Source: Oxalobacteraceae bacterium (GTDB taxonomy: Bacteria > Pseudomonadota > Gammaproteobacteria > Burkholderiales > Burkholderiaceae_D). Taken from it: a DNA stretch of 64,000 bases. Below, piece after piece: positions 1 to 64,000 of this stretch. The notes under the pieces were generated by a model that saw nothing but the letters and a program-made list of their open reading frames with translations, did no database searches and had not been told where the DNA came from. The DNA lies in NCBI GenBank assembly GCA_023259175.1, contig JAHFQV010000003.1, forward strand, positions 27,560 to 91,559. The letters run 5' to 3'. The position numbers and the translations under genes were made by a program. How positions within the stretch are numbered: position 1 is the stretch's first letter; each line of letters opens with the position of its first letter.

Positions 1-1
1 C

Positions 2-166
2 TTACCTTTGGATGATCCAGGCTTAAATGCGGGAATCAGCCAGAATTATTTTTCTGGGGAGCCCGTTTCGCGTATTGATTTACGCGAAGTCGCCGCGAAT
101 TGGGAACCTTGGCGTACTGTCGCAACATGGTATATGTGGCGCAGTTTGGATGTAAAATCTGATTGA
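2..166 (+). CDS. DNA-3-methyladenine glycosylase II family protein, C-terminal fragment (5' truncated by window edge)
   Basis: Frame 2 reads LPLDDPGLNAGISQNYFSGEPVSRIDLREVAANWEPWRTVATWYMWRSLDVKSD*; W-x-PWRTVATWYMWRSL is typical of the AlkA-like C-terminus. Confidence 0.75.
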   Translation, partial: LPLDDPGLNAGISQNYFSGEPVSRIDLREVAANWEPWRTVATWYMWRSLDVKSD

Positions 167-236
167 TTGAAGTTAAATTGAAGTTAAATTTTTATAGTGA
201 CTAACTCGTGTGTGAGTTTTTTTTGAAGGGGACACG

Positions 237-1211
237 ATGACTAAAACGACATTTCTAGGATTCGAGCAATCGATCGCTGAGCTTGAAACTAAAATTGAAG
301 AACTTCGTTTTGTACAGGATGATTCCGCAGTTGACATCTCCGAAGAAATTGACCGGCTTTCCCAAAAAAGCCAAATGCTGACCAAGGATATTTATTCGAA
401 ACTCAGCCCTTGGCAAGTTTCGCAAATCTCGCGTCACCCTCAGCGTCCTTATACGCTCGATTATATTTCTCAGATTTTTACCGATTTTCACGAATTGCAC
501 GGCGATCGCTCGTTCTCAGATGACCTAGCAATTGTCGGTGGTTTGGCGCGCTTTAATGGTCAGGCCTGTATGGTGATCGGCCATCAAAAAGGGCGCGATA
601 CGAAAGAGCGGGCATTGCGCAATTTTGGCATGCCTAAACCAGAAGGCTATCGCAAGGCGATGCGCTTGATGAAATTGGCCGAGAAATTTGAAATTCCTGT
701 GTTTACTTTCATCGACACCACAGGTGCTTGGCCGGGTATCGACGCGGAAGAACGCGGGCAATCCGAAGCGATTGGCCATAGTCTGTATGTGATGGCCGAA
801 CTGAAAGTACCTTTGATTGCGACCATCATTGGCGAAGGTGGCTCGGGCGGTGCCTTGGCGCTGGCAGTGGGCGACTCGGTCTTGATGCTGCAGTATGCCA
901 CTTACTCGGTTATTTCCCCAGAAGGTTGTGCCTCAATTTTGTGGAAGACTTCGGAGCGCGCTTGTGACGCTGCGGAAGCCTTAGGTTTGACCGCAAATCG
1001 CCTTAAAGCCATGGGCTTGATCGATAAAATTATCAATGAACCTTTGGGTGGCGCACATCGCGATCCTAAGCAAATGGCAGTCTTGGTGAAGCGCGCTTTG
1101 GCCGATACCTTGCGTCAATTCCAGGGTGTGAAAACCAAAGATTTGCTCGCCGCACGCCACGAAAAATTGATGAGCTACGGAAAATTTAAGGAAACCCGGG
1201 TTTCAGAATGA
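237..1211 (+). CDS. accA: Acetyl-CoA carboxylase carboxyltransferase subunit alpha
   Basis: 324 aa; [37 protein letters not shown] motifs. Confidence 0.97.
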
Positions 1212-2656
1212 AAGCATGCGTTGCCGACGAGTTTGAAAGTCGTGTGTTCGGCCAAGTAAAGCAAATTTTTGATTCACAAGCTCCCGAAAATATCAGTAAA
1301 GGAATCGCGTTAGCCTATAGCGGCGGACTCGATTCCTCAGTGCTCTTGGTTTTATTGCGCGACTATGCGCATCGCTATCAACTCCCATTTTTCGCATTTC
1401 ATATTCATCATGGCTTAAGCGCTCATGCTGACGCTTGGCGTGCGCATTGCGCGTCGACATGTGCCGCACTTGGTGTGGCGTTTGCAAGCACCGAAGTTCA
1501 GATTCAAAGTGCAGGTGATGGCATAGAATCGGCGGCGCGGCGTGAACGTTATCGCGCATTAGGTCGTTTATGTGAAGAGCGTGAAATCAGTTATCTCTTG
1601 ACCGCACATCATCAGGACGATCAGGCCGAGACGGTGTTGATGCAAATGTTGCGCGGTACTGGTTTGCGTGGTTTGGGGGGGATGGATGAAATTAATCACG
1701 CTCCGGACTTGTTAGGCTCAGCCCATCTAAAATTGGTGCGACCTTTGCTGATGCAAACCCGTTCGAGCTTAGAAAACTTTGCAAGCGAGCGTGGTATTGC
1801 GCACATTAGCGACGAGTCGAATCAGGATTTACAGTTTACGCGGAATGCAGTTCGACATCGTTTAATGCCCGTGCTAGAGTCAATTTCACCGAATTTTGCA
1901 GAGCGTTTTTTTCGTACTGCCCTGCATGCGCGTGCCGCCAACCGGATTCTCGATCAGATCGCTGCCGATGATCTCAAGCGATGTTTGCAGACAAGCACAG
2001 CGGAGGCACTAGATATCCCAATGTGGCAAAGCTTGGGTGAGGATCGCATGGATAATTTACTGCGATATTGGATATTGTCGAAAAACATGCAAGCGCCGAG
2101 TACCTCAAAATTACAGGAAATGCGTAAGCAAGTCCTGCGCGCCCGTGAAGATGCTTGTGTATCCGTGTCGCACCTAAACTTTCACTTGCATCGCTATGCG
2201 AATAAAGTTTTTCTCGTCAAGCAAGCGCCTGTGATTGCCCAGTCGCGAAGCGGGGCGCTGAATCAAGAAAATGACGATACAAAAGAGCCTATTACGCTTC
2301 ACTGGCAAGGTGAACCCAGCATCGATTTGCCTCAATGGCAGGGTCGATTACATTTCATCTCGGGCGACCAGGGAATTGCTCGAGCCAGTTTAAGCCTATC
2401 TCGCCTGCAAGTGCGCGCCCGAGAAGGTGGGGAGCGTTTACGTCTAGCGAAAAATCGCCCCTCTAGGGATTTAAAAAGCCATTTTCAAACACTGCGTATT
2501 CCATTTTGGGAGCGTGCCGGTTTGCCTTTAGTGTATGCCGACCAAGATTTAATTTTTGTCGCCCGTTTAGGATTGAACGCTGATTTTCTTGATGAGACCG
2601 ACGGTGAAAAAATTCAGATTCAGTGGCAATCCTACGAAGAAATAAATAAGCATTGA
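1208..2656 (+). CDS. tilS: tRNA(Ile)-lysidine synthetase
   Basis: [11 protein letters not shown]-loop, [27 protein letters not shown] overlap with accA. Confidence 0.95.
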
Positions 2657-2667
2657 GAAAGAATCGC

Positions 2668-3378
2668 ATGAAACGTCAAATTGTGCTCGATACAGAGACG
2701 ACCGGCTTAAATCCACGACTGGGAAATCGCATTCTTGAAATCGGTTGCGTCGAGCTGATCAATCGAAAATTAACTGGTCAAAATCTACATTTTTATATTA
2801 ATCCTGAACGCGAGTCTGAAGAAGGCGCGCTGGCGGTACATGGCATCACCAGCGAATTTTTGCGAGATAAGCCGAAGTTTCATGAAGTCGTCGAGACCCT
2901 TTTGGACTACGTGAAAGGTGCAGAGATACTGATCCACAATGCCCCCTTCGATTTGGGTTTTCTGGATGCTGAGTTGGCGCGACTAGAGCGAGCCTCCTTT
3001 GTCAGCGTGGTCGATGGTGTCGTCGATACCTTAGTGCAAGCGAAGGAACTTCACCCCGGAAAACGTAATTCTTTGGATGCGCTGTGCGACCGTTACGAAA
3101 TCTCAAATGCGCATCGTGCCCTGCATGGCGCTTTGCTCGATGCTGAGTTACTCGCTGAAGTCTATCTCGCAATGTCGCGCGGTCAAAACAGTTTGGGTAT
3201 CGAGCTAGAAGAAGAACTGAGCGATCGCAATACCGAGTATGAACATACGCAGGCAGAGTATGCCGAGATTCGGCTGCTATCGGCTAGTGTGGCCGATGGC
3301 GAAGCGCATCGTGAGTATCTGGAAGAGTTAGAGAAGGCGAATAAGAGCCCCAGTATTTGGAAGGCCGTAAGCGCTTGA
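2668..3378 (+). CDS. dnaQ: DNA polymerase III subunit epsilon
   Basis: MKRQIVLDTETTGLNPRLGNRILEIGCVEL, HNAPFDLGFLDAEL exonuclease motifs; start set to the ATG at 2668. Confidence 0.95.
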   Translation: MKRQIVLDTETTGLNPRLGNRILEIGCVELINRKLTGQNLHFYINPERESEEGALAVHGITSEFLRDKPKFHEVVETLLDYVKGAEILIHNAPFDLGFLDAELARLERASFVSVVDGVVDTLVQAKELHPGKRNSLDALCDRYEISNAHRALHGALLDAELLAEVYLAMSRGQNSLGIELEEELSDRNTEYEHTQAEYAEIRLLSASVADGEAHREYLEELEKANKSPSIWKAVSA

Positions 3379-3862
3379 AAGTGGAAAGTCTGCCGTGTTC
3401 GATCTTGGTGTTATGTTACTTTGAGGCAAAATTCCAACGCTTTTTGCCTTCGTGTTAGATTCAATTTTTTCGGTTTATATCGAATTCGGCCGTGACAAGA
3501 ATTAAGCTTGTATTTTTAAGCACATAAAAAAATTTTCGCACCACACTTAAGTTCCTTAAAATAGTGCCGTAAACGTGTTTGTGGTGTCGTATTGTTCTGA
3601 AAAACTATATTTAACTATTTGATTTTTAACGGAAAATTTTATAGATCATATTTTTCAAGCTAGATAGTCTTTCCTTCTTATTTATGTGACTTTTTCACAA
3701 TAAATTCTTCTTGCTCGATGTAGGTGCAATTCCTACGTCGGCGCGCGCTGTTTCCTGTATTCAATTCCCCAGTTTGGCTGATACACCCTCTCAATCCTTG
3801 GTAACACAATGGTTCCACTGGGCAATAAATTTCGTTGTGGAAATTTTTAAAGAGGTGGTGAA

Positions 3863-4180
3863 ATGACTTCAAATGACATGATGGCTGAGATTCGTGATGC
3901 CAATTTAAGTTACTTAATGCTGGCTCAGCAGATGATACGCGCAGATAAGGCGACTGCGATTTTTCGATTGGGCATCGCCAAGGAAATTGCCGATCTCATT
4001 GAAGGGCTCAACAATGCCCAAATTTTGAAACTTGCTGGTTCGAACATGATGCTGGCACGTTTTCGTTTCGAGGACAGCGCGATTTTGTGCATGCTTACTC
4101 ATTACAACAAAGAGCGTAGTTTGGCACAGTCTCATGCAGCGATTTTGATGGCCGGACAAAACGTCGAAGAGATTTTGTAA
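3863..4180 (+). CDS. flhD: Flagellar transcriptional regulator FlhD
   Basis: 105 aa, EIRDANLSYLMLAQQMIRADKATAIFRLGI; adjacent to flhC. Confidence 0.95.
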   Translation: MTSNDMMAEIRDANLSYLMLAQQMIRADKATAIFRLGIAKEIADLIEGLNNAQILKLAGSNMMLARFRFEDSAILCMLTHYNKERSLAQSHAAILMAGQNVEEIL

Positions 4181-4220
4181 GCGAACATTTTTCATTCGCT
4201 GAGTGAAGTGGGAGGCTATC

Positions 4221-4781
4221 ATGGTAATGAAAAGTATCGTCAATGAGGCGCACGAAATTCAATTGGCTATTGACCTCGTCAATTTAGGTGCCCGTTTACA
4301 ATTACTGGAATCTGAGACTTCCCTTTCCCGAGAGCGTTTGCTGAAAATCTATAAAGAGCTCAAAGGTGTTTCGCCACCGAAGGGCATGCTGCCTTTTTCT
4401 ACTGATTGGTTTGTGACATGGCAGCCGAATATTCATGCTTCGCTCTTTATGAATATTTACCACTACTTGCAGGAACATGCCGATGTGAAGGGCATACACG
4501 CAGTCGTTAAGGCTTACCAGCTCTATCTCGAACAGATTCCGCATGACGAGGGTGAAGAGGCTGTTTTATCGCTCACCCGTGCTTGGACTTTGGTTCGTTT
4601 TTTTGATGGCAATATGCTGTCTATGATCAAGTGCGAGGTCTGTGGCGGCATGTTCGTCGCGCATAGCCTTGATCTTCACGATCATTTTGCCTGTGGCTTA
4701 TGCCACGTCCCTTCACGTGCTGGCAAAACAAAAAAACTTAAAGACCTACAGAATCTGCAAAAGAAAAAAGCCCTCAATTAG
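4221..4781 (+). CDS. flhC: Flagellar transcriptional regulator FlhC
   Basis: EAHEIQLAIDLVNLGARLQLLESETSLSRERLL; Cys-rich zinc site CEVCGGMFVAHSLDLHDHFACGLC; GGAGG RBS before the ATG at 4221. Confidence 0.95.
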   Translation: MVMKSIVNEAHEIQLAIDLVNLGARLQLLESETSLSRERLLKIYKELKGVSPPKGMLPFSTDWFVTWQPNIHASLFMNIYHYLQEHADVKGIHAVVKAYQLYLEQIPHDEGEEAVLSLTRAWTLVRFFDGNMLSMIKCEVCGGMFVAHSLDLHDHFACGLCHVPSRAGKTKKLKDLQNLQKKKALN

Positions 4782-4875
4782 CGTGCTAATTAGTCGCGCC
4801 TTTGCGACAGCGGATTTGCTGCGCTGTCGCTTGCAGTGGATAATCATCCTAATCAAAACGCGCGGAGAATCCCAA

Positions 4876-5622
4876 TTGGTGATCGGTCTAAAAGCCTTGT
4901 TATTGCAATTGGCGGCCTTGGTTTTGACAAGTGTCTTGAGTGTTATCGTCCAAAAATTCTTGGGCTACTTGATTCCCCCATCGGTTTTTTTGAGCCTGCA
5001 TGTGTCGGTCGCGCTCAGTTTTTCTATGCTGTTTCGTTTTGACTGGTGGTGGAGTTTGATTCAGGTGCTTTTCCCCCTGTTATTGGTGCTCGCGGCACTG
5101 CATCCTTTGCCTAGTCAGTGGTATTTGTTTGCCTTCCTCATCTTCGCTTTGTTGTATTGGTCCACGTTTCGCACCCAAGTGCCTTACTACCCGTCAAAGA
5201 AAAGCTTGCTGATGCCGATCCAGGCTTTACTCCCAGCGGTTCAGGGGAGTCGATTTGTTGATCTTGGCAGTGGCATGGGGGGCTTACTCATGCAACTTGC
5301 AAAGCTTAATCCTGAGGGCCAATTCATCGGTGTGGAAATAGCGCCACTACCTTGGCTGATTAGTCGCTTGCGCGCCTTACTTTCGAGTTCTAAAGTGAAG
5401 TTCGTTTTGGGAAATTACAACAGACAGGATTTGCAGCAGTTCGATGTTGTTTTTTGTTATTTGTCTCCTGCGGCGATGCCGAGTATCTGGGAAAAGGCAA
5501 GGGCAGAAATGAAGCCTGGCGCGCTTCTCCTGAGTTACGAATTTATTATCCCCGAAAAACCACACGACTTCTGTGTGAAAATTGAAGAAGATGCGCCATA
5601 TTTATTTGGATGGCGCATATAA
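4876..5622 (+). CDS. Class I SAM-dependent methyltransferase with N-terminal membrane segments
   Basis: FVDLGSGMGGLLMQLAKLNPEGQFIGVEIAP (motif I) after hydrophobic N-terminus; TTG start with GGAGA upstream preferred over the longer ORF at 4642 that overlaps flhC. Confidence 0.75.
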   Translation: MVIGLKALLLQLAALVLTSVLSVIVQKFLGYLIPPSVFLSLHVSVALSFSMLFRFDWWWSLIQVLFPLLLVLAALHPLPSQWYLFAFLIFALLYWSTFRTQVPYYPSKKSLLMPIQALLPAVQGSRFVDLGSGMGGLLMQLAKLNPEGQFIGVEIAPLPWLISRLRALLSSSKVKFVLGNYNRQDLQQFDVVFCYLSPAAMPSIWEKARAEMKPGALLLSYEFIIPEKPHDFCVKIEEDAPYLFGWRI

Positions 5623-5755
5623 TGAAACAACAGAAATATATTTTCTGAGCAATATTTCCCGAAAATGTTGCCTCATATTACGAGATCGCTGTTATTCTTA
5701 AGTTGTTGCTCGAGAGGATTAAATTCGAAGTTAAACTTTTGAAGGAGTCTAACTC

Positions 5756-6616
5756 GTGTTTGTAATCGTGGGATACATCGTCGTATGCGGATCCGTGTTT
5801 GGTGGATTCGTTATGTCTGGCGGACACTTAGCTGTCTTATTTCAACCACTCGAATTACTGATGATTGGTGGTGCCGCTGTGGGCGCATCCTTGGTCGGCA
5901 ACAACAGTAAAACAATCAAAGCCTCGCTCAAGGCATTACCCTCAGTACTTAAAGGATCGAAATTCAACAAGGCCATGTACATGGAGTTGATGACGATGCT
6001 GTTTGACGTACTCACAAAAATCCGCAAAGAAGGTTTGATGTCGATCGAAGGCGATATTGAAAAACCGGAAGAAAGTCCGCTATTTAGTAAATATGGCCTA
6101 GTCGTTTCAGACCATCACTTAATGGAATTTTTGAGTGATTATTTGCGCCTGATGGTGTCGGGCAATATGGATGCTTTTCAGATCGAAAACTTGATGGATA
6201 ACGAACTTGAAACTCATCATGTTGAAGGTCATGTGCCTGCACATTTTATCGCTAAGTTGGGTGATGGCTTGCCCGCCTTCGGGATTGTTGCCGCAGTGAT
6301 GGGCGTGGTTCATACGATGGAATCGGTGGGGATACCGCCAGCCGAACTCGGGATTTTGATTGCCCATGCTTTGGTCGGTACCTTCCTTGGGATTTTATTG
6401 GCTTATGGTTTTGTTGGACCTTTATCTGGATTGCTGGAACAAAATTTGGACGAGTCGTCTAAAACATTTCAGTGCGTCAAAGTGACTTTGTTGGCGAGTT
6501 TAAATGGCTATGCGCCGGCTTTGTCAGTGGAATTTGGCCGTAAAGTTTTGTATTCAACTGAGCGACCTTCGTTCTCCGAGTTGGAAGAACATATTAAACA
6601 ATCTAAATCGAAATAG
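5756..6616 (+). CDS. motA: Flagellar motor stator protein MotA
   Basis: 286 aa MotA: GGHLAVLFQPLELLMIGGAAVGA, GDGLPAFGIVAAVMGVVHTM. Confidence 0.96.
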   Translation: MFVIVGYIVVCGSVFGGFVMSGGHLAVLFQPLELLMIGGAAVGASLVGNNSKTIKASLKALPSVLKGSKFNKAMYMELMTMLFDVLTKIRKEGLMSIEGDIEKPEESPLFSKYGLVVSDHHLMEFLSDYLRLMVSGNMDAFQIENLMDNELETHHVEGHVPAHFIAKLGDGLPAFGIVAAVMGVVHTMESVGIPPAELGILIAHALVGTFLGILLAYGFVGPLSGLLEQNLDESSKTFQCVKVTLLASLNGYAPALSVEFGRKVLYSTERPSFSELEEHIKQSKSK

Positions 6617-6635
6617 TCCTAACCAAAAACAGGGT

Positions 6636-7571
6636 GTGATTGTGGCTGCTGACGAAGTCCGTCCTATCATTGTTAAGCGCATTAAAAAGGTCGCCGGGGG
6701 CCATCATGGCGGCGCTTGGAAAATCGCGTATGCCGATTTCGTTACGGCGATGATGGCCTTCTTTCTTTTGATGTGGTTGCTAGGCTCGACTGCCAAAGGA
6801 AATTTGCAAGGGATAGCCGAATATTTTCAAACGCCTTTGAAAGTGGCCATGATGGGCGGGGATGGCAGTGGCGATAGTTCGAGTGTGCTACAAGGGGGCG
6901 GTAAGGATTTGTCGGCGCGTGATGGGCAAGTAAAAAAAGGTGATATTGAAGCGGCCAAAAAAACCTACAATTTACAAGCAGCCGAAGCGGCGCTAGCAAA
7001 ACTCGATGCTGAGCGCTTAAAGGGTCTGAAGGAAAAAATCGAAGCGGCCATCGAATCGAGTCAAACCCTGAAACAATTTAAAAAACAGCTACTGCTCGAC
7101 ATTACGACCGAAGGCTTGCGGATACAAATGGTCGATGAAAAGAATCGTCCTATGTTTGCGTCAGCCAAAGCTGAGTTACAACCCTACACCCGAGAAATTT
7201 TGCATGAAATTGGTTTGGCTTTAAATGAAGTTCCGAACAAAATTAGTCTCTCTGGACATACCGATGCCGCACCTTATCTGAACGGTGAAAAAGGGTATAG
7301 CAATTGGGAGTTGTCGGCGGATCGCGCCAATGCCTCGCGGCGTGAATTAATCTACGGTGGCATGGATGAGAGCAAAGTTTTGCGCGTCGTCGGACTGTCT
7401 TCATCGGTGCTGTTTGATAAAGCTGATCCGCTCAATCCTATTAATCGTCGTATCAGTATCATCGTCATGAATAAGAAAACGGAACTGTCTGCCTCGCAAG
7501 ATGGTGGTGAAGTTGACTTGGAAAAGCAGGACGGAGTTGGGGTCGAGTTAAAGCAAAACGTGGTCCAATAA
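6636..7571 (+). CDS. motB: Flagellar motor protein MotB
   Basis: GAWKIAYADFVTAMMAFFLLMWLLG plus OmpA-like domain (LSGHTDAAPY...NWELSADRANASRREL); GTG start at 6636 or 6642. Confidence 0.94.
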   Translation: MIVAADEVRPIIVKRIKKVAGGHHGGAWKIAYADFVTAMMAFFLLMWLLGSTAKGNLQGIAEYFQTPLKVAMMGGDGSGDSSSVLQGGGKDLSARDGQVKKGDIEAAKKTYNLQAAEAALAKLDAERLKGLKEKIEAAIESSQTLKQFKKQLLLDITTEGLRIQMVDEKNRPMFASAKAELQPYTREILHEIGLALNEVPNKISLSGHTDAAPYLNGEKGYSNWELSADRANASRRELIYGGMDESKVLRVVGLSSSVLFDKADPLNPINRRISIIVMNKKTELSASQDGGEVDLEKQDGVGVELKQNVVQ

Positions 7572-7618
7572 TTTTTCAATTGAGTGCAACTGTAATGTTG
7601 CGGAACGGGACGCTGAAG

Positions 7619-8167
7619 ATGTCAGATCGAAAAAACCTAGGATCACAAGTGAAAGAGTTACTCGCAGGAGTCTCTGATCATGGGGTCGACCACTTATTGG
7701 AAGTGGAAACAGATTTAGTGCAAACCACGATTTTGTTAGCCGAGGCAATTGAGCGCTTAGGGGCCAATTTTTTGGATTTGCATTCTTCATTGACCTCACA
7801 GGAAGCACAGATAAAACTCATAGTCGAAGCGGGGCAGGTGCCGCAAGACAGTGTTGATCGTTTATCTAAGATACAGGCAGATATTTCTTTGCACATCAAT
7901 CAGGCGGTAACGAGTCTTCAGTTTCAGGATTTAACTGGACAACTCATCGCCCGTACAGTGCAAAGGAGCGCCGGATTACGCGAGCTTTTGAGTACCTTAG
8001 AAATTGAAGGACACGTTATCCCAAATGATGGTGAAATCGATGAGATTTCCTCGATGTTGACTGAGATTACGTCCAAGCTGGAAGCGCAGAGTATCGCACT
8101 CAAAAGTTTGCTACGAAAAACGGTTAACCAACAGCATATGGACAGCGGCGATATTGAATTATTTTAG
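7619..8167 (+). CDS. CheZ-like chemotaxis protein (second CheZ-family member)
   Basis: Contains LQFQDLTGQLIARTV, matching the CheZ catalytic segment QDFQDLTGQVI; located between motB and cheY; ends SGDIELF. Confidence 0.7.
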   Translation: MSDRKNLGSQVKELLAGVSDHGVDHLLEVETDLVQTTILLAEAIERLGANFLDLHSSLTSQEAQIKLIVEAGQVPQDSVDRLSKIQADISLHINQAVTSLQFQDLTGQLIARTVQRSAGLRELLSTLEIEGHVIPNDGEIDEISSMLTEITSKLEAQSIALKSLLRKTVNQQHMDSGDIELF

Positions 8168-8213
8168 TTGTCAGAGGTGTGGGTGTTTCAATCTTTTTTA
8201 AATTGGAGTTGTG

Positions 8214-8579
8214 ATGGCCAAGACAATATTAGCAGTGGATGACTCAGGCTCTTTACGGCAAATGGTCGCATTTAGTTTGAAGGCGGCCGGCTACCAAGTA
8301 ATTGAGGCAGTCGATGGTCAGGATGGTTTGGAGAAAGCCAAATTGCAGGTTGTCGATCTCGTTCTGACTGACCAAAACATGCCACGTATGGACGGCTTAA
8401 CGCTGATCAAGTCTTTACGTGCTTTGGAGTCATATCAAAAGGTGCCTATCCTGATGTTGACGACGGAATCGGGCGACGATATGAAAGTAAAGGGACGTGC
8501 AGCCGGCGCGAACGGATGGCTGGTGAAGCCCTTTGATCCGCAAAAATTGACCGAGGTCGTGAAAAAAGTGATTGGTTGA
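8214..8579 (+). CDS. Response regulator, CheY-like
   Basis: Single receiver domain: ILAVDDSGSLRQMV, LVLTDQNMPRMDGL, KPFDPQ. Confidence 0.92.
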   Translation: MAKTILAVDDSGSLRQMVAFSLKAAGYQVIEAVDGQDGLEKAKLQVVDLVLTDQNMPRMDGLTLIKSLRALESYQKVPILMLTTESGDDMKVKGRAAGANGWLVKPFDPQKLTEVVKKVIG

Positions 8580-8628
8580 GTGATGTGTTTAGCGTTAAGC
8601 CATTTCGCGCAAATTACGGGGTGCAATA

Positions 8629-10662
8629 ATGACGATTGACATGGGTCAGTTCTTTCAGGTTTTTTTTGACGAGGCGGAGGAACTCCTCGCTGAGAAAGAG
8701 AAGTTATTATTGGGTGTGGACATTGCGTCTCCGGATCCGGAAGATTTGAATGCGATTTTTAGAACCGCGCATTCAATAAAGGGCGGCGCGTCAACCTTTG
8801 GCTTACACGATATGTCGGAAGTGACCCACATACTCGAATCACTGTTGGATCAAATTCGTAAAGGTGAAATGACCCTCACTTCGGATCATGTTGATGCTTT
8901 CCTTGCCGCCAAAGATGTCTTGAAAATGCAACTTGATGGACATAGACATGGTGCAAAAGTCGATCTCGATGCCGTGGGTGATGTTCGGATGTTGTTGCAG
9001 TCCTTTGTTAAGGGTGAAATCAAAGCAGAAAATAAGGTCGCGGCGGCGGTGATTCAACAAGAAGAGGCCAGCGAAAAACGCGAGCAATATCAATCTGCGT
9101 TTCGGATTGTTTTCAATCAAATTAAAGAGGCCGATTGGCTCGTTTTAAGTGATGAATTGGCGATGCTAGGGCGAGTAGAAGAGCCGACCGTCGATGGCGA
9201 CAAACGCAGTTTGCTAATCAGTACCAATGGCAGTCAAGACGATATTGTCGCGGTTTGTTCCTTTGTAGTTGATGCCGACAAAATGAGTATTACCAGCGAA
9301 GCAGTTAAACAAACTAGTGCTTCCGATGCCGCTTCGGACGAAGATTTGGGCTATGGCTTTTTTGAGCCTATGGACACGATGTTCACGCCAGCTCCAGCGG
9401 ACGTTTCCGAACACGGCTCGAGTTCAGCAAAGTCGGACGCAGCGGCGGCACAAGCAAAAGCAAGCCCGAAAAAAGATAATGATAAAGCCGCTAATTCTCA
9501 GGAATCTAGCACGATCCGGGTCGGCATCGAGAAAGTCGATCAGATTATCAACCTTATTGGTGAGTTGGTGATTACACAGGCCATGCTCAACCAAAGAACA
9601 CAGGATCTGGACCCCGTTTCAAATGAACGTCTGCTCAGTAGCGTCGCCCACCTCACGCGCAATACCCGTGACTTGCAAGAAGCGGTGATGTCGATACGGA
9701 TGATGCCGATGGAATATGTGTTCTCAAGGTTTCCCCGTATGGTGCGCGATCTCGCCCACAAACTAGGCAAAAAAGTTGAGTTCATTACCCATGGCGCTTC
9801 GACCGAACTAGACAAGGGTTTAATTGAACGAATCGTCGATCCTTTGACCCATCTGGTCAGAAATAGCATTGACCATGGCATAGAAATGCCCGCGGCTAGA
9901 AGTGCTTCGGGCAAGAGTGAAACCGGTAGGCTAACGCTCTCTTCCGTACACCAGGGCGGCAATATTGTAATTGAGGTCAGTGATGATGGCGGTGGATTGC
10001 ATCGCGAAAGAATACTCTCCAAGGCGCGACAAAATGGATTGCCTGTATCGGATGCTATGAGCGACTCGGAGGTCTGGCAATTGATTTTTGCCCCGGGTTT
10101 CTCAACCGCAGAAGTGGTCACCGATGTCTCCGGACGAGGCGTTGGAATGGATGTCGTTAAACGTAACATCGCGCAAATGGGCGGTGTGGTTGATATTCGT
10201 TCTACGCGAGGCTTGGGCACAACCATTACGATTTCCTTGCCGCTGACTTTAGCGATTTTAGATGGCATGTCTGTGAAGGTAGGGCAAGAAATTTATATCT
10301 TGCCGCTGGGTTTTGTCGTCGAATCTTTACAACCGCAATTGGAAGATATTCGTGAGATCAATGGTCGTGGCAGTGTCATCAAAATCCGCCAAGAGTATTT
10401 GCCGCTGATACGTTTATATGAGTCGTTCAATATTGAGCCGACCCACAAAGACCCTTCCGCGGGCATTACGGTGATCGTCGAAGTCGATGGAAAAAAAGCG
10501 GCGCTTTTTGTTGATGAACTCGTTGCGCAACAACAGGTGGTGGTGAAAAACATCGAGTCAAATTATAAGAAAATTCAAGGTATCTCAGGCGCCACTATTT
10601 TAGGCGACGGCGGTGTTTCTTTGATTTTGGATGTGGCGGCCTTAATACGTGCAGTGCGTTGA
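8629..10662 (+). CDS. cheA: Chemotaxis histidine kinase CheA
   Basis: HPt FRTAHSIKGGASTFG, HATPase RNSIDHGIE, FAPGFSTAEVVTDVSGRGVGMDVV, C-terminal CheW-like domain. Confidence 0.97.
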   Translation: MTIDMGQFFQVFFDEAEELLAEKEKLLLGVDIASPDPEDLNAIFRTAHSIKGGASTFGLHDMSEVTHILESLLDQIRKGEMTLTSDHVDAFLAAKDVLKMQLDGHRHGAKVDLDAVGDVRMLLQSFVKGEIKAENKVAAAVIQQEEASEKREQYQSAFRIVFNQIKEADWLVLSDELAMLGRVEEPTVDGDKRSLLISTNGSQDDIVAVCSFVVDADKMSITSEAVKQTSASDAASDEDLGYGFFEPMDTMFTPAPADVSEHGSSSAKSDAAAAQAKASPKKDNDKAANSQESSTIRVGIEKVDQIINLIGELVITQAMLNQRTQDLDPVSNERLLSSVAHLTRNTRDLQEAVMSIRMMPMEYVFSRFPRMVRDLAHKLGKKVEFITHGASTELDKGLIERIVDPLTHLVRNSIDHGIEMPAARSASGKSETGRLTLSSVHQGGNIVIEVSDDGGGLHRERILSKARQNGLPVSDAMSDSEVWQLIFAPGFSTAEVVTDVSGRGVGMDVVKRNIAQMGGVVDIRSTRGLGTTITISLPLTLAILDGMSVKVGQEIYILPLGFVVESLQPQLEDIREINGRGSVIKIRQEYLPLIRLYESFNIEPTHKDPSAGITVIVEVDGKKAALFVDELVAQQQVVVKNIESNYKKIQGISGATILGDGGVSLILDVAALIRAVR

Positions 10663-10710
10663 TTTTCGAAATTATTGTGTAGACCCATTTGCAGATGTGA
10701 GGAAACAATC

Positions 10711-11220
10711 ATGATTAAAGGCTCAGAGGGTTCAAAGCTCAGTTCACACTCGGAACAGGCTACCGAATTATCGATGCAAGAGTTTCTCGCATTTACCTTG
10801 GGGAATGAAGAATATGGTATCGATATCCTGAAGGTGCAGGAAATTCGTGGCTATGAAGCCGTTACTCGGATCGCAAATGCCCCCGAATTTTTAAAAGGCG
10901 TGATCAATTTGCGCGGGATTATTGTCCCCATCGTTGATATGCGGATTAAGTTTAATTTGGGCACCCCCACTTACGATCAATTGACCGTCGTGATTATTCT
11001 CAATATCGGAAGTCGGGTGGTGGGGATGGTGGTTGACAGCGTTTCTGATGTGATGACTCTGCTACCCGAACAGATACGACCTGCGCCAGAAATGAATACC
11101 ACGTTCAATAATGATTTTCTGATTGGTTTAGGAACCTTGGAAGAGCGTATGTTGATCTTGGTTGATATTGGGAAAATGATGTCCAGTCCAGAAATGGGGC
11201 TGACTGATAACGAAGAATAA
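10711..11220 (+). CDS. cheW: Chemotaxis coupling protein CheW
   Basis: [55 protein letters not shown]. Confidence 0.96.
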
Positions 11221-11286
11221 GCTAAGTTTGTTCGTAATTTACGCTTACAGCGAGCTGAGCAAAAACTGCGTTTTACGGGAATACTC

Positions 11287-12180
11287 ATGTCAAGAACTGG
11301 CGAAGCAATCGATAGTGGCAAAGAATTCGTTTTTAATTTACGCGATTTTGAGCGCGTGCGCGAAATTATTTATCGTAGAGCGGGAATTTCACTTTCTGAC
11401 AGTAAGCAAGAGATGGTTTACAGCCGCCTAGCGCGGCGCTTGCGGGCAACTGGAATTCAGTCCTTTTCGATCTACCTCGACATGCTCGAACGCGAAATCA
11501 ACAGCCCAGAGTGGGAATCCTTCACCAATGCTTTGACCACAAATCTTACTTCTTTTTTTCGCGAGGAACATCATTTTCCCGTGTTAGCCGAGCACGTTAA
11601 AAAGAAGAGCGGACCCGTAAGAATTTGGTGTTCGGCCAGTTCGACAGGTGAAGAGCCTTATTCGATTGCGATGACGGTGTGCGAAGCTTTCGGAACGCTG
11701 AAACCGAATGTGAAAATCATCGCCACGGATATTGATACCAACGTCCTTGCCACCGCAGCACGCGGCGTTTACAACCTCGATCGTATCGAGAAAATGGCAC
11801 CGGAAAAAGTGAAGAAATTCTTCCTGCGCGGACGTGGTAGCAACGAAGGAACCGCTCGTGTCAGGCCGGAATTGCGTGAGCTGATTAGTTTCGAGCAACT
11901 CAATTTACTCGATGCGCGCTGGGCGATAGAAGGTGACTTTGACGTTATTTTTTGTCGCAATGTGATGATTTATTTTGACAAGCCGACCCAAGCCAATATC
12001 TTGCGAAAATTCGTTCCCTTACTCAAACCCGATGGTCTATTAATTGCTGGTCATTCGGAGAACTTTGTCTATGTTTCAGATGATTTTAAGTTGCAGGGGA
12101 AAACTGTTTACGTGCTGGTGAACAAGAGCGAAAAACATACGGCTCATAAAACGTTTGGGTCAATGAAGGGTGAACTATGA
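11287..12180 (+). CDS. cheR: Chemotaxis protein methyltransferase CheR
   Basis: [47 protein letters not shown]. Confidence 0.96.
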
Positions 12181-12782
12181 GTTTGAGCGAAGAACATTTT
12201 GCCACCAATATTTATTACGATCGAACTTTCGATTGTGATGCTGCAAAGATTTTGCCTGGCGAATTTTATTACACAGGTAAAGATATGTTGATCGTTACTG
12301 TCTTGGGATCCTGTGTCTCAGCTTGCATACGTGATCGGGTGTCCGGGGTGGGGGGGATGAATCATTTTATGTTGCCCGATGGGGGTGAGAATTCCGATAA
12401 TCCTGTTTCCGCATCCATGCGTTATGGCACCTATGCGATGGAAGTCTTGATTAATGAATTGCTGAAGGCAGGTGCAAGGCGGGAAAATATGGAGGCCAAA
12501 GTATTTGGTGGTGGCAATGTGTTGCGCGGATTTACTGCGATCAATGTAGGGGAACGCAACGCAAAATTTGTCCTTGATTACCTACGTACAGAGCGTATGC
12601 GGGTGATTGCTGAAGATTTGAATGACATCTACCCGCGCAAAGTCTATTTCTTCCCACGCACCGGTAAGGTCTTAGTTAAAAAATTGAAAGTGGAACACAA
12701 CGATACATTAAAAAAACGCGAGCAAGACTACGCCAGCCGACTCAAAAGCGTACCGGTGGGAGGCGATGTCGATTTGTTTTAG
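12177..12782 (+). CDS. cheD: Chemoreceptor glutamine deamidase CheD
   Basis: [32 protein letters not shown] overlap with cheR; ends GGDVDLF. Confidence 0.95.
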
Positions 12783-12841
12783 TGCTGCTGGCACGAGGTT
12801 CGAAATTCTAGCAAACGCGATGGAATGATTAGGGCGGTCGC

Positions 12842-13918
12842 ATGAAAATTAAAGTTTTGATTATTGATGATTCCGCGCTAATCCGAAGTATTTTGACGGA
12901 GATCGTGCGCACCCAAGCCGATATGGAGGTGGTGGGAGTCGCGCCAGATCCTTTGGTGGCGAGGGAATTGATTAAGCAAACCAATCCTGATGTGTTGACG
13001 CTGGATGTGGAAATGCCAAAAATGGATGGCTTAGATTTTCTCGAAAAGCTCATGCGCTTGCGCCCGATGCCGGTCATCATGGTTTCTTCTTTGACCGAAC
13101 GTGGTTCCGAAATTACGATGCGTGCACTGGAGTTGGGGGCAGTCGATTTTGTCACGAAGCCAAAACTCTCCATTCAAAGTGGAATGCTGGAGTACGCCCA
13201 GGTGATTGCTGAAAAAATTCGCGCCGCCTCGAAAGCGAAATTGAAGGCAAGAGTCAGTAGCGCAGCGATGGCATCAAAACAAACGGCGACCACCTTGCCG
13301 TCCTTGCGTAATCCCCTCATTAGTAGCGAAAAATTGATCATTATCGGCGCTTCGACAGGCGGCACGGAAGCGATTAAGAGTTTTTTGATGCAAATGCCAG
13401 CCGATTGTCCAGGGATTTTGATTACCCAGCACATGCCGGAAGGATTCACGAAATCTTTTGCAAAGCGACTTGATGGTTTGTGCAAAATATCAGTATTAGA
13501 AGCGCAAGGAGGCGAGCGGATTTTGCCTGGATATGCGTACATTGCACCAGGCCATTCACACCTACTTTTGGCCCGTAGCGGCGCTAACTATGTGACCGAA
13601 TTGAGCAATGCTGATCCGGTCAATCGTCATCGGCCTGCAGTGGATGTTTTATTTCGTTCCGCAGCAAAATGTGCAGGTAAAAATGCGGTCGGTGTCATTC
13701 TGACGGGCATGGGCAAAGATGGCGCAGAAGGTATGTTAGAGATGAAAAATTCGGGCGCTTATAACTTTGCGCAAGATGAAGCCAGTTGTGTTGTTTTTGG
13801 GATGCCTAGAGAGGCGATTGCGGCGGGTGCGGTCGATGATATCGTTGCGCTCAATGAAATGCCTGCTAAGGTATTGCAATATCTGGAGGAACAAGGCGGA
13901 CGTGCTTTGCGGGTGTAA
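12842..13918 (+). CDS. cheB: Chemotaxis response regulator protein-glutamate methylesterase CheB
   Basis: Receiver + methylesterase: [45 protein letters not shown]. Confidence 0.96.
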
Positions 13919-13997
13919 ACTGGAGTTGAATTTAGCTTAGCTAGGGTGTAGTTTGGTAACATGATGTTTCATCCTTTCTGAAATCACGGAGTATTTT

Positions 13998-14393
13998 ATG
14001 GCTGATCAAAATTTAAAATTTTTAGTCGTCGATGATTTTTCAACGATGCGGCGTATCGTTAGGAATTTATTGAAAGAACTCGGCTATTCGAATGTGGATG
14101 AGGCGGAAGATGGTGCTCTGGGTTTGGCAAAACTCAAGAGCGGGGATTTTGATTTTGTAATCTCTGATTGGAATATGCCTAACATGGACGGGTTAACCAT
14201 GCTGCAGCATATTCGTGCCGATCCTTCGCTGGCGAAATTGCCTGTGTTGATGGTGACAGCTGAGGCGAAAAAAGAGAATATTATCGCCGCCGCCCAAGCT
14301 GGCGCGAATGGTTATGTGGTTAAACCGTTCACGGCAGCGACACTCGATGAGAAGTTACAGAAAATTTTCGAGAAGCTCGGTAAGCCTGCTTAG
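13998..14393 (+). CDS. cheY: Chemotaxis response regulator CheY
   Basis: [32 protein letters not shown]; directly upstream of cheZ. Confidence 0.96.
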
Positions 14394-14419
14394 ACTTTCC
14401 GTTCTTCCTAGGGGGATTT

Positions 14420-15064
14420 ATGGCTGATCAATCGAAAGATCAAAGTCAGAACGACGAGCTACTGATGCGTGTGGGTCACATGACACGCTTGTTACACGAT
14501 AGTTTGCGTGGCTTGGGACTCGATAAATTGCTGGAGCGGGCAGCCGAAGATATTCCTGATGCGCGCGATCGTTTGGATTACGTTGCTAAGATGTCTGAAC
14601 GCGCGGCGCAGAAGGTTTTAAATGCCACCGACGAGGCAATTCCTTTGCAAGAAGCGCTAGATCAGGGTGCTCACCAGTTGATTTCTGAAATGAAAGCTCT
14701 GCTTGACACTAAGAATACCGACGCTGATTTGGATGCGTATCGGACTAAAACCCTGGCAGTAATCGCTTATCTCGAAATGAGTTCACAGCATAGCAAGCTG
14801 ACCAAACAACATTTGCTCGACATTATGATGGCGCAGGATTTTCAGGATTTGACGGGTCAAGTGATCAAGAAAGTGACTGAGTTAGCGCAAAATCTAGAGC
14901 AACAATTAGTCCAGTTGCTGATCGAATACTCTCCAGAGCAAATCAAAAAATCACCCATTCAAGATGGCTTACTCAATGGGCCGCAAATCAATCCTGAGGG
15001 AAAATCAGATATCGTGGCGGATCAGGGTCAGGTCGATGATCTCTTAGATAGCTTAGGCTTTTGA
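14420..15064 (+). CDS. cheZ: Protein phosphatase CheZ
   Basis: MAQDFQDLTGQVIKKV catalytic segment and C-terminal CheY-docking helix QVDDLLDSLGF. Confidence 0.96.
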   Translation: MADQSKDQSQNDELLMRVGHMTRLLHDSLRGLGLDKLLERAAEDIPDARDRLDYVAKMSERAAQKVLNATDEAIPLQEALDQGAHQLISEMKALLDTKNTDADLDAYRTKTLAVIAYLEMSSQHSKLTKQHLLDIMMAQDFQDLTGQVIKKVTELAQNLEQQLVQLLIEYSPEQIKKSPIQDGLLNGPQINPEGKSDIVADQGQVDDLLDSLGF

Positions 15065-15076
15065 TTAGGTGCCGTC

Positions 15077-16291
15077 ATGAGTGCATGCAACTACTTGGCC
15101 AGAGAAGCATTGTTAGACCGGACGCAAAAGGTTTTGGGCTACCATTTTTTTTTGCAGAGTAAGGAAAGAACAGGCGAGGCGAATGCCGAGCATTTAGCGA
15201 CGCTTAGGCAGCTACTCTCTGAGCAATTGCATAGCGAAGAGGGGCAATATCGTTTGGGTGAGAGTCTGGTTTTTTTTGAGATGACACCATCGGCGTTGCA
15301 GTGTGAAAGCCTGAATCGATTTAATCCTGCAAAAACAGTTTTAATTTTTTCGAAATCCGTATGTATTGAGACCGACTTAATTGACGCGATGAAGCAGCTA
15401 CGTTCGCGCGGTTTTGGAATTTGTCTGCGTAACGTCGATTTGAGTACTTTAGATCGTTCTTACTACCCACTCGTCACTCATCTAGAATTGCAATTTGGTG
15501 CGCCCAATTTTCCGGCGCAGGTAAAAGTGCTGACGAGTTTGAAGCAAGCTGAGCTTCAAGTCCTTGCCTGTAATCTGTTGACTTGGCAGGATTTCGATAC
15601 CTGCGCGGCGTTGGGTCTTTCTTGTTTCGCAGGTAAATTGCATCTAAGCCCGCGGGCAAATCAAGCGCAAGCAGGACTCAATACTTCACAAACGACGATT
15701 TTGCAATTGATGGAAATGGTCAGAAAAAATACTGAAGTGGCGAAGCTCGAGGCGGTGTTAAAACGCGATCCGGGCTTGGCCTACAAATTACTGCTTTATA
15801 TCAATTCGCCGGGATTTGGATTGCGCACTGAAGTCCAATCGCTCAAACACGCGGTAACGGTGCTGGGTTTTAGCCCACTTTACCGGTGGTTGACCTTGCT
15901 GTTAGCAACTGCTACTTCGAACGGCTCTTCGCCGATTTTATTGGAGACCGCCATCACGCGGGGGCGATTTGCGGAATTGCTGGGTCAAGCTTTTATGTCT
16001 AAAACAGACGCGGAAAATATTTTCGTGGCCGGCATGTTTTCTTTGCTCGATCGACTCTTGGGTATCTCGATGTCTGACGTACTTGCAAGCATACAATTAC
16101 CGGAAGCAATCGTTGCTGCGCTACTCAAACGAAGCGGCCCATTTGGCCCGTATTTAGCGCTCGCAGAAGCCTGTGAGCTCAATAGTAGTTCTGTCGCTAG
16201 CTTGGCGGAAAAATTGCAAATTGCGCCAGACGATGTCAATAAGGCGCATTGTGCCGCACTTGTCTGGGCGAAAAGCCTAGCTGTCATCTAA
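15077..16291 (+). CDS. EAL/HDOD (YuxH-like) domain protein
   Basis: Degenerate EAL-like N-terminus and HDOD-type C-terminal half (LEAVLKRDPGLAYKLLLYINSPGFGLRTEVQSLKHAVTVLG). Confidence 0.75.
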   Translation: MSACNYLAREALLDRTQKVLGYHFFLQSKERTGEANAEHLATLRQLLSEQLHSEEGQYRLGESLVFFEMTPSALQCESLNRFNPAKTVLIFSKSVCIETDLIDAMKQLRSRGFGICLRNVDLSTLDRSYYPLVTHLELQFGAPNFPAQVKVLTSLKQAELQVLACNLLTWQDFDTCAALGLSCFAGKLHLSPRANQAQAGLNTSQTTILQLMEMVRKNTEVAKLEAVLKRDPGLAYKLLLYINSPGFGLRTEVQSLKHAVTVLGFSPLYRWLTLLLATATSNGSSPILLETAITRGRFAELLGQAFMSKTDAENIFVAGMFSLLDRLLGISMSDVLASIQLPEAIVAALLKRSGPFGPYLALAEACELNSSSVASLAEKLQIAPDDVNKAHCAALVWAKSLAVI

Positions 16292-16634
16292 GCTTGTCAC
16301 CTAAGGTTTTTTTACCTCTTATCTGCACTTAATGCGGTATTCCACCAGCCTTGCTGGAGAACTTCTATTTCGCCTTTTATTCTTAGTGATGACAAGGGAA
16401 ATGGGGGGTAAATCGCGGCCTATTCCTTCGATGTTTTTTCTCTGCAATAGCGAATAATTGACACTCAGGGCGAAGTGCTGTTTTGAGCGCAATGGTCCGG
16501 GAATTTGGACCCTGAATTTTAATTGATCTTCGACCTGATCGCGCTGCTCAAGCGAGGTATTTCTTCACGTAAGCGACAGTTAATTTTGGGCGTCTTACGG
16601 AATGTAAATCTGAGTTTAATGCATTGAGAAAAAC

Positions 16635-17798
16635 ATGGCAGAAGACAGTGGATTAGAACGTACCGAACCGGCTTCCCCGCAGCGCTTGGAAAAAGCGCGC
16701 GAAGAAGGCGATGTGCCGCGCTCTCGTGAACTTTCCACGTGTACGATTTTGTTGGCGGCCGCAGGTGGCTTGATTTTTATTGGCCCTGAACTCGAGCATA
16801 GTCTTGAGAAATTGCTGAAGTCAGGCCTCGCTTTTGAACGCGCGAGTGCTTTTGATTTTTCATTTTTATGGACGCAATTAAGTAGCCAGTTAGGAAGTGT
16901 GCTGTTGGCGTTTTTACCTTTGGCACTGCTATTCTTGTTTGCCGCTTTGACTTCTCCCTTATTGATTGGGGGGTGGCTTTTTAGTCTAAAAGCTTTGCAG
17001 CCACGATTTTCACGCTTGAATTTTTTTGAGGGCGTGCGCAATTTGATCTCCACCCGTTCCGGTGTTGAATTGCTCAAAGCAGTGTTGAAAACGGTTTTGG
17101 TGGGATCGGTCGTGGCGATGGTGATTTCCCTGCAAAAAGACGCACTTTTCGGTCTAGTGCAAGAACCGCTGGAAGCTGCAACAAGTCATTTAGGACATAT
17201 GTTGACGATAGTTTTTTTGTCGGTGGTGGGCGGCTTGGTATTGATTGCCGCCATTGATGCCCCGTATCAAATGTGGGCCTATGCTGAGAAGCTTAAAATG
17301 ACCCATCAGGAAATTGTCCAGGAATCGAAAGAGGCGAACGGCAATCCACAAATTAAAGCAAAAATCCGCGCCCAACAGCGCGAGATGGCGCGTCGGCGCA
17401 TGATGTCGGCGGTACCCAAGGCCGATGTGGTCGTCACAAACCCTAGTCATTATTCCGTTGCCTTGCAATACGCCGATGGTGGCAACGGTGCGCCACGGGT
17501 GGTCGCAAAAGGCGCGGATGCCGTGGCCGCGAAAATCAAGGAAATCGCGAAGGCGCATCGGGTTCCGATTTTAGAAGCCCCTCCCTTAGCGCGCGCCTTG
17601 TTTCGTCATACAGAATTGGGCGATGAAATACCGGAGGCCTTGTATGCAGCAGTGGCCGAAGTATTGGCCTATGTCTTTCAACTGAAGACTTATCAAAAAG
17701 CTGGTGGCCTAATTCCACGTATTCCGCGCGATGTGGCCGTGCCAGCAGGCTACGATACGCTGCCGGCTATACCGGATAGACAGGATGAATTTAGATGA
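16635..17798 (+). CDS. flhB: Flagellar biosynthesis protein FlhB
   Basis: ERTEPASPQRLEKAREEGDVPRSREL and autocleavage site VVTNPSHYSVAL (NPTH-like NPSH). Confidence 0.95.
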   Translation: MAEDSGLERTEPASPQRLEKAREEGDVPRSRELSTCTILLAAAGGLIFIGPELEHSLEKLLKSGLAFERASAFDFSFLWTQLSSQLGSVLLAFLPLALLFLFAALTSPLLIGGWLFSLKALQPRFSRLNFFEGVRNLISTRSGVELLKAVLKTVLVGSVVAMVISLQKDALFGLVQEPLEAATSHLGHMLTIVFLSVVGGLVLIAAIDAPYQMWAYAEKLKMTHQEIVQESKEANGNPQIKAKIRAQQREMARRRMMSAVPKADVVVTNPSHYSVALQYADGGNGAPRVVAKGADAVAAKIKEIAKAHRVPILEAPPLARALFRHTELGDEIPEALYAAVAEVLAYVFQLKTYQKAGGLIPRIPRDVAVPAGYDTLPAIPDRQDEFR

Positions 17799-19879
17799 AT
17801 GCGCTCAATGTACCTGCATGGCTAAATAATGGGCGCAATAAGGCTTTGGCTGCGCCTATCTTGATCGTCATGATGTTGGCGATGATGATTTTGCCCTTGC
17901 CTGCGTTTGTGTTGGATGTGTTCTTTAGTTTTAATATCGCGCTTTCTATTATCGTTTTATTGACCAGTTTATATACCGTGAAGCCCTTGGATTTTATGGT
18001 GTTTCCCACTGTCCTTTTGGTCAGTACGATGCTGAGGTTGTCACTCAATGTCGCTTCTACTCGGGTTGTCTTAACTGAGGGACATACCGGCCCTGACGCG
18101 GCTGGCAAGGTGATCGAAGCTTTCGGGCATTTTCTAATTGGCGGCAATTACACCGTGGGTATCGTCGTGTTCGTGATTTTGACGATTATCAATTTTACCG
18201 TTGTGACTAAAGGTGCGGGTCGCATTGCCGAAGTCGGCGCACGCTTTGCCTTAGATGCGATGCCCGGTAAGCAAATGGCGATTGATGCTGATTTGAACGC
18301 CGGTTTAATCGCCGAGCAGGAGGCACGCCGTCGCCGTACCGAGGTGGCGCAAGAGGCTGAATTTTATGGCGCGATGGATGGTGCGAGTAAGTACGTCAAA
18401 GGTGATGCGGTGGCCGGTATTATGGTGACGATTATTAATATCGTTGGCGGCTTGGTGGTCGGGATGGTGCAGCATGATTTGGATTTCTCGAATGCCTCAA
18501 AAATTTATACCTTATTGGCGATAGGTGATGGTCTCGTTGCGCAAATACCGTCCCTGATTATTTCGACGGCGGCCGGTATCGTAGTCTCGCGGGTCGCTAG
18601 CGACGAAGACATTGGTCATCAATTCATCAGTCAATTATTTGCCAAACCGCAAGTGATGTTTATCACGGCGAGTATCGTTGGTGGAATGGGCGTCATTCCC
18701 GGCATGCCGCACATTGCTTTTTTATTGCTGGCATTGGGATTGGCCGCTTCGGGCGTGGTGCTCAAAAACAAGGCGCAGCAAAATGAACAAGCGACACGCT
18801 TACCCGAACCCACAACGAGCAATGCAGCCGAGATTGAAGAGGCCACTTGGCAAGATATTTTGCCGGTCGATACCTTGGGTCTTGAAGTGGGGTATCGACT
18901 GATACCCTTAGTTGATAAAACCCAGGGCGGTGAATTACTCCGTCGAATAAAAGGTATCCGTAAAAAATTTGCGCAAGACATCGGGTTTTTATCGCCGCCT
19001 GTGCATATTCGAGACAATCTGGAATTGAGACCCGCTGCCTACCGTATTAGTTTAAAGGGTGTTGAAATAGGTGCCGGTGAGGCGAATATGGGGCAATACT
19101 TAGCCATCGATCCGGGCATGGTATCGGGAACCTTGCCAGGGGTCGTGACGACGGATCCCGCCTTTGGTTTGCCTGCGGTATGGATAGACGCATCGGTGCG
19201 TGAATTGGCGCAAACCATGGGGTATACGGTGGTTGATGCGGGAACGGTGATTGCTACCCATCTCAACCATTTAATTACTTCCAACGCGGCCGAACTTTTG
19301 GGACGCAATGAAGTACAAAACTTGCTGGATCATTTGGCTAAGGATTCACCTAAGCTGGTAGAGGAATTGGTACCGCGCGTCTTGACCGTGTCGGTGGTAC
19401 AAAGAGTTTTGCAAAATTTATTGATTGAAGGTGTGCATATTCGTGACTTGCGCACCGTCGTCGAGACGCTTGCCGATTATGCCGCACAGACCCAGGATGC
19501 TAATGAGTTGACGACTCATGTAAGAATCGCTTTGGGGCGGGCGATCGTACAGCAATTATTTCCCCAAGCGCAGGAGCTTTCAGTGATGGCACTCGATCAT
19601 AAATTAGAACGCGTATTGATGCAGACACTGCAAAGCGGAAATAACTTTGATGGCGCGGGACTCGAGCCGGGTTTGGCCGATACTTTAACCGTGCAAACGC
19701 AAACTGCGGCGCAACATCAACAAAGTTTAGGGCACACACCGGTGCTGCTAGTGCCGGCGACGTTAAGGGTTTTGTTAGCGCGATTTTTGCGACGCACTTT
19801 GCCGAATGTAAGGGTTTTATCACAAGCGGAATTGCCGGAAAATAAAACAATTAGAGTGACCAGTCTGGTTGGGGGCTAA
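17795..19879 (+). CDS. flhA: Flagellar biosynthesis protein FlhA
   Basis: 694 aa FHIPEP family: RIAEVGARFALDAMPGKQMAIDADLNAG; overlaps flhB. Confidence 0.97.
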   Translation: MNALNVPAWLNNGRNKALAAPILIVMMLAMMILPLPAFVLDVFFSFNIALSIIVLLTSLYTVKPLDFMVFPTVLLVSTMLRLSLNVASTRVVLTEGHTGPDAAGKVIEAFGHFLIGGNYTVGIVVFVILTIINFTVVTKGAGRIAEVGARFALDAMPGKQMAIDADLNAGLIAEQEARRRRTEVAQEAEFYGAMDGASKYVKGDAVAGIMVTIINIVGGLVVGMVQHDLDFSNASKIYTLLAIGDGLVAQIPSLIISTAAGIVVSRVASDEDIGHQFISQLFAKPQVMFITASIVGGMGVIPGMPHIAFLLLALGLAASGVVLKNKAQQNEQATRLPEPTTSNAAEIEEATWQDILPVDTLGLEVGYRLIPLVDKTQGGELLRRIKGIRKKFAQDIGFLSPPVHIRDNLELRPAAYRISLKGVEIGAGEANMGQYLAIDPGMVSGTLPGVVTTDPAFGLPAVWIDASVRELAQTMGYTVVDAGTVIATHLNHLITSNAAELLGRNEVQNLLDHLAKDSPKLVEELVPRVLTVSVVQRVLQNLLIEGVHIRDLRTVVETLADYAAQTQDANELTTHVRIALGRAIVQQLFPQAQELSVMALDHKLERVLMQTLQSGNNFDGAGLEPGLADTLTVQTQTAAQHQQSLGHTPVLLVPATLRVLLARFLRRTLPNVRVLSQAELPENKTIRVTSLVGG

Positions 19880-21156
19880 TGATGAATGTTCAAAAATTTT
19901 CAGCAGCGACTTCACGTGAGGCTTTGCGTAAAGTGCGACTGAGTTTAGGGATCAATGCGGTGATTTTGTCGAATAAAAATGTCGATGGACAGGTCGAGAT
20001 TTTAGCGATGCAAGACAGCGAAGCGATCGCCTCTCCACAAGACATGCTGGCCGAGGAAAAAATTTCCTTTGTGCCGCAACGCGCCGCGCACTTTGCATCT
20101 TTAAACGAAAGGGAAGAGCACAGCTTTACAGGACTCACGCAACGTCCTTTCGAACAATTTTCTGCGCGCAATGAGCAAGAGGAGTTGGCGCTCTTGAAGG
20201 GCGAAATTCGCTCTATGCGCGGCTTATTGGAAGGGAAAATGTCGGAGCTGGCTTGGCACCATACGCAACAGCAGGCACCCCACAAAGCAGAACTCATGAA
20301 AGAAATGTTAGCAACTGGTTTTAGTGCGAGCTTGGCGCGGTATGTGCTCGAAAAATTACCGGAAGACGCTAGAGAAGCCCAGGGTCTCGATTGGATTAAG
20401 GCGGTGTTGACCCGCAATTTATCGGCCATACACGATGAAAATGAATTGTTAGAAAAGGGCGGCATTTTTGCTTTGGTCGGCCCAACGGGTGTGGGTAAAA
20501 CGACGACGACGGCCAAACTTGCGGCGCGTTGCGTAATGCGACATGGGCCGTCGAAATTAGCTTTGATTACCACTGATGCCTATCGCATCGGTGCTTACGA
20601 ACAGCTGCGCATCTATGGAAAAATTTTGGGCGTGATGGTCCATGCGGTCAAAGATCAGACCGATTTGAAAATCGCTTTGAACGAACTAAAAAATAAGCAT
20701 ACGGTATTGATCGACACTGTCGGTGTGAGTCAGCGTGACAAAATGGTGGCGCAGCAAATTGCCATGTTGTCGCAAGCAGGTAATGGGGTGAAATCTCTTT
20801 TGTGTTTGAATGCCACCTCGACGGGTGAAACCCTGAGCGAAGTGGTGCGCGCTTATCAACATAGTTCTCTGGCAGGCTGTATTTTGACCAAGCTCGATGA
20901 GGCCGCAACCATAGGGGGGGCACTCGACATCGCCATCCGGCAAAAACTCAATATCTATTATGTGGCGAGCGGACAACGGGTTCCGGAAGATTTGCACATC
21001 GCGAATAAACAATATTTAGTGGATCGTGCATTCAAATTAAAACGGGAAACGGGAGCGTATCGCTTTCATTCGGAAGAATTAGCTTTGCTCATGTCTCCGC
21101 CTGGACGCAATTCTTTGTTCGATAAAAATGCCACAACGGAGGCGCATCTTGCTTAA
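19879..21156 (+). CDS. flhF: Flagellar SRP-like GTPase FlhF
   Basis: FALVGPTGVGKTTTTAKLAAR, TTDAYRIGAYEQLRIYG, LTKLDEAATIGGALD. Confidence 0.95.
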   Translation: MMNVQKFSAATSREALRKVRLSLGINAVILSNKNVDGQVEILAMQDSEAIASPQDMLAEEKISFVPQRAAHFASLNEREEHSFTGLTQRPFEQFSARNEQEELALLKGEIRSMRGLLEGKMSELAWHHTQQQAPHKAELMKEMLATGFSASLARYVLEKLPEDAREAQGLDWIKAVLTRNLSAIHDENELLEKGGIFALVGPTGVGKTTTTAKLAARCVMRHGPSKLALITTDAYRIGAYEQLRIYGKILGVMVHAVKDQTDLKIALNELKNKHTVLIDTVGVSQRDKMVAQQIAMLSQAGNGVKSLLCLNATSTGETLSEVVRAYQHSSLAGCILTKLDEAATIGGALDIAIRQKLNIYYVASGQRVPEDLHIANKQYLVDRAFKLKRETGAYRFHSEELALLMSPPGRNSLFDKNATTEAHLA

Positions 21157-21994
21157 TTTTGATCAGGCCGAAGGCTTACGGCGTATGTTGGTCTTGCCCA
21201 AAACGCGGCTATTTTGTTTTCTGTCATCGTCGCCTATCATGGAAAGGAATAGTGTTCTGATTAATCTCTCGACCTCTTTAGCACAACAAGGGCAAAAGAC
21301 TTTGATGGTTGACGCAAAAACAAGCAGTTCAAGCCTAGCGGCGTGGTTGAATTTAGGTGCAGATCAAAGCTTATTGGATGTCGCTCAACAAACGCGTACA
21401 ATGGATTTTGTAGTGCAAGAGTTGGTGCCTAGGCTGTCTGCTACCAAGCTGGTGTCAGGCAAGTTGGCGAGAAAAAATTTGCAACAAAGTGCATTGCTTT
21501 CTGATGTCTTCGATCAAGTGGCAAGCCAATCTGATATGGTATTCGTTGACTGTGAATTAGATGTGGACGACTCGTTTTCGCTTTCCTCATTTGATGATAG
21601 CGAAATGTTGATACATGTGTCGGCCGATCCGCTTGCCATCAAAAACGCCTACCTCATGATCAAACGCATTCATCAGCGCCTTGGTCGCCGCCCATACAAG
21701 GTCGTCATTTCTTCTGCGCCCGCCCGTTTGGCGCAAACGGTTTTTTCAAATCTAGCGCACACAGCGAAGCATTACCTCGGTCTTGAATTGGTTTTTGCTG
21801 GCGCTATCCCTGACGATGTTTATCTACAGCGTGCGACGGCGGCAGGACGTTCTGTGTTGGATGCATTTCCTGAGTCGAGTTCGGCACGCGCTTTTGTGCG
21901 CCTGGCGGGTCAATTTTTGGAGACGGACGCAATGCCAGTGGCGGCATTGAGGAATAGGGCGATCGCTGCCCCTGATGTTTTTATGGGGACCTAG
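21149..21994 (+). CDS. flhG: FlhG/FleN (MinD-like) protein with degenerate nucleotide-binding motif
   Basis: LNFDQAEGLRRML start typical of FlhG, between flhF and fliA; canonical Walker A replaced by SSSPIMERNS; GGAGG RBS before TTG at 21149. Confidence 0.75.
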   Translation: MLNFDQAEGLRRMLVLPKTRLFCFLSSSPIMERNSVLINLSTSLAQQGQKTLMVDAKTSSSSLAAWLNLGADQSLLDVAQQTRTMDFVVQELVPRLSATKLVSGKLARKNLQQSALLSDVFDQVASQSDMVFVDCELDVDDSFSLSSFDDSEMLIHVSADPLAIKNAYLMIKRIHQRLGRRPYKVVISSAPARLAQTVFSNLAHTAKHYLGLELVFAGAIPDDVYLQRATAAGRSVLDAFPESSSARAFVRLAGQFLETDAMPVAALRNRAIAAPDVFMGT

Positions 21995-21999
21995 CGCAC

Positions 22000-22734
22000 A
22001 TGTATACGCCTAGCGGAAAAGCGGATAAAAATTCCATACTGACGGAGCATGCGCCCTTAGTAAAGCGACTCGCTTATCAGTTGAAAGCACGCTTGCCGCC
22101 CAGCGTTGAAGTCGATGATCTGATTCAAGCGGGCATGATAGGTTTGCTTGATGCGGTCAATCGCTATGAAGAAAATCATGGTGCTCAATTCGAGACTTAT
22201 GCCATACAGCGGATACGTGGTGCGATGTTGGATGAATTGCGTAGCAGCGATTGGTTGCCACGTGGTGTGCGTCAAAATATGCGCAAGATAGAAACTGCCA
22301 TGCACGAGCTACAGCAAAAACTGGGGCGGCCGCCGATGGAAACTGAGGTGGCAAAGCAGCTAAAGATGCCGTTGGCCGATTACCAGGAATTACTAGGCGA
22401 AAGTGGCGGACATCAGCTTTTGTATTACGAAGATTTTCATGATTCCGATACCAAAGAACACTTCCTTGATCACTACTGTATCGACGAACGATCGGGCGAC
22501 CCGCTACAAGATTTATTACATGGTGATTTTCGCGATGCTGTGATTTATGCGATCAATGCGCTACCGGATCGGGAAAAATTATTGATGGGTTTGTATTATG
22601 AACAGGAGCTTAATCTCAAAGAAATTGGGGCGATTATGGGCGTGTCGGAATCAAGGGTGTCGCAATTGCATAGTCAAGCTGTAGCGCGTTTGCGCGTCAG
22701 TTTAAGGGAGCGCGCATGGACCGGGCTAGCTTAG
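22000..22734 (+). CDS. fliA: RNA polymerase sigma-28 factor FliA
   Basis: LVKRLAYQLKARLPPSVEVDDLIQAGMIGLLDAVNRYE, ALPDREKLLMGLYYEQELNLKEIG. Confidence 0.97.
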   Translation: MYTPSGKADKNSILTEHAPLVKRLAYQLKARLPPSVEVDDLIQAGMIGLLDAVNRYEENHGAQFETYAIQRIRGAMLDELRSSDWLPRGVRQNMRKIETAMHELQQKLGRPPMETEVAKQLKMPLADYQELLGESGGHQLLYYEDFHDSDTKEHFLDHYCIDERSGDPLQDLLHGDFRDAVIYAINALPDREKLLMGLYYEQELNLKEIGAIMGVSESRVSQLHSQAVARLRVSLRERAWTGLA

Positions 22735-23456
22735 CGGGCATTTTGCTGGTGGTACTGGGCATCTCCGCTGGGCAGATGCTAGAGGGTGGGCATTTGGCAT
22801 CGCTGCTGCAGCCGGCGGCCTTTGTCATTGTGGTGGTCAGCACCTTGGGAGCGGTGCTATTGCAAAGCCGTATGCCGACTTTTATTCGCGGTATTAAACT
22901 CCTTAAATGGATTGTTTGGATGCCGGAGGATAATAGTAAAAAAAATGTCACTGAAGCTTTAAATTGGAGTTTAGTGGCAAGACGCGAAGGCTTTTTGAGT
23001 CTAGAGCGCTTTCTTTTGATGACCAAGGATAGTTTTATCGAAAAAGGCTTGCGGCTTGTGATCGATGGCGTTGATCCGATTCGCCTTAAAGAAATTCTGG
23101 ATGTGGACATCGCATTTTATGAACAAGAACAAAGGCAGGCGATAAAAATTTGGGATGCAGCGGGCGGTTATTCTCCCACGATAGGCATTTTGGGTGCGGT
23201 TTTGGGCCTGATACATGTGATGGAAAATTTAAGCGATCCGAATAAATTGGGGGGCGGTATCGCCGTTGCCTTCGTTTCGACGATTTATGGTGTGGGGTTA
23301 GCGAATCTCATTTTTTTACCCTTCGCACAAAAAATGAAAGATGTAGTCGCGCGTGAAATTATCCGGCGCGAAATGCTGGCCGATATTTTTTTAAGCATTG
23401 CGCAAGGCGATAGCCCGCGCGTGGTGGAGGAAAGGGTGGCGAATTTCCGTCACTAG
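22716..23456 (+). CDS. motC: Flagellar motor protein, MotA/MotC family
   Basis: MotA-like: AGGYSPTIGILGAVLGLIHVMENL; overlaps 3' end of fliA by 19 bp; followed by a MotB-family gene. Confidence 0.88.
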   Translation: MDRASLAGILLVVLGISAGQMLEGGHLASLLQPAAFVIVVVSTLGAVLLQSRMPTFIRGIKLLKWIVWMPEDNSKKNVTEALNWSLVARREGFLSLERFLLMTKDSFIEKGLRLVIDGVDPIRLKEILDVDIAFYEQEQRQAIKIWDAAGGYSPTIGILGAVLGLIHVMENLSDPNKLGGGIAVAFVSTIYGVGLANLIFLPFAQKMKDVVAREIIRREMLADIFLSIAQGDSPRVVEERVANFRH

Positions 23457-23501
23457 TTTTTTAGCATTTTTTCGCATTTTGAATCTGGGAAGCAGCGGAT
23501 T

Positions 23502-24290
23502 ATGGCGCGCAAAAAATATCGCGAAGAGCATGAAAATCATGAACGCTGGCTCGTTTCGTATGCCGATTTCATGACGCTCTTGTTTGCTTTCTTTGTGGTG
23601 ATGTACGCGATTTCTTCGGTCAATGATGGCAAATATCGGGTGTTGTCGAATTCCTTAAATGGGGCGTTTGGCACTTCTTTGCAACCGGGTGGAAAAATTC
23701 CGGACTTGAAACAAGCCGAGGGCAGTTTCCTCATCCCCTTGCCCAATCCACGTGCAAAAAATAGCGAAGTTTTAGGCAAAGAACGCGAGAAAATGAAAAA
23801 CGTGGCGCGGGATATTTTGACCGTGCTTGAACCCTTGGTGCGCGAAGGAAAAGTCAGGGTGACGCAAACGAGCCGAGGTGTCGCTATCGAAATCAATGCC
23901 AGTCTTTTATTTGCGCCGGGTGAGGCGAAGCTCAATAAGGATTCTGTGCAAGCGCTTAAAGCAATTGCCTCTGTTCTGCAAATCGATAATCATGCAATTC
24001 AGGTAGAAGGTTTTACCGACACGAGTCCAATTAAGAATTCGCTTTTCCCCTCGAATTGGGAACTTTCGGCCGTTCGCGCCAGCGCCGTGGCGCGCTTGTT
24101 CATGGAAAACGGGGTGGATGATGGGCGCTTGACGGCGGTCGGTCAAGGACCAAAATCACCCGTCGGTTCAAATGACACTCCCGAAGGGCGGGCGCGTAAT
24201 CGTCGTGTGACGGTGACGATATTAGCGGTGTTGCCGGAAACGGCGATTGATGTTCCGGTGCCCAGCACTGTCCCTAGTGCCAAACCCTAG
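23502..24290 (+). CDS. motD: Flagellar motor protein, MotB/MotD family
   Basis: ERWLVSYADFMTLLFAFFVVMYAISSVNDGKYR plus OmpA-like domain. Confidence 0.9.
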   Translation: MARKKYREEHENHERWLVSYADFMTLLFAFFVVMYAISSVNDGKYRVLSNSLNGAFGTSLQPGGKIPDLKQAEGSFLIPLPNPRAKNSEVLGKEREKMKNVARDILTVLEPLVREGKVRVTQTSRGVAIEINASLLFAPGEAKLNKDSVQALKAIASVLQIDNHAIQVEGFTDTSPIKNSLFPSNWELSAVRASAVARLFMENGVDDGRLTAVGQGPKSPVGSNDTPEGRARNRRVTVTILAVLPETAIDVPVPSTVPSAKP

Positions 24291-24296
24291 AAGAAA

Positions 24297-24794
24297 TTAT
24301 CCAGCGATGATGCCACGGCTGGCATTGCCGGATATTTTTGTTTGACCGTCAGCACCGTACATGGAGCCCGCTTGGCCGCCACTCTGCAAAACATTGAGTG
24401 TGCTTTGATTGCGCGTGATTTGACGATTGATCAAGCCACCATTGACACGATTGAGTTCTTGCGCATCGGCAGAAATTTTGAGTAAGCTATCCCAGCATTC
24501 TTGCAAATGAAGATAGGCGCTCTCTTCCGATTTCGCGGTAATGAGTTCGAGCATGCCCTGCTGATCGGGACCGAAGCCGTGTTGTACGAGTAGTGTGTTT
24601 CTATCTTTTTCGATTTGTGTGATTTGACCCAGCAAACCATTTTTTTCTTGCGTGAGCACGAGTAGAGCCTCGACATTATTGTCGATTAATATCGTTTGTT
24701 CTTCGGCCAAAGTGCGCGCCAAAGCTTGCATGAGACCGATTTCTTTCTCGATCAATGTGTTGAACTGAGTAGAGATGGCCGCGATGGCATTCAT
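24297..24794 (-). CDS. flgN: Flagellar export chaperone FlgN
   Basis: 165 aa FlgN-like, ATG overlaps the flgM stop. Confidence 0.85.
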   Translation of the reverse strand: MNAIAAISTQFNTLIEKEIGLMQALARTLAEEQTILIDNNVEALLVLTQEKNGLLGQITQIEKDRNTLLVQHGFGPDQQGMLELITAKSEESAYLHLQECWDSLLKISADAQELNRVNGGLINRQITRNQSTLNVLQSGGQAGSMYGADGQTKISGNASRGIIAG

Positions 24795-25102
24795 GTTGTT
24801 TGTCTTCTCGAATTAAGTAATTCTTTGACGGTTTCTAATAGGCCATCGGCGACTTTTTCAGAGTCCACTTGAAAACGCCCTTCGGCGATGGCGAGTTTAA
24901 TTTCCTCGACTTTTTTCGTCTCAAATACCGCGCCACTGGCCTGGGTATTTTGCAAAGCCTGTAATTGCACAGAGAGTGGTGAAATCTGTACATTATGCGA
25001 TGGTGGCGTGGCGACCTTGGCACTGTCATCATTGCGTTCAGGTCTGACGGTCGGTGGACTATTGGGAAGTCCTTGTGTGTTTAGTGCGTCATTAATCTTC
25101 AC
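24791..25102 (-). CDS. flgM: Anti-sigma-28 factor FlgM
   Basis: MKIND... and C-terminal VEEIKLAIAEGRFQVDSEKVADGLLETVKELL. Confidence 0.93.
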   Translation of the reverse strand: MKINDALNTQGLPNSPPTVRPERNDDSAKVATPPSHNVQISPLSVQLQALQNTQASGAVFETKKVEEIKLAIAEGRFQVDSEKVADGLLETVKELLNSRRQTT

Positions 25103-25145
25103 GGCCTTACCTCTTCAGTTGGATTGACAAGTATCTACATCCTGT

Positions 25146-25172
25146 TTAACGGCGCGATGATTTTAAACTTTA
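25146..25172 (-). promoter_or_regulatory. Sigma-28 (FliA) promoter for flgM-flgN
   Basis: Minus strand TAAA-N15-GCCGTTAA (consensus TAAA-N15-GCCGATAA); -10 element ends 44 bp upstream of the flgM ATG. Confidence 0.75.
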
Positions 25173-25218
25173 AGCCCTTTTGGAAAATATTATTCTTGCC
25201 TTATGGCTAAGCTCGAAT

Positions 25219-25923
25219 CTAATTCTGAATTTCGACTATTCCACCCGCGCGCGCCAAGCCGAGTATCAGTTGGCCACTCTGAGTACGGGCACTAATGCTC
25301 TGTCCTTCGTTTGCATTATGCATTGCAATGCCATCATTCGTCACATTAAATCCTACACCCTTGCTCAAGATTTTCACAGCTTGTCCTTGTTGTATCACCG
25401 GAAGTGTTTTGAACATATCCATATGGAGAGCAAGACCTGCCGGCACTGCAATTCTTAGGCTCTTGCCTTGAATTTGCGAAAAATCTTGTAAGGTTTCTTG
25501 GCTAAATGCGCTGAGCTCACCTTGAATTAAAATTAAATCTCCAGCACTTAAAATTTCACCTTGCGTCAGTGCCCGTGCACTCACAAGATAGCGGCCGATT
25601 TGATGAACTTGCGCACTTAGGTAAAGCAACCAATTTCGTGGTGCTGTACAACGCACTGCGACCGTGGTTTTTCCCAATATTTTTGCGCCTGGCGGTAAGA
25701 AAGCGCTGAGATTTTCGCAAGCACTTAATTTAAGTCGCGTATCAATATTGCTGACGATAATTTCAGTTTTATCTCGATTGCTAAGGTTTTGCGCACGCAG
25801 AAATTCTTCTACCTTTGATTTAATGACAGCATGATCTTGTAACGCGAGCTCATTGATCTGGGCATCGCATAGCAGGCCGTAGAGCAGACCGTAGATCAGT
25901 AAGAAGATAGAGCGTGACTTCAC
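25219..25923 (-). CDS. flgA: Flagellar basal body P-ring formation protein FlgA
   Basis: SAF-like domain: YLVSARALTQGEILSAGDL, GQAVKILSKGVGFNVTNDGIAM. Confidence 0.92.
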   Translation of the reverse strand: MKSRSIFLLIYGLLYGLLCDAQINELALQDHAVIKSKVEEFLRAQNLSNRDKTEIIVSNIDTRLKLSACENLSAFLPPGAKILGKTTVAVRCTAPRNWLLYLSAQVHQIGRYLVSARALTQGEILSAGDLILIQGELSAFSQETLQDFSQIQGKSLRIAVPAGLALHMDMFKTLPVIQQGQAVKILSKGVGFNVTNDGIAMHNANEGQSISARTQSGQLILGLARAGGIVEIQN

Positions 25924-26113
25924 AACTTCCCCTTCGCATTCATGTTTTGAAATTTTACGATTTTGAGAACTTAACGATCATTGGAATAAGCTGGTCTTTT
26001 TCGCTTTGTTTGCCGTATCACTTCGCTTTTGAACGCCTAATATGTTCGTTAGTGGCAAAGTCTTATGTGGGATTTGCTTGGAGCTTAAATTTCAGCGCAG
26101 TGAAGGGGCAACG

Positions 26114-26509
26114 ATGAATAAGCTAGATGATGCGATGCGATTTCATGAATTGGCTTTGTCTATCCGCGGTCAACGTCAGCAAATTCTCGCTTCCAATATC
26201 GCCAACGCCGATACGCCCAATTATAAGGCGCGAGACATTGATTTTAATACGGCTTTGGCGGCAGCGATGAATCAGGATGCGAGTTACGCGCAAATGCAAA
26301 AGACTCACACTCATCATTTGAGTCCAACAGGAAGTGTGTTTGGAACGGCACCGAGTTATCGTCCCGTCGTACAAGGCAGTGTTGATGGTAATACCGTCGA
26401 TATGGATGTGGAACGTAATGCGTTTGCCGAGAATGCTTTGCGCTATGAAGCGAGTCTCACCATGATGGGGATGCAAATTAAAAGTATTCTTTCGGTTATT
26501 CAGGGTTGA
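26114..26509 (+). CDS. flgB: Flagellar basal body rod protein FlgB
   Basis: [21 protein letters not shown]; start at ATG 26114. Confidence 0.95.
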
Positions 26510-26526
26510 TGTTTCAGGGAGCGGCT

Positions 26527-26931
26527 ATGTCCTTATTAAAAATTTTTGATGTCTCAGGGTCGGCGATGAGCGCACAGGCGCAACGCTTGAATGTGGTCGC
26601 GAGTAATCTCGCCAACGCCGACAGCGTAACTAGCTCAAATGGTCAGGCCTATCGTGCTAAACAAGTGGTTTTTTCCGCGGTGCCCAGTGCCGATGCCAGC
26701 TCGACCGCGGTGAAAGTGACACAAGTAATTGAGGATAATTCGCCTGCCAAACTGGTGTATGACCCCAAGCATCCTTTGGCCGATGAAAAAGGCTATGTTG
26801 CGATGCCGAATGTCAATGTGGTTGAAGAAATGGTGAATATGATTTCAGCGTCGCGTTCCTATCAGACCAATGTTGAAACCATGAACGCGGCAAAGTCGAT
26901 GTTGTTAAAGACCTTGACGCTAGGTCAGTAA
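26527..26931 (+). CDS. flgC: Flagellar basal body rod protein FlgC
   Basis: [33 protein letters not shown]. Confidence 0.95.
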
Positions 26932-26951
26932 ATTTTTAAAAGAGGTCGCCT

Positions 26952-27629
26952 ATGAGCAGCACAAATTCCATCCAAACCCAAACACTTGATCCCGCTTTAT
27001 TGGCGACGATGAATCCCGCGAAAACCACCCGCACGACTACTCAGGACGCGCAAGATCGCTTCATGACACTGCTGGTGACGCAGATGAAAAATCAGGACCC
27101 ATTAAATCCTCTGGATAACGCCCAAGTGACTAGCCAATTGGCGCAACTGTCGACGGTGACGGGAATTGACAAGCTTAATGAATCGGTCGCTGCGATGAAT
27201 AATAATCTGCAGAGCGCGCAAAATTTGCAGGCGGCAAGCATGATAGGTCATGGTGTAGTGATACCTGGCTCGGTTGTTGAACTCAAAAATAATAAGTCCG
27301 TCTATGGATTTGAATTGCCGCAAGCGGCTGACGCGATTCATATCGCGATCAAAGATAATGCAGGCAATATCGTGCGAAATATCGATGCAGGGAATACCCC
27401 CTCTGGATTTAATACCCTGACCTGGGACGGTAAAGATAACAAAGGCGTGAGCCTTGCCAATGGGGTGTATCAATTTGAAATCAGTGCCAGCGCTGCAGAT
27501 AAAGCGCTGTCGGTCGAGCGTTTAAGTTTTGGTTTGGTCTCAAGCGTGAGTTTTGGGGCTCAGGGTTCCAAACTCAGTGTGAGTAATGTCGGAGAGGTCG
27601 CGATGTCGGAAGTGCGCCAAATTTTTTAG
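26952..27629 (+). CDS. flgD: Flagellar hook capping protein FlgD
   Basis: DRFMTLLVTQMKNQDPLNPLDNAQVTSQLAQLSTV. Confidence 0.95.
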   Translation: MSSTNSIQTQTLDPALLATMNPAKTTRTTTQDAQDRFMTLLVTQMKNQDPLNPLDNAQVTSQLAQLSTVTGIDKLNESVAAMNNNLQSAQNLQAASMIGHGVVIPGSVVELKNNKSVYGFELPQAADAIHIAIKDNAGNIVRNIDAGNTPSGFNTLTWDGKDNKGVSLANGVYQFEISASAADKALSVERLSFGLVSSVSFGAQGSKLSVSNVGEVAMSEVRQIF

Positions 27630-27647
27630 ATAATAGGGGAGAGTATC

Positions 27648-28991
27648 ATGGGTTTCCAACAAGGGCTAAGTGGTCTCAATGCGGCTTCCAAATCATTGGA
27701 TGTGATCGGTAATAATATTTCGAACGCCAATACGGTGGGTTTTAAAATGGCGCAAACGCAGTTCTCCGATGTGTTTGCCAATTCCTTGAATGGGGCCGGT
27801 GGTATTGGTACCGGAATCGGTGTGCGGGTTCAAACGGTTGCACAGCTTTTTACGCAGGGAAATATCAGTTCAACTAACAATCCTTTGGACATCGCAATCA
27901 ATGGTGCAGGATTTTTCCGGATGTCGTCCAACGGTGCCATTACCTACACCCGTAACGGTCAGTTTTCGCTCGATAAACTTGGAAATATTGTCAATGCGCA
28001 GGGCGCGCAGTTGACGGGATATTCCGCCGATTCAAATGGGGTTTTATCGACGGGCGCGGCGGTGCCATTGACGATCACGACCACCGATATTGCACCGAAA
28101 GAAACCGATATCGTCAATGCTTTACTTAATCTTGATTCGCGTTCCTTAGTTCCGGGAACCCAGGTGCCTGTCGCTGCGCCTCCGGTTATTATTCCTATCG
28201 CGTTTTCGCTTACCGATCCACTGTCTTACAATAATGCGACTTCGGTGGCGGTCTTCGATAGCCTAGGTAATTCCCATGTGTTGCAAACTTTCTTTGTGCG
28301 TGTTGATCCTGTCGCTCGCGTACCCGCTGTTGGCGCGACTGCGGAGTGGGATGTGTTTGCTGCAGTCGACGGCATTTTAATCGCGGGGCCAGGTAGTGGT
28401 GCAGGTTCGCCCGCGAATTCTGTGGGCAAAGTTGGATTTAGTAATAAAGGTAAATTGACGGCAGCAACACCGAATTTTGCACTCACCGATCCGAATGCGT
28501 TTGCGATTGCTATTCCTGTGACCACCGGCGCGGTCACGCCGATTTCTACGCCGACCATTAAATATGATATGACGGGTATGACGCAATTTGGCTCACCGTT
28601 TAGCGTTAATTCGCTACGTCAGGACGGCTACACTTCAGGCAAATTATCGAAATTCAATACGGCGAAAGATGGCACGATTGTGGGTAGCTATACCAATGGA
28701 AAAACTGCGGTGCTGGGGCAAATCGCGATGGCTAATTTCACCGATCCAAATGGCTTGCAATCACTTGGTGATAATCAGTGGACGGAAACGGCGACATCAG
28801 GTTCTTCCTTAGTCGGCACCCCGGGATCGGGAAGCTTGGGCGTGCTCACCTCGAACGCGACTGAAGATTCAAATAGCGATCTCACCGGCGAACTCGTCAA
28901 TATGATTACAGCGCAGCGGGTCTATCAGGCCAATGCGCAAACGATCAAAACGCAGGATCAGATTTTGCAGACCTTGGTGAATTTGCGCTAG
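27648..28991 (+). CDS. flgE: Flagellar hook protein FlgE
   Basis: MGFQQGLSGLNAASKSLDVIGNNISNANTVGFK. Confidence 0.95.
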   Translation: MGFQQGLSGLNAASKSLDVIGNNISNANTVGFKMAQTQFSDVFANSLNGAGGIGTGIGVRVQTVAQLFTQGNISSTNNPLDIAINGAGFFRMSSNGAITYTRNGQFSLDKLGNIVNAQGAQLTGYSADSNGVLSTGAAVPLTITTTDIAPKETDIVNALLNLDSRSLVPGTQVPVAAPPVIIPIAFSLTDPLSYNNATSVAVFDSLGNSHVLQTFFVRVDPVARVPAVGATAEWDVFAAVDGILIAGPGSGAGSPANSVGKVGFSNKGKLTAATPNFALTDPNAFAIAIPVTTGAVTPISTPTIKYDMTGMTQFGSPFSVNSLRQDGYTSGKLSKFNTAKDGTIVGSYTNGKTAVLGQIAMANFTDPNGLQSLGDNQWTETATSGSSLVGTPGSGSLGVLTSNATEDSNSDLTGELVNMITAQRVYQANAQTIKTQDQILQTLVNLR

Positions 28992-29032
28992 TGTTGTATG
29001 GGCTTTTTTGAGACCCATAACAGGAGGCTGGA

Positions 29033-29773
29033 ATGGATAGGTTGATTTATACGGCAATGTCGGGCGCGAAGCATATTCTCGAACAGCAAACGACCACTAG
29101 CCATAACTTAGCCAATGCGACCACGACAGGTTTTAAAGCACAGCTCGATTCGTTTCGTGCCGTACCTGTCATCAGTGAAGGCTTGCCGACACGCGCTTTT
29201 GTGGTGGATGCCACCGTGGGTAGCGATTTTTCCAGCGGTGCACTACAAAACACGGGACGCGAACTGGATATGGCAGTCTCAGGAAAAGGCTGGTTCGTCG
29301 TACAAGCAGCCGATGGTAGCGAGAAAATGACGCGACACGGCAGCTTTAAGCTCAATGAAAATGGTGTTTTACAAACCCAGTCTGGTTTAAGCGTGTTAGG
29401 CGAGGGAGGGCCAATTACAATTCCTCCCGAAGTGAGTATCGCAATCGCAAAAGACGGAACGATCTCTAGTGTGCCAACCGGAACCAAGCCCAATGCGGTA
29501 CAAGTCTTAGGGCGCTTGAAATTGGTCAACCCCGAGGAAAGTAATCTGGTGCGAGATGATGATGGTTTGTTTAAAACGCGAAATGCAATTGTGCCTGATG
29601 CCGATGCAGCTGTGAATGTGGCGGGCGGAATGCTGGAAACCAGTAATGTCAATGTGGTTGAGGCCATGGTGACGATGATCAATTTGGCGCGACAGTTTGA
29701 AATGCAAATGAAATTACTGACCAATGCTGAGAATAACGCGAGTAAGGCGAGTCAGATTTTAACGATGGCTTAG
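29033..29773 (+). CDS. flgF: Flagellar basal body rod protein FlgF
   Basis: MDRLIYTAMSGAKHILEQQTTTSHNLANATTTGFKAQ. Confidence 0.95.
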   Translation: MDRLIYTAMSGAKHILEQQTTTSHNLANATTTGFKAQLDSFRAVPVISEGLPTRAFVVDATVGSDFSSGALQNTGRELDMAVSGKGWFVVQAADGSEKMTRHGSFKLNENGVLQTQSGLSVLGEGGPITIPPEVSIAIAKDGTISSVPTGTKPNAVQVLGRLKLVNPEESNLVRDDDGLFKTRNAIVPDADAAVNVAGGMLETSNVNVVEAMVTMINLARQFEMQMKLLTNAENNASKASQILTMA

Positions 29774-29839
29774 GTCTGGGCTTAGGTCGGCCGTCAAGGG
29801 GCTTCTCACTAGTCTCAGTCATTTGAAAAGGAGTACAGC

Positions 29840-30622
29840 ATGATACGGTCTCTATGGGTGGCTAAAACGGGTCTGGACGCGCAGCAAACGCAGATGGATG
29901 TGATTACGAATAATCTGGCCAATGTCAGTACGACAGGCTTTAAACGTTCGCGTGCAGTATTTGAAGACTTGCTGTATCAAACCGTGCGTCAACCCGGTGC
30001 GCAAAGTTCGCAACAGACGCAATTACCTTCAGGTTTGCAATTAGGCGTGGGCGTTCGTCCTGTCGCTACAGAGAAAATTTTTACACAAGGAAATCTGCAG
30101 CAAACTGGTAATTCGAAAGATTTGGCGATTAATGGTGGCGGTTTTTTTCAGGTCTTGATGCCTGATGGAAGTACAGGCTACACCCGCGACGGGTCGTTTC
30201 AGGTCGATAGTCAAGGACAGCTCGTCACTTCCAGCGGTTTCGTGATACAGCCTGCCATTACGATTCCTGCCAATGCGCAATCGATAACCGTTGGTCGTGA
30301 TGGTACGGTGTCTGTGACACAGCCGGGTTCGCCTGCACCCGTGCAGGTCGGTTCAATTCAGTTGTCTACTTTTATCAATCCGGCTGGCTTGATGGCGTTG
30401 GGTGAAAATCTTTATGTGGAAACGGCTTCTTCGGGAAACCCTGGCACCAATACGCCGGGAACTAATGGTGCGGGTTTGTTGGTGCAGTCTTTTGTGGAAA
30501 CGTCGAATGTCAATGTCGCGGAGGAATTGGTGACCATGATACAAACTCAGCGCGCTTATGAAATCAATAGTAAGGCGATCACCACTTCAGATCAAATGCT
30601 GCAACGCTTGTCGCAACTTTGA
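29840..30622 (+). CDS. flgG: Flagellar basal body rod protein FlgG
   Basis: [47 protein letters not shown]. Confidence 0.96.
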
Positions 30623-30650
30623 TCGTGGCGTTTTGATGAGGGAAAATAAA

Positions 30651-31322
30651 ATGCGAGTAAGTTTGTTTGGCCTCTTGGAGATTCTACTATTGGGCGCACT
30701 TTCCGGTTGTGCAGTGACTCCGGCTTCGATTGTGCAACAGCCCAGTAGTGTACGTGCGCAGACGGCTAAAAATCAAACGCAGATGAACGGTGCGATCTAT
30801 CAAGCGAGTTCATATCGTCCCTTGTTTGAAGACTACAAAGCGCGCTTGGTCGGCGATATGCTGACCATTAGTATCGTTGAAAATACCTCGGCGGCGAAGG
30901 CCGCTGCGTCGTCTGGCAATAAATCGGGCGCGGCTTCTTTTGCTGCACCGACGCTGCTCGGTATTCCCTCTTCAACGACGGCTAAGGCTTCGATTGCCAC
31001 CACTTCTTCGACTAAATTTGATGAGAAGGGCGCAGAAACTGCGAGCAATACTTTTACCGGAACGATCGCTGTCACGGTGCTGGAAGTTCTGCCCAACGGG
31101 AATTTATTGGTGAGCGGCGAAAAACAAATTGCCTTCAATAAAGGTGCCGAGTTTGTCCGTTTTTCCGGTGTAGTCAGTCCGCAAAATATTAGCGCAGCCA
31201 ACACAGTGACTTCGACCGCGGTGGCGGATGCCCGATTCGAATATCGTTCTACTTCGCATGTCGATTTGGCCGAAGCGAATTCATTGTTGACGCGATTTTT
31301 TTTGAGCTTCTTGCCGTTTTGA
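30651..31322 (+). CDS. flgH: Flagellar L-ring lipoprotein FlgH
   Basis: Lipobox LLGALSGCA; YRPLFEDYKARLVGDMLTISIVE; start at ATG 30651 or 30636. Confidence 0.94.
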   Translation: MRVSLFGLLEILLLGALSGCAVTPASIVQQPSSVRAQTAKNQTQMNGAIYQASSYRPLFEDYKARLVGDMLTISIVENTSAAKAAASSGNKSGAASFAAPTLLGIPSSTTAKASIATTSSTKFDEKGAETASNTFTGTIAVTVLEVLPNGNLLVSGEKQIAFNKGAEFVRFSGVVSPQNISAANTVTSTAVADARFEYRSTSHVDLAEANSLLTRFFLSFLPF

Positions 31323-31337
31323 TTGAGAGGCAACATC

Positions 31338-32465
31338 ATGCAATTGAACATTCTTAGAGTCGGTTTTTTGGCCAAATACATTTGGCTGTTCGTGTTGAGT
31401 TTCTCGGTGCTCGTTTCGGCGCACGCGGAGCGCATTAAAGACATCGCTGGTGTTGCTGGCGTAAGGCAAAACCAGTTGATGGGTTATGGTCTGGTGGTCG
31501 GTTTAGATGGCAGTGGCGATCAAACTACGCAGACTCCTTTTACGGTGCAGAGCATTATCAGCATGATGCAGCAAATGGGTGTGAGTATTCCAGTCGGGAC
31601 GAGTCTGCAATTGAAAAATGTCGCGGCGGTGATGGTGACGACTTCTTTACCTCCTTTTTCGCAACCGGGGCAAACGCTCGATGTCACGGTGTCGTCCATG
31701 GGTAATGCTAAAAGTTTGCGTGGTGGGACTTTGTTGATGACCCCACTGAAGGGGGCGGATAGCCAAATTTATGCAATGGCGCAAGGCAATGTCTTAGTCG
31801 GTGGCGTGGGTGCGGCCGCCAATGGAAGTAAGGCGCAAGTGAATCATATGAGCGTGGGAAAAATTTCCGGTGGAGCCACGGTGGAGCGTGCCGTACCTTC
31901 CCCCTTAGGCCAAGGGAATATGATACAACTGGAGTTAAATACCAGTGACTTCTCGACGGCTAGTCGCGTTGTTGAAGCGATCAATCAAAAATTTGGTGCG
32001 GCAACGGCTGCAGCAGTGGATGGTCGGGTGATTCAGGTACGTGCGCCACAGGTGAACGATCAACGTGTGAGTTTTTTGAGCGCACTTGAAAACATTGAAG
32101 TCACACCCGCGAACAGTGCCGCCAAAGTGATTTTGAATGCGCGCACCGGCTCTATCGTAATGAATCAAGCGGTGAGTTTAGATACTTGCGCGATTGCGCA
32201 TGGTAATTTATCAGTGGTGATCACGACCGATAATAGTGTGAGTCAGCCGAACGCGCTGTCCGATGGAAGCACCGCAGCTAATGCGAATTCACAGATTTCC
32301 ATCACCAAAGAGAACGGTGCTTTATTGATGCTTAAGGCCAGCGCTTCGTTAGCCGATGTGGTCAAGGCGCTCAATTCTGTGGGTGCGACACCGCAAGATT
32401 TACTGGCTATTTTGCAGGCTATGAAAGCCTCGGGTGCGCTGCATGCCGATTTGGAAATCATCTAA
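31338..32465 (+). CDS. flgI: Flagellar P-ring protein FlgI
   Basis: RIKDIAGVAGVRQNQLMGYGLVVGLDGSGDQTTQTPFT. Confidence 0.96.
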   Translation: MQLNILRVGFLAKYIWLFVLSFSVLVSAHAERIKDIAGVAGVRQNQLMGYGLVVGLDGSGDQTTQTPFTVQSIISMMQQMGVSIPVGTSLQLKNVAAVMVTTSLPPFSQPGQTLDVTVSSMGNAKSLRGGTLLMTPLKGADSQIYAMAQGNVLVGGVGAAANGSKAQVNHMSVGKISGGATVERAVPSPLGQGNMIQLELNTSDFSTASRVVEAINQKFGAATAAAVDGRVIQVRAPQVNDQRVSFLSALENIEVTPANSAAKVILNARTGSIVMNQAVSLDTCAIAHGNLSVVITTDNSVSQPNALSDGSTAANANSQISITKENGALLMLKASASLADVVKALNSVGATPQDLLAILQAMKASGALHADLEII

Positions 32466-32481
32466 GCGATAGGGTCTAAGA

Positions 32482-33399
32482 ATGATAGCCAAGACCGATC
32501 TTAGCGATAAACTTGCTTTCGATAGTAAGGGTCTCGATGCGCTAAAAAGCGCGACGCGCCAGAAAACACCCGAGTCGATCCGTGCAGCTGCGACGCAATT
32601 TGAAGCCCTGTTTGTAAATATGATGCTCAAATCGATGCGGCAAGCGGGCGGGCAAGATGGGATGTTCGATAATGAGCAAAGTCGACTTTACAGTTCCATG
32701 TTGGATCAACAGTTCTCACAAAAGATGGCGAGCCGTGGGCTAGGATTGGCCGATGCGCTGGTGCGTCAGATGAGTGCGCAAACGCAGTTAGCGAGTTTGC
32801 AGGACGGCGACCCATCCTCTGCAAACGATGTCATGAATCCACTGGGCAGCGTGGGGGTAGAGCGCTATTTGCAGCAAAGTCGAGCGTTAAATCCCCTTGT
32901 GTCCGGGAATACTTTCCAAAATAAGGAAAGCGCAGTCAGCCCAGAGCATGTGCAAGCTTTTAAATTGCGCATGAGTGAACATGCGCAGCAAGCGAGTAGG
33001 GAAAGCGGTATTCCTGCGCAATTTATGTTGGGGCAAGCTGCGCTAGAAAGTGGTTGGGGACAAAAAGAATTGAAAAGTACAGACGGACGCATTAGCCATA
33101 ATTTATTTGGTATCAAAGCCGGGGCGCAATGGACGGGGAAAACGGTTGATGCAATGACCACGGAATATGTGAATGGTAGCGCGGTTCATAGAGTGGAAAA
33201 ATTTAGAGCCTATGATAATTACGGCGCTGCCTTTAGTGACTATGCCAAATTGATTACGGATAACCCGCGCTATCAGCAAGTACTGCAACATGGAAATGAT
33301 GCAAGTTCATTTGCTTACGCCCTGCAAAAAGCCGGTTATGCAAGCGATCCACAATATGCGCAGAAGCTGACCCGTATCATTCATCAGTCTTTTATTTAG
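32482..33399 (+). CDS. flgJ: Peptidoglycan hydrolase/rod cap FlgJ
   Basis: N-terminal rod-cap part (AATQFEALFVNMMLKSMR) plus muramidase domain (FMLGQAALESGWGQKEL). Confidence 0.95.
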   Translation: MIAKTDLSDKLAFDSKGLDALKSATRQKTPESIRAAATQFEALFVNMMLKSMRQAGGQDGMFDNEQSRLYSSMLDQQFSQKMASRGLGLADALVRQMSAQTQLASLQDGDPSSANDVMNPLGSVGVERYLQQSRALNPLVSGNTFQNKESAVSPEHVQAFKLRMSEHAQQASRESGIPAQFMLGQAALESGWGQKELKSTDGRISHNLFGIKAGAQWTGKTVDAMTTEYVNGSAVHRVEKFRAYDNYGAAFSDYAKLITDNPRYQQVLQHGNDASSFAYALQKAGYASDPQYAQKLTRIIHQSFI

Positions 33400-33432
33400 A
33401 TTTTGGTGGTAAGCACCGAAACACGCATGCGC

Positions 33433-33459
33433 TAAAGTTTTCTGACAATGACCCGATAA
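33433..33459 (+). promoter_or_regulatory. Sigma-28 (FliA) promoter for flgKL
   Basis: TAAA-N15-CCCGATAA, 7/8 match to the -10 consensus GCCGATAA, about 60 bp upstream of flgK. Confidence 0.75.
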
Positions 33460-33519
33460 GAGAAATGACGTTTGCAGGCAAAAGATGGATAGATGGATAT
33501 TTAGCGAATAGGTTGAATT

Positions 33520-35841
33520 ATGGGCACCAGTATCTTAGGTATAGGACAAAGCGCATTGGCGGCAGCGCAGTTAGGCATCGCGACAACGGGGCACAATATT
33601 GCCAATGCCAATACCCCGGGCTATAGCCGTCAAATACTGCTGCAAAGCGCTGCGGAAGCCCAAAATGATGGTGGTAGCTTCATCGGTCAAGGTACCAAAG
33701 TAGGTGAGGTCAAGCGCATCTACAATCAATTTGTTGGACAACAAGTTAATGCATCACAAGCTTCGGTGAATTACGCTGATGCCTACCTCAATCAAATACA
33801 GCAAATTAGCAATTTAGTTTCGGACACAACCGCCGGAGTCTCTCCCGCCTTGCAAGAGTTTTTTAGTTCCGTGCAAAACCTTGCCTCAACACCGAATGGC
33901 ACAGCAGGTGCTGCAGCGCGCCAATCATTACTTTCCACTGGCGCGACACTCGCATCGCGTTTGCAAAATTTGGGCGGACGACTCGATCAAATTTATGACG
34001 ATGTTAATAATCGTATCGGCGAGGCAACGACTTCAATAAACGGCTTAGCCAAACAGATTTCCGACTTAAACGATTTTATTGAGACGGCCGAAAGTGTTTC
34101 GGGTGGGGCGGTTCCCAATGATTTACTCGATCAACGCGATTATGCCGTCACCCAATTGAGTAAGCTTACCAATGTGTCGGTGGTTGAACAAAGCGGAAAA
34201 TATAATATTTTTATGGGTACCGGGCAGCCTTTGGTTTTGGGTGGGAAAGTCAGTGTATTGCAGGCTACCGCATCCCTGACCGATCCAAGTCGCTTGCAAG
34301 TGTCTTATGAGAGCAATGGTAATCTCGTCGAGCTCAATGAAGCCAGTTTTAATGGCGGCGAGTTAGGCGGCTTATTTGCATTCAGACGGCAATCCCTTGA
34401 TGTTGCTCGTAATTCGGTTGGACGGATTGCATTGTCGGTCGCGACTGAATTTAATGGTCAACACAAATTGGGACAAGACCTGAACGGCGCGCAAGGTGTG
34501 AACTTTTTTAAACTAGGAACCCCGACCTCGACTCCCAGTAGTGCCAATACCAGTGTGGCCAATATCGCTGCGACGTTTGCTGACGTTGGCGCCGTGACTT
34601 TGAGCGACTACCGTGTTCAGTATTTGGCGGGCGTAGGCCCCGCGCCAAGCTACTACAAAATTACCCGTGTCTCCGATGGTGCAGTGAGTACCTCAAATAC
34701 GCTACCTGCGACAGTCGATGGTGTCACTTTCAACATCGCATTTAATAGTGCTGTTCCGCCTGTCGCAGTACCGCCTAATTTAAAGGACGAGTTTCTAGTG
34801 AAACCGACTTCATTTGCGGCATCGAGTATTTCGATAGGGATTACGGATATCAATAAGCTCGCTGCCGGTGTTCCAGTAGCGACAAATTTGCCCAGTACCA
34901 ATTTGGGAAGCGGCAAGGTAACTGCGTCGACGATAGACGCTTTGGTGTCGGCAACGAGTAACTCGGTCAACGGTAATATCGGTTCGGTCGCGATTGACGA
35001 TTCCTTCGATATTGCAAAAGTTACCCCACCCTTGAGCCTAACTTTTAACACCGGTCCCAATGCCTTAGGCGGATTTCCGATTGGTGCTTTGGTGTCAGTG
35101 ACAAGTGGTGGTGTCACCTCCAACTATCAGGTGGCCGCGGTCGCTGCCCCTGCCGCCACACCGCCGCAAGTGGTCAATGTACCGTATACCAGCGGCGCGA
35201 CCGTCAGCTACGCCGGATTGAATTTTGTAATTAAAAATAATCCAGGTGCGCCAGCTGCAGGGGAAACATTTACTTTGGGCTCTGCGATACCTGTTACCGC
35301 GACCAAGCTTACTTACAATTCTGCGGGCAATACCTTCACTGGATTTCCCGCGACCGCAAACGTGACTGTAAAAAATGGCGCGACCGTCACTTCCTACAAT
35401 GCAGGAGCTGCGATCCCTTATGTTGAAGGTTCGACGATTAGTTTTAATGGAAGTAGTTTTGTAGTTGCAGGACAGTTTTCCAACGGCGACGTGGTCAATA
35501 TTACGAACAATGCCGGAGGCACTGGCGATAGTCGTAACGCGATATTACTCACGGGACTGCAAACTAAAAATCTGGTTGCCAATGGAACCACCAGCTTCCA
35601 GGGTGCCTACGGACAATTTGTCAGCTTGGTCGGAAACAAAGCGCACGAAATCGATGTTAATCATACGACCGAAGGAAAATTGTTAAAGCAGGCAGAAGAA
35701 ACGCAGCAATCCCTCTCCGGCGTGAATTTAGATGAAGAAGCAGCTAATTTACTGCGGTATCAACAGGCATATCAAGCAGCGGGTAAATTGATGCAAATTG
35801 CCAGTCAATTGTTCGATGCCCTATTGGCGCTTGGAAGGTAG
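33520..35841 (+). CDS. flgK: Flagellar hook-associated protein FlgK
   Basis: GIGQSALAAAQLGIATTGHNIANANTPGYSRQ and C-terminal EEAANLLRYQQAYQAAGKLMQIASQLFDALL; large internal insertion. Confidence 0.95.
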   Translation: MGTSILGIGQSALAAAQLGIATTGHNIANANTPGYSRQILLQSAAEAQNDGGSFIGQGTKVGEVKRIYNQFVGQQVNASQASVNYADAYLNQIQQISNLVSDTTAGVSPALQEFFSSVQNLASTPNGTAGAAARQSLLSTGATLASRLQNLGGRLDQIYDDVNNRIGEATTSINGLAKQISDLNDFIETAESVSGGAVPNDLLDQRDYAVTQLSKLTNVSVVEQSGKYNIFMGTGQPLVLGGKVSVLQATASLTDPSRLQVSYESNGNLVELNEASFNGGELGGLFAFRRQSLDVARNSVGRIALSVATEFNGQHKLGQDLNGAQGVNFFKLGTPTSTPSSANTSVANIAATFADVGAVTLSDYRVQYLAGVGPAPSYYKITRVSDGAVSTSNTLPATVDGVTFNIAFNSAVPPVAVPPNLKDEFLVKPTSFAASSISIGITDINKLAAGVPVATNLPSTNLGSGKVTASTIDALVSATSNSVNGNIGSVAIDDSFDIAKVTPPLSLTFNTGPNALGGFPIGALVSVTSGGVTSNYQVAAVAAPAATPPQVVNVPYTSGATVSYAGLNFVIKNNPGAPAAGETFTLGSAIPVTATKLTYNSAGNTFTGFPATANVTVKNGATVTSYNAGAAIPYVEGSTISFNGSSFVVAGQFSNGDVVNITNNAGGTGDSRNAILLTGLQTKNLVANGTTSFQGAYGQFVSLVGNKAHEIDVNHTTEGKLLKQAEETQQSLSGVNLDEEAANLLRYQQAYQAAGKLMQIASQLFDALLALGR

Positions 35842-35850
35842 GTTGAAATC

Positions 35851-37065
35851 ATGAGAATTAGCACGAACACGATATTTGAAGCGGGTGGCGCACGTATTGG
35901 AGAACTACAGTCGGCCCTAAGCCGTACTCAATCGCAAATTGCTGCAGGTCGGAAAATTCTCGATGCCTCTGATGACCCCATCGGTTCGGCGCGGGCTTTG
36001 GTGATTACGCAATCGGAAAAGGTGAATGAACAGTTTGCCGTCAATCGAAAAACGGCGACCAATGTTTTGAGCGTTGCTGAAAATGTTTTGGATAATGTCG
36101 GTACTACATTGCATAACGTGAAGACTTTGGTGGTGAGTGCCGGTAGTGGCGTGCTAACCGATCAGGATCGCGGCTACATTGCCAATGAGTTGCAGGGAAA
36201 TCTTGATCAACTTTTGGGCCTAGCCAACTCAACTGACGGGACTGAAGCTTATCTTTTTTCTGGTTTCAATTCAACCACCGCACCTTACACAAAAACGCAG
36301 GGCGGTGCACAATACAATGGTGATCAGGGCGGGCGGTTTTTAAAGGTTGATACATCAAGACAGATTCCTATCAGCGATGTCGGTTCGGCGATCTTCGGTA
36401 ATATCCGTACTTCCAATGGACAATTCAATATAGTGCAAGGGCCTGCTAATACCGGCAAAGTCGTCGCCACCACCGCAATCAATGTGCCAACCGTGGCAAG
36501 TCTGACGGGAAATAATTACGAAGTCACTTTCGATAATACCGGTTTAAATTTTACAGTCACTAATAAAACAACAGGTGTGACTGCCGTCCCGAGTACCGCC
36601 TTTGTGAACCCGCACACTGTCACAGTCGATGGCATGAATATCACGCTGACCAATACCCCGAGTGCGCCTGGGCCGAACGATAAATTTACCATTCAACCGG
36701 GCAATCAGAATATTTTTGAAACCCTCACTGACTTGATCAATACCTTGCGATTACCCGCATCGAGCGTGTCGGCCAAACTCGATTTGGGCTTAAGCCTAAG
36801 TCAGGCTAACGGAAATCTCGATAAGTCGCTATCAAATGTACTTTTGGCGCGGACTAATTTTGGGATTAGTCTTAAAGAATTAGAGGATCTCAATGATGCG
36901 GGCGCAGGGCTAGACGTGATCTACAAACAAGAGCTCTCTGGTCTGCAGGATTTGGATTACGCTAAGGCCATCACCGAGCTCAACCAAAACCAAGTGATAC
37001 TGCAAGCGGCGCAGCAATCGTTTGTGAAAACCTCGACCTTATCGCTGTTTAGCTACATTAATTGA
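35851..37065 (+). CDS. flgL: Flagellar hook-associated protein FlgL
   Basis: MRISTNTIFEAGGARIGELQSALSRTQSQIAAGRKILDASDDPIGSARAL. Confidence 0.94.
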   Translation: MRISTNTIFEAGGARIGELQSALSRTQSQIAAGRKILDASDDPIGSARALVITQSEKVNEQFAVNRKTATNVLSVAENVLDNVGTTLHNVKTLVVSAGSGVLTDQDRGYIANELQGNLDQLLGLANSTDGTEAYLFSGFNSTTAPYTKTQGGAQYNGDQGGRFLKVDTSRQIPISDVGSAIFGNIRTSNGQFNIVQGPANTGKVVATTAINVPTVASLTGNNYEVTFDNTGLNFTVTNKTTGVTAVPSTAFVNPHTVTVDGMNITLTNTPSAPGPNDKFTIQPGNQNIFETLTDLINTLRLPASSVSAKLDLGLSLSQANGNLDKSLSNVLLARTNFGISLKELEDLNDAGAGLDVIYKQELSGLQDLDYAKAITELNQNQVILQAAQQSFVKTSTLSLFSYIN

Positions 37066-37123
37066 GTGAGAGCGGATGTAGACAAAGCGCCGCTCTCATC
37101 GTAACTTAGCAGCCAATTGCGGA

Positions 37124-37921
37124 TTACACCGCACGCTTCATTTTCTCTGCGACATAGGATTTTGGTTCGACGGGTGGTGCGACCAGTTTGACGATCGCAA
37201 ACGAAACATTGTCGCCCATGGAATGCGCGCGCTCGCGGGCTTTGCGTATCAGCAGCTCGGACGCTTGTCGTGGTGGGCTCGCGCCGACTGCGACCGATAA
37301 TTCGATATCGTCAAAATAATGCCATAGCCCATCGGTGCACAATAAAAAGGAATCACCGGCTGCCAGTTCTTCTCGTTCGCCGTAGCTGACATAGGGCAGT
37401 GCATTTTTGGAGCCAAGCACATTGACTAGGACATTCGACATCTTGTGGTTTTTTGCTTCCTCGGGGGTAATCATGCCCTCATCGACTAAGCGTTCGACGT
37501 AGGAATGATCTTTGGTTCGCTCAGCAAAGTTAGGGCCAGAAAAGCGATACAGGCGCGAATCGCCGACATGCGCCCAAACTGCTTTGGTGGGCGATACAAC
37601 CAGTGCCGTGAGGGTGCTGTGGGGCTCTTTTTCTGAGGATACTGCGGATAGTTTGATGATGGTGTGGGCTTCATTGACAACCGCTTCCAGCATGGCCTTG
37701 ATGTCATTGCCTGGGAAAAATTCATCGAACAAAAGTTTGGATGAACGAATCACTTGTTCGGCCGCAATCGCGCCACCGCTTTTTCCGCCCATACCATCAG
37801 CGACAACGGCCATCATGTGACCAGGCGCGTTCGGTGCCGCAAATAATGCGACGCGATCTTGTTGCTCTTTTCGGTCACCAATGTGTTGTCCGGTACCGGC
37901 TTCTATTTTGTAGTGGCTCAT
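37124..37921 (-). CDS. PP2C-family serine/threonine phosphatase
   Basis: VADGMGGKSGGAIAAE, WAHVGDSRLYRF, LCTDGLWHYFDD metal-binding motifs. Confidence 0.9.
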   Translation of the reverse strand: MSHYKIEAGTGQHIGDRKEQQDRVALFAAPNAPGHMMAVVADGMGGKSGGAIAAEQVIRSSKLLFDEFFPGNDIKAMLEAVVNEAHTIIKLSAVSSEKEPHSTLTALVVSPTKAVWAHVGDSRLYRFSGPNFAERTKDHSYVERLVDEGMITPEEAKNHKMSNVLVNVLGSKNALPYVSYGEREELAAGDSFLLCTDGLWHYFDDIELSVAVGASPPRQASELLIRKARERAHSMGDNVSFAIVKLVAPPVEPKSYVAEKMKRAV

Positions 37922-38117
37922 AGGTCTCGTTTATATTTTTCAGTGTAGGCTTCGGCTTTTTTAAGCCATCTACATTAAGCCTGGAAGAATTATTACTATC
38001 CACAAAAATGGAACAATGTTAGGATTATAATCTGCTTAGACCTTTACTTGAAGCGCAAGTTTTAATTTAGATAAGCTTGCTGGTATTTCGTGTTTGTTCT
38101 AGATGATGCTAGTGGTG

Positions 38118-38147
38118 TCTCACTGAGTCTCACTGAGCCTCACTGAG
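38118..38147. repeat. Three tandem copies of a 10-bp unit (TCTCACTGAG, TCTCACTGAG, CCTCACTGAG)
   Basis: Read directly; intergenic. Confidence 0.9.
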
Positions 38148-38202
38148 CATTTCTCGTTTCCTGAGAATTTTATTTCCTTTATTTTACCCGTTCTGACCAT
38201 TT

Positions 38203-38403
38203 ATGGAACATGCCAATCAAATTCGAAACCGTATCTGTGAATTAGAGATCGAGCATCGCGATTTGGATAGTGTGATCGAAACGATTATCAAAGACCCTAA
38301 TCATGATGAGTTGCAGTTGCGGCGCTTGAAGAAAAGAAAATTACAACTCAAGGATTACATCTCGCTCTTAAAAATGCAACTCTCACCCGATATTCCGGCT
38401 TGA
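38203..38403 (+). CDS. YdcH family (DUF465) protein
   Basis: 66 aa, coiled, LEIEHRDLDSVIETIIKDPNHDELQLRRLKKRKLQLKDYISLL. Confidence 0.8.
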   Translation: MEHANQIRNRICELEIEHRDLDSVIETIIKDPNHDELQLRRLKKRKLQLKDYISLLKMQLSPDIPA

Positions 38404-38513
38404 GTTTCTGATGAACGTATCCTTGGTAAGCACCGCTCCCATTGGTTTGTGTGGATGTGGAATTTTCTTTGACTTGAACCCGCACTATTTTGACCGATAA
38501 TTTAGATCAATCC

Positions 38514-40493
38514 ATGACTCCTGATGTCGATGTGCATCGTCAGGAGATAGAGCAACTGTTTGGCGAATCCGGAGTCCTAGGCGCAAGCATCCCTGGCTAT
38601 CGTCCGCGTCAGGCTCAAATTGAAATGGCGCAAGCGATCGCCAAAGCCATCGCTAACTGTGAAACCTTATTGGCTGAGGCGGGTACAGGCACCGGAAAAA
38701 CCTTTGCATACCTAATTCCCGCGCTGCTTTGGGGCGGCAAAGTGATCGTTTCTACCGGTACTAAAAATCTACAAGATCAACTTTTTTTGCGTGATATTCC
38801 GACCATACGCAAAACACTTAAAGCGCCAGTTTCTGTCGCGCTTCTTAAGGGACGTTCCAACTATCTCTGTCATTTTCATCTTGAGCGCACGGTGCAAAAC
38901 GGTCGCTTGTCTTCGCGTGAGGATGTCGCCTATTTGCGCGATATTTCGCGTTTCATCAAGACCACTCAGACCGGCGATAAATCGGAGTTAAGCCGAGTGC
39001 CGGAGACGGCGAGCGTTTGGAGTTTGGTGACTTCAACCCGAGACACTTGTCTAGGCTCGGAATGCCAATACTATCAAGATTGTTTTGTCATGAAGGCGCG
39101 CAAAGAAGCGCAACAAGCCGATGTCGTCGTCGTGAATCATCATTTGTTTTTTGCGGATCTGGCACTCAAAGAAACCGGCGTTGCAGAATTGCTGCCAATG
39201 GCGAACACGGTAATTTTTGACGAGGCCCATCAATTACCCGAAACCGCCAGTTTATTTTTTGGTGAGTCTATTTCCACCTTTCAGATTTTAGAATTGTGCC
39301 GAGATACCTTGGCCGAAGGTTTGTCCCATGCAAGGGACGGTGCTGAGTGGGCAAATTTAGTAGCGCCCGTGGAACGATCCGCGCGTGATTTGCGCCTATG
39401 TTTTCAACAGGATTCGATACGTTTGGCGTTGGCGCAAATCGCCGCATCTAGCCCATTTTTTCAGCATCTGGATGAATTGAAAATCCATTTACGTGAACTA
39501 ATTACGGTACTGGAAAAGCAGGCCGAGCGCGCCGAAACACTAGAGCAATGTCGTGTCCGCGCCCTTGAGGTGCAGGATAAACTTGAGCAATGGCGCGAGC
39601 TGAGTGCCGACCAAAAAATAAAAGACAATGCTGTTGAATCTGTGCTGTGGGTCGAAGCCTATGCAAGCTCTTTGCAGCTACATAGAACACCTTTGTCGAT
39701 CGCACCCATCTTTAACAAACAGCGCGAAGGAACACCGAGAACTTGGATTTTTGCTTCGGCAACGATGGCAGTGAAAAATGATTTTAGCCACTATGTTTCG
39801 CAAATGGGACTGTGGGATGAACCCGCCATGACTTGGCCTAGCCCATTTGATTATGCCAAGCAAGCCCTTTTATATGTGCCGGAAAACATGCCTTTACCCA
39901 ATGCGCCGACTTATACCGATTCGGTGATCGACGCGGCCTTGCCTTTGTTGGTGGCATCGAAAGGGCGTGCATTTATTTTGTGCACCACTAATCGGGCAGT
40001 AAGGCATTGTGCCGAAAGATTGAAAGATGAATTTGCCAAGCGTGAATTGAATTTTCCTCTATTTGTGCAAGGTGATCGTGGGCGCACCGAATTGCTCGAG
40101 CAATTTCGCAATAGTGGTAACGGTGTTTTGATTGGTAGCCAAAGCTTTTGGGAAGGCGTTGATGTGCGCGGTGACGCTCTTTCTCTGGTCGTCATTGATA
40201 AATTACCGTTTGCACCGCCCGATGATCCGGTGTTAGCGGCACGGATAGAAGCGATGGAAAAAAAGGGATTGAATGGATTTGTTCATCATCAATTGCCGGA
40301 GGCGATTATTAATCTAAAGCAGGGCGCAGGGCGTTTAATTCGTGATGAAACAGACCGTGGTGTGCTTATGATTTGCGACCCGCGTTTGATTTCTAAACCC
40401 TATGGTCGACGTATATGGCAAAGCCTACCGCCCTTCGCACGTACTCGCGAGCAGCAAGTTGCGCTGGATTTTTTTGGAGAAGCAAAAGCATGA
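38514..40493 (+). CDS. DinG/YoaA-type ATP-dependent DNA helicase
   Basis: LAEAGTGTGKTFAYLIPALL, VVVNHHLFFADL, FDEAHQLPE, QGAGRLIRDETDRG; conserved Cys residues of the Fe-S region; TTG at 38490 is an alternative start. Confidence 0.9.
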   Translation: MTPDVDVHRQEIEQLFGESGVLGASIPGYRPRQAQIEMAQAIAKAIANCETLLAEAGTGTGKTFAYLIPALLWGGKVIVSTGTKNLQDQLFLRDIPTIRKTLKAPVSVALLKGRSNYLCHFHLERTVQNGRLSSREDVAYLRDISRFIKTTQTGDKSELSRVPETASVWSLVTSTRDTCLGSECQYYQDCFVMKARKEAQQADVVVVNHHLFFADLALKETGVAELLPMANTVIFDEAHQLPETASLFFGESISTFQILELCRDTLAEGLSHARDGAEWANLVAPVERSARDLRLCFQQDSIRLALAQIAASSPFFQHLDELKIHLRELITVLEKQAERAETLEQCRVRALEVQDKLEQWRELSADQKIKDNAVESVLWVEAYASSLQLHRTPLSIAPIFNKQREGTPRTWIFASATMAVKNDFSHYVSQMGLWDEPAMTWPSPFDYAKQALLYVPENMPLPNAPTYTDSVIDAALPLLVASKGRAFILCTTNRAVRHCAERLKDEFAKRELNFPLFVQGDRGRTELLEQFRNSGNGVLIGSQSFWEGVDVRGDALSLVVIDKLPFAPPDDPVLAARIEAMEKKGLNGFVHHQLPEAIINLKQGAGRLIRDETDRGVLMICDPRLISKPYGRRIWQSLPPFARTREQQVALDFFGEAKA

Positions 40494-41185
40494 TTTCGAC
40501 GACTCAACAGGCGATTGTGGATCAGGTGATTTGTTCCCGCCGCTCCTTGCGCGCATTTTTGCCCACGCCAATCGCACATGAAGACCTACGAGCGATTCTC
40601 GAAGTGGCGGCGCGCGCACCTTCAGGCACCAACACTCAACCGTGGAAAGTGCATGTGCTGACCGGAGAAAGTTTGCAGCGTTTATCAGCCGCGATTTTGC
40701 AGGCACATAATGATCCCCAAGTCGCACAAACGCATCGGGAAGAATATCGTTATTACCCTGTGCAATGGCAATCGCCCTATATCGATAGACGACGTAAAGT
40801 GGGCTGGGATTTATATGCGCTCTTAGGTTTGGAGCGTGAAAATAAAGTTGGAATGCACGCACAACATGGGCGTAACTATCAATTTTTTGACGCGCCTGTC
40901 GGCTTAATTTTTACGATAGACCGCGTAATGGAACAAGGCTCGTGGCTAGACTATGGCATGTTTTTGCAAAACATAATGTTGGCGGCGCGCGCGCGCGGCT
41001 TGGACACTTGTCCGCAAGCGGCTTTTACCCAATATCACCGCATCATCGCGGAACAACTGCAATTGCCTGCCCATGAAATGCTGGTATGCGGAATGTCGAT
41101 GGGCTATGCCGATCCGAATAAAATCGAAAATACATTGCAAACCGAGCGTGCAGCGCTTGATACCTTCGTGCGTTTTTTGGATTGA
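40490..41185 (+). CDS. Nitroreductase family protein
   Basis: RRSLRAFLPTPIAHEDLRAILEVAARAPSGTNTQPWKVHVLTG; ATGA overlap with helicase gene. Confidence 0.88.
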   Translation: MISTTQQAIVDQVICSRRSLRAFLPTPIAHEDLRAILEVAARAPSGTNTQPWKVHVLTGESLQRLSAAILQAHNDPQVAQTHREEYRYYPVQWQSPYIDRRRKVGWDLYALLGLERENKVGMHAQHGRNYQFFDAPVGLIFTIDRVMEQGSWLDYGMFLQNIMLAARARGLDTCPQAAFTQYHRIIAEQLQLPAHEMLVCGMSMGYADPNKIENTLQTERAALDTFVRFLD

Positions 41186-41443
41186 ACGTAAGAGATTTCC
41201 GCAGGGGCCGATCGCGCTTGTTGTCGCCGTCATTAAACTAAATTTGGCTAAGCTTTTTCTTTCTCAATAGGGGAAAGTATGTTTCTTTATTTATGCTTTC
41301 GGTCGAATTTGAAGGAAATTGGTGAAGAGATCGCGCTAAGTCGTTAATTCTCTTGCGAAAAATCTCAAATTTGCTAAACTCCTTTTCATACCGTGCTTGT
41401 CGAGCTCGCTGAGTTCTTCAGGATAAAAGTAAAGGAGTATTGC

Positions 41444-42556
41444 ATGATCGCACGACTATGTTCAGCTGCTGTTAAATCACTGTCTCAGGTTTCCCGTTTT
41501 TTCAGCTTTGGCTTCATTTCTTTGCTGTCCTTTAGTTTTCTGCTGCTGGCAAATTTCAATTTAGCCCAAGCGGCGAGCCATCATCACAAAAAAAATCATC
41601 ATACTAGTGTCAACAGTGTCAATAAGCACGTTCAAAATTTACACAAGAGCGGCAAAAAAACGCATTTGAGTGCACATGCTACACATTCTAAAAAAAGCAA
41701 ACGGGTCGCGCATGCGCATCAGCTTGCCGCTCCTGTCGAACGCGCCAGTGTCGGCGATTTGTCCGGCTTGAAACATACTCAAGACCCACTCGCCTTAGCC
41801 TCGAATGCAGCGCTGGTTCTTGATCAGGAAAGCTCGAAAGTACTGTTCGAAAAAAATGCGCAAGTCTCTTTGCCGATTGCGTCCATCACCAAACTCATGA
41901 CCAGTTTAGTTGTGATGGAAGCGAAGCAAAATTTGGATGAGGTTATTGAGGTGACGAGCGATGATCTTGATAAAGAAAAAGGCACGAGCTCGCGTTTGCA
42001 AGTCGGTACAAAATTGTCGCGGGCTGATTTGCTGCACATTGCGCTGATGAGTTCAGAAAACCGCGCTGCATCGGCGCTTGGAAGAAATTACCCGGGTGGT
42101 TTACCGGCGTTTGTGAACGCAATGAATGCGAAAGCGCAGCAACTCGGTATGTTGGATACCACCTATGTCGATTCCAGTGGACTGTCGAGTAAAAATGTGG
42201 CGAGTGCGCGCGACCTTGCGAAACTGCTCAATGCAGCGTATCAATTCCCTTTGATTCGTGAATACTCCACCGACTCCAAATACGTCGTGAGCCCATCGGG
42301 GAAAAGAAGTCTAGAATATGGCACGACCAATAAATTAGTGGCGAATGCCGATTGGAATATCGGCATACAAAAAACCGGTTACATCGCAGAAGCAGGTCGC
42401 TGTTTGGTGATGCAAGCGATTATTGAAGGTCGCGCTGTCGTAATGGTATTCCTTGACTCCAAGGGGAAATATTCTCGCCTCGCCGATGCAGGCCGCATCA
42501 AAAAATGGCTGCAAGCGGTGAGACCTTCGACCGTTAGCCAGCATATCGGAATTTAA
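41444..42556 (+). CDS. pbpG: D-alanyl-D-alanine endopeptidase (PBP7-like)
   Basis: SIASITKLMTSLV (SxxK), SSENRAASALGRNYPGG (SxN), KTGYIAEAGRCLVM (KTG). Confidence 0.88.
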   Translation: MIARLCSAAVKSLSQVSRFFSFGFISLLSFSFLLLANFNLAQAASHHHKKNHHTSVNSVNKHVQNLHKSGKKTHLSAHATHSKKSKRVAHAHQLAAPVERASVGDLSGLKHTQDPLALASNAALVLDQESSKVLFEKNAQVSLPIASITKLMTSLVVMEAKQNLDEVIEVTSDDLDKEKGTSSRLQVGTKLSRADLLHIALMSSENRAASALGRNYPGGLPAFVNAMNAKAQQLGMLDTTYVDSSGLSSKNVASARDLAKLLNAAYQFPLIREYSTDSKYVVSPSGKRSLEYGTTNKLVANADWNIGIQKTGYIAEAGRCLVMQAIIEGRAVVMVFLDSKGKYSRLADAGRIKKWLQAVRPSTVSQHIGI

Positions 42557-42606
42557 GACAGTGTCAATCTAGCTTCGGCACTGTTTTAAGCTTTCGAAAT
42601 TTCACG

Positions 42607-42648
42607 CTAGTCGATTACACCTAATCGATCACACCTAATCGATCACAA
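42607..42648. repeat. Three tandem copies of a 14-bp unit overlapping the glnE stop codon
   Basis: CTAGTCGATTACAC / CTAATCGATCACAC / CTAATCGATCACAA; third copy contains the complement of the glnE stop. Confidence 0.9.
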
Positions 42649-45427
42649 ATAAAGAAGCCCACAAAGCGATACTGGCAGGTAGGTAAGCTTGAATTTTTTC
42701 ACGGGTGATGCGGGCGCGTTCCTCTCCTTGTAGCCGGATATTATGCTGATGCTTACGTAAGATTCGATAAGTGTTGGCGGTATCGTGAGCGAGTTTTTCA
42801 TCGATTAAGCCTAGTTCGCCACAGCGTTTTAGCAAGGCGATATTGCCTTTATTGAGCGTTAATTCTGGGTGGGTTGAGGCATGTAGTAGCACCAAATACT
42901 GCACCAAAAATTCAATGTCGACCATGCCGCCATCATCGTGTTTGAGATCAAAAAGCTGGCCGCGATTGAGATTGGCATCGTGCATTTTCTTGCGCATGGC
43001 GATAATTTCAGTCGACAGTTTTTCTGCATCACGTTCGTGCCTCAGTACCGTATCGCGGATTTTTTCAAAAGCTTCGCCTATGGCTAGGTCTCCCGCGCAA
43101 AAGCGGGCCCGAGTGAGCGCTTGATGCTCCCATAGCCAAGCTGATTTCTCTTGGTAACGTTCGAATGATTGTATTGACGAAACCATCAAGCCACTCGCGC
43201 CATCGGGACGCAGCGCGATATCGATGTCGTATAGGATGCCAGATGAGGTATGGGCCGTCATCCAAGTAATGAAGCGTTGTGCGAGTTTTGCGTACAAAGC
43301 CGGTGCCTCTTGATCCTCATCGTCGTAGAGAAAAATAAGATCGAGATCAGAAGCGTAGCTGAGTTCTTTGCCGCCCAATTTGCCATAGGCGATGACGGCA
43401 AATCGCGGCACTTCACGGTGACGATGACTCATGCTGGCCCATGCGCCGCGAATGACAGCCTGAACGATTTTATCGGCCAACAGAGACAATTCATCGGCTA
43501 AGTGTTCGACGCTGAGTTGGCCTTCTAAATCTTGTGCCAGCAGTCGGAACAGCGCCGCATGGTGCATTTCGCGTAGATGATCGAGTTGGGCTTCCACGTC
43601 ACCCTCATAATGCAGCAGCATTTGTTCCAGATCGTTGGCAAATAGAGTCCAATCTGGTTTTTGATGAAGCGCGGTTTCATCGAGTAATTCGTCTAGCAAA
43701 ATGGGGTGGCGATTGAGGAATTTGGCAGCCCAATCACTGGCATTCATCATGCGTATCACACGCTCTAATGCATGTGGAAATTCGCTGAGCAAAGAAAGGT
43801 AGGCGGTGCGGCGCGCGATGTGTTCGAGAAAATCGATCAGTCTATGCAGCGTCGTTTCTTGATTCTCGGTGTAGGCGACGATGAGCTTGAGGGACTGCGC
43901 CATGATCTGCGTCATTTTTTGTAAACTCGCTTCGGACAAAGCTTGCATTTTTGAGGACTGCCAAGCCATTTGCACCCGCTTTGCGATGCTATTGGTTTCG
44001 CTATAACCGAGTTGGTGTAAGTGCGCTTCGATCTGTTCTAAACCCTCGGGGTCGATTAAATTATTATTCGAAAGCGCCGGCGTTTCTTTATCGGTTTTGT
44101 CACGGAAGATGGCGTCGAACTGCTCAGCCACCCATTGCGTGTGTGGTCGCAAATTCTCATAAAGCGTAGCGATATTTTCACAGCCCATCATTTGTGCGAT
44201 ACGTTGTTGATCGTCCAGATTCGCAGGAATGCTATGGGTCTGCGCATCATCGAGATATTGCAGGCGATGTTCAAGTGTACGCAGGAAAAAATAGGCGGAC
44301 TTTAATTGCGTTACGACCTGGGTGTCGAGGATGTTTTTCTCTGCCAGTGTGTCCAAGGTGGCGAGGGTAGAGCGGTCGCGCAGATTTGCTTCGCGCCCGC
44401 CACGGATGAGTTGAAACACTTGCGCTAGAAATTCAATTTCACGAATTCCGCCGCGGCCTAACTTGACGTTATAGCCGCGATTTGGGTGACGGGTCTCTTG
44501 CCTGACGACTTCGGCACGAATTTGATGGTGCATATTGCGGAGTGAATCGATCACGCCAAAGTCGAGATAACGCCGATAGACAAACGGAAAAATGATTTTC
44601 GCGAGTTGGCTGTGGTGGGCCAAGTTTCCGCTCAAGGGGCGTGCTTTCACCCAAGCGTAGCGCTCCCACTCCCGTCCTTGGGCTTGAAAATATTCTTCCA
44701 GCATCGCAAAGCTGCTGACTAATGGGCCGGAATTGCCATTTGGTCGCAGCGCCATGTCCACTCGAAAACTAAAACCATCTTCGGTAATTTCAGAAATCGC
44801 CGCGATTAATTTTTTGCCTAGTCGCGAAAAAAATTCATGGTTCGATAAGCCGCGTTGTTCTGCGCTCGCTAGCGTGTCGCCCTCTTCTGCGTAGCAAAAT
44901 ATGAGGTCAATATCTGACGATACATTGAGTTCGTAGCCACCGAGTTTGCCCATCCCTAAAACGATGAGTTCTTGCGCTTCGCCGCTTTCCTCGCCCATCG
45001 GCTGTCCATGCACAAGTACCATTTCTCGCATCAATTGTTGCAGATGTGTTTGCACTGTGAATTCTGCAAATTCGCTGATGGAGCGCATTACTTCGTTTAA
45101 ATCTGCATATCCTCCGAGATCACGTTGAATCAGGTTGCACACCAAGAGATTGCGTAAGCGTCGCATGGCACAATTGAGACTAACACCTTGCTTTAGTTCT
45201 TGTTCTAAAAAGTGTGCAAAATTCGCAAAGCTCAGGGATAATTGCGCTATATTTTCGAGGGCGGCCAAACGCGGAGCTTGGGCTTGCAGCCAACGTGTTG
45301 CAAATCGGGAGTCGGCGAGTAGTTGCGAAGTTGGAGTGATTTGTGTCACGACGGCTTTCTTGATTGTGATTGGCTGGAATTGGTTTGGGTTTTCTATTTT
45401 AGAATGAAGTGTTAGGGCTGGGGTCAT
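42635..45427 (-). CDS. glnE: Bifunctional glutamine synthetase adenylyltransferase/adenylyl-removing enzyme
   Basis: Two nucleotidyltransferase halves: VLGMGKLGGYELNVSSDIDLIF and VIAYGKLGGKELSYASDLDLIFLYD. Confidence 0.96.
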   Translation of the reverse strand: MTPALTLHSKIENPNQFQPITIKKAVVTQITPTSQLLADSRFATRWLQAQAPRLAALENIAQLSLSFANFAHFLEQELKQGVSLNCAMRRLRNLLVCNLIQRDLGGYADLNEVMRSISEFAEFTVQTHLQQLMREMVLVHGQPMGEESGEAQELIVLGMGKLGGYELNVSSDIDLIFCYAEEGDTLASAEQRGLSNHEFFSRLGKKLIAAISEITEDGFSFRVDMALRPNGNSGPLVSSFAMLEEYFQAQGREWERYAWVKARPLSGNLAHHSQLAKIIFPFVYRRYLDFGVIDSLRNMHHQIRAEVVRQETRHPNRGYNVKLGRGGIREIEFLAQVFQLIRGGREANLRDRSTLATLDTLAEKNILDTQVVTQLKSAYFFLRTLEHRLQYLDDAQTHSIPANLDDQQRIAQMMGCENIATLYENLRPHTQWVAEQFDAIFRDKTDKETPALSNNNLIDPEGLEQIEAHLHQLGYSETNSIAKRVQMAWQSSKMQALSEASLQKMTQIMAQSLKLIVAYTENQETTLHRLIDFLEHIARRTAYLSLLSEFPHALERVIRMMNASDWAAKFLNRHPILLDELLDETALHQKPDWTLFANDLEQMLLHYEGDVEAQLDHLREMHHAALFRLLAQDLEGQLSVEHLADELSLLADKIVQAVIRGAWASMSHRHREVPRFAVIAYGKLGGKELSYASDLDLIFLYDDEDQEAPALYAKLAQRFITWMTAHTSSGILYDIDIALRPDGASGLMVSSIQSFERYQEKSAWLWEHQALTRARFCAGDLAIGEAFEKIRDTVLRHERDAEKLSTEIIAMRKKMHDANLNRGQLFDLKHDDGGMVDIEFLVQYLVLLHASTHPELTLNKGNIALLKRCGELGLIDEKLAHDTANTYRILRKHQHNIRLQGEERARITREKIQAYLPASIALWASLFVID

Positions 45428-45490
45428 TCTCTAACAAAATATTTGCGAGACCTCTGCACGCATGTTTAACCGAGAAATTTCAAAGACAAA

Positions 45491-48400
45491 TTGATGCAAA
45501 AACATGTAGACCCTGAAAATTTAGCTTTGAAAACCACCACGAGCGAATCGGGTGAGCCTAGCCTGATGCTTAAGATGCCACGCTATTTGCACGCCTGCTG
45601 CGTCATATTTGGGTTTTATATTGGCTATGGAACGCGCAAGTGTTTGCGTTTAGCTTTAAAACTTATCCTCCTACTTTACTTTTTGTTCGCCGTATTTTTT
45701 CTGACCGTTCGCTATGGTATTTTGCCGCAGGTGACGCATTACAAAGCCGATATCGAGCGTATTGCAAGTGCCAAACTAGGGCGACCACTGAAAATAGGGG
45801 AATTGGCGGCTTCGTGGCAGGGGATGAATCCTCAGCTTCAAATTAAGAATTTGTCGATACAAGACGGCGCTGGACGCGAGGCACTGGTTTTGCCAGAGAT
45901 ACATACGACGCTCTCCTGGTGGTCGCTCTTGGTTTTCGATGTGCGTTTTGCGCAAATTGAACTGATCGCGCCGCAGTTAAAAATTCAAAGAGACCGCAGT
46001 GGAACGATAGAGATTGCGGGTTTTCCCTTGCATGTCGAGCCGCAAGCCAAGGTTGATGAGCGTGGCATACGATGGTTGTTGGCGCAAAATGAAATTAGCA
46101 TTCGACGCGGTCAAGTGACTTGGGATGATCAATTGCGAGCGAATCCCAGTTTGGAATTGCGGGATGTGGAATTTGTTTTGTCTAATCATTGGCATCAACA
46201 TCAGTTTTCCCTGCGGGCAGAACCGCCTACGCGATTTGCCGCGCCGGTGGATGTGCGTGGACATTTTCAGCAATCGGTTTTTGCTACTAGTCCTTTAGAT
46301 CTGAACTCTTGGTCGGGTCTATTGTATTCGGATTTAAAACAGGCTGATCTTCCTGAAATTCATCGTTATTTTCCCTTTCCAATTGCCTTGGAAAAGGGCA
46401 TAGGTTCGGTGCGTTCATGGATACAGTTGGACAATGGCCTGCTGACGGATTTGACGGCCGATGTGCGTTTGTTTGATGTCGTGGGAAAATTTCGTAAGGA
46501 CTTGCCGGTATTGGATGTCGCTAGCGTGAGTGGGCGATTCCTTGCGTCCGAACGAGTGGTTCAGCATAGGAAATATCTGCCTAATATTTTCGGCCAAGCA
46601 GGGCACAGTTTGTCGATTGTGAATTTTACGATGCAAACCCGATCTGGTTTGACCTTGCCGGCAACGACTTTAAGTGAAAGCTTTGTGCCAGGTGAAAATG
46701 GACAGGGCGAAAAAGTTGAGCTATCGGCTAAAACTTTAGATTTGGAATCCTTAGCCCATTTTGCTGAACATCTTCCTATCCCGCTAGATCAGCGACAAAT
46801 CTTGATTGATTTTGCACCCAAAGGTGTGTTGAGGGACTTTGTCGCGCGCTGGCAGGGGAGCTATCCAGAAATTTCCAGTTACAGCATCAAAGGTCAATTT
46901 CAAAACTTGATGATGCGACCGCAGGCGGCTCAATTGGCGCGTGCCAAGACCGCTAAATTGCCGGCAAAAGCGGCGGTGCCAGCCATTCCAGGCTTTGAAA
47001 ATTTAACCGGTAGTATAGAGGCCAATGATAAGGGTGGCAGTTTTACGCTCGACTCTAGCAATTTGTTTTTGCAATTGCCGAGTTATTTTGTTGACCCGAA
47101 TATGCCTTTCAATCGTTTGCAAATGCGCGCTCAATGGCAGTTGCAAGCGAACGATCGATTGGAATTTCAAGTTAAGCAAATGGAGTTCGATCAAGACGGG
47201 GCAAGTGGTTCTTTGAGCGGCGTGCACACGCTTTCAATGCGTCAAACGGATTTAGGCGAGCTTGATTTAAGCGGTAAGCTCAATGGCTTTGACCTTAAAA
47301 CGATTACCCGCTACATCCCGGAACAAGCCCCGCCACAGTTACGTGCGTGGCTCAGTTCGGCTTTGGTCGACGGAAAAGCCAATGAAGTGACGATTAGGAT
47401 TAAGGGTAGCTTAGATCAATTTCCCTTCCATCATAAAGACCCAACGAAGGAGAACGCTGAGTCCCTTAAAAAAATGGCCGATTCTGAGTTCTGGGTGAAA
47501 GGTCTAATCCAGGACGGGCATCTAAATTTCTTGCCGGGGGTATTGAACAAAGAAGGCACTGCGTCCATGTGGCCGTCAATCGAGCACATCAAAGGGCGGT
47601 TTTTATTTGATCGCGCACGGATGGAAATTGAGGCTGATTCCGGTGTGACGCAAGGGGTCGCGGTCAGTAAGGTGAAAGCGGTGATTGCCGATTTGTCGGA
47701 GCACAACGCGCTTTTGCAAATTGATGGTATCGCCAGCGGGAGTTTTCAAGGCATGGTGAACTATGTGAAAGCCAGTCCGGTGGACGAATGGATAGGCAAT
47801 TTTTTGCATGAAACCAGTGCGACAGGAAATGCACAGCTTGCCTTGAAATTGCAATTGCCTTTGAAGACTTTGCTGGACTCAAAAGTGCAGGGTGGCCTTA
47901 CCATCAATGGTGTTGATACCCTGCTGCAAGCGGACTATCCAAATTTAACCGCGGTCACCGGACGTGTCGATTTTAATGAGCGTGGCGTTACGCTCAATGG
48001 TTTAAAAGGGATGATGTTAGGCGGCGCGGTAACAGCCAGTGGTGGAAGTCAAAAAGAAGGTGGGATCAAGATTAGACTTGAGGGGGCGGTTACGGCCGAA
48101 GGTCTTGCTCAACATTGTTCCGATTGTGATTTAAGTCGCCTGTTAGAAAAGGTTTCAGGGAGCACCCATTATCTCGCGCAAATTGGTGTGAAAAATCGGC
48201 AAACGGAGTTTTTTCTCGATTCAAATCTACAAGGCTTAGCCTCGCAATTGCCCGCACCTTTGGCGAAACCTGCGAATGATGCCTGGCCCTTGCATTTTGA
48301 AATAATGCCCGAAATCGGGCTTGAATCTAAAGAGCAGATGGATCGCGTGTCCCTCAGTTTGGGCAGTATGATCAACGCCCAATACCAAAGAAAAAAAGAG

Positions 48401-49804
48401 AACGAGCCGAACGCGACCTGGTCCATTGTGCGGGGCGCGATAGGGGTGGATGCACCTGCGATTTTGCCTGATTCAGGTCTAGCGGCACATGTGAACGCCA
48501 AGTCGTTTAATCTCGATGAATGGCGACATTTGTTTGACAGTACACAGCATAGTGGCGCACTGCGACCGAGTATGGAGCCGCATGTCTCGACCGATTTTAA
48601 GTCCTATGTGCTACCCAATCTGATTTCTTTGCAGACCGATGAATTACAAATTTTTGGCAAGAAAATAGAGAAGATTGTTTTGGGCGCGTCCAAGCAGCGC
48701 GGCGCTTGGCAAATCAATTTAGATGCCAAGCAAGCCTCTGGTTCGGTCACTTGGACTGGGATGGATAGTAAGACGGATGCGGGGCGTATTTCCGCACGTC
48801 TGAGCCGACTCATTATTCCGAAATCGGCGACATCTGATGTGGGCGATATTTTAGAAGCGCGCAATACCCCCAAACAACTGCCCGGCATCGATTTGCAGGT
48901 TGAAAATTTTGAGCTTCTGGATAAAAAATTAGGGCAACTCGAACTGGTCGCCAGCAATGGTCTAGCTTCACAAGGTCGGGAATGGACGATAGAAAAGCTC
49001 CTGCTGAAAAATGAGGATGCCGATTTGCATGCGACCGGACACTGGCTTACTCGTGGCGGTGAAAGTCGCGAAAGTCAAACTCATTTGAATTACGATTTGG
49101 ATGTGCACAATGCTGGGAAATTTTTGGATCGATTTGAGTTTTCTGATGTGCTGCGCGGCGGGAAAGGTAAATTAGAAGGCGAACTTGAATGGAATGGCCT
49201 ACCCTTTCTGATTGATATGCCGAGCTTAGCCGGGCGGGTGCAGTTGCATTTAGGCTCAGGACAGTTTTTGAAGGTCGATCCTGGTGGTGCAAAATTGTTG
49301 GGCGTGCTCAGCTTGCAGTCTTTGCCACGGCGCTTTAGTTTGGATTTTCGTGATGTGTTTTCAGAAGGATTTGCCTTCGATCACATTGTCGGTGAAGCCC
49401 AGCTCAAACAAGGTGTGGCGCATACTGAAAACTTGAAAATGAGTAGCGTTAATGCCGCCGTTTTATTAGAAGGTAGCGCTGATCTCGTGAAAGAAACGCA
49501 AGACCTGCATGTGGCGGTGATTCCCGATATCAATGCGGGTACGGCTTCTGTTGTTTACGGCTTGGTGGTCAATCCCGTGATCGGACTGGGTACGTTTTTG
49601 GCTCAATTATTGTTCCGCGACCCGATGCGCCGTGCGCTTACTTATGAATATCAAATTAGCGGCTCTTGGAAAAATCCAAGTATCGCAAAAATAGAAAATA
49701 AAGAACGCCAAGCGCTTTTGGAAAAACAAAAACGTGAAAATAGCAAAGCTAAGCCAGAGACGAAGGTGGACAATAAGGTGGACAATAAGGTGGAAGTGAA
49801 ATGA
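45491..49804 (+). CDS. yhdP: YhdP family AsmA-like protein
   Basis: 1437 aa, N-terminal TM, C-terminal DUF3971/AsmA-like segment (LLGVLSLQSLPRRFSLDFRDVFSEGFAFDHIVGEAQL); upstream of nit-tldD. Confidence 0.9.
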   Translation: MMQKHVDPENLALKTTTSESGEPSLMLKMPRYLHACCVIFGFYIGYGTRKCLRLALKLILLLYFLFAVFFLTVRYGILPQVTHYKADIERIASAKLGRPLKIGELAASWQGMNPQLQIKNLSIQDGAGREALVLPEIHTTLSWWSLLVFDVRFAQIELIAPQLKIQRDRSGTIEIAGFPLHVEPQAKVDERGIRWLLAQNEISIRRGQVTWDDQLRANPSLELRDVEFVLSNHWHQHQFSLRAEPPTRFAAPVDVRGHFQQSVFATSPLDLNSWSGLLYSDLKQADLPEIHRYFPFPIALEKGIGSVRSWIQLDNGLLTDLTADVRLFDVVGKFRKDLPVLDVASVSGRFLASERVVQHRKYLPNIFGQAGHSLSIVNFTMQTRSGLTLPATTLSESFVPGENGQGEKVELSAKTLDLESLAHFAEHLPIPLDQRQILIDFAPKGVLRDFVARWQGSYPEISSYSIKGQFQNLMMRPQAAQLARAKTAKLPAKAAVPAIPGFENLTGSIEANDKGGSFTLDSSNLFLQLPSYFVDPNMPFNRLQMRAQWQLQANDRLEFQVKQMEFDQDGASGSLSGVHTLSMRQTDLGELDLSGKLNGFDLKTITRYIPEQAPPQLRAWLSSALVDGKANEVTIRIKGSLDQFPFHHKDPTKENAESLKKMADSEFWVKGLIQDGHLNFLPGVLNKEGTASMWPSIEHIKGRFLFDRARMEIEADSGVTQGVAVSKVKAVIADLSEHNALLQIDGIASGSFQGMVNYVKASPVDEWIGNFLHETSATGNAQLALKLQLPLKTLLDSKVQGGLTINGVDTLLQADYPNLTAVTGRVDFNERGVTLNGLKGMMLGGAVTASGGSQKEGGIKIRLEGAVTAEGLAQHCSDCDLSRLLEKVSGSTHYLAQIGVKNRQTEFFLDSNLQGLASQLPAPLAKPANDAWPLHFEIMPEIGLESKEQMDRVSLSLGSMINAQYQRKKENEPNATWSIVRGAIGVDAPAILPDSGLAAHVNAKSFNLDEWRHLFDSTQHSGALRPSMEPHVSTDFKSYVLPNLISLQTDELQIFGKKIEKIVLGASKQRGAWQINLDAKQASGSVTWTGMDSKTDAGRISARLSRLIIPKSATSDVGDILEARNTPKQLPGIDLQVENFELLDKKLGQLELVASNGLASQGREWTIEKLLLKNEDADLHATGHWLTRGGESRESQTHLNYDLDVHNAGKFLDRFEFSDVLRGGKGKLEGELEWNGLPFLIDMPSLAGRVQLHLGSGQFLKVDPGGAKLLGVLSLQSLPRRFSLDFRDVFSEGFAFDHIVGEAQLKQGVAHTENLKMSSVNAAVLLEGSADLVKETQDLHVAVIPDINAGTASVVYGLVVNPVIGLGTFLAQLLFRDPMRRALTYEYQISGSWKNPSIAKIENKERQALLEKQKRENSKAKPETKVDNKVDNKVEVK

Positions 49805-50607
49805 AAATCGCCAGCGTTCAAATGGTTTCTGGACCCGATCCTCAGCTAAATCAAGCGAGTGCGCGTCGTTTGTTGGAAGAGGCTAAACGCTTAGGTGCAG
49901 AGCTGATTGCACTACCTGAATATTGGCCTGTGATGGGTCTGCGTGACACCGATAAAATTGCCTGTGCCGAAGAATTTGGTGATGGCCCCTTACAAAGCTT
50001 TTTAGCGCAAGCGGCGCGTGAATTATCGGTTTGCATTGTGGGCGGTACAATTCCTTTGCGTTCGTTAGAGACGAATAAAATTTTCAATGCTTGTTTGGTG
50101 TATGACATGCAAGGGCAACTTCTCACACGCTATGACAAAATCCATTTATTCGGTTTTCAAAATGAGACTGAATGCTACCAAGAGTCAAATACCATCGTCC
50201 CAGGTACGCAGATTCAGACCTTTTCGCATCCACTTGGAAAAGTTGGGTTGGGGATTTGTTATGATCTGCGTTTTCCTGAGCTTTTTAGAGCGATGGGCGA
50301 TTGTGCCTTAATGATCTTGCCTGCCGCCTTTACTCATACGACAGGCCAGGCGCACTGGGAGATTTTACTCAGGGCGCGGGCGATCGAAAATCAATGCTAT
50401 GTCTTGGCATCAGCCCAAGGCGGCTTACACACGAATGGCCGCAGAACTTGGGGGCATAGTATGATAGTCGATCCGTGGGGACGGGTGCTGGACGAATTGG
50501 ATGAAGGCGAAGGCATCGTGTTGGCCGATATTGATTTAGCCGTGACGACCAAAATACGCAAGCAACTACCCGCTTTGCAACATAGAATACTCAAACCCCA
50601 AATTTGA
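49801..50607 (+). CDS. Carbon-nitrogen hydrolase (Nit1-like nitrilase family)
   Basis: ELIALPEYWPVMG, YDKIHLFGF, VGLGICYDLRFPELFRAMG (E-K-C triad). Confidence 0.92.
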   Translation: MKIASVQMVSGPDPQLNQASARRLLEEAKRLGAELIALPEYWPVMGLRDTDKIACAEEFGDGPLQSFLAQAARELSVCIVGGTIPLRSLETNKIFNACLVYDMQGQLLTRYDKIHLFGFQNETECYQESNTIVPGTQIQTFSHPLGKVGLGICYDLRFPELFRAMGDCALMILPAAFTHTTGQAHWEILLRARAIENQCYVLASAQGGLHTNGRRTWGHSMIVDPWGRVLDELDEGEGIVLADIDLAVTTKIRKQLPALQHRILKPQI

Positions 50608-50608
50608 A

Positions 50609-52081
50609 ATGACTAAAATGAAGCTAGACTATCCGCAACACCAGCAGCACATGACGATCGCACGGGAAATTTTGCTCACGCCTTTTGGCCTCGATGAAAG
50701 CAAATTGTCCAATGCGCTCAAAACCATGTTTTCACATAAAATTGATTACGCCGATTTGTACTTTCAATTTACCAAAAGCGAAGGCTGGAGTTTAGAAGAA
50801 GGTATCGTTAAAACCGGCAGTTTTTCGATTGACCAAGGGGTCGGTGTGCGCGCCGTGGTCGGTGATAAAACAGCGTTTTCCTATTCCGATGAAATTTCTG
50901 AATTTGCGCTTTTAGAAGCTGCAAGTGCGACTCGCACCATCGCTAGACAAGGCGCAGGTAAAATTAAAATTGCGTCTTCCATGCAGGCACTACAAGGGCA
51001 TCAGCTTTTTCTCCAGGACGATCCCTTAGCCTCACTAGCTGCGCAAGATAAAGTTGATTTATTAGAGCGCATCGAAAAAATGGCGCGTGCCAAAGACCCG
51101 CGTGTGGTGCAGGTCATGGCGAGTTTGGCGGGCGAATATGATGTGGTGTTGGTGGCGCGTAGCGATGGCGTGATGGCGGCCGATGTTCGTCCTTTGGTAC
51201 GCTTATCCTTAACCGTGATTGCAGAACAAAATGGTCGCCGTGAAACCGGATCCAGTGGCGGTGGTGGACGTTATAGTTATGCGTATTTCGATGATGCTTT
51301 GCTTGAGCAATATGCCAATGATGCGGTGCAATCGGCCTTGATTAATCTTGATGCTCGCCCCGCGCCTGCCGGGCCGATGACGGTGGTATTGGGTTCAGGT
51401 TGGCCAGGCGTGCTGCTCCATGAGGCGATAGGGCATGGCTTAGAGGGAGACTTTAATCGTAAAGGTTCGAGTACTTTTGCTGGGCGAATTGGTGATCGCG
51501 TTGCCGCCAAAGGTGTGACGGTCGTCGATGACGGCACCTTGCCTAATCGCCGTGGTTCCTTGAATGTGGATGACGAGGGTAATCCAACCCAATGCACGAC
51601 ACTGATTGAAGACGGTATCCTCAAAGGCTATATTCAAGATACGATGAATGCGCGCTTGATGAAAATGCCGGTCACTGGAAATGCGCGACGTGAATCCTTC
51701 GCCCATTTGCCCATGCCAAGGATGACTAATACTTACATGCTAGCCGGCGATAAAGACCCGCAAGAAATTTTAGCGTCGGTCAAAAATGGCTTGTATGCGG
51801 TCAATTTTGGTGGCGGACAAGTGGACATCACGAATGGTAAATTTGTGTTTTCCGCCAGCGAGGCCTATATGATCGAAGACGGTAAAGTGACCTACCCAGT
51901 GAAGGGCGCGACCTTGATCGGCAATGGTCCTGACGTACTCAATCGCGTGGCGATGATAGGCAACGATATGCGTTTAGATTCAGGGGTCGGTGTTTGCGGT
52001 AAGGAAGGCCAAAGCGTACCTGTGGGTGTGGGGCAGCCGACCTTGCGTATTGATGGATTGGTGGTGGGCGGGACGGCTTAG
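50609..52081 (+). CDS. tldD: Metalloprotease TldD
   Basis: [34 protein letters not shown] (HExxxH). Confidence 0.95.
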
Positions 52082-52250
52082 AAAGAATAGAGAACCAAAT
52101 TTTTCGCGCGAATGCGCTCGTATCGCCTATTATTTGTACGTGATACGGGCAAGCATTCGTATAAAATTTTTAATTATTGATGAAGGCTTGAGTTGCATTG
52201 TCCATCGCTTTAGACTACGCATTTTCCTTATCATCGCCAAGGAGCATCAA

Positions 52251-52940
52251 ATGCCCGCACTCGCAATTAATCAGGGTTCACCCCAATTCATTCCATTGAC
52301 CACCTACCAAGCTTACCCACCAGAGGAGATGCTTGCGCGTGCTAAAGATTTTTACGAAGAACTATCGCGTCGTAAAACCATACGTGAATTTTCCTCCGTA
52401 CCGGTGGCGCAGGAAGTGATAGAGCAATGTTTGCTGGCTGCGGGTACTGCACCCTCAGGTGCAAATCACCAGCCTTGGCATTTTGCGGTGGTGACTGATC
52501 CTGCTTTGAAAACCAAAATTCGGCTTGAAGCTGAAATTGAAGAGCGTGAATTTTATGAGCGACGCGCCCCGCAAGAATGGAAAGATGCACTTGCGCCCCT
52601 AGGAACCGATTCGAACAAACCCTTCATCGAAGACGCGCCGTATTTGATCGCGATCTTCGGGCAAAAGAGTACCTTGTTGGGCGATGGTACGGCGGTTAAA
52701 AATTATTATGTGCCTGAATCCGTGTCGATTGCGACCGGGTTTTTAATCGCCGCCTTGCATCACGCAGGGCTGGCTACGCTCACGCATACCCCGAGCCCCA
52801 TGGGTTTTTTGAATGAATTATTAGGGCGTCCCGACAATGAGAAACCTTATATTTTGCTGATCGTTGGACATCCGGCGGATCATTGTCAGGTACCCAATAT
52901 TCGTAAAAAGGCTTTAAGCGATATTGCTAGTTTTCTGTAA
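52251..52940 (+). CDS. Nitroreductase family protein
   Basis: [43 protein letters not shown]; start at ATG 52251 with AAGGAG upstream. Confidence 0.88.
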
Positions 52941-53011
52941 AGTTACTCGATACTTTAATTATCGCCGATCAATACGACGCTCTTTTTTTTTTGCATCGCA
53001 CGATAAATTGC

Positions 53012-53041
53012 TTGCCAATCGCGGCGACTTATTGCTATAGT
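53012..53041 (+). promoter_or_regulatory. Candidate sigma-70 promoter for the aroG leader transcript
   Basis: TTGCCA - 18 bp - TATAGT, about 45 bp upstream of the leader ORF. Confidence 0.5.
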
Positions 53042-53085
53042 CGCCTCACTCCATTTCTTTTTTAGCCAAAAGCTTGAGCAAGAAC

Positions 53086-53157
53086 ATGCACACTGCGCGA
53101 TTTTATTTTCACTTTTACTTTAGCTATTCCAACCCCAAGGCGGTGGAGAAGCGGTAA
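53086..53157 (+). CDS. Putative Phe/Tyr-rich leader peptide MHTARFYFHFYFSYSNPKAVEKR
   Basis: ATG CAC ACT GCG CGA TTT TAT TTT CAC TTT TAC TTT AGC TAT ... TAA; 4 Phe + 3 Tyr in 9 consecutive codons, followed by intrinsic terminator and aroG. Confidence 0.8.
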   Translation: MHTARFYFHFYFSYSNPKAVEKR

Positions 53158-53237
53158 GTTCACATAAAGCGAAAATAAAAGCGAAAACAGAACACAACCG
53201 ATCTCAAAAAGACCGCCCTAGCAGGCGGTTTTTTTTT
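53128..53237 (+). promoter_or_regulatory. Putative transcription attenuator (competing hairpins) controlling aroG
   Basis: GGCGGT at 53139-53144 in the leader is complementary to ACCGCC at 53212-53217 (terminator 5' arm); competing pause hairpin UCC-A-ACC/GGUGGA at 53128-53147. Confidence 0.7.
53206..53237 (+). terminator. Intrinsic terminator inside the aroG leader
   Basis: ACCGCC-CTAGCA-GGCGGT stem-loop followed by a T9 run (53229-53237). Confidence 0.85.
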
Positions 53238-53276
53238 GCTTACGAATTTAATTGAACTCAACGACGGAAGAAAATT

Positions 53277-54329
53277 ATGCAACGTACCGATGATTTACGT
53301 ATTCGAGAGATGAAAGAATTGCTTCCACCTTCGCATCTGATTCGCGAGTTTTCGTGTTCGGACAAGGCTTCGGAAGTGACCGCCAATGCACGCGCTGCAC
53401 TCCACAATATTTTGCAGGGAAACGACGATAGAGTGATGGTGGTGATAGGGCCATGTTCCATTCACGACACCAAGGCGGCTTTGGAATACGCGCGTTTGCT
53501 GGCAAAGGCACGCCGCGATTATGCTGGCGAGTTGGAAATTGTGATGCGCGTCTATTTTGAAAAACCGAGAACCACCGTCGGCTGGAAGGGTCTAATTAAC
53601 GATCCCTACATGGACAATAGTTTTCGGATCAATGATGGTTTGCGAATTGCGCGTGAGTTACTGCTCAATATCAATGAGCTTGGCTTGCCTGCAGGGACCG
53701 AGTATCTCGATATGATTAGCCCGCAATACATCGCAGATTTAATTAGTTGGGGCGCGATTGGTGCACGCACCACCGAGTCGCAAGTGCATCGTGAACTCGC
53801 ATCCGGATTATCTTGTCCTGTTGGTTTTAAAAATGGAACCGATGGAAACGTTAAGATTGCGGTTGATGCCATTAAAGCGTCTTCGCAACCCCATCATTTC
53901 TTATCGGTCACTAAAGGCGGACATTCCGCCATCGTTTCAACCAACGGAAACGAAGACTGCCACATTATTTTACGCGGTGGAAAAACCCCGAATTATGATG
54001 CGCAGAGTGTCGATGCTGCGGCGAAAAGTATTGCGGCCAATGGTTTAGAACCGCGCATCATGATCGACGCTTCGCATGCGAATAGTTCAAAAAATCATCT
54101 CAATCAAATTCCGGTTTGCGCCGACATTAGTGCCCAAATTGCCGCGGGTGACCAGCGCATTGTTGGGGTGATGATCGAATCGAATCTAGTCCAGGGACGG
54201 CAGGATTTGGTTTCAGGTCAAGAACTCGTGTACGGATTATCGGTGACCGATGCCTGTATCGATTGGGCTGACAGTGAAAAGGTCTTGGAAACGTTGGCAG
54301 CAGCGGTGAAGCAAAGACGGGCTCGCTAG
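53277..54329 (+). CDS. aroG: 3-deoxy-7-phosphoheptulonate synthase (DAHP synthase, class I)
   Basis: VVIGPCSIHDTKAALEYA, MRVYFEKPRTTVGWKGLINDP, GIVMIDASHANSSKNH-like region. Confidence 0.95.
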   Translation: MQRTDDLRIREMKELLPPSHLIREFSCSDKASEVTANARAALHNILQGNDDRVMVVIGPCSIHDTKAALEYARLLAKARRDYAGELEIVMRVYFEKPRTTVGWKGLINDPYMDNSFRINDGLRIARELLLNINELGLPAGTEYLDMISPQYIADLISWGAIGARTTESQVHRELASGLSCPVGFKNGTDGNVKIAVDAIKASSQPHHFLSVTKGGHSAIVSTNGNEDCHIILRGGKTPNYDAQSVDAAAKSIAANGLEPRIMIDASHANSSKNHLNQIPVCADISAQIAAGDQRIVGVMIESNLVQGRQDLVSGQELVYGLSVTDACIDWADSEKVLETLAAAVKQRRAR

Positions 54330-54355
54330 TTTGGTGCTGGTGATAGCCCGAGAAA

Positions 54356-54387
54356 CTCAATTCAAGCCGCAAATCGCTTGAGTTGAG
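54356..54387. terminator. Hairpin between convergent genes, possible bidirectional terminator
   Basis: CTCAATTCAAGC-CGCAAATC-GCTTGAGTTGAG, 12-bp stem with one non-Watson-Crick position; poor T-tract. Confidence 0.45.
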
Positions 54388-54419
54388 CTTTACTGTAAAC
54401 GCAAAAGCGGACGTGGGGT

Positions 54420-55076
54420 TTAACGTTTGGTCAGCACTAAACTATTGCCATCGTTTTTCATATTCACTTCATTTAAAAAGGCCATCCCGAGTAGTCCGAT
54501 GTCCAGGCCTTTTTCGTGTACCGAGGCGGTCACGTTATAGACTTCGATGCCGCCTACTTTGATTGAGGCGAGCTTCACCATGAATACAACGGTGACACCA
54601 TTCGCTGTTTTGGTGAGGGAAGGTAGGCCTTTACGGTAGTCGATTCCTAGTTTAACTGCTTCGGATGCAGGTAATGCGACGTTAGTCGCGCCAGTATCAA
54701 CTAACATTCTCACGCTACTGCCGCCATTGATCTGGGCATCTGCCATGTAGTGTCCCATGTCGCCTTTGAACAGGGTGGCCGTTTGAATTTTACTCGGATC
54801 GTAAGGCTTAGGCGTGACCAAGCCTAGATATAAAATTTCCTTTTTCCCTTTGGTTTCAATCGTCGCAGTGTTGCCATTGAGCGCTACTAGGCGCGTGTCT
54901 TCGATGATGAAAGACCCGAGCGAAAAACTTTTTGGCGGCTTTCCATTGACAGTGAACATGGCTTTTTCACGCCCCATCGCCACGAGATTAATATCGTGAG
55001 CCAGCGCGAAATGGGCGGGGAGCAAATACAGACCAAGTGCGCAGAAAATGCTCAGGCGGATAATTGGAATTCGCAA
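54420..55076 (-). CDS. Retropepsin-like aspartic protease, secreted/periplasmic
   Basis: Signal-like LRIPIIRLSIFCALGLYLLPAHFALA and MLVDTGATNVALPASEAVKLGI; TTG start at 55076 proposed, ORF open to 55190. Confidence 0.75.
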   Translation of the reverse strand: MRIPIIRLSIFCALGLYLLPAHFALAHDINLVAMGREKAMFTVNGKPPKSFSLGSFIIEDTRLVALNGNTATIETKGKKEILYLGLVTPKPYDPSKIQTATLFKGDMGHYMADAQINGGSSVRMLVDTGATNVALPASEAVKLGIDYRKGLPSLTKTANGVTVVFMVKLASIKVGGIEVYNVTASVHEKGLDIGLLGMAFLNEVNMKNDGNSLVLTKR

Positions 55077-55077
55077 T

Positions 55078-55569
55078 TTAGTCTCTGAAATTATTAAATT
55101 CCAAGGGGAGGTCTTTAATTTCTTTGCGTAGCATCGCCATCGTTGCTTGCAAGTCGTCGCGCTTGGTACCCGTGACCCGCACAGCATCACCCTGGATGCT
55201 CGCTTGTACTTTCATTTTGCTGTCTTTAATGACTTTAACGATTTTTTTGGCATCCTCAGTTTGAATACCATTTTTAACTTTGATGACTTGTTTGACCTTG
55301 TCACCGCCGATTTTTTCGATTTTCCCTACATCTAAAAATCGTACATCGACACCGCGCTTACCCAAGGTTTGACTGACTTCAACCATGATTTGCTCTAAGT
55401 GAAAATCGGAATCGCCGAAAAGGATAATCTCACGTTCCTTATCTTTGAGTTCGACCTTAGCACTGGTCCCTTTTAAATCGAAGCGATTCGTGACCACTTT
55501 ATTGGTCTGTACAATCGCATTTTTAACTTCTTCCATATTGGCTTCAGAGACGGTATCAAATGAGGGCAT
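55078..55569 (-). CDS. yajQ: YajQ family nucleotide-binding protein
   Basis: [35 protein letters not shown]. Confidence 0.95.
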
Positions 55570-55692
55570 GGCTTTTCCTAGAGAAATTCTTGAATGGGAT
55601 TGTTCGATGTCGGTATTTTATCAAGAACTCGGGCTAACTTTACAGGCATTTTCGTAGGAAAGCGTGGATTTCGCGACTATAATCTTGGGTCT

Positions 55693-56739
55693 ATGAATAG
55701 TTCTATCTCTATCCAAACCGAAAAGCCACTGGCAGATCTCAATAGTTTTGGGATTGCAGCCTTGGCGAGCCGCTTCGTATCCATCCAAACGCTTGCTGAA
55801 CTCGACGCTTTACGTCTCAACCTGAAAGAGAATGCTAGCCATGAGCCGACGCCAGTGTTTGTGTTGGGTGGTGGAAGTAATGTTATTTTTCCCGCGCGGA
55901 TCGAGGCTTTGGTCCTTGAAATGGCGATTAAGGGGAGAGCGCTGCGTGCTGAAACGGAATCGTCTTTTTTTGTTGAAGCCGGTGCTGGCGAAAATTGGCA
56001 CGAATTTGTGCTCTGGACTTTAGCCAATGCTTATCCAGGCTTGGAAAATTTATCCTTGATACCCGGTACGGTAGGTGCTGCGCCGATACAAAATATTGGT
56101 GCGTATGGGGTGGAGATGCAAGACTTTTTCCACGAACTGACGGCCTATGATTTGCGTAGCGGTGAGCTAGTGCGTTTGAATAAAGCGCAATGCGCCTTTT
56201 CCTATCGCGATAGTATTTTTAAGCAAGCCTATCGTGAGCATATGCTCGTCGTACAGGTGTGTTTCGCGCTGCCTAAAGCTTGGGTGGCAAAATTGAGCTA
56301 CGGTGATCTGGCTAGGCGCGTTGCTGAAAATCTTGGGCAGGACAAAATAGTTCGACCAAGTGATGTTAGTGAGGCGGTTATACAAATCCGTCAGAGTAAA
56401 TTGCCTGACCCAAGCATCATCGGGAACGCGGGTAGTTTTTTTAAAAATCCTATTGTTGATGAGGCGCAGTTAAAAGCGATTTTGAGTCGCTACCCCAACT
56501 GTGTTCATCATACTCAAAGTGATGCGCGTTTTAAATTGGCTGCGGGTTGGTTGATCGAGCAATGTGGCTGGAAAGGACGCAGCCTTGGTCGTGTCGGCGT
56601 ATATGAAAAGCAGGCATTGGTTTTGGTGAACTTGGGTGGCGCAAGTGGTGCCGAGGTGCGAGCCTTGGCCGAGGCCATTGTTTTGGATGTGCAAACACGA
56701 TTTGGTGTGCGCCTCGAAGTCGAACCGGTGTTTGCATAA
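55693..56739 (+). CDS. murB: UDP-N-acetylmuramate dehydrogenase
   Basis: PLADLNSFGIAALASRFV, LGGGSNVIF, GTVGAAPIQNIGAYGVEM. Confidence 0.96.
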   Translation: MNSSISIQTEKPLADLNSFGIAALASRFVSIQTLAELDALRLNLKENASHEPTPVFVLGGGSNVIFPARIEALVLEMAIKGRALRAETESSFFVEAGAGENWHEFVLWTLANAYPGLENLSLIPGTVGAAPIQNIGAYGVEMQDFFHELTAYDLRSGELVRLNKAQCAFSYRDSIFKQAYREHMLVVQVCFALPKAWVAKLSYGDLARRVAENLGQDKIVRPSDVSEAVIQIRQSKLPDPSIIGNAGSFFKNPIVDEAQLKAILSRYPNCVHHTQSDARFKLAAGWLIEQCGWKGRSLGRVGVYEKQALVLVNLGGASGAEVRALAEAIVLDVQTRFGVRLEVEPVFA

Positions 56740-56786
56740 GCCTTATTTTACTTATTTTTACCTTGGGAAGTTTTGATTCTTAGCTT

Positions 56787-59700
56787 ATGAATTTATCCAG
56801 CGCGATCGAAAAAAAACAGCGTAATCAAAATCCAAATATTTTGTATGGTGCGATTAAGCCTGAACTAATGCGCGAGGAATGTCTTGCCGATCTATTGGAG
56901 GCGAGCATTCAGAGATGCCCCGATAAAATTGCACTTTCGACCGACACAGAAACACTCACGTATCGTGAATTAGGACAGGCCGCCGATCAAGCGGCGAGCC
57001 GATTAATTGCCGCAGGTGCAGGGCCGGGGAAAATTGTGGGCTTGTGGCTGCCGCGTGGAATTGATCTCTTGGTGATGCAAGCGGCGATTGCTAAAACAGG
57101 CGCGGCGTGGTTGCCTTTTGATTCCGAAGTACCGGTTGAACGTATCGCGATTTGTTTGGAGGATGCGCAGGCCGTGGGCTTGGTAAGCGCCCGGGCATTT
57201 TTGCCGCAGCTTGTGAATTTCGAGAAAACGGTTTTTCTAGCTGAGGACTTGACGCTGCCCGAGGCAGGTCATTTACTCAAGCGCAGCAAAGGAAAAGTAG
57301 ACGACCCTGCCTATGTGATTTATACCTCAGGTTCTACTGGCAAGCCTAAGGGTATCGCAATTAGTCAGGCTAGCATTTGTCATTTTTTGCGTAGTGAAAA
57401 TAGCGTCTTGGGCGTAGTCGAAACAGATCGTGTTTATCAAGGATTTTCAGTGGCATTTGATATGTCATTTGAAGAAATTTGGATCAGCTATTTGGTGGGC
57501 GCGACTTTGTGGATTGCAAGTCGGGAAGTTGCGCTGGACCCTGATGCTTTGCCACGCGCCTTATTGCGTCAAAAAATTACCGTTTTACATGCAGTTCCGA
57601 CTTTACTGGCCTTGTTTAGCGTGGACGTGCCTAGCTTGCGTATCGTTAATCTCGGTGGGGAAATGTGTCCCGAAAGTTTAGTGAATCGCTGGTCAACGCC
57701 AGAGCAAGAAGCTGAGCACGGCGCGCGTAAAATGTTTAACACCTACGGCCCAACTGAGGCTACGGTGTCGGCGAGTTTGGCCTTATTGCGAGCCCATGAG
57801 CCGGTGACGATAGGCCTGCCATTACCCAATTACGGTTTGTTGGTGATAGACGCAGAGGTTGAAAAAGGATTGCGACTCTTAGCCCGTGGCGAAACCGGTG
57901 AGCTATGTATTTTTGGCCCGGGGGTCGCTGCGGGTTATTTGGGTCGCCCCGATTTGACGGCGGAAAAATTTCTTGATAATCCTTGGGCAGATCAAGAATG
58001 TAATGCACGTTTGTATCGTACCGGTGATCTGGCACGGATTAGTGAAGAGGGCAGTGTGCAATGCCTGGGTCGCGCGGATGATCAAATCAAGATTCGTGGA
58101 TTTCGCGTGGAATTGGGCGAGATAGAAGCGGTTTTGGCTAAGCAAGATGGCGTTGGAACAGTCGCCGTTTTATTGCGCAATGAAGATAGCGTTGATCAGT
58201 TGATTGCCTTTATGGTTGCCGAACCGGAGGCGCAGCAGACTAGTTTAAGTAATGCGGTTTTACGCAATGCACTTAGCCAGACTTTGCCTGCGTATATGAT
58301 ACCTGCGCGCTATATTTTGCTCGATGAAATGCCACGTTTGAGCTCAGGAAAAATTGATCGTAAAACGCTGAAATCCTTGCCGCTCGCAGCACCCGAAAAT
58401 TTGGCTGAGGACGATGTCGCACAAAGCGAGGCAGAGCAGGTTTTGTTTGCGTCGATGCGACAATTATTTCCTGGACAAACAATAAAACGGGAAGCGGATT
58501 TTTTTGCCGAACTGGGCGGGCATTCTTTATTGGCGGCGCGTTTGGTGTCCTTACTTCGCCGCGATGCGCGCTATGCCTATTTCAAAATCAGTGATGTGTA
58601 TCAACAGCGGCAATTAAAGGAAATCGCACGCGTGATGGAAGCGAATACCTGTGTGCCAAATCAAAGCGCGCAAGTCGCTTGGCTGCCGGCACCCGATTGG
58701 AAGCGTTGGCTATGTGGATGTGGACAGGCATTGGTGATTCCTTGCTTGATTGCTTTGCGTATGTTGCAGTGGCTCGCCCCATTTTTTGCCTATCATTTTT
58801 TGACAGGCGATACCGAGGATTCGATTCCGTTTGCGATCACCTTGTCGCTTTTGTTTTTCCTACTAATCACGGTGGCCGAATTTGGTTTTGCGATCGCTGC
58901 AAAGTGGCTTATTCTTGGACGCATGAAGGCTGGGCATTATCCGCTCTGGGGTTGGACCTATTTTCGCTGGTGGTTGGTCGATAGAATATTAGAGGCGGTG
59001 CCGGTGTATATGCTCAATGGCTCCTCCATGTATGTGTGGTGGCTACGTGCTTTAGGGGCAAAAATTGGACGAGAGGTGAATATCGGCTCGGTCAGCTTGC
59101 GCGCCCCCGATTTATTGGAAATCGGTGATGGCGCAAGCATAGGCAATGCCAGTAATTTTGAAAATGTGCGGGTAGAAAGGGGTGTACTTCGGGTCGGGAA
59201 AATTACCCTTAAAGACCATGCTTACGTCGGCTCTTATGCTTTGTTAGAAGGGGACACTCGACTGGAAAAATACGCACATCTGGAAGGGCAGTCGGCTATC
59301 GTCGAAGGGCAAGTGATACCTGAAAATCGGATATGGACAGGCTCGCCCGCAATTGATAGCGGTGTTTACGATCCCGCCCATCGTAGCGCCCGTTTGCCAG
59401 TATCGCGTTTGCGTTATTTTTTTGAAGGTGTTTATTTTGTCCTGGGTAGTTTATTGGTGACAGCCTTATTTTTCTTGCCTGTGTTTCCAAGTTTTATGTT
59501 GATCGATTACCTCGATACGGCCGGTAGTGTCGGTAGTTTTCAACACGCTGAAATTGAAACCCAGCTATTGCAATATTTCCTCATGGCCTTTCCCGCTACG
59601 GCTGTATTGATATTGTGTACGGCGCTGTTATCAGCAGGTATTCGTTGGGGCATACTTGGGAAAATGAAACCCGGTCATTACCCAGTACACAGCTTGGCTT

Positions 59701-60836
59701 ACTGTAAAAAATGGATGGTCAATCAAATTCAAGAAAGTAGTCTCAACGTTTTACACGGTGTTTATGCGACCGTTTTTTCTCCATTTTGGTATCGCTTATT
59801 AGGCGCGGAAGTGGGCAAAGGAACTGAAATTTCAACCGCGCTCGGCGTCGTGCCGGATATGCTGACTTTGGGGGACGAGTGCTTTATTGCCGATGCGGTG
59901 ATGTTGGGTGATGAAGAAATTGATCAAGGCTGGATGACCGTGCAAGCGACTTGCGTATCTCGTCGAAGTTTCGTTGGTAATGGTGCCTATGTGCCGGATG
60001 GAACGATCATTCCTGAAAATGTTTTGATCGGCGTGCATACCAGCGTGCCACGCAACGAAGCGATGAAAAGTGGTGACACTTGGATAGGTTCGCCGCCTAT
60101 CAATTTACCCGCTCGTGAAGAAGTCAAAGGTTTTCCAGAACATTTAACCTATCGCCCCAGCTTTTGGCGGCGCATCGCCCGCGCCTGTATCGAAGCATTT
60201 CGGATTATTGCACCCCATGCCTTGGTCATCGCAATTGGTTATGTCATCGTATTGGATTTGATGCCGATTGCCGCTGATGAACAATGGCGGGAAGTCTTAA
60301 GCGATTTGGTGGTTTCAGGTTTGTTGTATGGATTCGGATGTTTTGCTTTTATTTTGGTATTGAAATGGGTTTTGATTTTCAGGTACAAGAAAAAGAGCTA
60401 TCCGATGTGGACTCCCTTTGTATGGTTGTCGGAGGCGATTACCAATCTTTATGAGGGTATCGCTATCCCGAACTTTCTACGCTATTTAAAGGGCACGCCT
60501 TGGCTGCCGATCGCCTTTAGATTATTGGGCTGTCGTATCGGTAAAGGGGTGTATATGGATACGACCGATATTACGGAGTTTGATTGCGTCAGTATTGGCG
60601 ATTACAGTGAACTCAATGCCGCGGTTTGCCCGCAGACGCATTTATTCGAAGATCGTGTGATGAAGATTGATCACGTTCAAATCGGTGCTTACGTCTATAT
60701 GGGGCCGCGTAGTTTTGTCCTGTACAGCGCACAAGTAGGTGACAATGCGAAATTAGCGTCCTTGACTTTGGTGATGAAGGGGGAATTTATTCCAGCCAAT
60801 TCAAGCTGGCGCGGCTGTCCTGCTGCGATTGCTTAA
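56787..60836 (+). CDS. Pls/PosA-family NRPS-like protein: adenylation - carrier - three (TM pair + left-handed beta-helix) units
   Basis: YVIYTSGSTGKPKG, FNTYGPTEATVSA, YRTGDLARISEEG, carrier GGHSLLAARL, three hexapeptide-repeat blocks (LGAKIGREVNIG, LGAEVGKGTEIS, LGCRIGKGVYMD) separated by hydrophobic segments. Confidence 0.88.
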   Translation: MNLSSAIEKKQRNQNPNILYGAIKPELMREECLADLLEASIQRCPDKIALSTDTETLTYRELGQAADQAASRLIAAGAGPGKIVGLWLPRGIDLLVMQAAIAKTGAAWLPFDSEVPVERIAICLEDAQAVGLVSARAFLPQLVNFEKTVFLAEDLTLPEAGHLLKRSKGKVDDPAYVIYTSGSTGKPKGIAISQASICHFLRSENSVLGVVETDRVYQGFSVAFDMSFEEIWISYLVGATLWIASREVALDPDALPRALLRQKITVLHAVPTLLALFSVDVPSLRIVNLGGEMCPESLVNRWSTPEQEAEHGARKMFNTYGPTEATVSASLALLRAHEPVTIGLPLPNYGLLVIDAEVEKGLRLLARGETGELCIFGPGVAAGYLGRPDLTAEKFLDNPWADQECNARLYRTGDLARISEEGSVQCLGRADDQIKIRGFRVELGEIEAVLAKQDGVGTVAVLLRNEDSVDQLIAFMVAEPEAQQTSLSNAVLRNALSQTLPAYMIPARYILLDEMPRLSSGKIDRKTLKSLPLAAPENLAEDDVAQSEAEQVLFASMRQLFPGQTIKREADFFAELGGHSLLAARLVSLLRRDARYAYFKISDVYQQRQLKEIARVMEANTCVPNQSAQVAWLPAPDWKRWLCGCGQALVIPCLIALRMLQWLAPFFAYHFLTGDTEDSIPFAITLSLLFFLLITVAEFGFAIAAKWLILGRMKAGHYPLWGWTYFRWWLVDRILEAVPVYMLNGSSMYVWWLRALGAKIGREVNIGSVSLRAPDLLEIGDGASIGNASNFENVRVERGVLRVGKITLKDHAYVGSYALLEGDTRLEKYAHLEGQSAIVEGQVIPENRIWTGSPAIDSGVYDPAHRSARLPVSRLRYFFEGVYFVLGSLLVTALFFLPVFPSFMLIDYLDTAGSVGSFQHAEIETQLLQYFLMAFPATAVLILCTALLSAGIRWGILGKMKPGHYPVHSLAYCKKWMVNQIQESSLNVLHGVYATVFSPFWYRLLGAEVGKGTEISTALGVVPDMLTLGDECFIADAVMLGDEEIDQGWMTVQATCVSRRSFVGNGAYVPDGTIIPENVLIGVHTSVPRNEAMKSGDTWIGSPPINLPAREEVKGFPEHLTYRPSFWRRIARACIEAFRIIAPHALVIAIGYVIVLDLMPIAADEQWREVLSDLVVSGLLYGFGCFAFILVLKWVLIFRYKKKSYPMWTPFVWLSEAITNLYEGIAIPNFLRYLKGTPWLPIAFRLLGCRIGKGVYMDTTDITEFDCVSIGDYSELNAAVCPQTHLFEDRVMKIDHVQIGAYVYMGPRSFVLYSAQVGDNAKLASLTLVMKGEFIPANSSWRGCPAAIA

Positions 60837-60860
60837 CATCTTATGATTCGATGGATGTTT

Positions 60861-60893
60861 AGCGGTCATCCCCTAATTACGGGAATGACCGCT
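60861..60893. terminator. Strong hairpin between convergent genes, possible bidirectional terminator
   Basis: AGCGGTCATCCC-CTAATTAC-GGGAATGACCGCT; no strong T-tract. Confidence 0.5.
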
Positions 60894-60899
60894 CGTAAG

Positions 60900-61217
60900 T
60901 TATTCTCCAAAATGGCAAATGTATTCTACGATTTCTGATGCTTCAATCGTAAAACGCGTTTGCGCCGGAACAGAGAACTCTTCGCCTGCGCGATAAGTCA
61001 TCGTCTCGGTCGCGTCCGCGATTTTGACCCTGCACTCACCAGCCGTTATTTGCATCAGCTCTGCAACTTTGGTATTAAACTCTAAGCTTGAAGGGAAGAT
61101 AATTCCTAGTGTTTTACGTTGCCCATCGCTGGAGATGACCGTATGTGAAACGCATTTGCCATCAAAGAAAACATTCGCTTTGCTTAGGACACTCACCTCG
61201 TCAAATTGTATCGTCAT
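60900..61217 (-). CDS. ppnP: Pyrimidine/purine nucleoside phosphorylase (YaiE/PpnP)
   Basis: 105 aa cupin-like, VLSKANVFFDGKCVSHTVISSDGQRKTLGIIFPSSLEFNT. Confidence 0.88.
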   Translation of the reverse strand: MTIQFDEVSVLSKANVFFDGKCVSHTVISSDGQRKTLGIIFPSSLEFNTKVAELMQITAGECRVKIADATETMTYRAGEEFSVPAQTRFTIEASEIVEYICHFGE

Positions 61218-61222
61218 ACATT

Positions 61223-62452
61223 TTACTTTCGTTTGATTTTGGCATTGGCTGCGATACGCATGCGTAAGGCATTGAGCTTAATGAAACCACCTGCATCGGC
61301 TTGGTTATAGGCACCGCCATCTTCGTCAAAGGTAGCGATCGTCATGTCGAACAATGAGTCGGTTTTCGAATCGCGTGCAACCGTGATGACATTGCCTTTG
61401 TAGAGTTTGACGCGCACCCAGCCGTTGACCGATTGTTGGGTATGGTCGATCAGAGTTTGCAAGGCGACGCGCTCAGGTGCCCACCAGTAGCCGTTGTAAA
61501 TCAAGCTGGCATAGCGTGGCATGAGATCGTCTTTGAGATGCGCAACTTCGCGGTCGAGTGTAATTGATTCAATGGCACGATGCGCGCGCAACATGATGGT
61601 GCCACCTGGTGTTTCGTAGCAACCGCGCGATTTCATACCGACGTAACGGTTTTCCACCAAGTCCAAGCGCCCGATGCCATGTTTGCCGCCTAAACGATTG
61701 AGTTCCGTAAGTACGCTTGCAGCCGACATACGCACACCGTTCAGAGCAACGATGTCACCTTTTTCGTATTCGATGTCGAGGTATTCGGGTGTGTCCGGCG
61801 CTTGTTCTGGACTGACTGTCCAACGCCACATACTTTCTTCCGCCTCGGCGCTGGGGTTTTCTAAGTGGCGACCTTCAAAACTGATGTGCAGTAAGTTGGC
61901 ATCCATCGAATAAGGTGCGCCGCCATTTTTGTGCTTCATGTCGATGGCAATACCCGCGTCTTCTGCGTACTTCAATAATTTTTCGCGGGATAAAAGATCC
62001 CATTCACGCCAAGGCGCAATGACTTTGACATTCGGCATGAGTGCGTAAGCGCCCAATTCGAAACGTACCTGATCATTGCCTTTGCCAGTTGCACCATGTG
62101 AAATCGTATCAGCACCGGTGGCGCGGGCGATTTCAATTAAGCGTTTTGCGATTAAGGGGCGGGCGATCGAGGTGCCGAGCAAGTATTCGCCTTCATAGAC
62201 GGTATTGGCGCGAAACATGGGAAATACAAAATCACGTACAAATTCTTCGCGCAGATCATCGATAAAAATATTTTCGGGCTTGATGCCAAATTTGATCGCC
62301 TTGGCGCGCGCTGGCTCGAGCTCTTCACCTTGACCTAAATCGGCGGTAAAAGTCACGATCTCGCATTGATAATGGTCTTGCAGCCACTTCAAAATAACAG
62401 AGGTATCCAAACCGCCGGAATAGGCTAAGACTACTTTTTTAACGTCGCTCAT
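61223..62452 (-). CDS. argG: Argininosuccinate synthase
   Basis: [40 protein letters not shown]. Confidence 0.97.
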
Positions 62453-62532
62453 TCAATTCTCTCTAGTGTAAGTTTAATTTTCTGACTTCTGATATTCATG
62501 ATATTCAATGCTTGGGTAAAGCGAAGCTTATT

Positions 62533-63459
62533 TTAGGAGTCGATTTTGCCGACCACTAAGTATTCCAGTAAAGCTTTTTGTACGTGCAAGCGATTTTCGG
62601 CTTCATCCCATACGGCCGATTGCGGGCCGTCAATCACGCCTGCGGAAACTTCTTCGCCACGATGCGCTGGTAGACAGTGCATAAAAAGTGCATCAGGATT
62701 GGCAACCGCCATTTTCGCTTCGTCGACAATCCAGCCTTTGAAGGCTTTTAGACGCGCTACATTTTCCGCTTCGTAGCCCATGCTAGTCCAAACATCGGTA
62801 TTGACCAAATCAACCCCTATACAGGCTTCTTTAGGATCCTCGAAAACCGTAAAATGATTATCTTCAACCGTGACGTAGCTAGGGTCAATGTCGTAGCCCT
62901 TGGGCGTAGAAATGTGCAGGTGAAATCCAAACACCTTAGCCGCTTGCATCCACGAGTACAGCATATTATTGGCATCCCCTATCCAGGCCACTTTCTTACC
63001 CGCAATCGCACCGCGATGCTCGATGTAGGTGAATACATCGGCAAAAACTTGGCAGGGGTGGTGTTGGTTGGTTAAGCCATTGATCACAGGCACGCGCGAG
63101 TTAGCCGCGAAGCGCTCTATCATCGATTGTTCGAAAGTACGTATCATGATGATGTCGCACATGCGCGACATCACTTGACCTGCATCCTCTACCGGCTCGC
63201 CACGGCCTAATTGGCTGTCGCGGGTATTGAGGTAAATGGCGGCACCGCCTAATTGGTGCATGCCTGCTTCAAAACTCAAACGCGTGCGCGTCGAGTTTTT
63301 TTCAAAGACCATGACCAATGTTCTGTCGAGTAGCGGATGGTAGGGTTCGTAACGCTTAAACTTGTCTTTAATGATGCGTGCTCTTTGCATCAAATAGTGA
63401 TATTCATCGAGCGACAAATCAGCGACTTGCAAATAATGCCGTATGGTTTTCGGGTTCAT
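62533..63459 (-). CDS. argF: Ornithine carbamoyltransferase
   Basis: FEKNSTRTRLSFEAGMHQLGG, INGLTNQHHPCQVFAD, FMHCLPAHRGEEVS. Confidence 0.96.
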   Translation of the reverse strand: MNPKTIRHYLQVADLSLDEYHYLMQRARIIKDKFKRYEPYHPLLDRTLVMVFEKNSTRTRLSFEAGMHQLGGAAIYLNTRDSQLGRGEPVEDAGQVMSRMCDIIMIRTFEQSMIERFAANSRVPVINGLTNQHHPCQVFADVFTYIEHRGAIAGKKVAWIGDANNMLYSWMQAAKVFGFHLHISTPKGYDIDPSYVTVEDNHFTVFEDPKEACIGVDLVNTDVWTSMGYEAENVARLKAFKGWIVDEAKMAVANPDALFMHCLPAHRGEEVSAGVIDGPQSAVWDEAENRLHVQKALLEYLVVGKIDS

Positions 63460-63475
63460 TTTAAGATCTTCGTAA

Positions 63476-64000
63476 TTATTTTTGCGGAGCAGGCTCATGC
63501 ATTTTTACTTGTGATAAAACCGAACTGAGCATCGTGATCATGGTATCGATCTCTTCATAGCTGATATTCAGTGCAGGCATGAAACGTAATAAATTGGGGC
63601 GCGGCGAATTAATGAGTAAGCCTATGGGTTCAAGGTTGCGGGCTTGCTCGACCAAAGCCGGGCCGATGTCGGAGCCGAGTTTGAGCGCACGTAATAAACC
63701 TACGCCGCGCTCGCCATCGAGTCCATGTTGTTCGGAAAGTCGTCGTAGTGCTTGGCTTAAATAAGCGGATTTTTCTCGGACTTCAGCCAGAAAGCCGGGT
63801 TTTAAAATTTCCTTGAGTACCGCCAGTCCGACGGCGGCGATGAGTGGGTTACCGTTATAAGTGCCACCTTGGTCACCCGCCACGAAGCAGGATACGGCCT
63901 CAGTCGCCAGCAAGGCCGCCAAAGGCACGCCACCACCGATGCCTTTACCTAGGGTCATAATGTCGGGTTCGATATTGGCGAGTTGGTAGGCAAAGAGTTC
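63476..64000 (-). CDS. argD: Acetylornithine aminotransferase, C-terminal part (5' end beyond window)
   Basis: PDIMTLGKGIGGGVPLAALLATEAV (PLP lysine region), GDQGGTYNGNPLIAAVGLAVL. Confidence 0.9.
   Translation of the reverse strand, partial: ELFAYQLANIEPDIMTLGKGIGGGVPLAALLATEAVSCFVAGDQGGTYNGNPLIAAVGLAVLKEILKPGFLAEVREKSAYLSQALRRLSEQHGLDGERGVGLLRALKLGSDIGPALVEQARNLEPIGLLINSPRPNLLRFMPALNISYEEIDTMITMLSSVLSQVKMHEPAPQK

What the first reader, a model, noticed from the sequence alone, without database searches (positions are those of the whole stretch)
53086..53237. Phe/Tyr-responsive attenuator in front of the DAHP synthase gene aroG
Seen directly: a 23-codon ORF MHTARFYFHFYFSYSNPKAVEKR with codons F Y F H F Y F S Y, then an intrinsic terminator (ACCGCC-CTAGCA-GGCGGT-T8, 53212-53237), then aroG at 53277. 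GGCGGT at 53139-53144, just downstream of the aromatic codons and inside the leader ORF, repeats the terminator 3' arm and so can pair with its 5' arm (ACCGCC) as an antiterminator. A competing pause hairpin UCC-A-ACC/GGUGGA (53128-53147) overlaps it. Established: ribosome-stalling attenuators such as E. coli pheA (leader [15 protein letters not shown]) have this geometry. Inference: low charged tRNA-Phe or tRNA-Tyr stalls the ribosome at 53101-53127, frees GGCGGT, disrupts the terminator and induces aroG. E. coli aroG is instead controlled by a repressor (TyrR), so this would be a different solution; mixed F/Y codons could make it sense both products.
Basis: partly seen in the sequence, partly recalled or inferred. 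Interest (0 to 1): 0.85.

Follow-up and report, generated by a model that had tools for sequence, protein, structure and literature searches.

The report
Phe/Tyr-reading attenuator controlling aroG
In front of the gene for the first enzyme of aromatic amino acid synthesis lies a short peptide gene full of phenylalanine and tyrosine codons plus an RNA switch; it is kept across many related bacteria and very probably turns the enzyme gene on when these amino acids run short, a classic type of control apparently not yet described in this bacterial group.

Summary
The leader ORF 53086-53157 (MHTARFYFHFYFSYSNPKAVEKR) lies behind a conserved promoter-like sequence and is followed by an intrinsic terminator 39 nt before aroG, a class I DAHP synthase. 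A leader is recognisable in 76 of 80 Oxalobacteraceae aroG loci and in 12 other families of the order. The aromatic run is conserved as amino acids; the region after it (GGCGGT, copy of the terminator 3' arm) is conserved as RNA and is read in all three frames in different lineages. Outside the family its flank covaries with the terminator 5' arm. Folding with a ribosome blocking the RNA lets the antiterminator form for stalls up to the last aromatic codon (Tyr14) and not beyond; the same holds within two codons in all 101 leaders tested. Most likely it is a classical ribosome-mediated transcription attenuator. Many other Burkholderiales leaders also carry a conserved Trp codon, so they may read all three end products. 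It is not in Rfam; no Burkholderiales report was found in open literature, but DAHP synthase attenuators are known in Corynebacterium and proposed in Acholeplasma. There are no expression data; Tyr sensing is unproven.

The parts
53012..53041 (+). promoter-like TTGCCA - 18 nt - TATAGT; predicted start about 53048
   Evidence: same motif (spacer mostly 18, TATAGT) in 45 of 72 Oxalobacteraceae leaders against 1.1% of shuffles
53076..53078 (+). weak Shine-Dalgarno-like GAG, 7 nt before the leader ATG
   Evidence: sequence; relatives can have a stronger one, e.g. cacGAGG in L004
53086..53157 (+). leader ORF MHTARFYFHFYFSYSNPKAVEKR
53101..53127 (+). control codons F Y F H F Y F S Y (codons 6-14)
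   Evidence: aromatic identity kept with TTT/TTC and TAT/TAC exchange; modelled switch lies right after codon 14
53123..53152 (+). regions 1 and 2: pause hairpin 53123-53135 with 53140-53152 (-11.3 kcal/mol)
   Evidence: folding
53139..53144 (+). region 2 core GGCGGU, copy of the terminator 3' arm
   Evidence: invariant in the aligned Oxalobacteraceae; covarying flank elsewhere
53139..53217 (+). antiterminator 2:3 (-21.1 kcal/mol): 53139-53144/53212-53217, 53146-53149/53202-53205, 53152-53155/53197-53200, 53158-53161/53190-53193
   Evidence: folding; only the core helix is predicted on the family alignment
53212..53237 (+). intrinsic terminator 3:4 (ACCGCC / GGCGGU, loop CUAGCA, U tract; -15.8 kcal/mol with the A-U extension)
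53277..54329 (+). aroG, class I 3-deoxy-7-phosphoheptulonate (DAHP) synthase, 350 aa
   Evidence: NF006723 equivalog and PF00793

Best explanation
A ribosome-mediated transcription attenuator of the trp/phe/his type controls aroG. Transcription starts near 53048 and the leader peptide is translated behind RNA polymerase. With enough charged tRNA-Phe and tRNA-Tyr the ribosome runs past codon 14, covers region 2 (53139-53144), and regions 3 and 4 form the terminator at 53212-53237, so transcription stops before aroG. When charged tRNA-Phe (and perhaps tRNA-Tyr) is scarce, the ribosome stalls on codons 6-14, region 2 stays free and pairs with region 3 before region 4 is made, and aroG is transcribed. 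Shown by sequence and comparison: the parts, their conservation, the alternative pairings and the geometry. Inferred: the regulatory response itself, which amino acids are sensed, and the kinetics.
For: 76 of 80 Oxalobacteraceae aroG loci carry the leader; 24 of 30 and 27 of 30 loci in two other families have leader plus terminator. Aromatic columns vary synonymously or exchange F/Y/W, whereas the Ala and Val codons over region 2 are GCG in 67 of 67 and GTG in 63 of 67, and the codon before varies in residue but ends in G in all listed cases. Region 2 is read in all three frames in different lineages. Covariation of region 2 with region 3: the pair next to the core is U-A in 14, C-G in 9, U-G in 1 of 30; covariation score reached by 1 of 500 shuffles; 88% of cells paired against at most 45% when slid. 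Permutation p = 5e-5 over 29 leaders, median p 0.004 with one leader from each of 12 families. The terminator covaries too. Blocking the RNA under a stalled ribosome gives P(2:3) 0.77-0.95 for codons 6-14 and 0 from codon 15; in 101 leaders the last permissive codon is within 2 codons of the last aromatic one, and 722 of 757 aromatic residues lie in the permissive zone. Conserved promoter. In seven sampled genomes with the leader on one DAHP synthase gene, the fetched paralogue had no F/Y-rich leader with a terminator behind it.
Against: No transcript, termination or expression data. Within Oxalobacteraceae the core pairs are invariant, so they give no covariation there. The 1:2 hairpin was not tested by covariation. 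At equilibrium the full transcript always favours the terminator (P(3:4) 0.99), so the switch relies on order of synthesis. The leader's Shine-Dalgarno is weak in this genome. Permutation tests are not corrected for tree shape, and region 2 was searched for downstream of the fourth aromatic codon, which builds some of the agreement in. A TyrR-type regulator is present.
Confidence: 0.92

Rival explanations
1. The ORF and terminator are an independent small gene or small RNA that happens to sit before aroG, which has its own promoter downstream of the terminator.
For: A complete promoter-ORF-terminator unit is present, and in several Undibacterium species there are more than 90 nt between the terminator and aroG, room for a promoter.
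Against: The peptide tail is conserved as RNA and in different frames, not as a protein. Region 2 covaries with region 3 and the switch point coincides with the last aromatic codon, none of which a plain small gene needs. The unit stays with aroG across families. In the window only 39 nt separate the terminator from aroG, with no promoter-like site found there on the + strand.
Confidence: 0.04
2. The leader works, but mainly as an amino acid-independent coupling or pausing device, or as a sensor of some other translation stress, with TyrR-type repression doing the aromatic sensing.
For: A TyrR-type HTH domain is encoded in the genome. Leaders prefer TTT strongly (71% against 12% in aroG of GC-rich relatives), which could serve RNA openness rather than sensing.
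Against: The conserved property is aromatic residues, including exchanges between Phe, Tyr and Trp, ending at the modelled switch.
Confidence: 0.04
3. Chance combination of a T-rich stretch that reads as F/Y codons with a common terminator stem.
For: F/Y runs alone are not rare in this genome, and ACCGCC/GGCGGT is a plain GC-rich stem.
Against: Conservation in 76 of 80 relatives and in other families, with covariation.
Confidence: 0.005

Closest known systems
Corynebacterium glutamicum aroR-aroF attenuator (Neshat et al. 2014, as reviewed in PMC11802643)
   Same: Leader peptide with Phe-Tyr-Phe in front of a DAHP synthase gene; ribosome stalling at these codons raises transcription; same enzyme step.
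   Different: Actinobacterium; reported to respond to Phe but not Tyr. The two leaders were not aligned here. The Burkholderiales leaders mostly have 5-10 aromatic codons, often with Trp.
Escherichia coli pheL-pheA attenuator (Rfam RF01859 Phe_leader)
   Same: Same general plan: Phe-rich leader peptide and alternative hairpins. The best Rfam match to the window is this family, at 29.4 bits.
   Different: Below the gathering score of 55; controls prephenate dehydratase, not DAHP synthase; Phe only.
uORFC-13-1 motif upstream of aroF in Acholeplasma (PMC8632094)
   Same: Proposed Phe-dependent leader and terminator in front of a DAHP synthase gene.
   Different: Different phylum and motif; the paper describes at least one Phe codon from a U run.
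E. coli ilvL and thrL multivalent leaders (own knowledge)
   Same: One leader that reads several amino acids.
   Different: Branched-chain amino acids or Thr/Ile, not aromatic.

Membership tests
Ribosome-mediated transcription attenuators (trp/phe/his/ilv type) | short translated leader ORF rich in codons for the end product(s) of the pathway | tested here: met
   translation itself is inferred from codon-level conservation
Ribosome-mediated transcription attenuators (trp/phe/his/ilv type) | intrinsic terminator between leader ORF and structural gene | tested here: met
Ribosome-mediated transcription attenuators (trp/phe/his/ilv type) | region 2, next to the control codons, can pair with the terminator 5' arm (mutually exclusive 2:3 and 3:4) | tested here: met
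Ribosome-mediated transcription attenuators (trp/phe/his/ilv type) | region 1:2 protector or pause hairpin overlapping the control codons | tested here: inconclusive
   folds at -11.3 kcal/mol in the window; not tested by covariation
Ribosome-mediated transcription attenuators (trp/phe/his/ilv type) | a stall at control codons frees region 2, and passing them covers it | tested here: met
   occlusion folding, (a model, not an experiment)
Ribosome-mediated transcription attenuators (trp/phe/his/ilv type) | expression rises on starvation for the encoded amino acid | not testable with these tools
   needs experiment
Rfam RF01859 Phe_leader | score at or above the gathering threshold of 55 bits | tested here: not met
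   29.4 bits, E 0.074; relatives also below threshold or without a match

The most novel reading that the evidence does not exclude
Across Burkholderiales the DAHP synthase leader is a multivalent attenuator that in many families reads all three pathway end products: Phe, Tyr and Trp codons sit together in one leader (for example FYFWFS, with W present in 26 of 27 leaders of one family sampled over 30 genera), so one RNA element would meter total aromatic supply at the entry step. In Oxalobacteraceae it is mostly tuned to Phe and Tyr.
Probability: 0.55. Interest if true: 0.62.

Novelty: new member of a known kind. Interest (0 to 1): 0.5.

Why it matters
It gives a concrete, testable mechanism for control of the entry step of aromatic synthesis in a large group of soil, plant-associated and clinical bacteria, where the usual picture is borrowed from E. 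coli TyrR. The family is widespread, is not in Rfam, and shows lineage-specific retuning of which amino acids a leader reads: a natural experiment on how attenuators set their specificity. It would also matter for engineering Burkholderiales to make aromatic products.

Tried and rejected
Rfam at gathering and relaxed thresholds: no family above threshold for the leader. RNAalifold on the Oxalobacteraceae alignment: the core helix is invariant and shows no covariation, so it does not test the pairing. Equilibrium folding of the full leader: always the terminator, uninformative for a kinetic switch. F/Y-run pattern over the own genome: not rare alone, rejected as a statistic. Upstream regions of a chorismate-binding enzyme gene (likely trpE), a prephenate dehydratase gene (pheA type) and the second DAHP synthase gene of the genome: no similar leader seen. 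40 DAHP synthase genes from other orders of the class: only one (L206) has the leader, so it is mainly a Burkholderiales feature. A first pass on minus-strand loci used the wrong strand and was redone. The one-per-family permutation used 16 lineage labels of my own; it was redone with the 12 families as given by the tool.

Full report
Observation. The downstream gene is AroG by a curated equivalog model and PF00793. The window comes from an Undibacterium-like Oxalobacteraceae genome, judged by its nearest named relatives. The gene directly upstream is a nitroreductase-family ORF, with tldD before it.

Conservation in the family. Of 80 named loci with close AroG relatives, 76 have a short ATG ORF with an F/Y-rich run some 160-300 nt upstream. 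The four others are a contig edge (L017), an aroG directly behind tldD without a leader (L065), a leader that looks decayed (L071), and a terminator without a recognisable leader ORF (L082). In 72 distinct leaders a terminator with ACCGCC/GGCGGT follows. A promoter-like TTGCCA-18-TATAGT lies about 25 nt before the ATG in 45 of 72, against 1.1% of shuffles.

Two kinds of constraint in one ORF. Aromatic positions exchange TTT/TTC, TAT/TAC and F/Y/W, so the amino acid class is what is kept. Over region 2 it is the reverse: GCG in 67 of 67 and GTG in 63 of 67 although Ala and Val have four codons each, and the codon before may be Lys, Thr, Gln, Met, Glu or Arg but ends in G. In Duganella and Glaciimonas the same nucleotides are read in other frames, and in distant lineages all three frames occur. 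The two TTT codons and the TAC next to region 1 are also nearly invariant as nucleotides; why is open.

Beyond the family. DAHP synthase upstream regions from about 110 genes of the order were scanned; 27 had at least 7 aromatic residues in a window of 12, against about 0.12% of shuffles. 29 leaders from 12 other families were anchored, all with terminator and region 2. Two families sampled more deeply gave 24 of 30 and 27 of 30 loci with leader and terminator. Outside the order only one of 40 had it (L206). The families are unnamed in the tool; no species names are claimed for them.

Covariation. On a gapless block alignment of 30 leaders from outside Oxalobacteraceae, 2:3 pairs form in 88% of cells; the base pair next to the core is U-A in 14, C-G in 9 and U-G in 1, and the covariation score is reached by 1 of 500 shuffles. 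The 3:4 terminator covaries more strongly. A permutation of partners gives p = 5e-5 over 29 leaders and a median p of 0.004 with one leader from each of 12 families. These tests do not correct for tree shape.

Geometry. In the window the antiterminator segment folds at -21.1, the terminator at -15.8 and the 1:2 hairpin at -11.3 kcal/mol. With the RNA blocked up to 12 nt past the A-site codon and region 4 not yet made, 2:3 pairing has probability 0.77-0.95 for stalls at codons 6 to 14 and zero from codon 15. Codon 14 is the last aromatic one. In 101 leaders the last permissive codon is within -2 to +2 of the last aromatic codon, and 722 of 757 aromatic residues lie in the permissive zone, which holds 1404 of 2387 codons. 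Region 2 was by definition sought downstream of the fourth aromatic codon, so some of this agreement is built in.

What is sensed. Phe codons dominate, Tyr codons are always present in Oxalobacteraceae, and Trp is in 12 of 72 there but in 18 of 29 distant leaders and in 26 of 27 of one family. Reading of Phe is likely; reading of Tyr and Trp is inference. In C. glutamicum the FYF leader aroR is reported to respond to Phe only (PMC11802643). Leaders use TTT for Phe in 71% of cases where aroG of the same GC-rich loci uses it in 12%; the reason is open.

Relation to known systems. It works like pheL-pheA and aroR-aroF. It is not a member of Rfam Phe_leader by score. Searches of an open-access library found DAHP synthase attenuators in Corynebacterium and a proposal in Acholeplasma (PMC8632094), none in Burkholderiales. 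A regulon survey of Proteobacteria describes TyrR and TrpR control in gammaproteobacteria (PMC5343134); the passages read mention no such leader, nor does a text search of a Burkholderia cenocepacia start-site study for attenuation, leader peptides or aroG (PMC4603805). Subscription literature was not searched, so priority is uncertain.

Verdict. A real, conserved attenuator of a classical kind, very likely functional, apparently unreported for this group, with a possible three-amino-acid version in other families.

Noticed in passing
L242-L300 (two families of the order): AroG leaders with a conserved Trp codon (FYFWFS, FFWHL): 26 of 27 and 17 of 24 leaders carry W.
   Followed up: partly
L003-L081 leaders: Strong TTT preference in leaders (71%) compared with aroG (12%) in GC-rich Oxalobacteraceae.
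   Followed up: partly
L002 (G000:C217:17246-18268): Second class I DAHP synthase of the same genome, 52% identical, with no aromatic leader seen upstream.
   Followed up: partly
L198 (G000:C168:5173-5310): TyrR-type HTH domain protein in the window's genome, above the curated cut-off.
   Followed up: no
upstream of aroG in L071, L065 and L082: Apparent decay or loss of the leader: L071 has an altered region 2 (GGTGGT) and a disrupted F/Y frame, L065 has aroG right behind tldD, L082 keeps only the terminator.
   Followed up: partly
L206: The only leader found outside the order among 40 genes: FYRWYYFPKPPAEEGVRAF with a GCCGCC/GGCGGC terminator.
   Followed up: partly
window 56787-60836: 1349-aa ORF that reads like an adenylation domain followed by a carrier-like part and membrane and hexapeptide-repeat segments (NRPS-like); not searched.
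   Followed up: no
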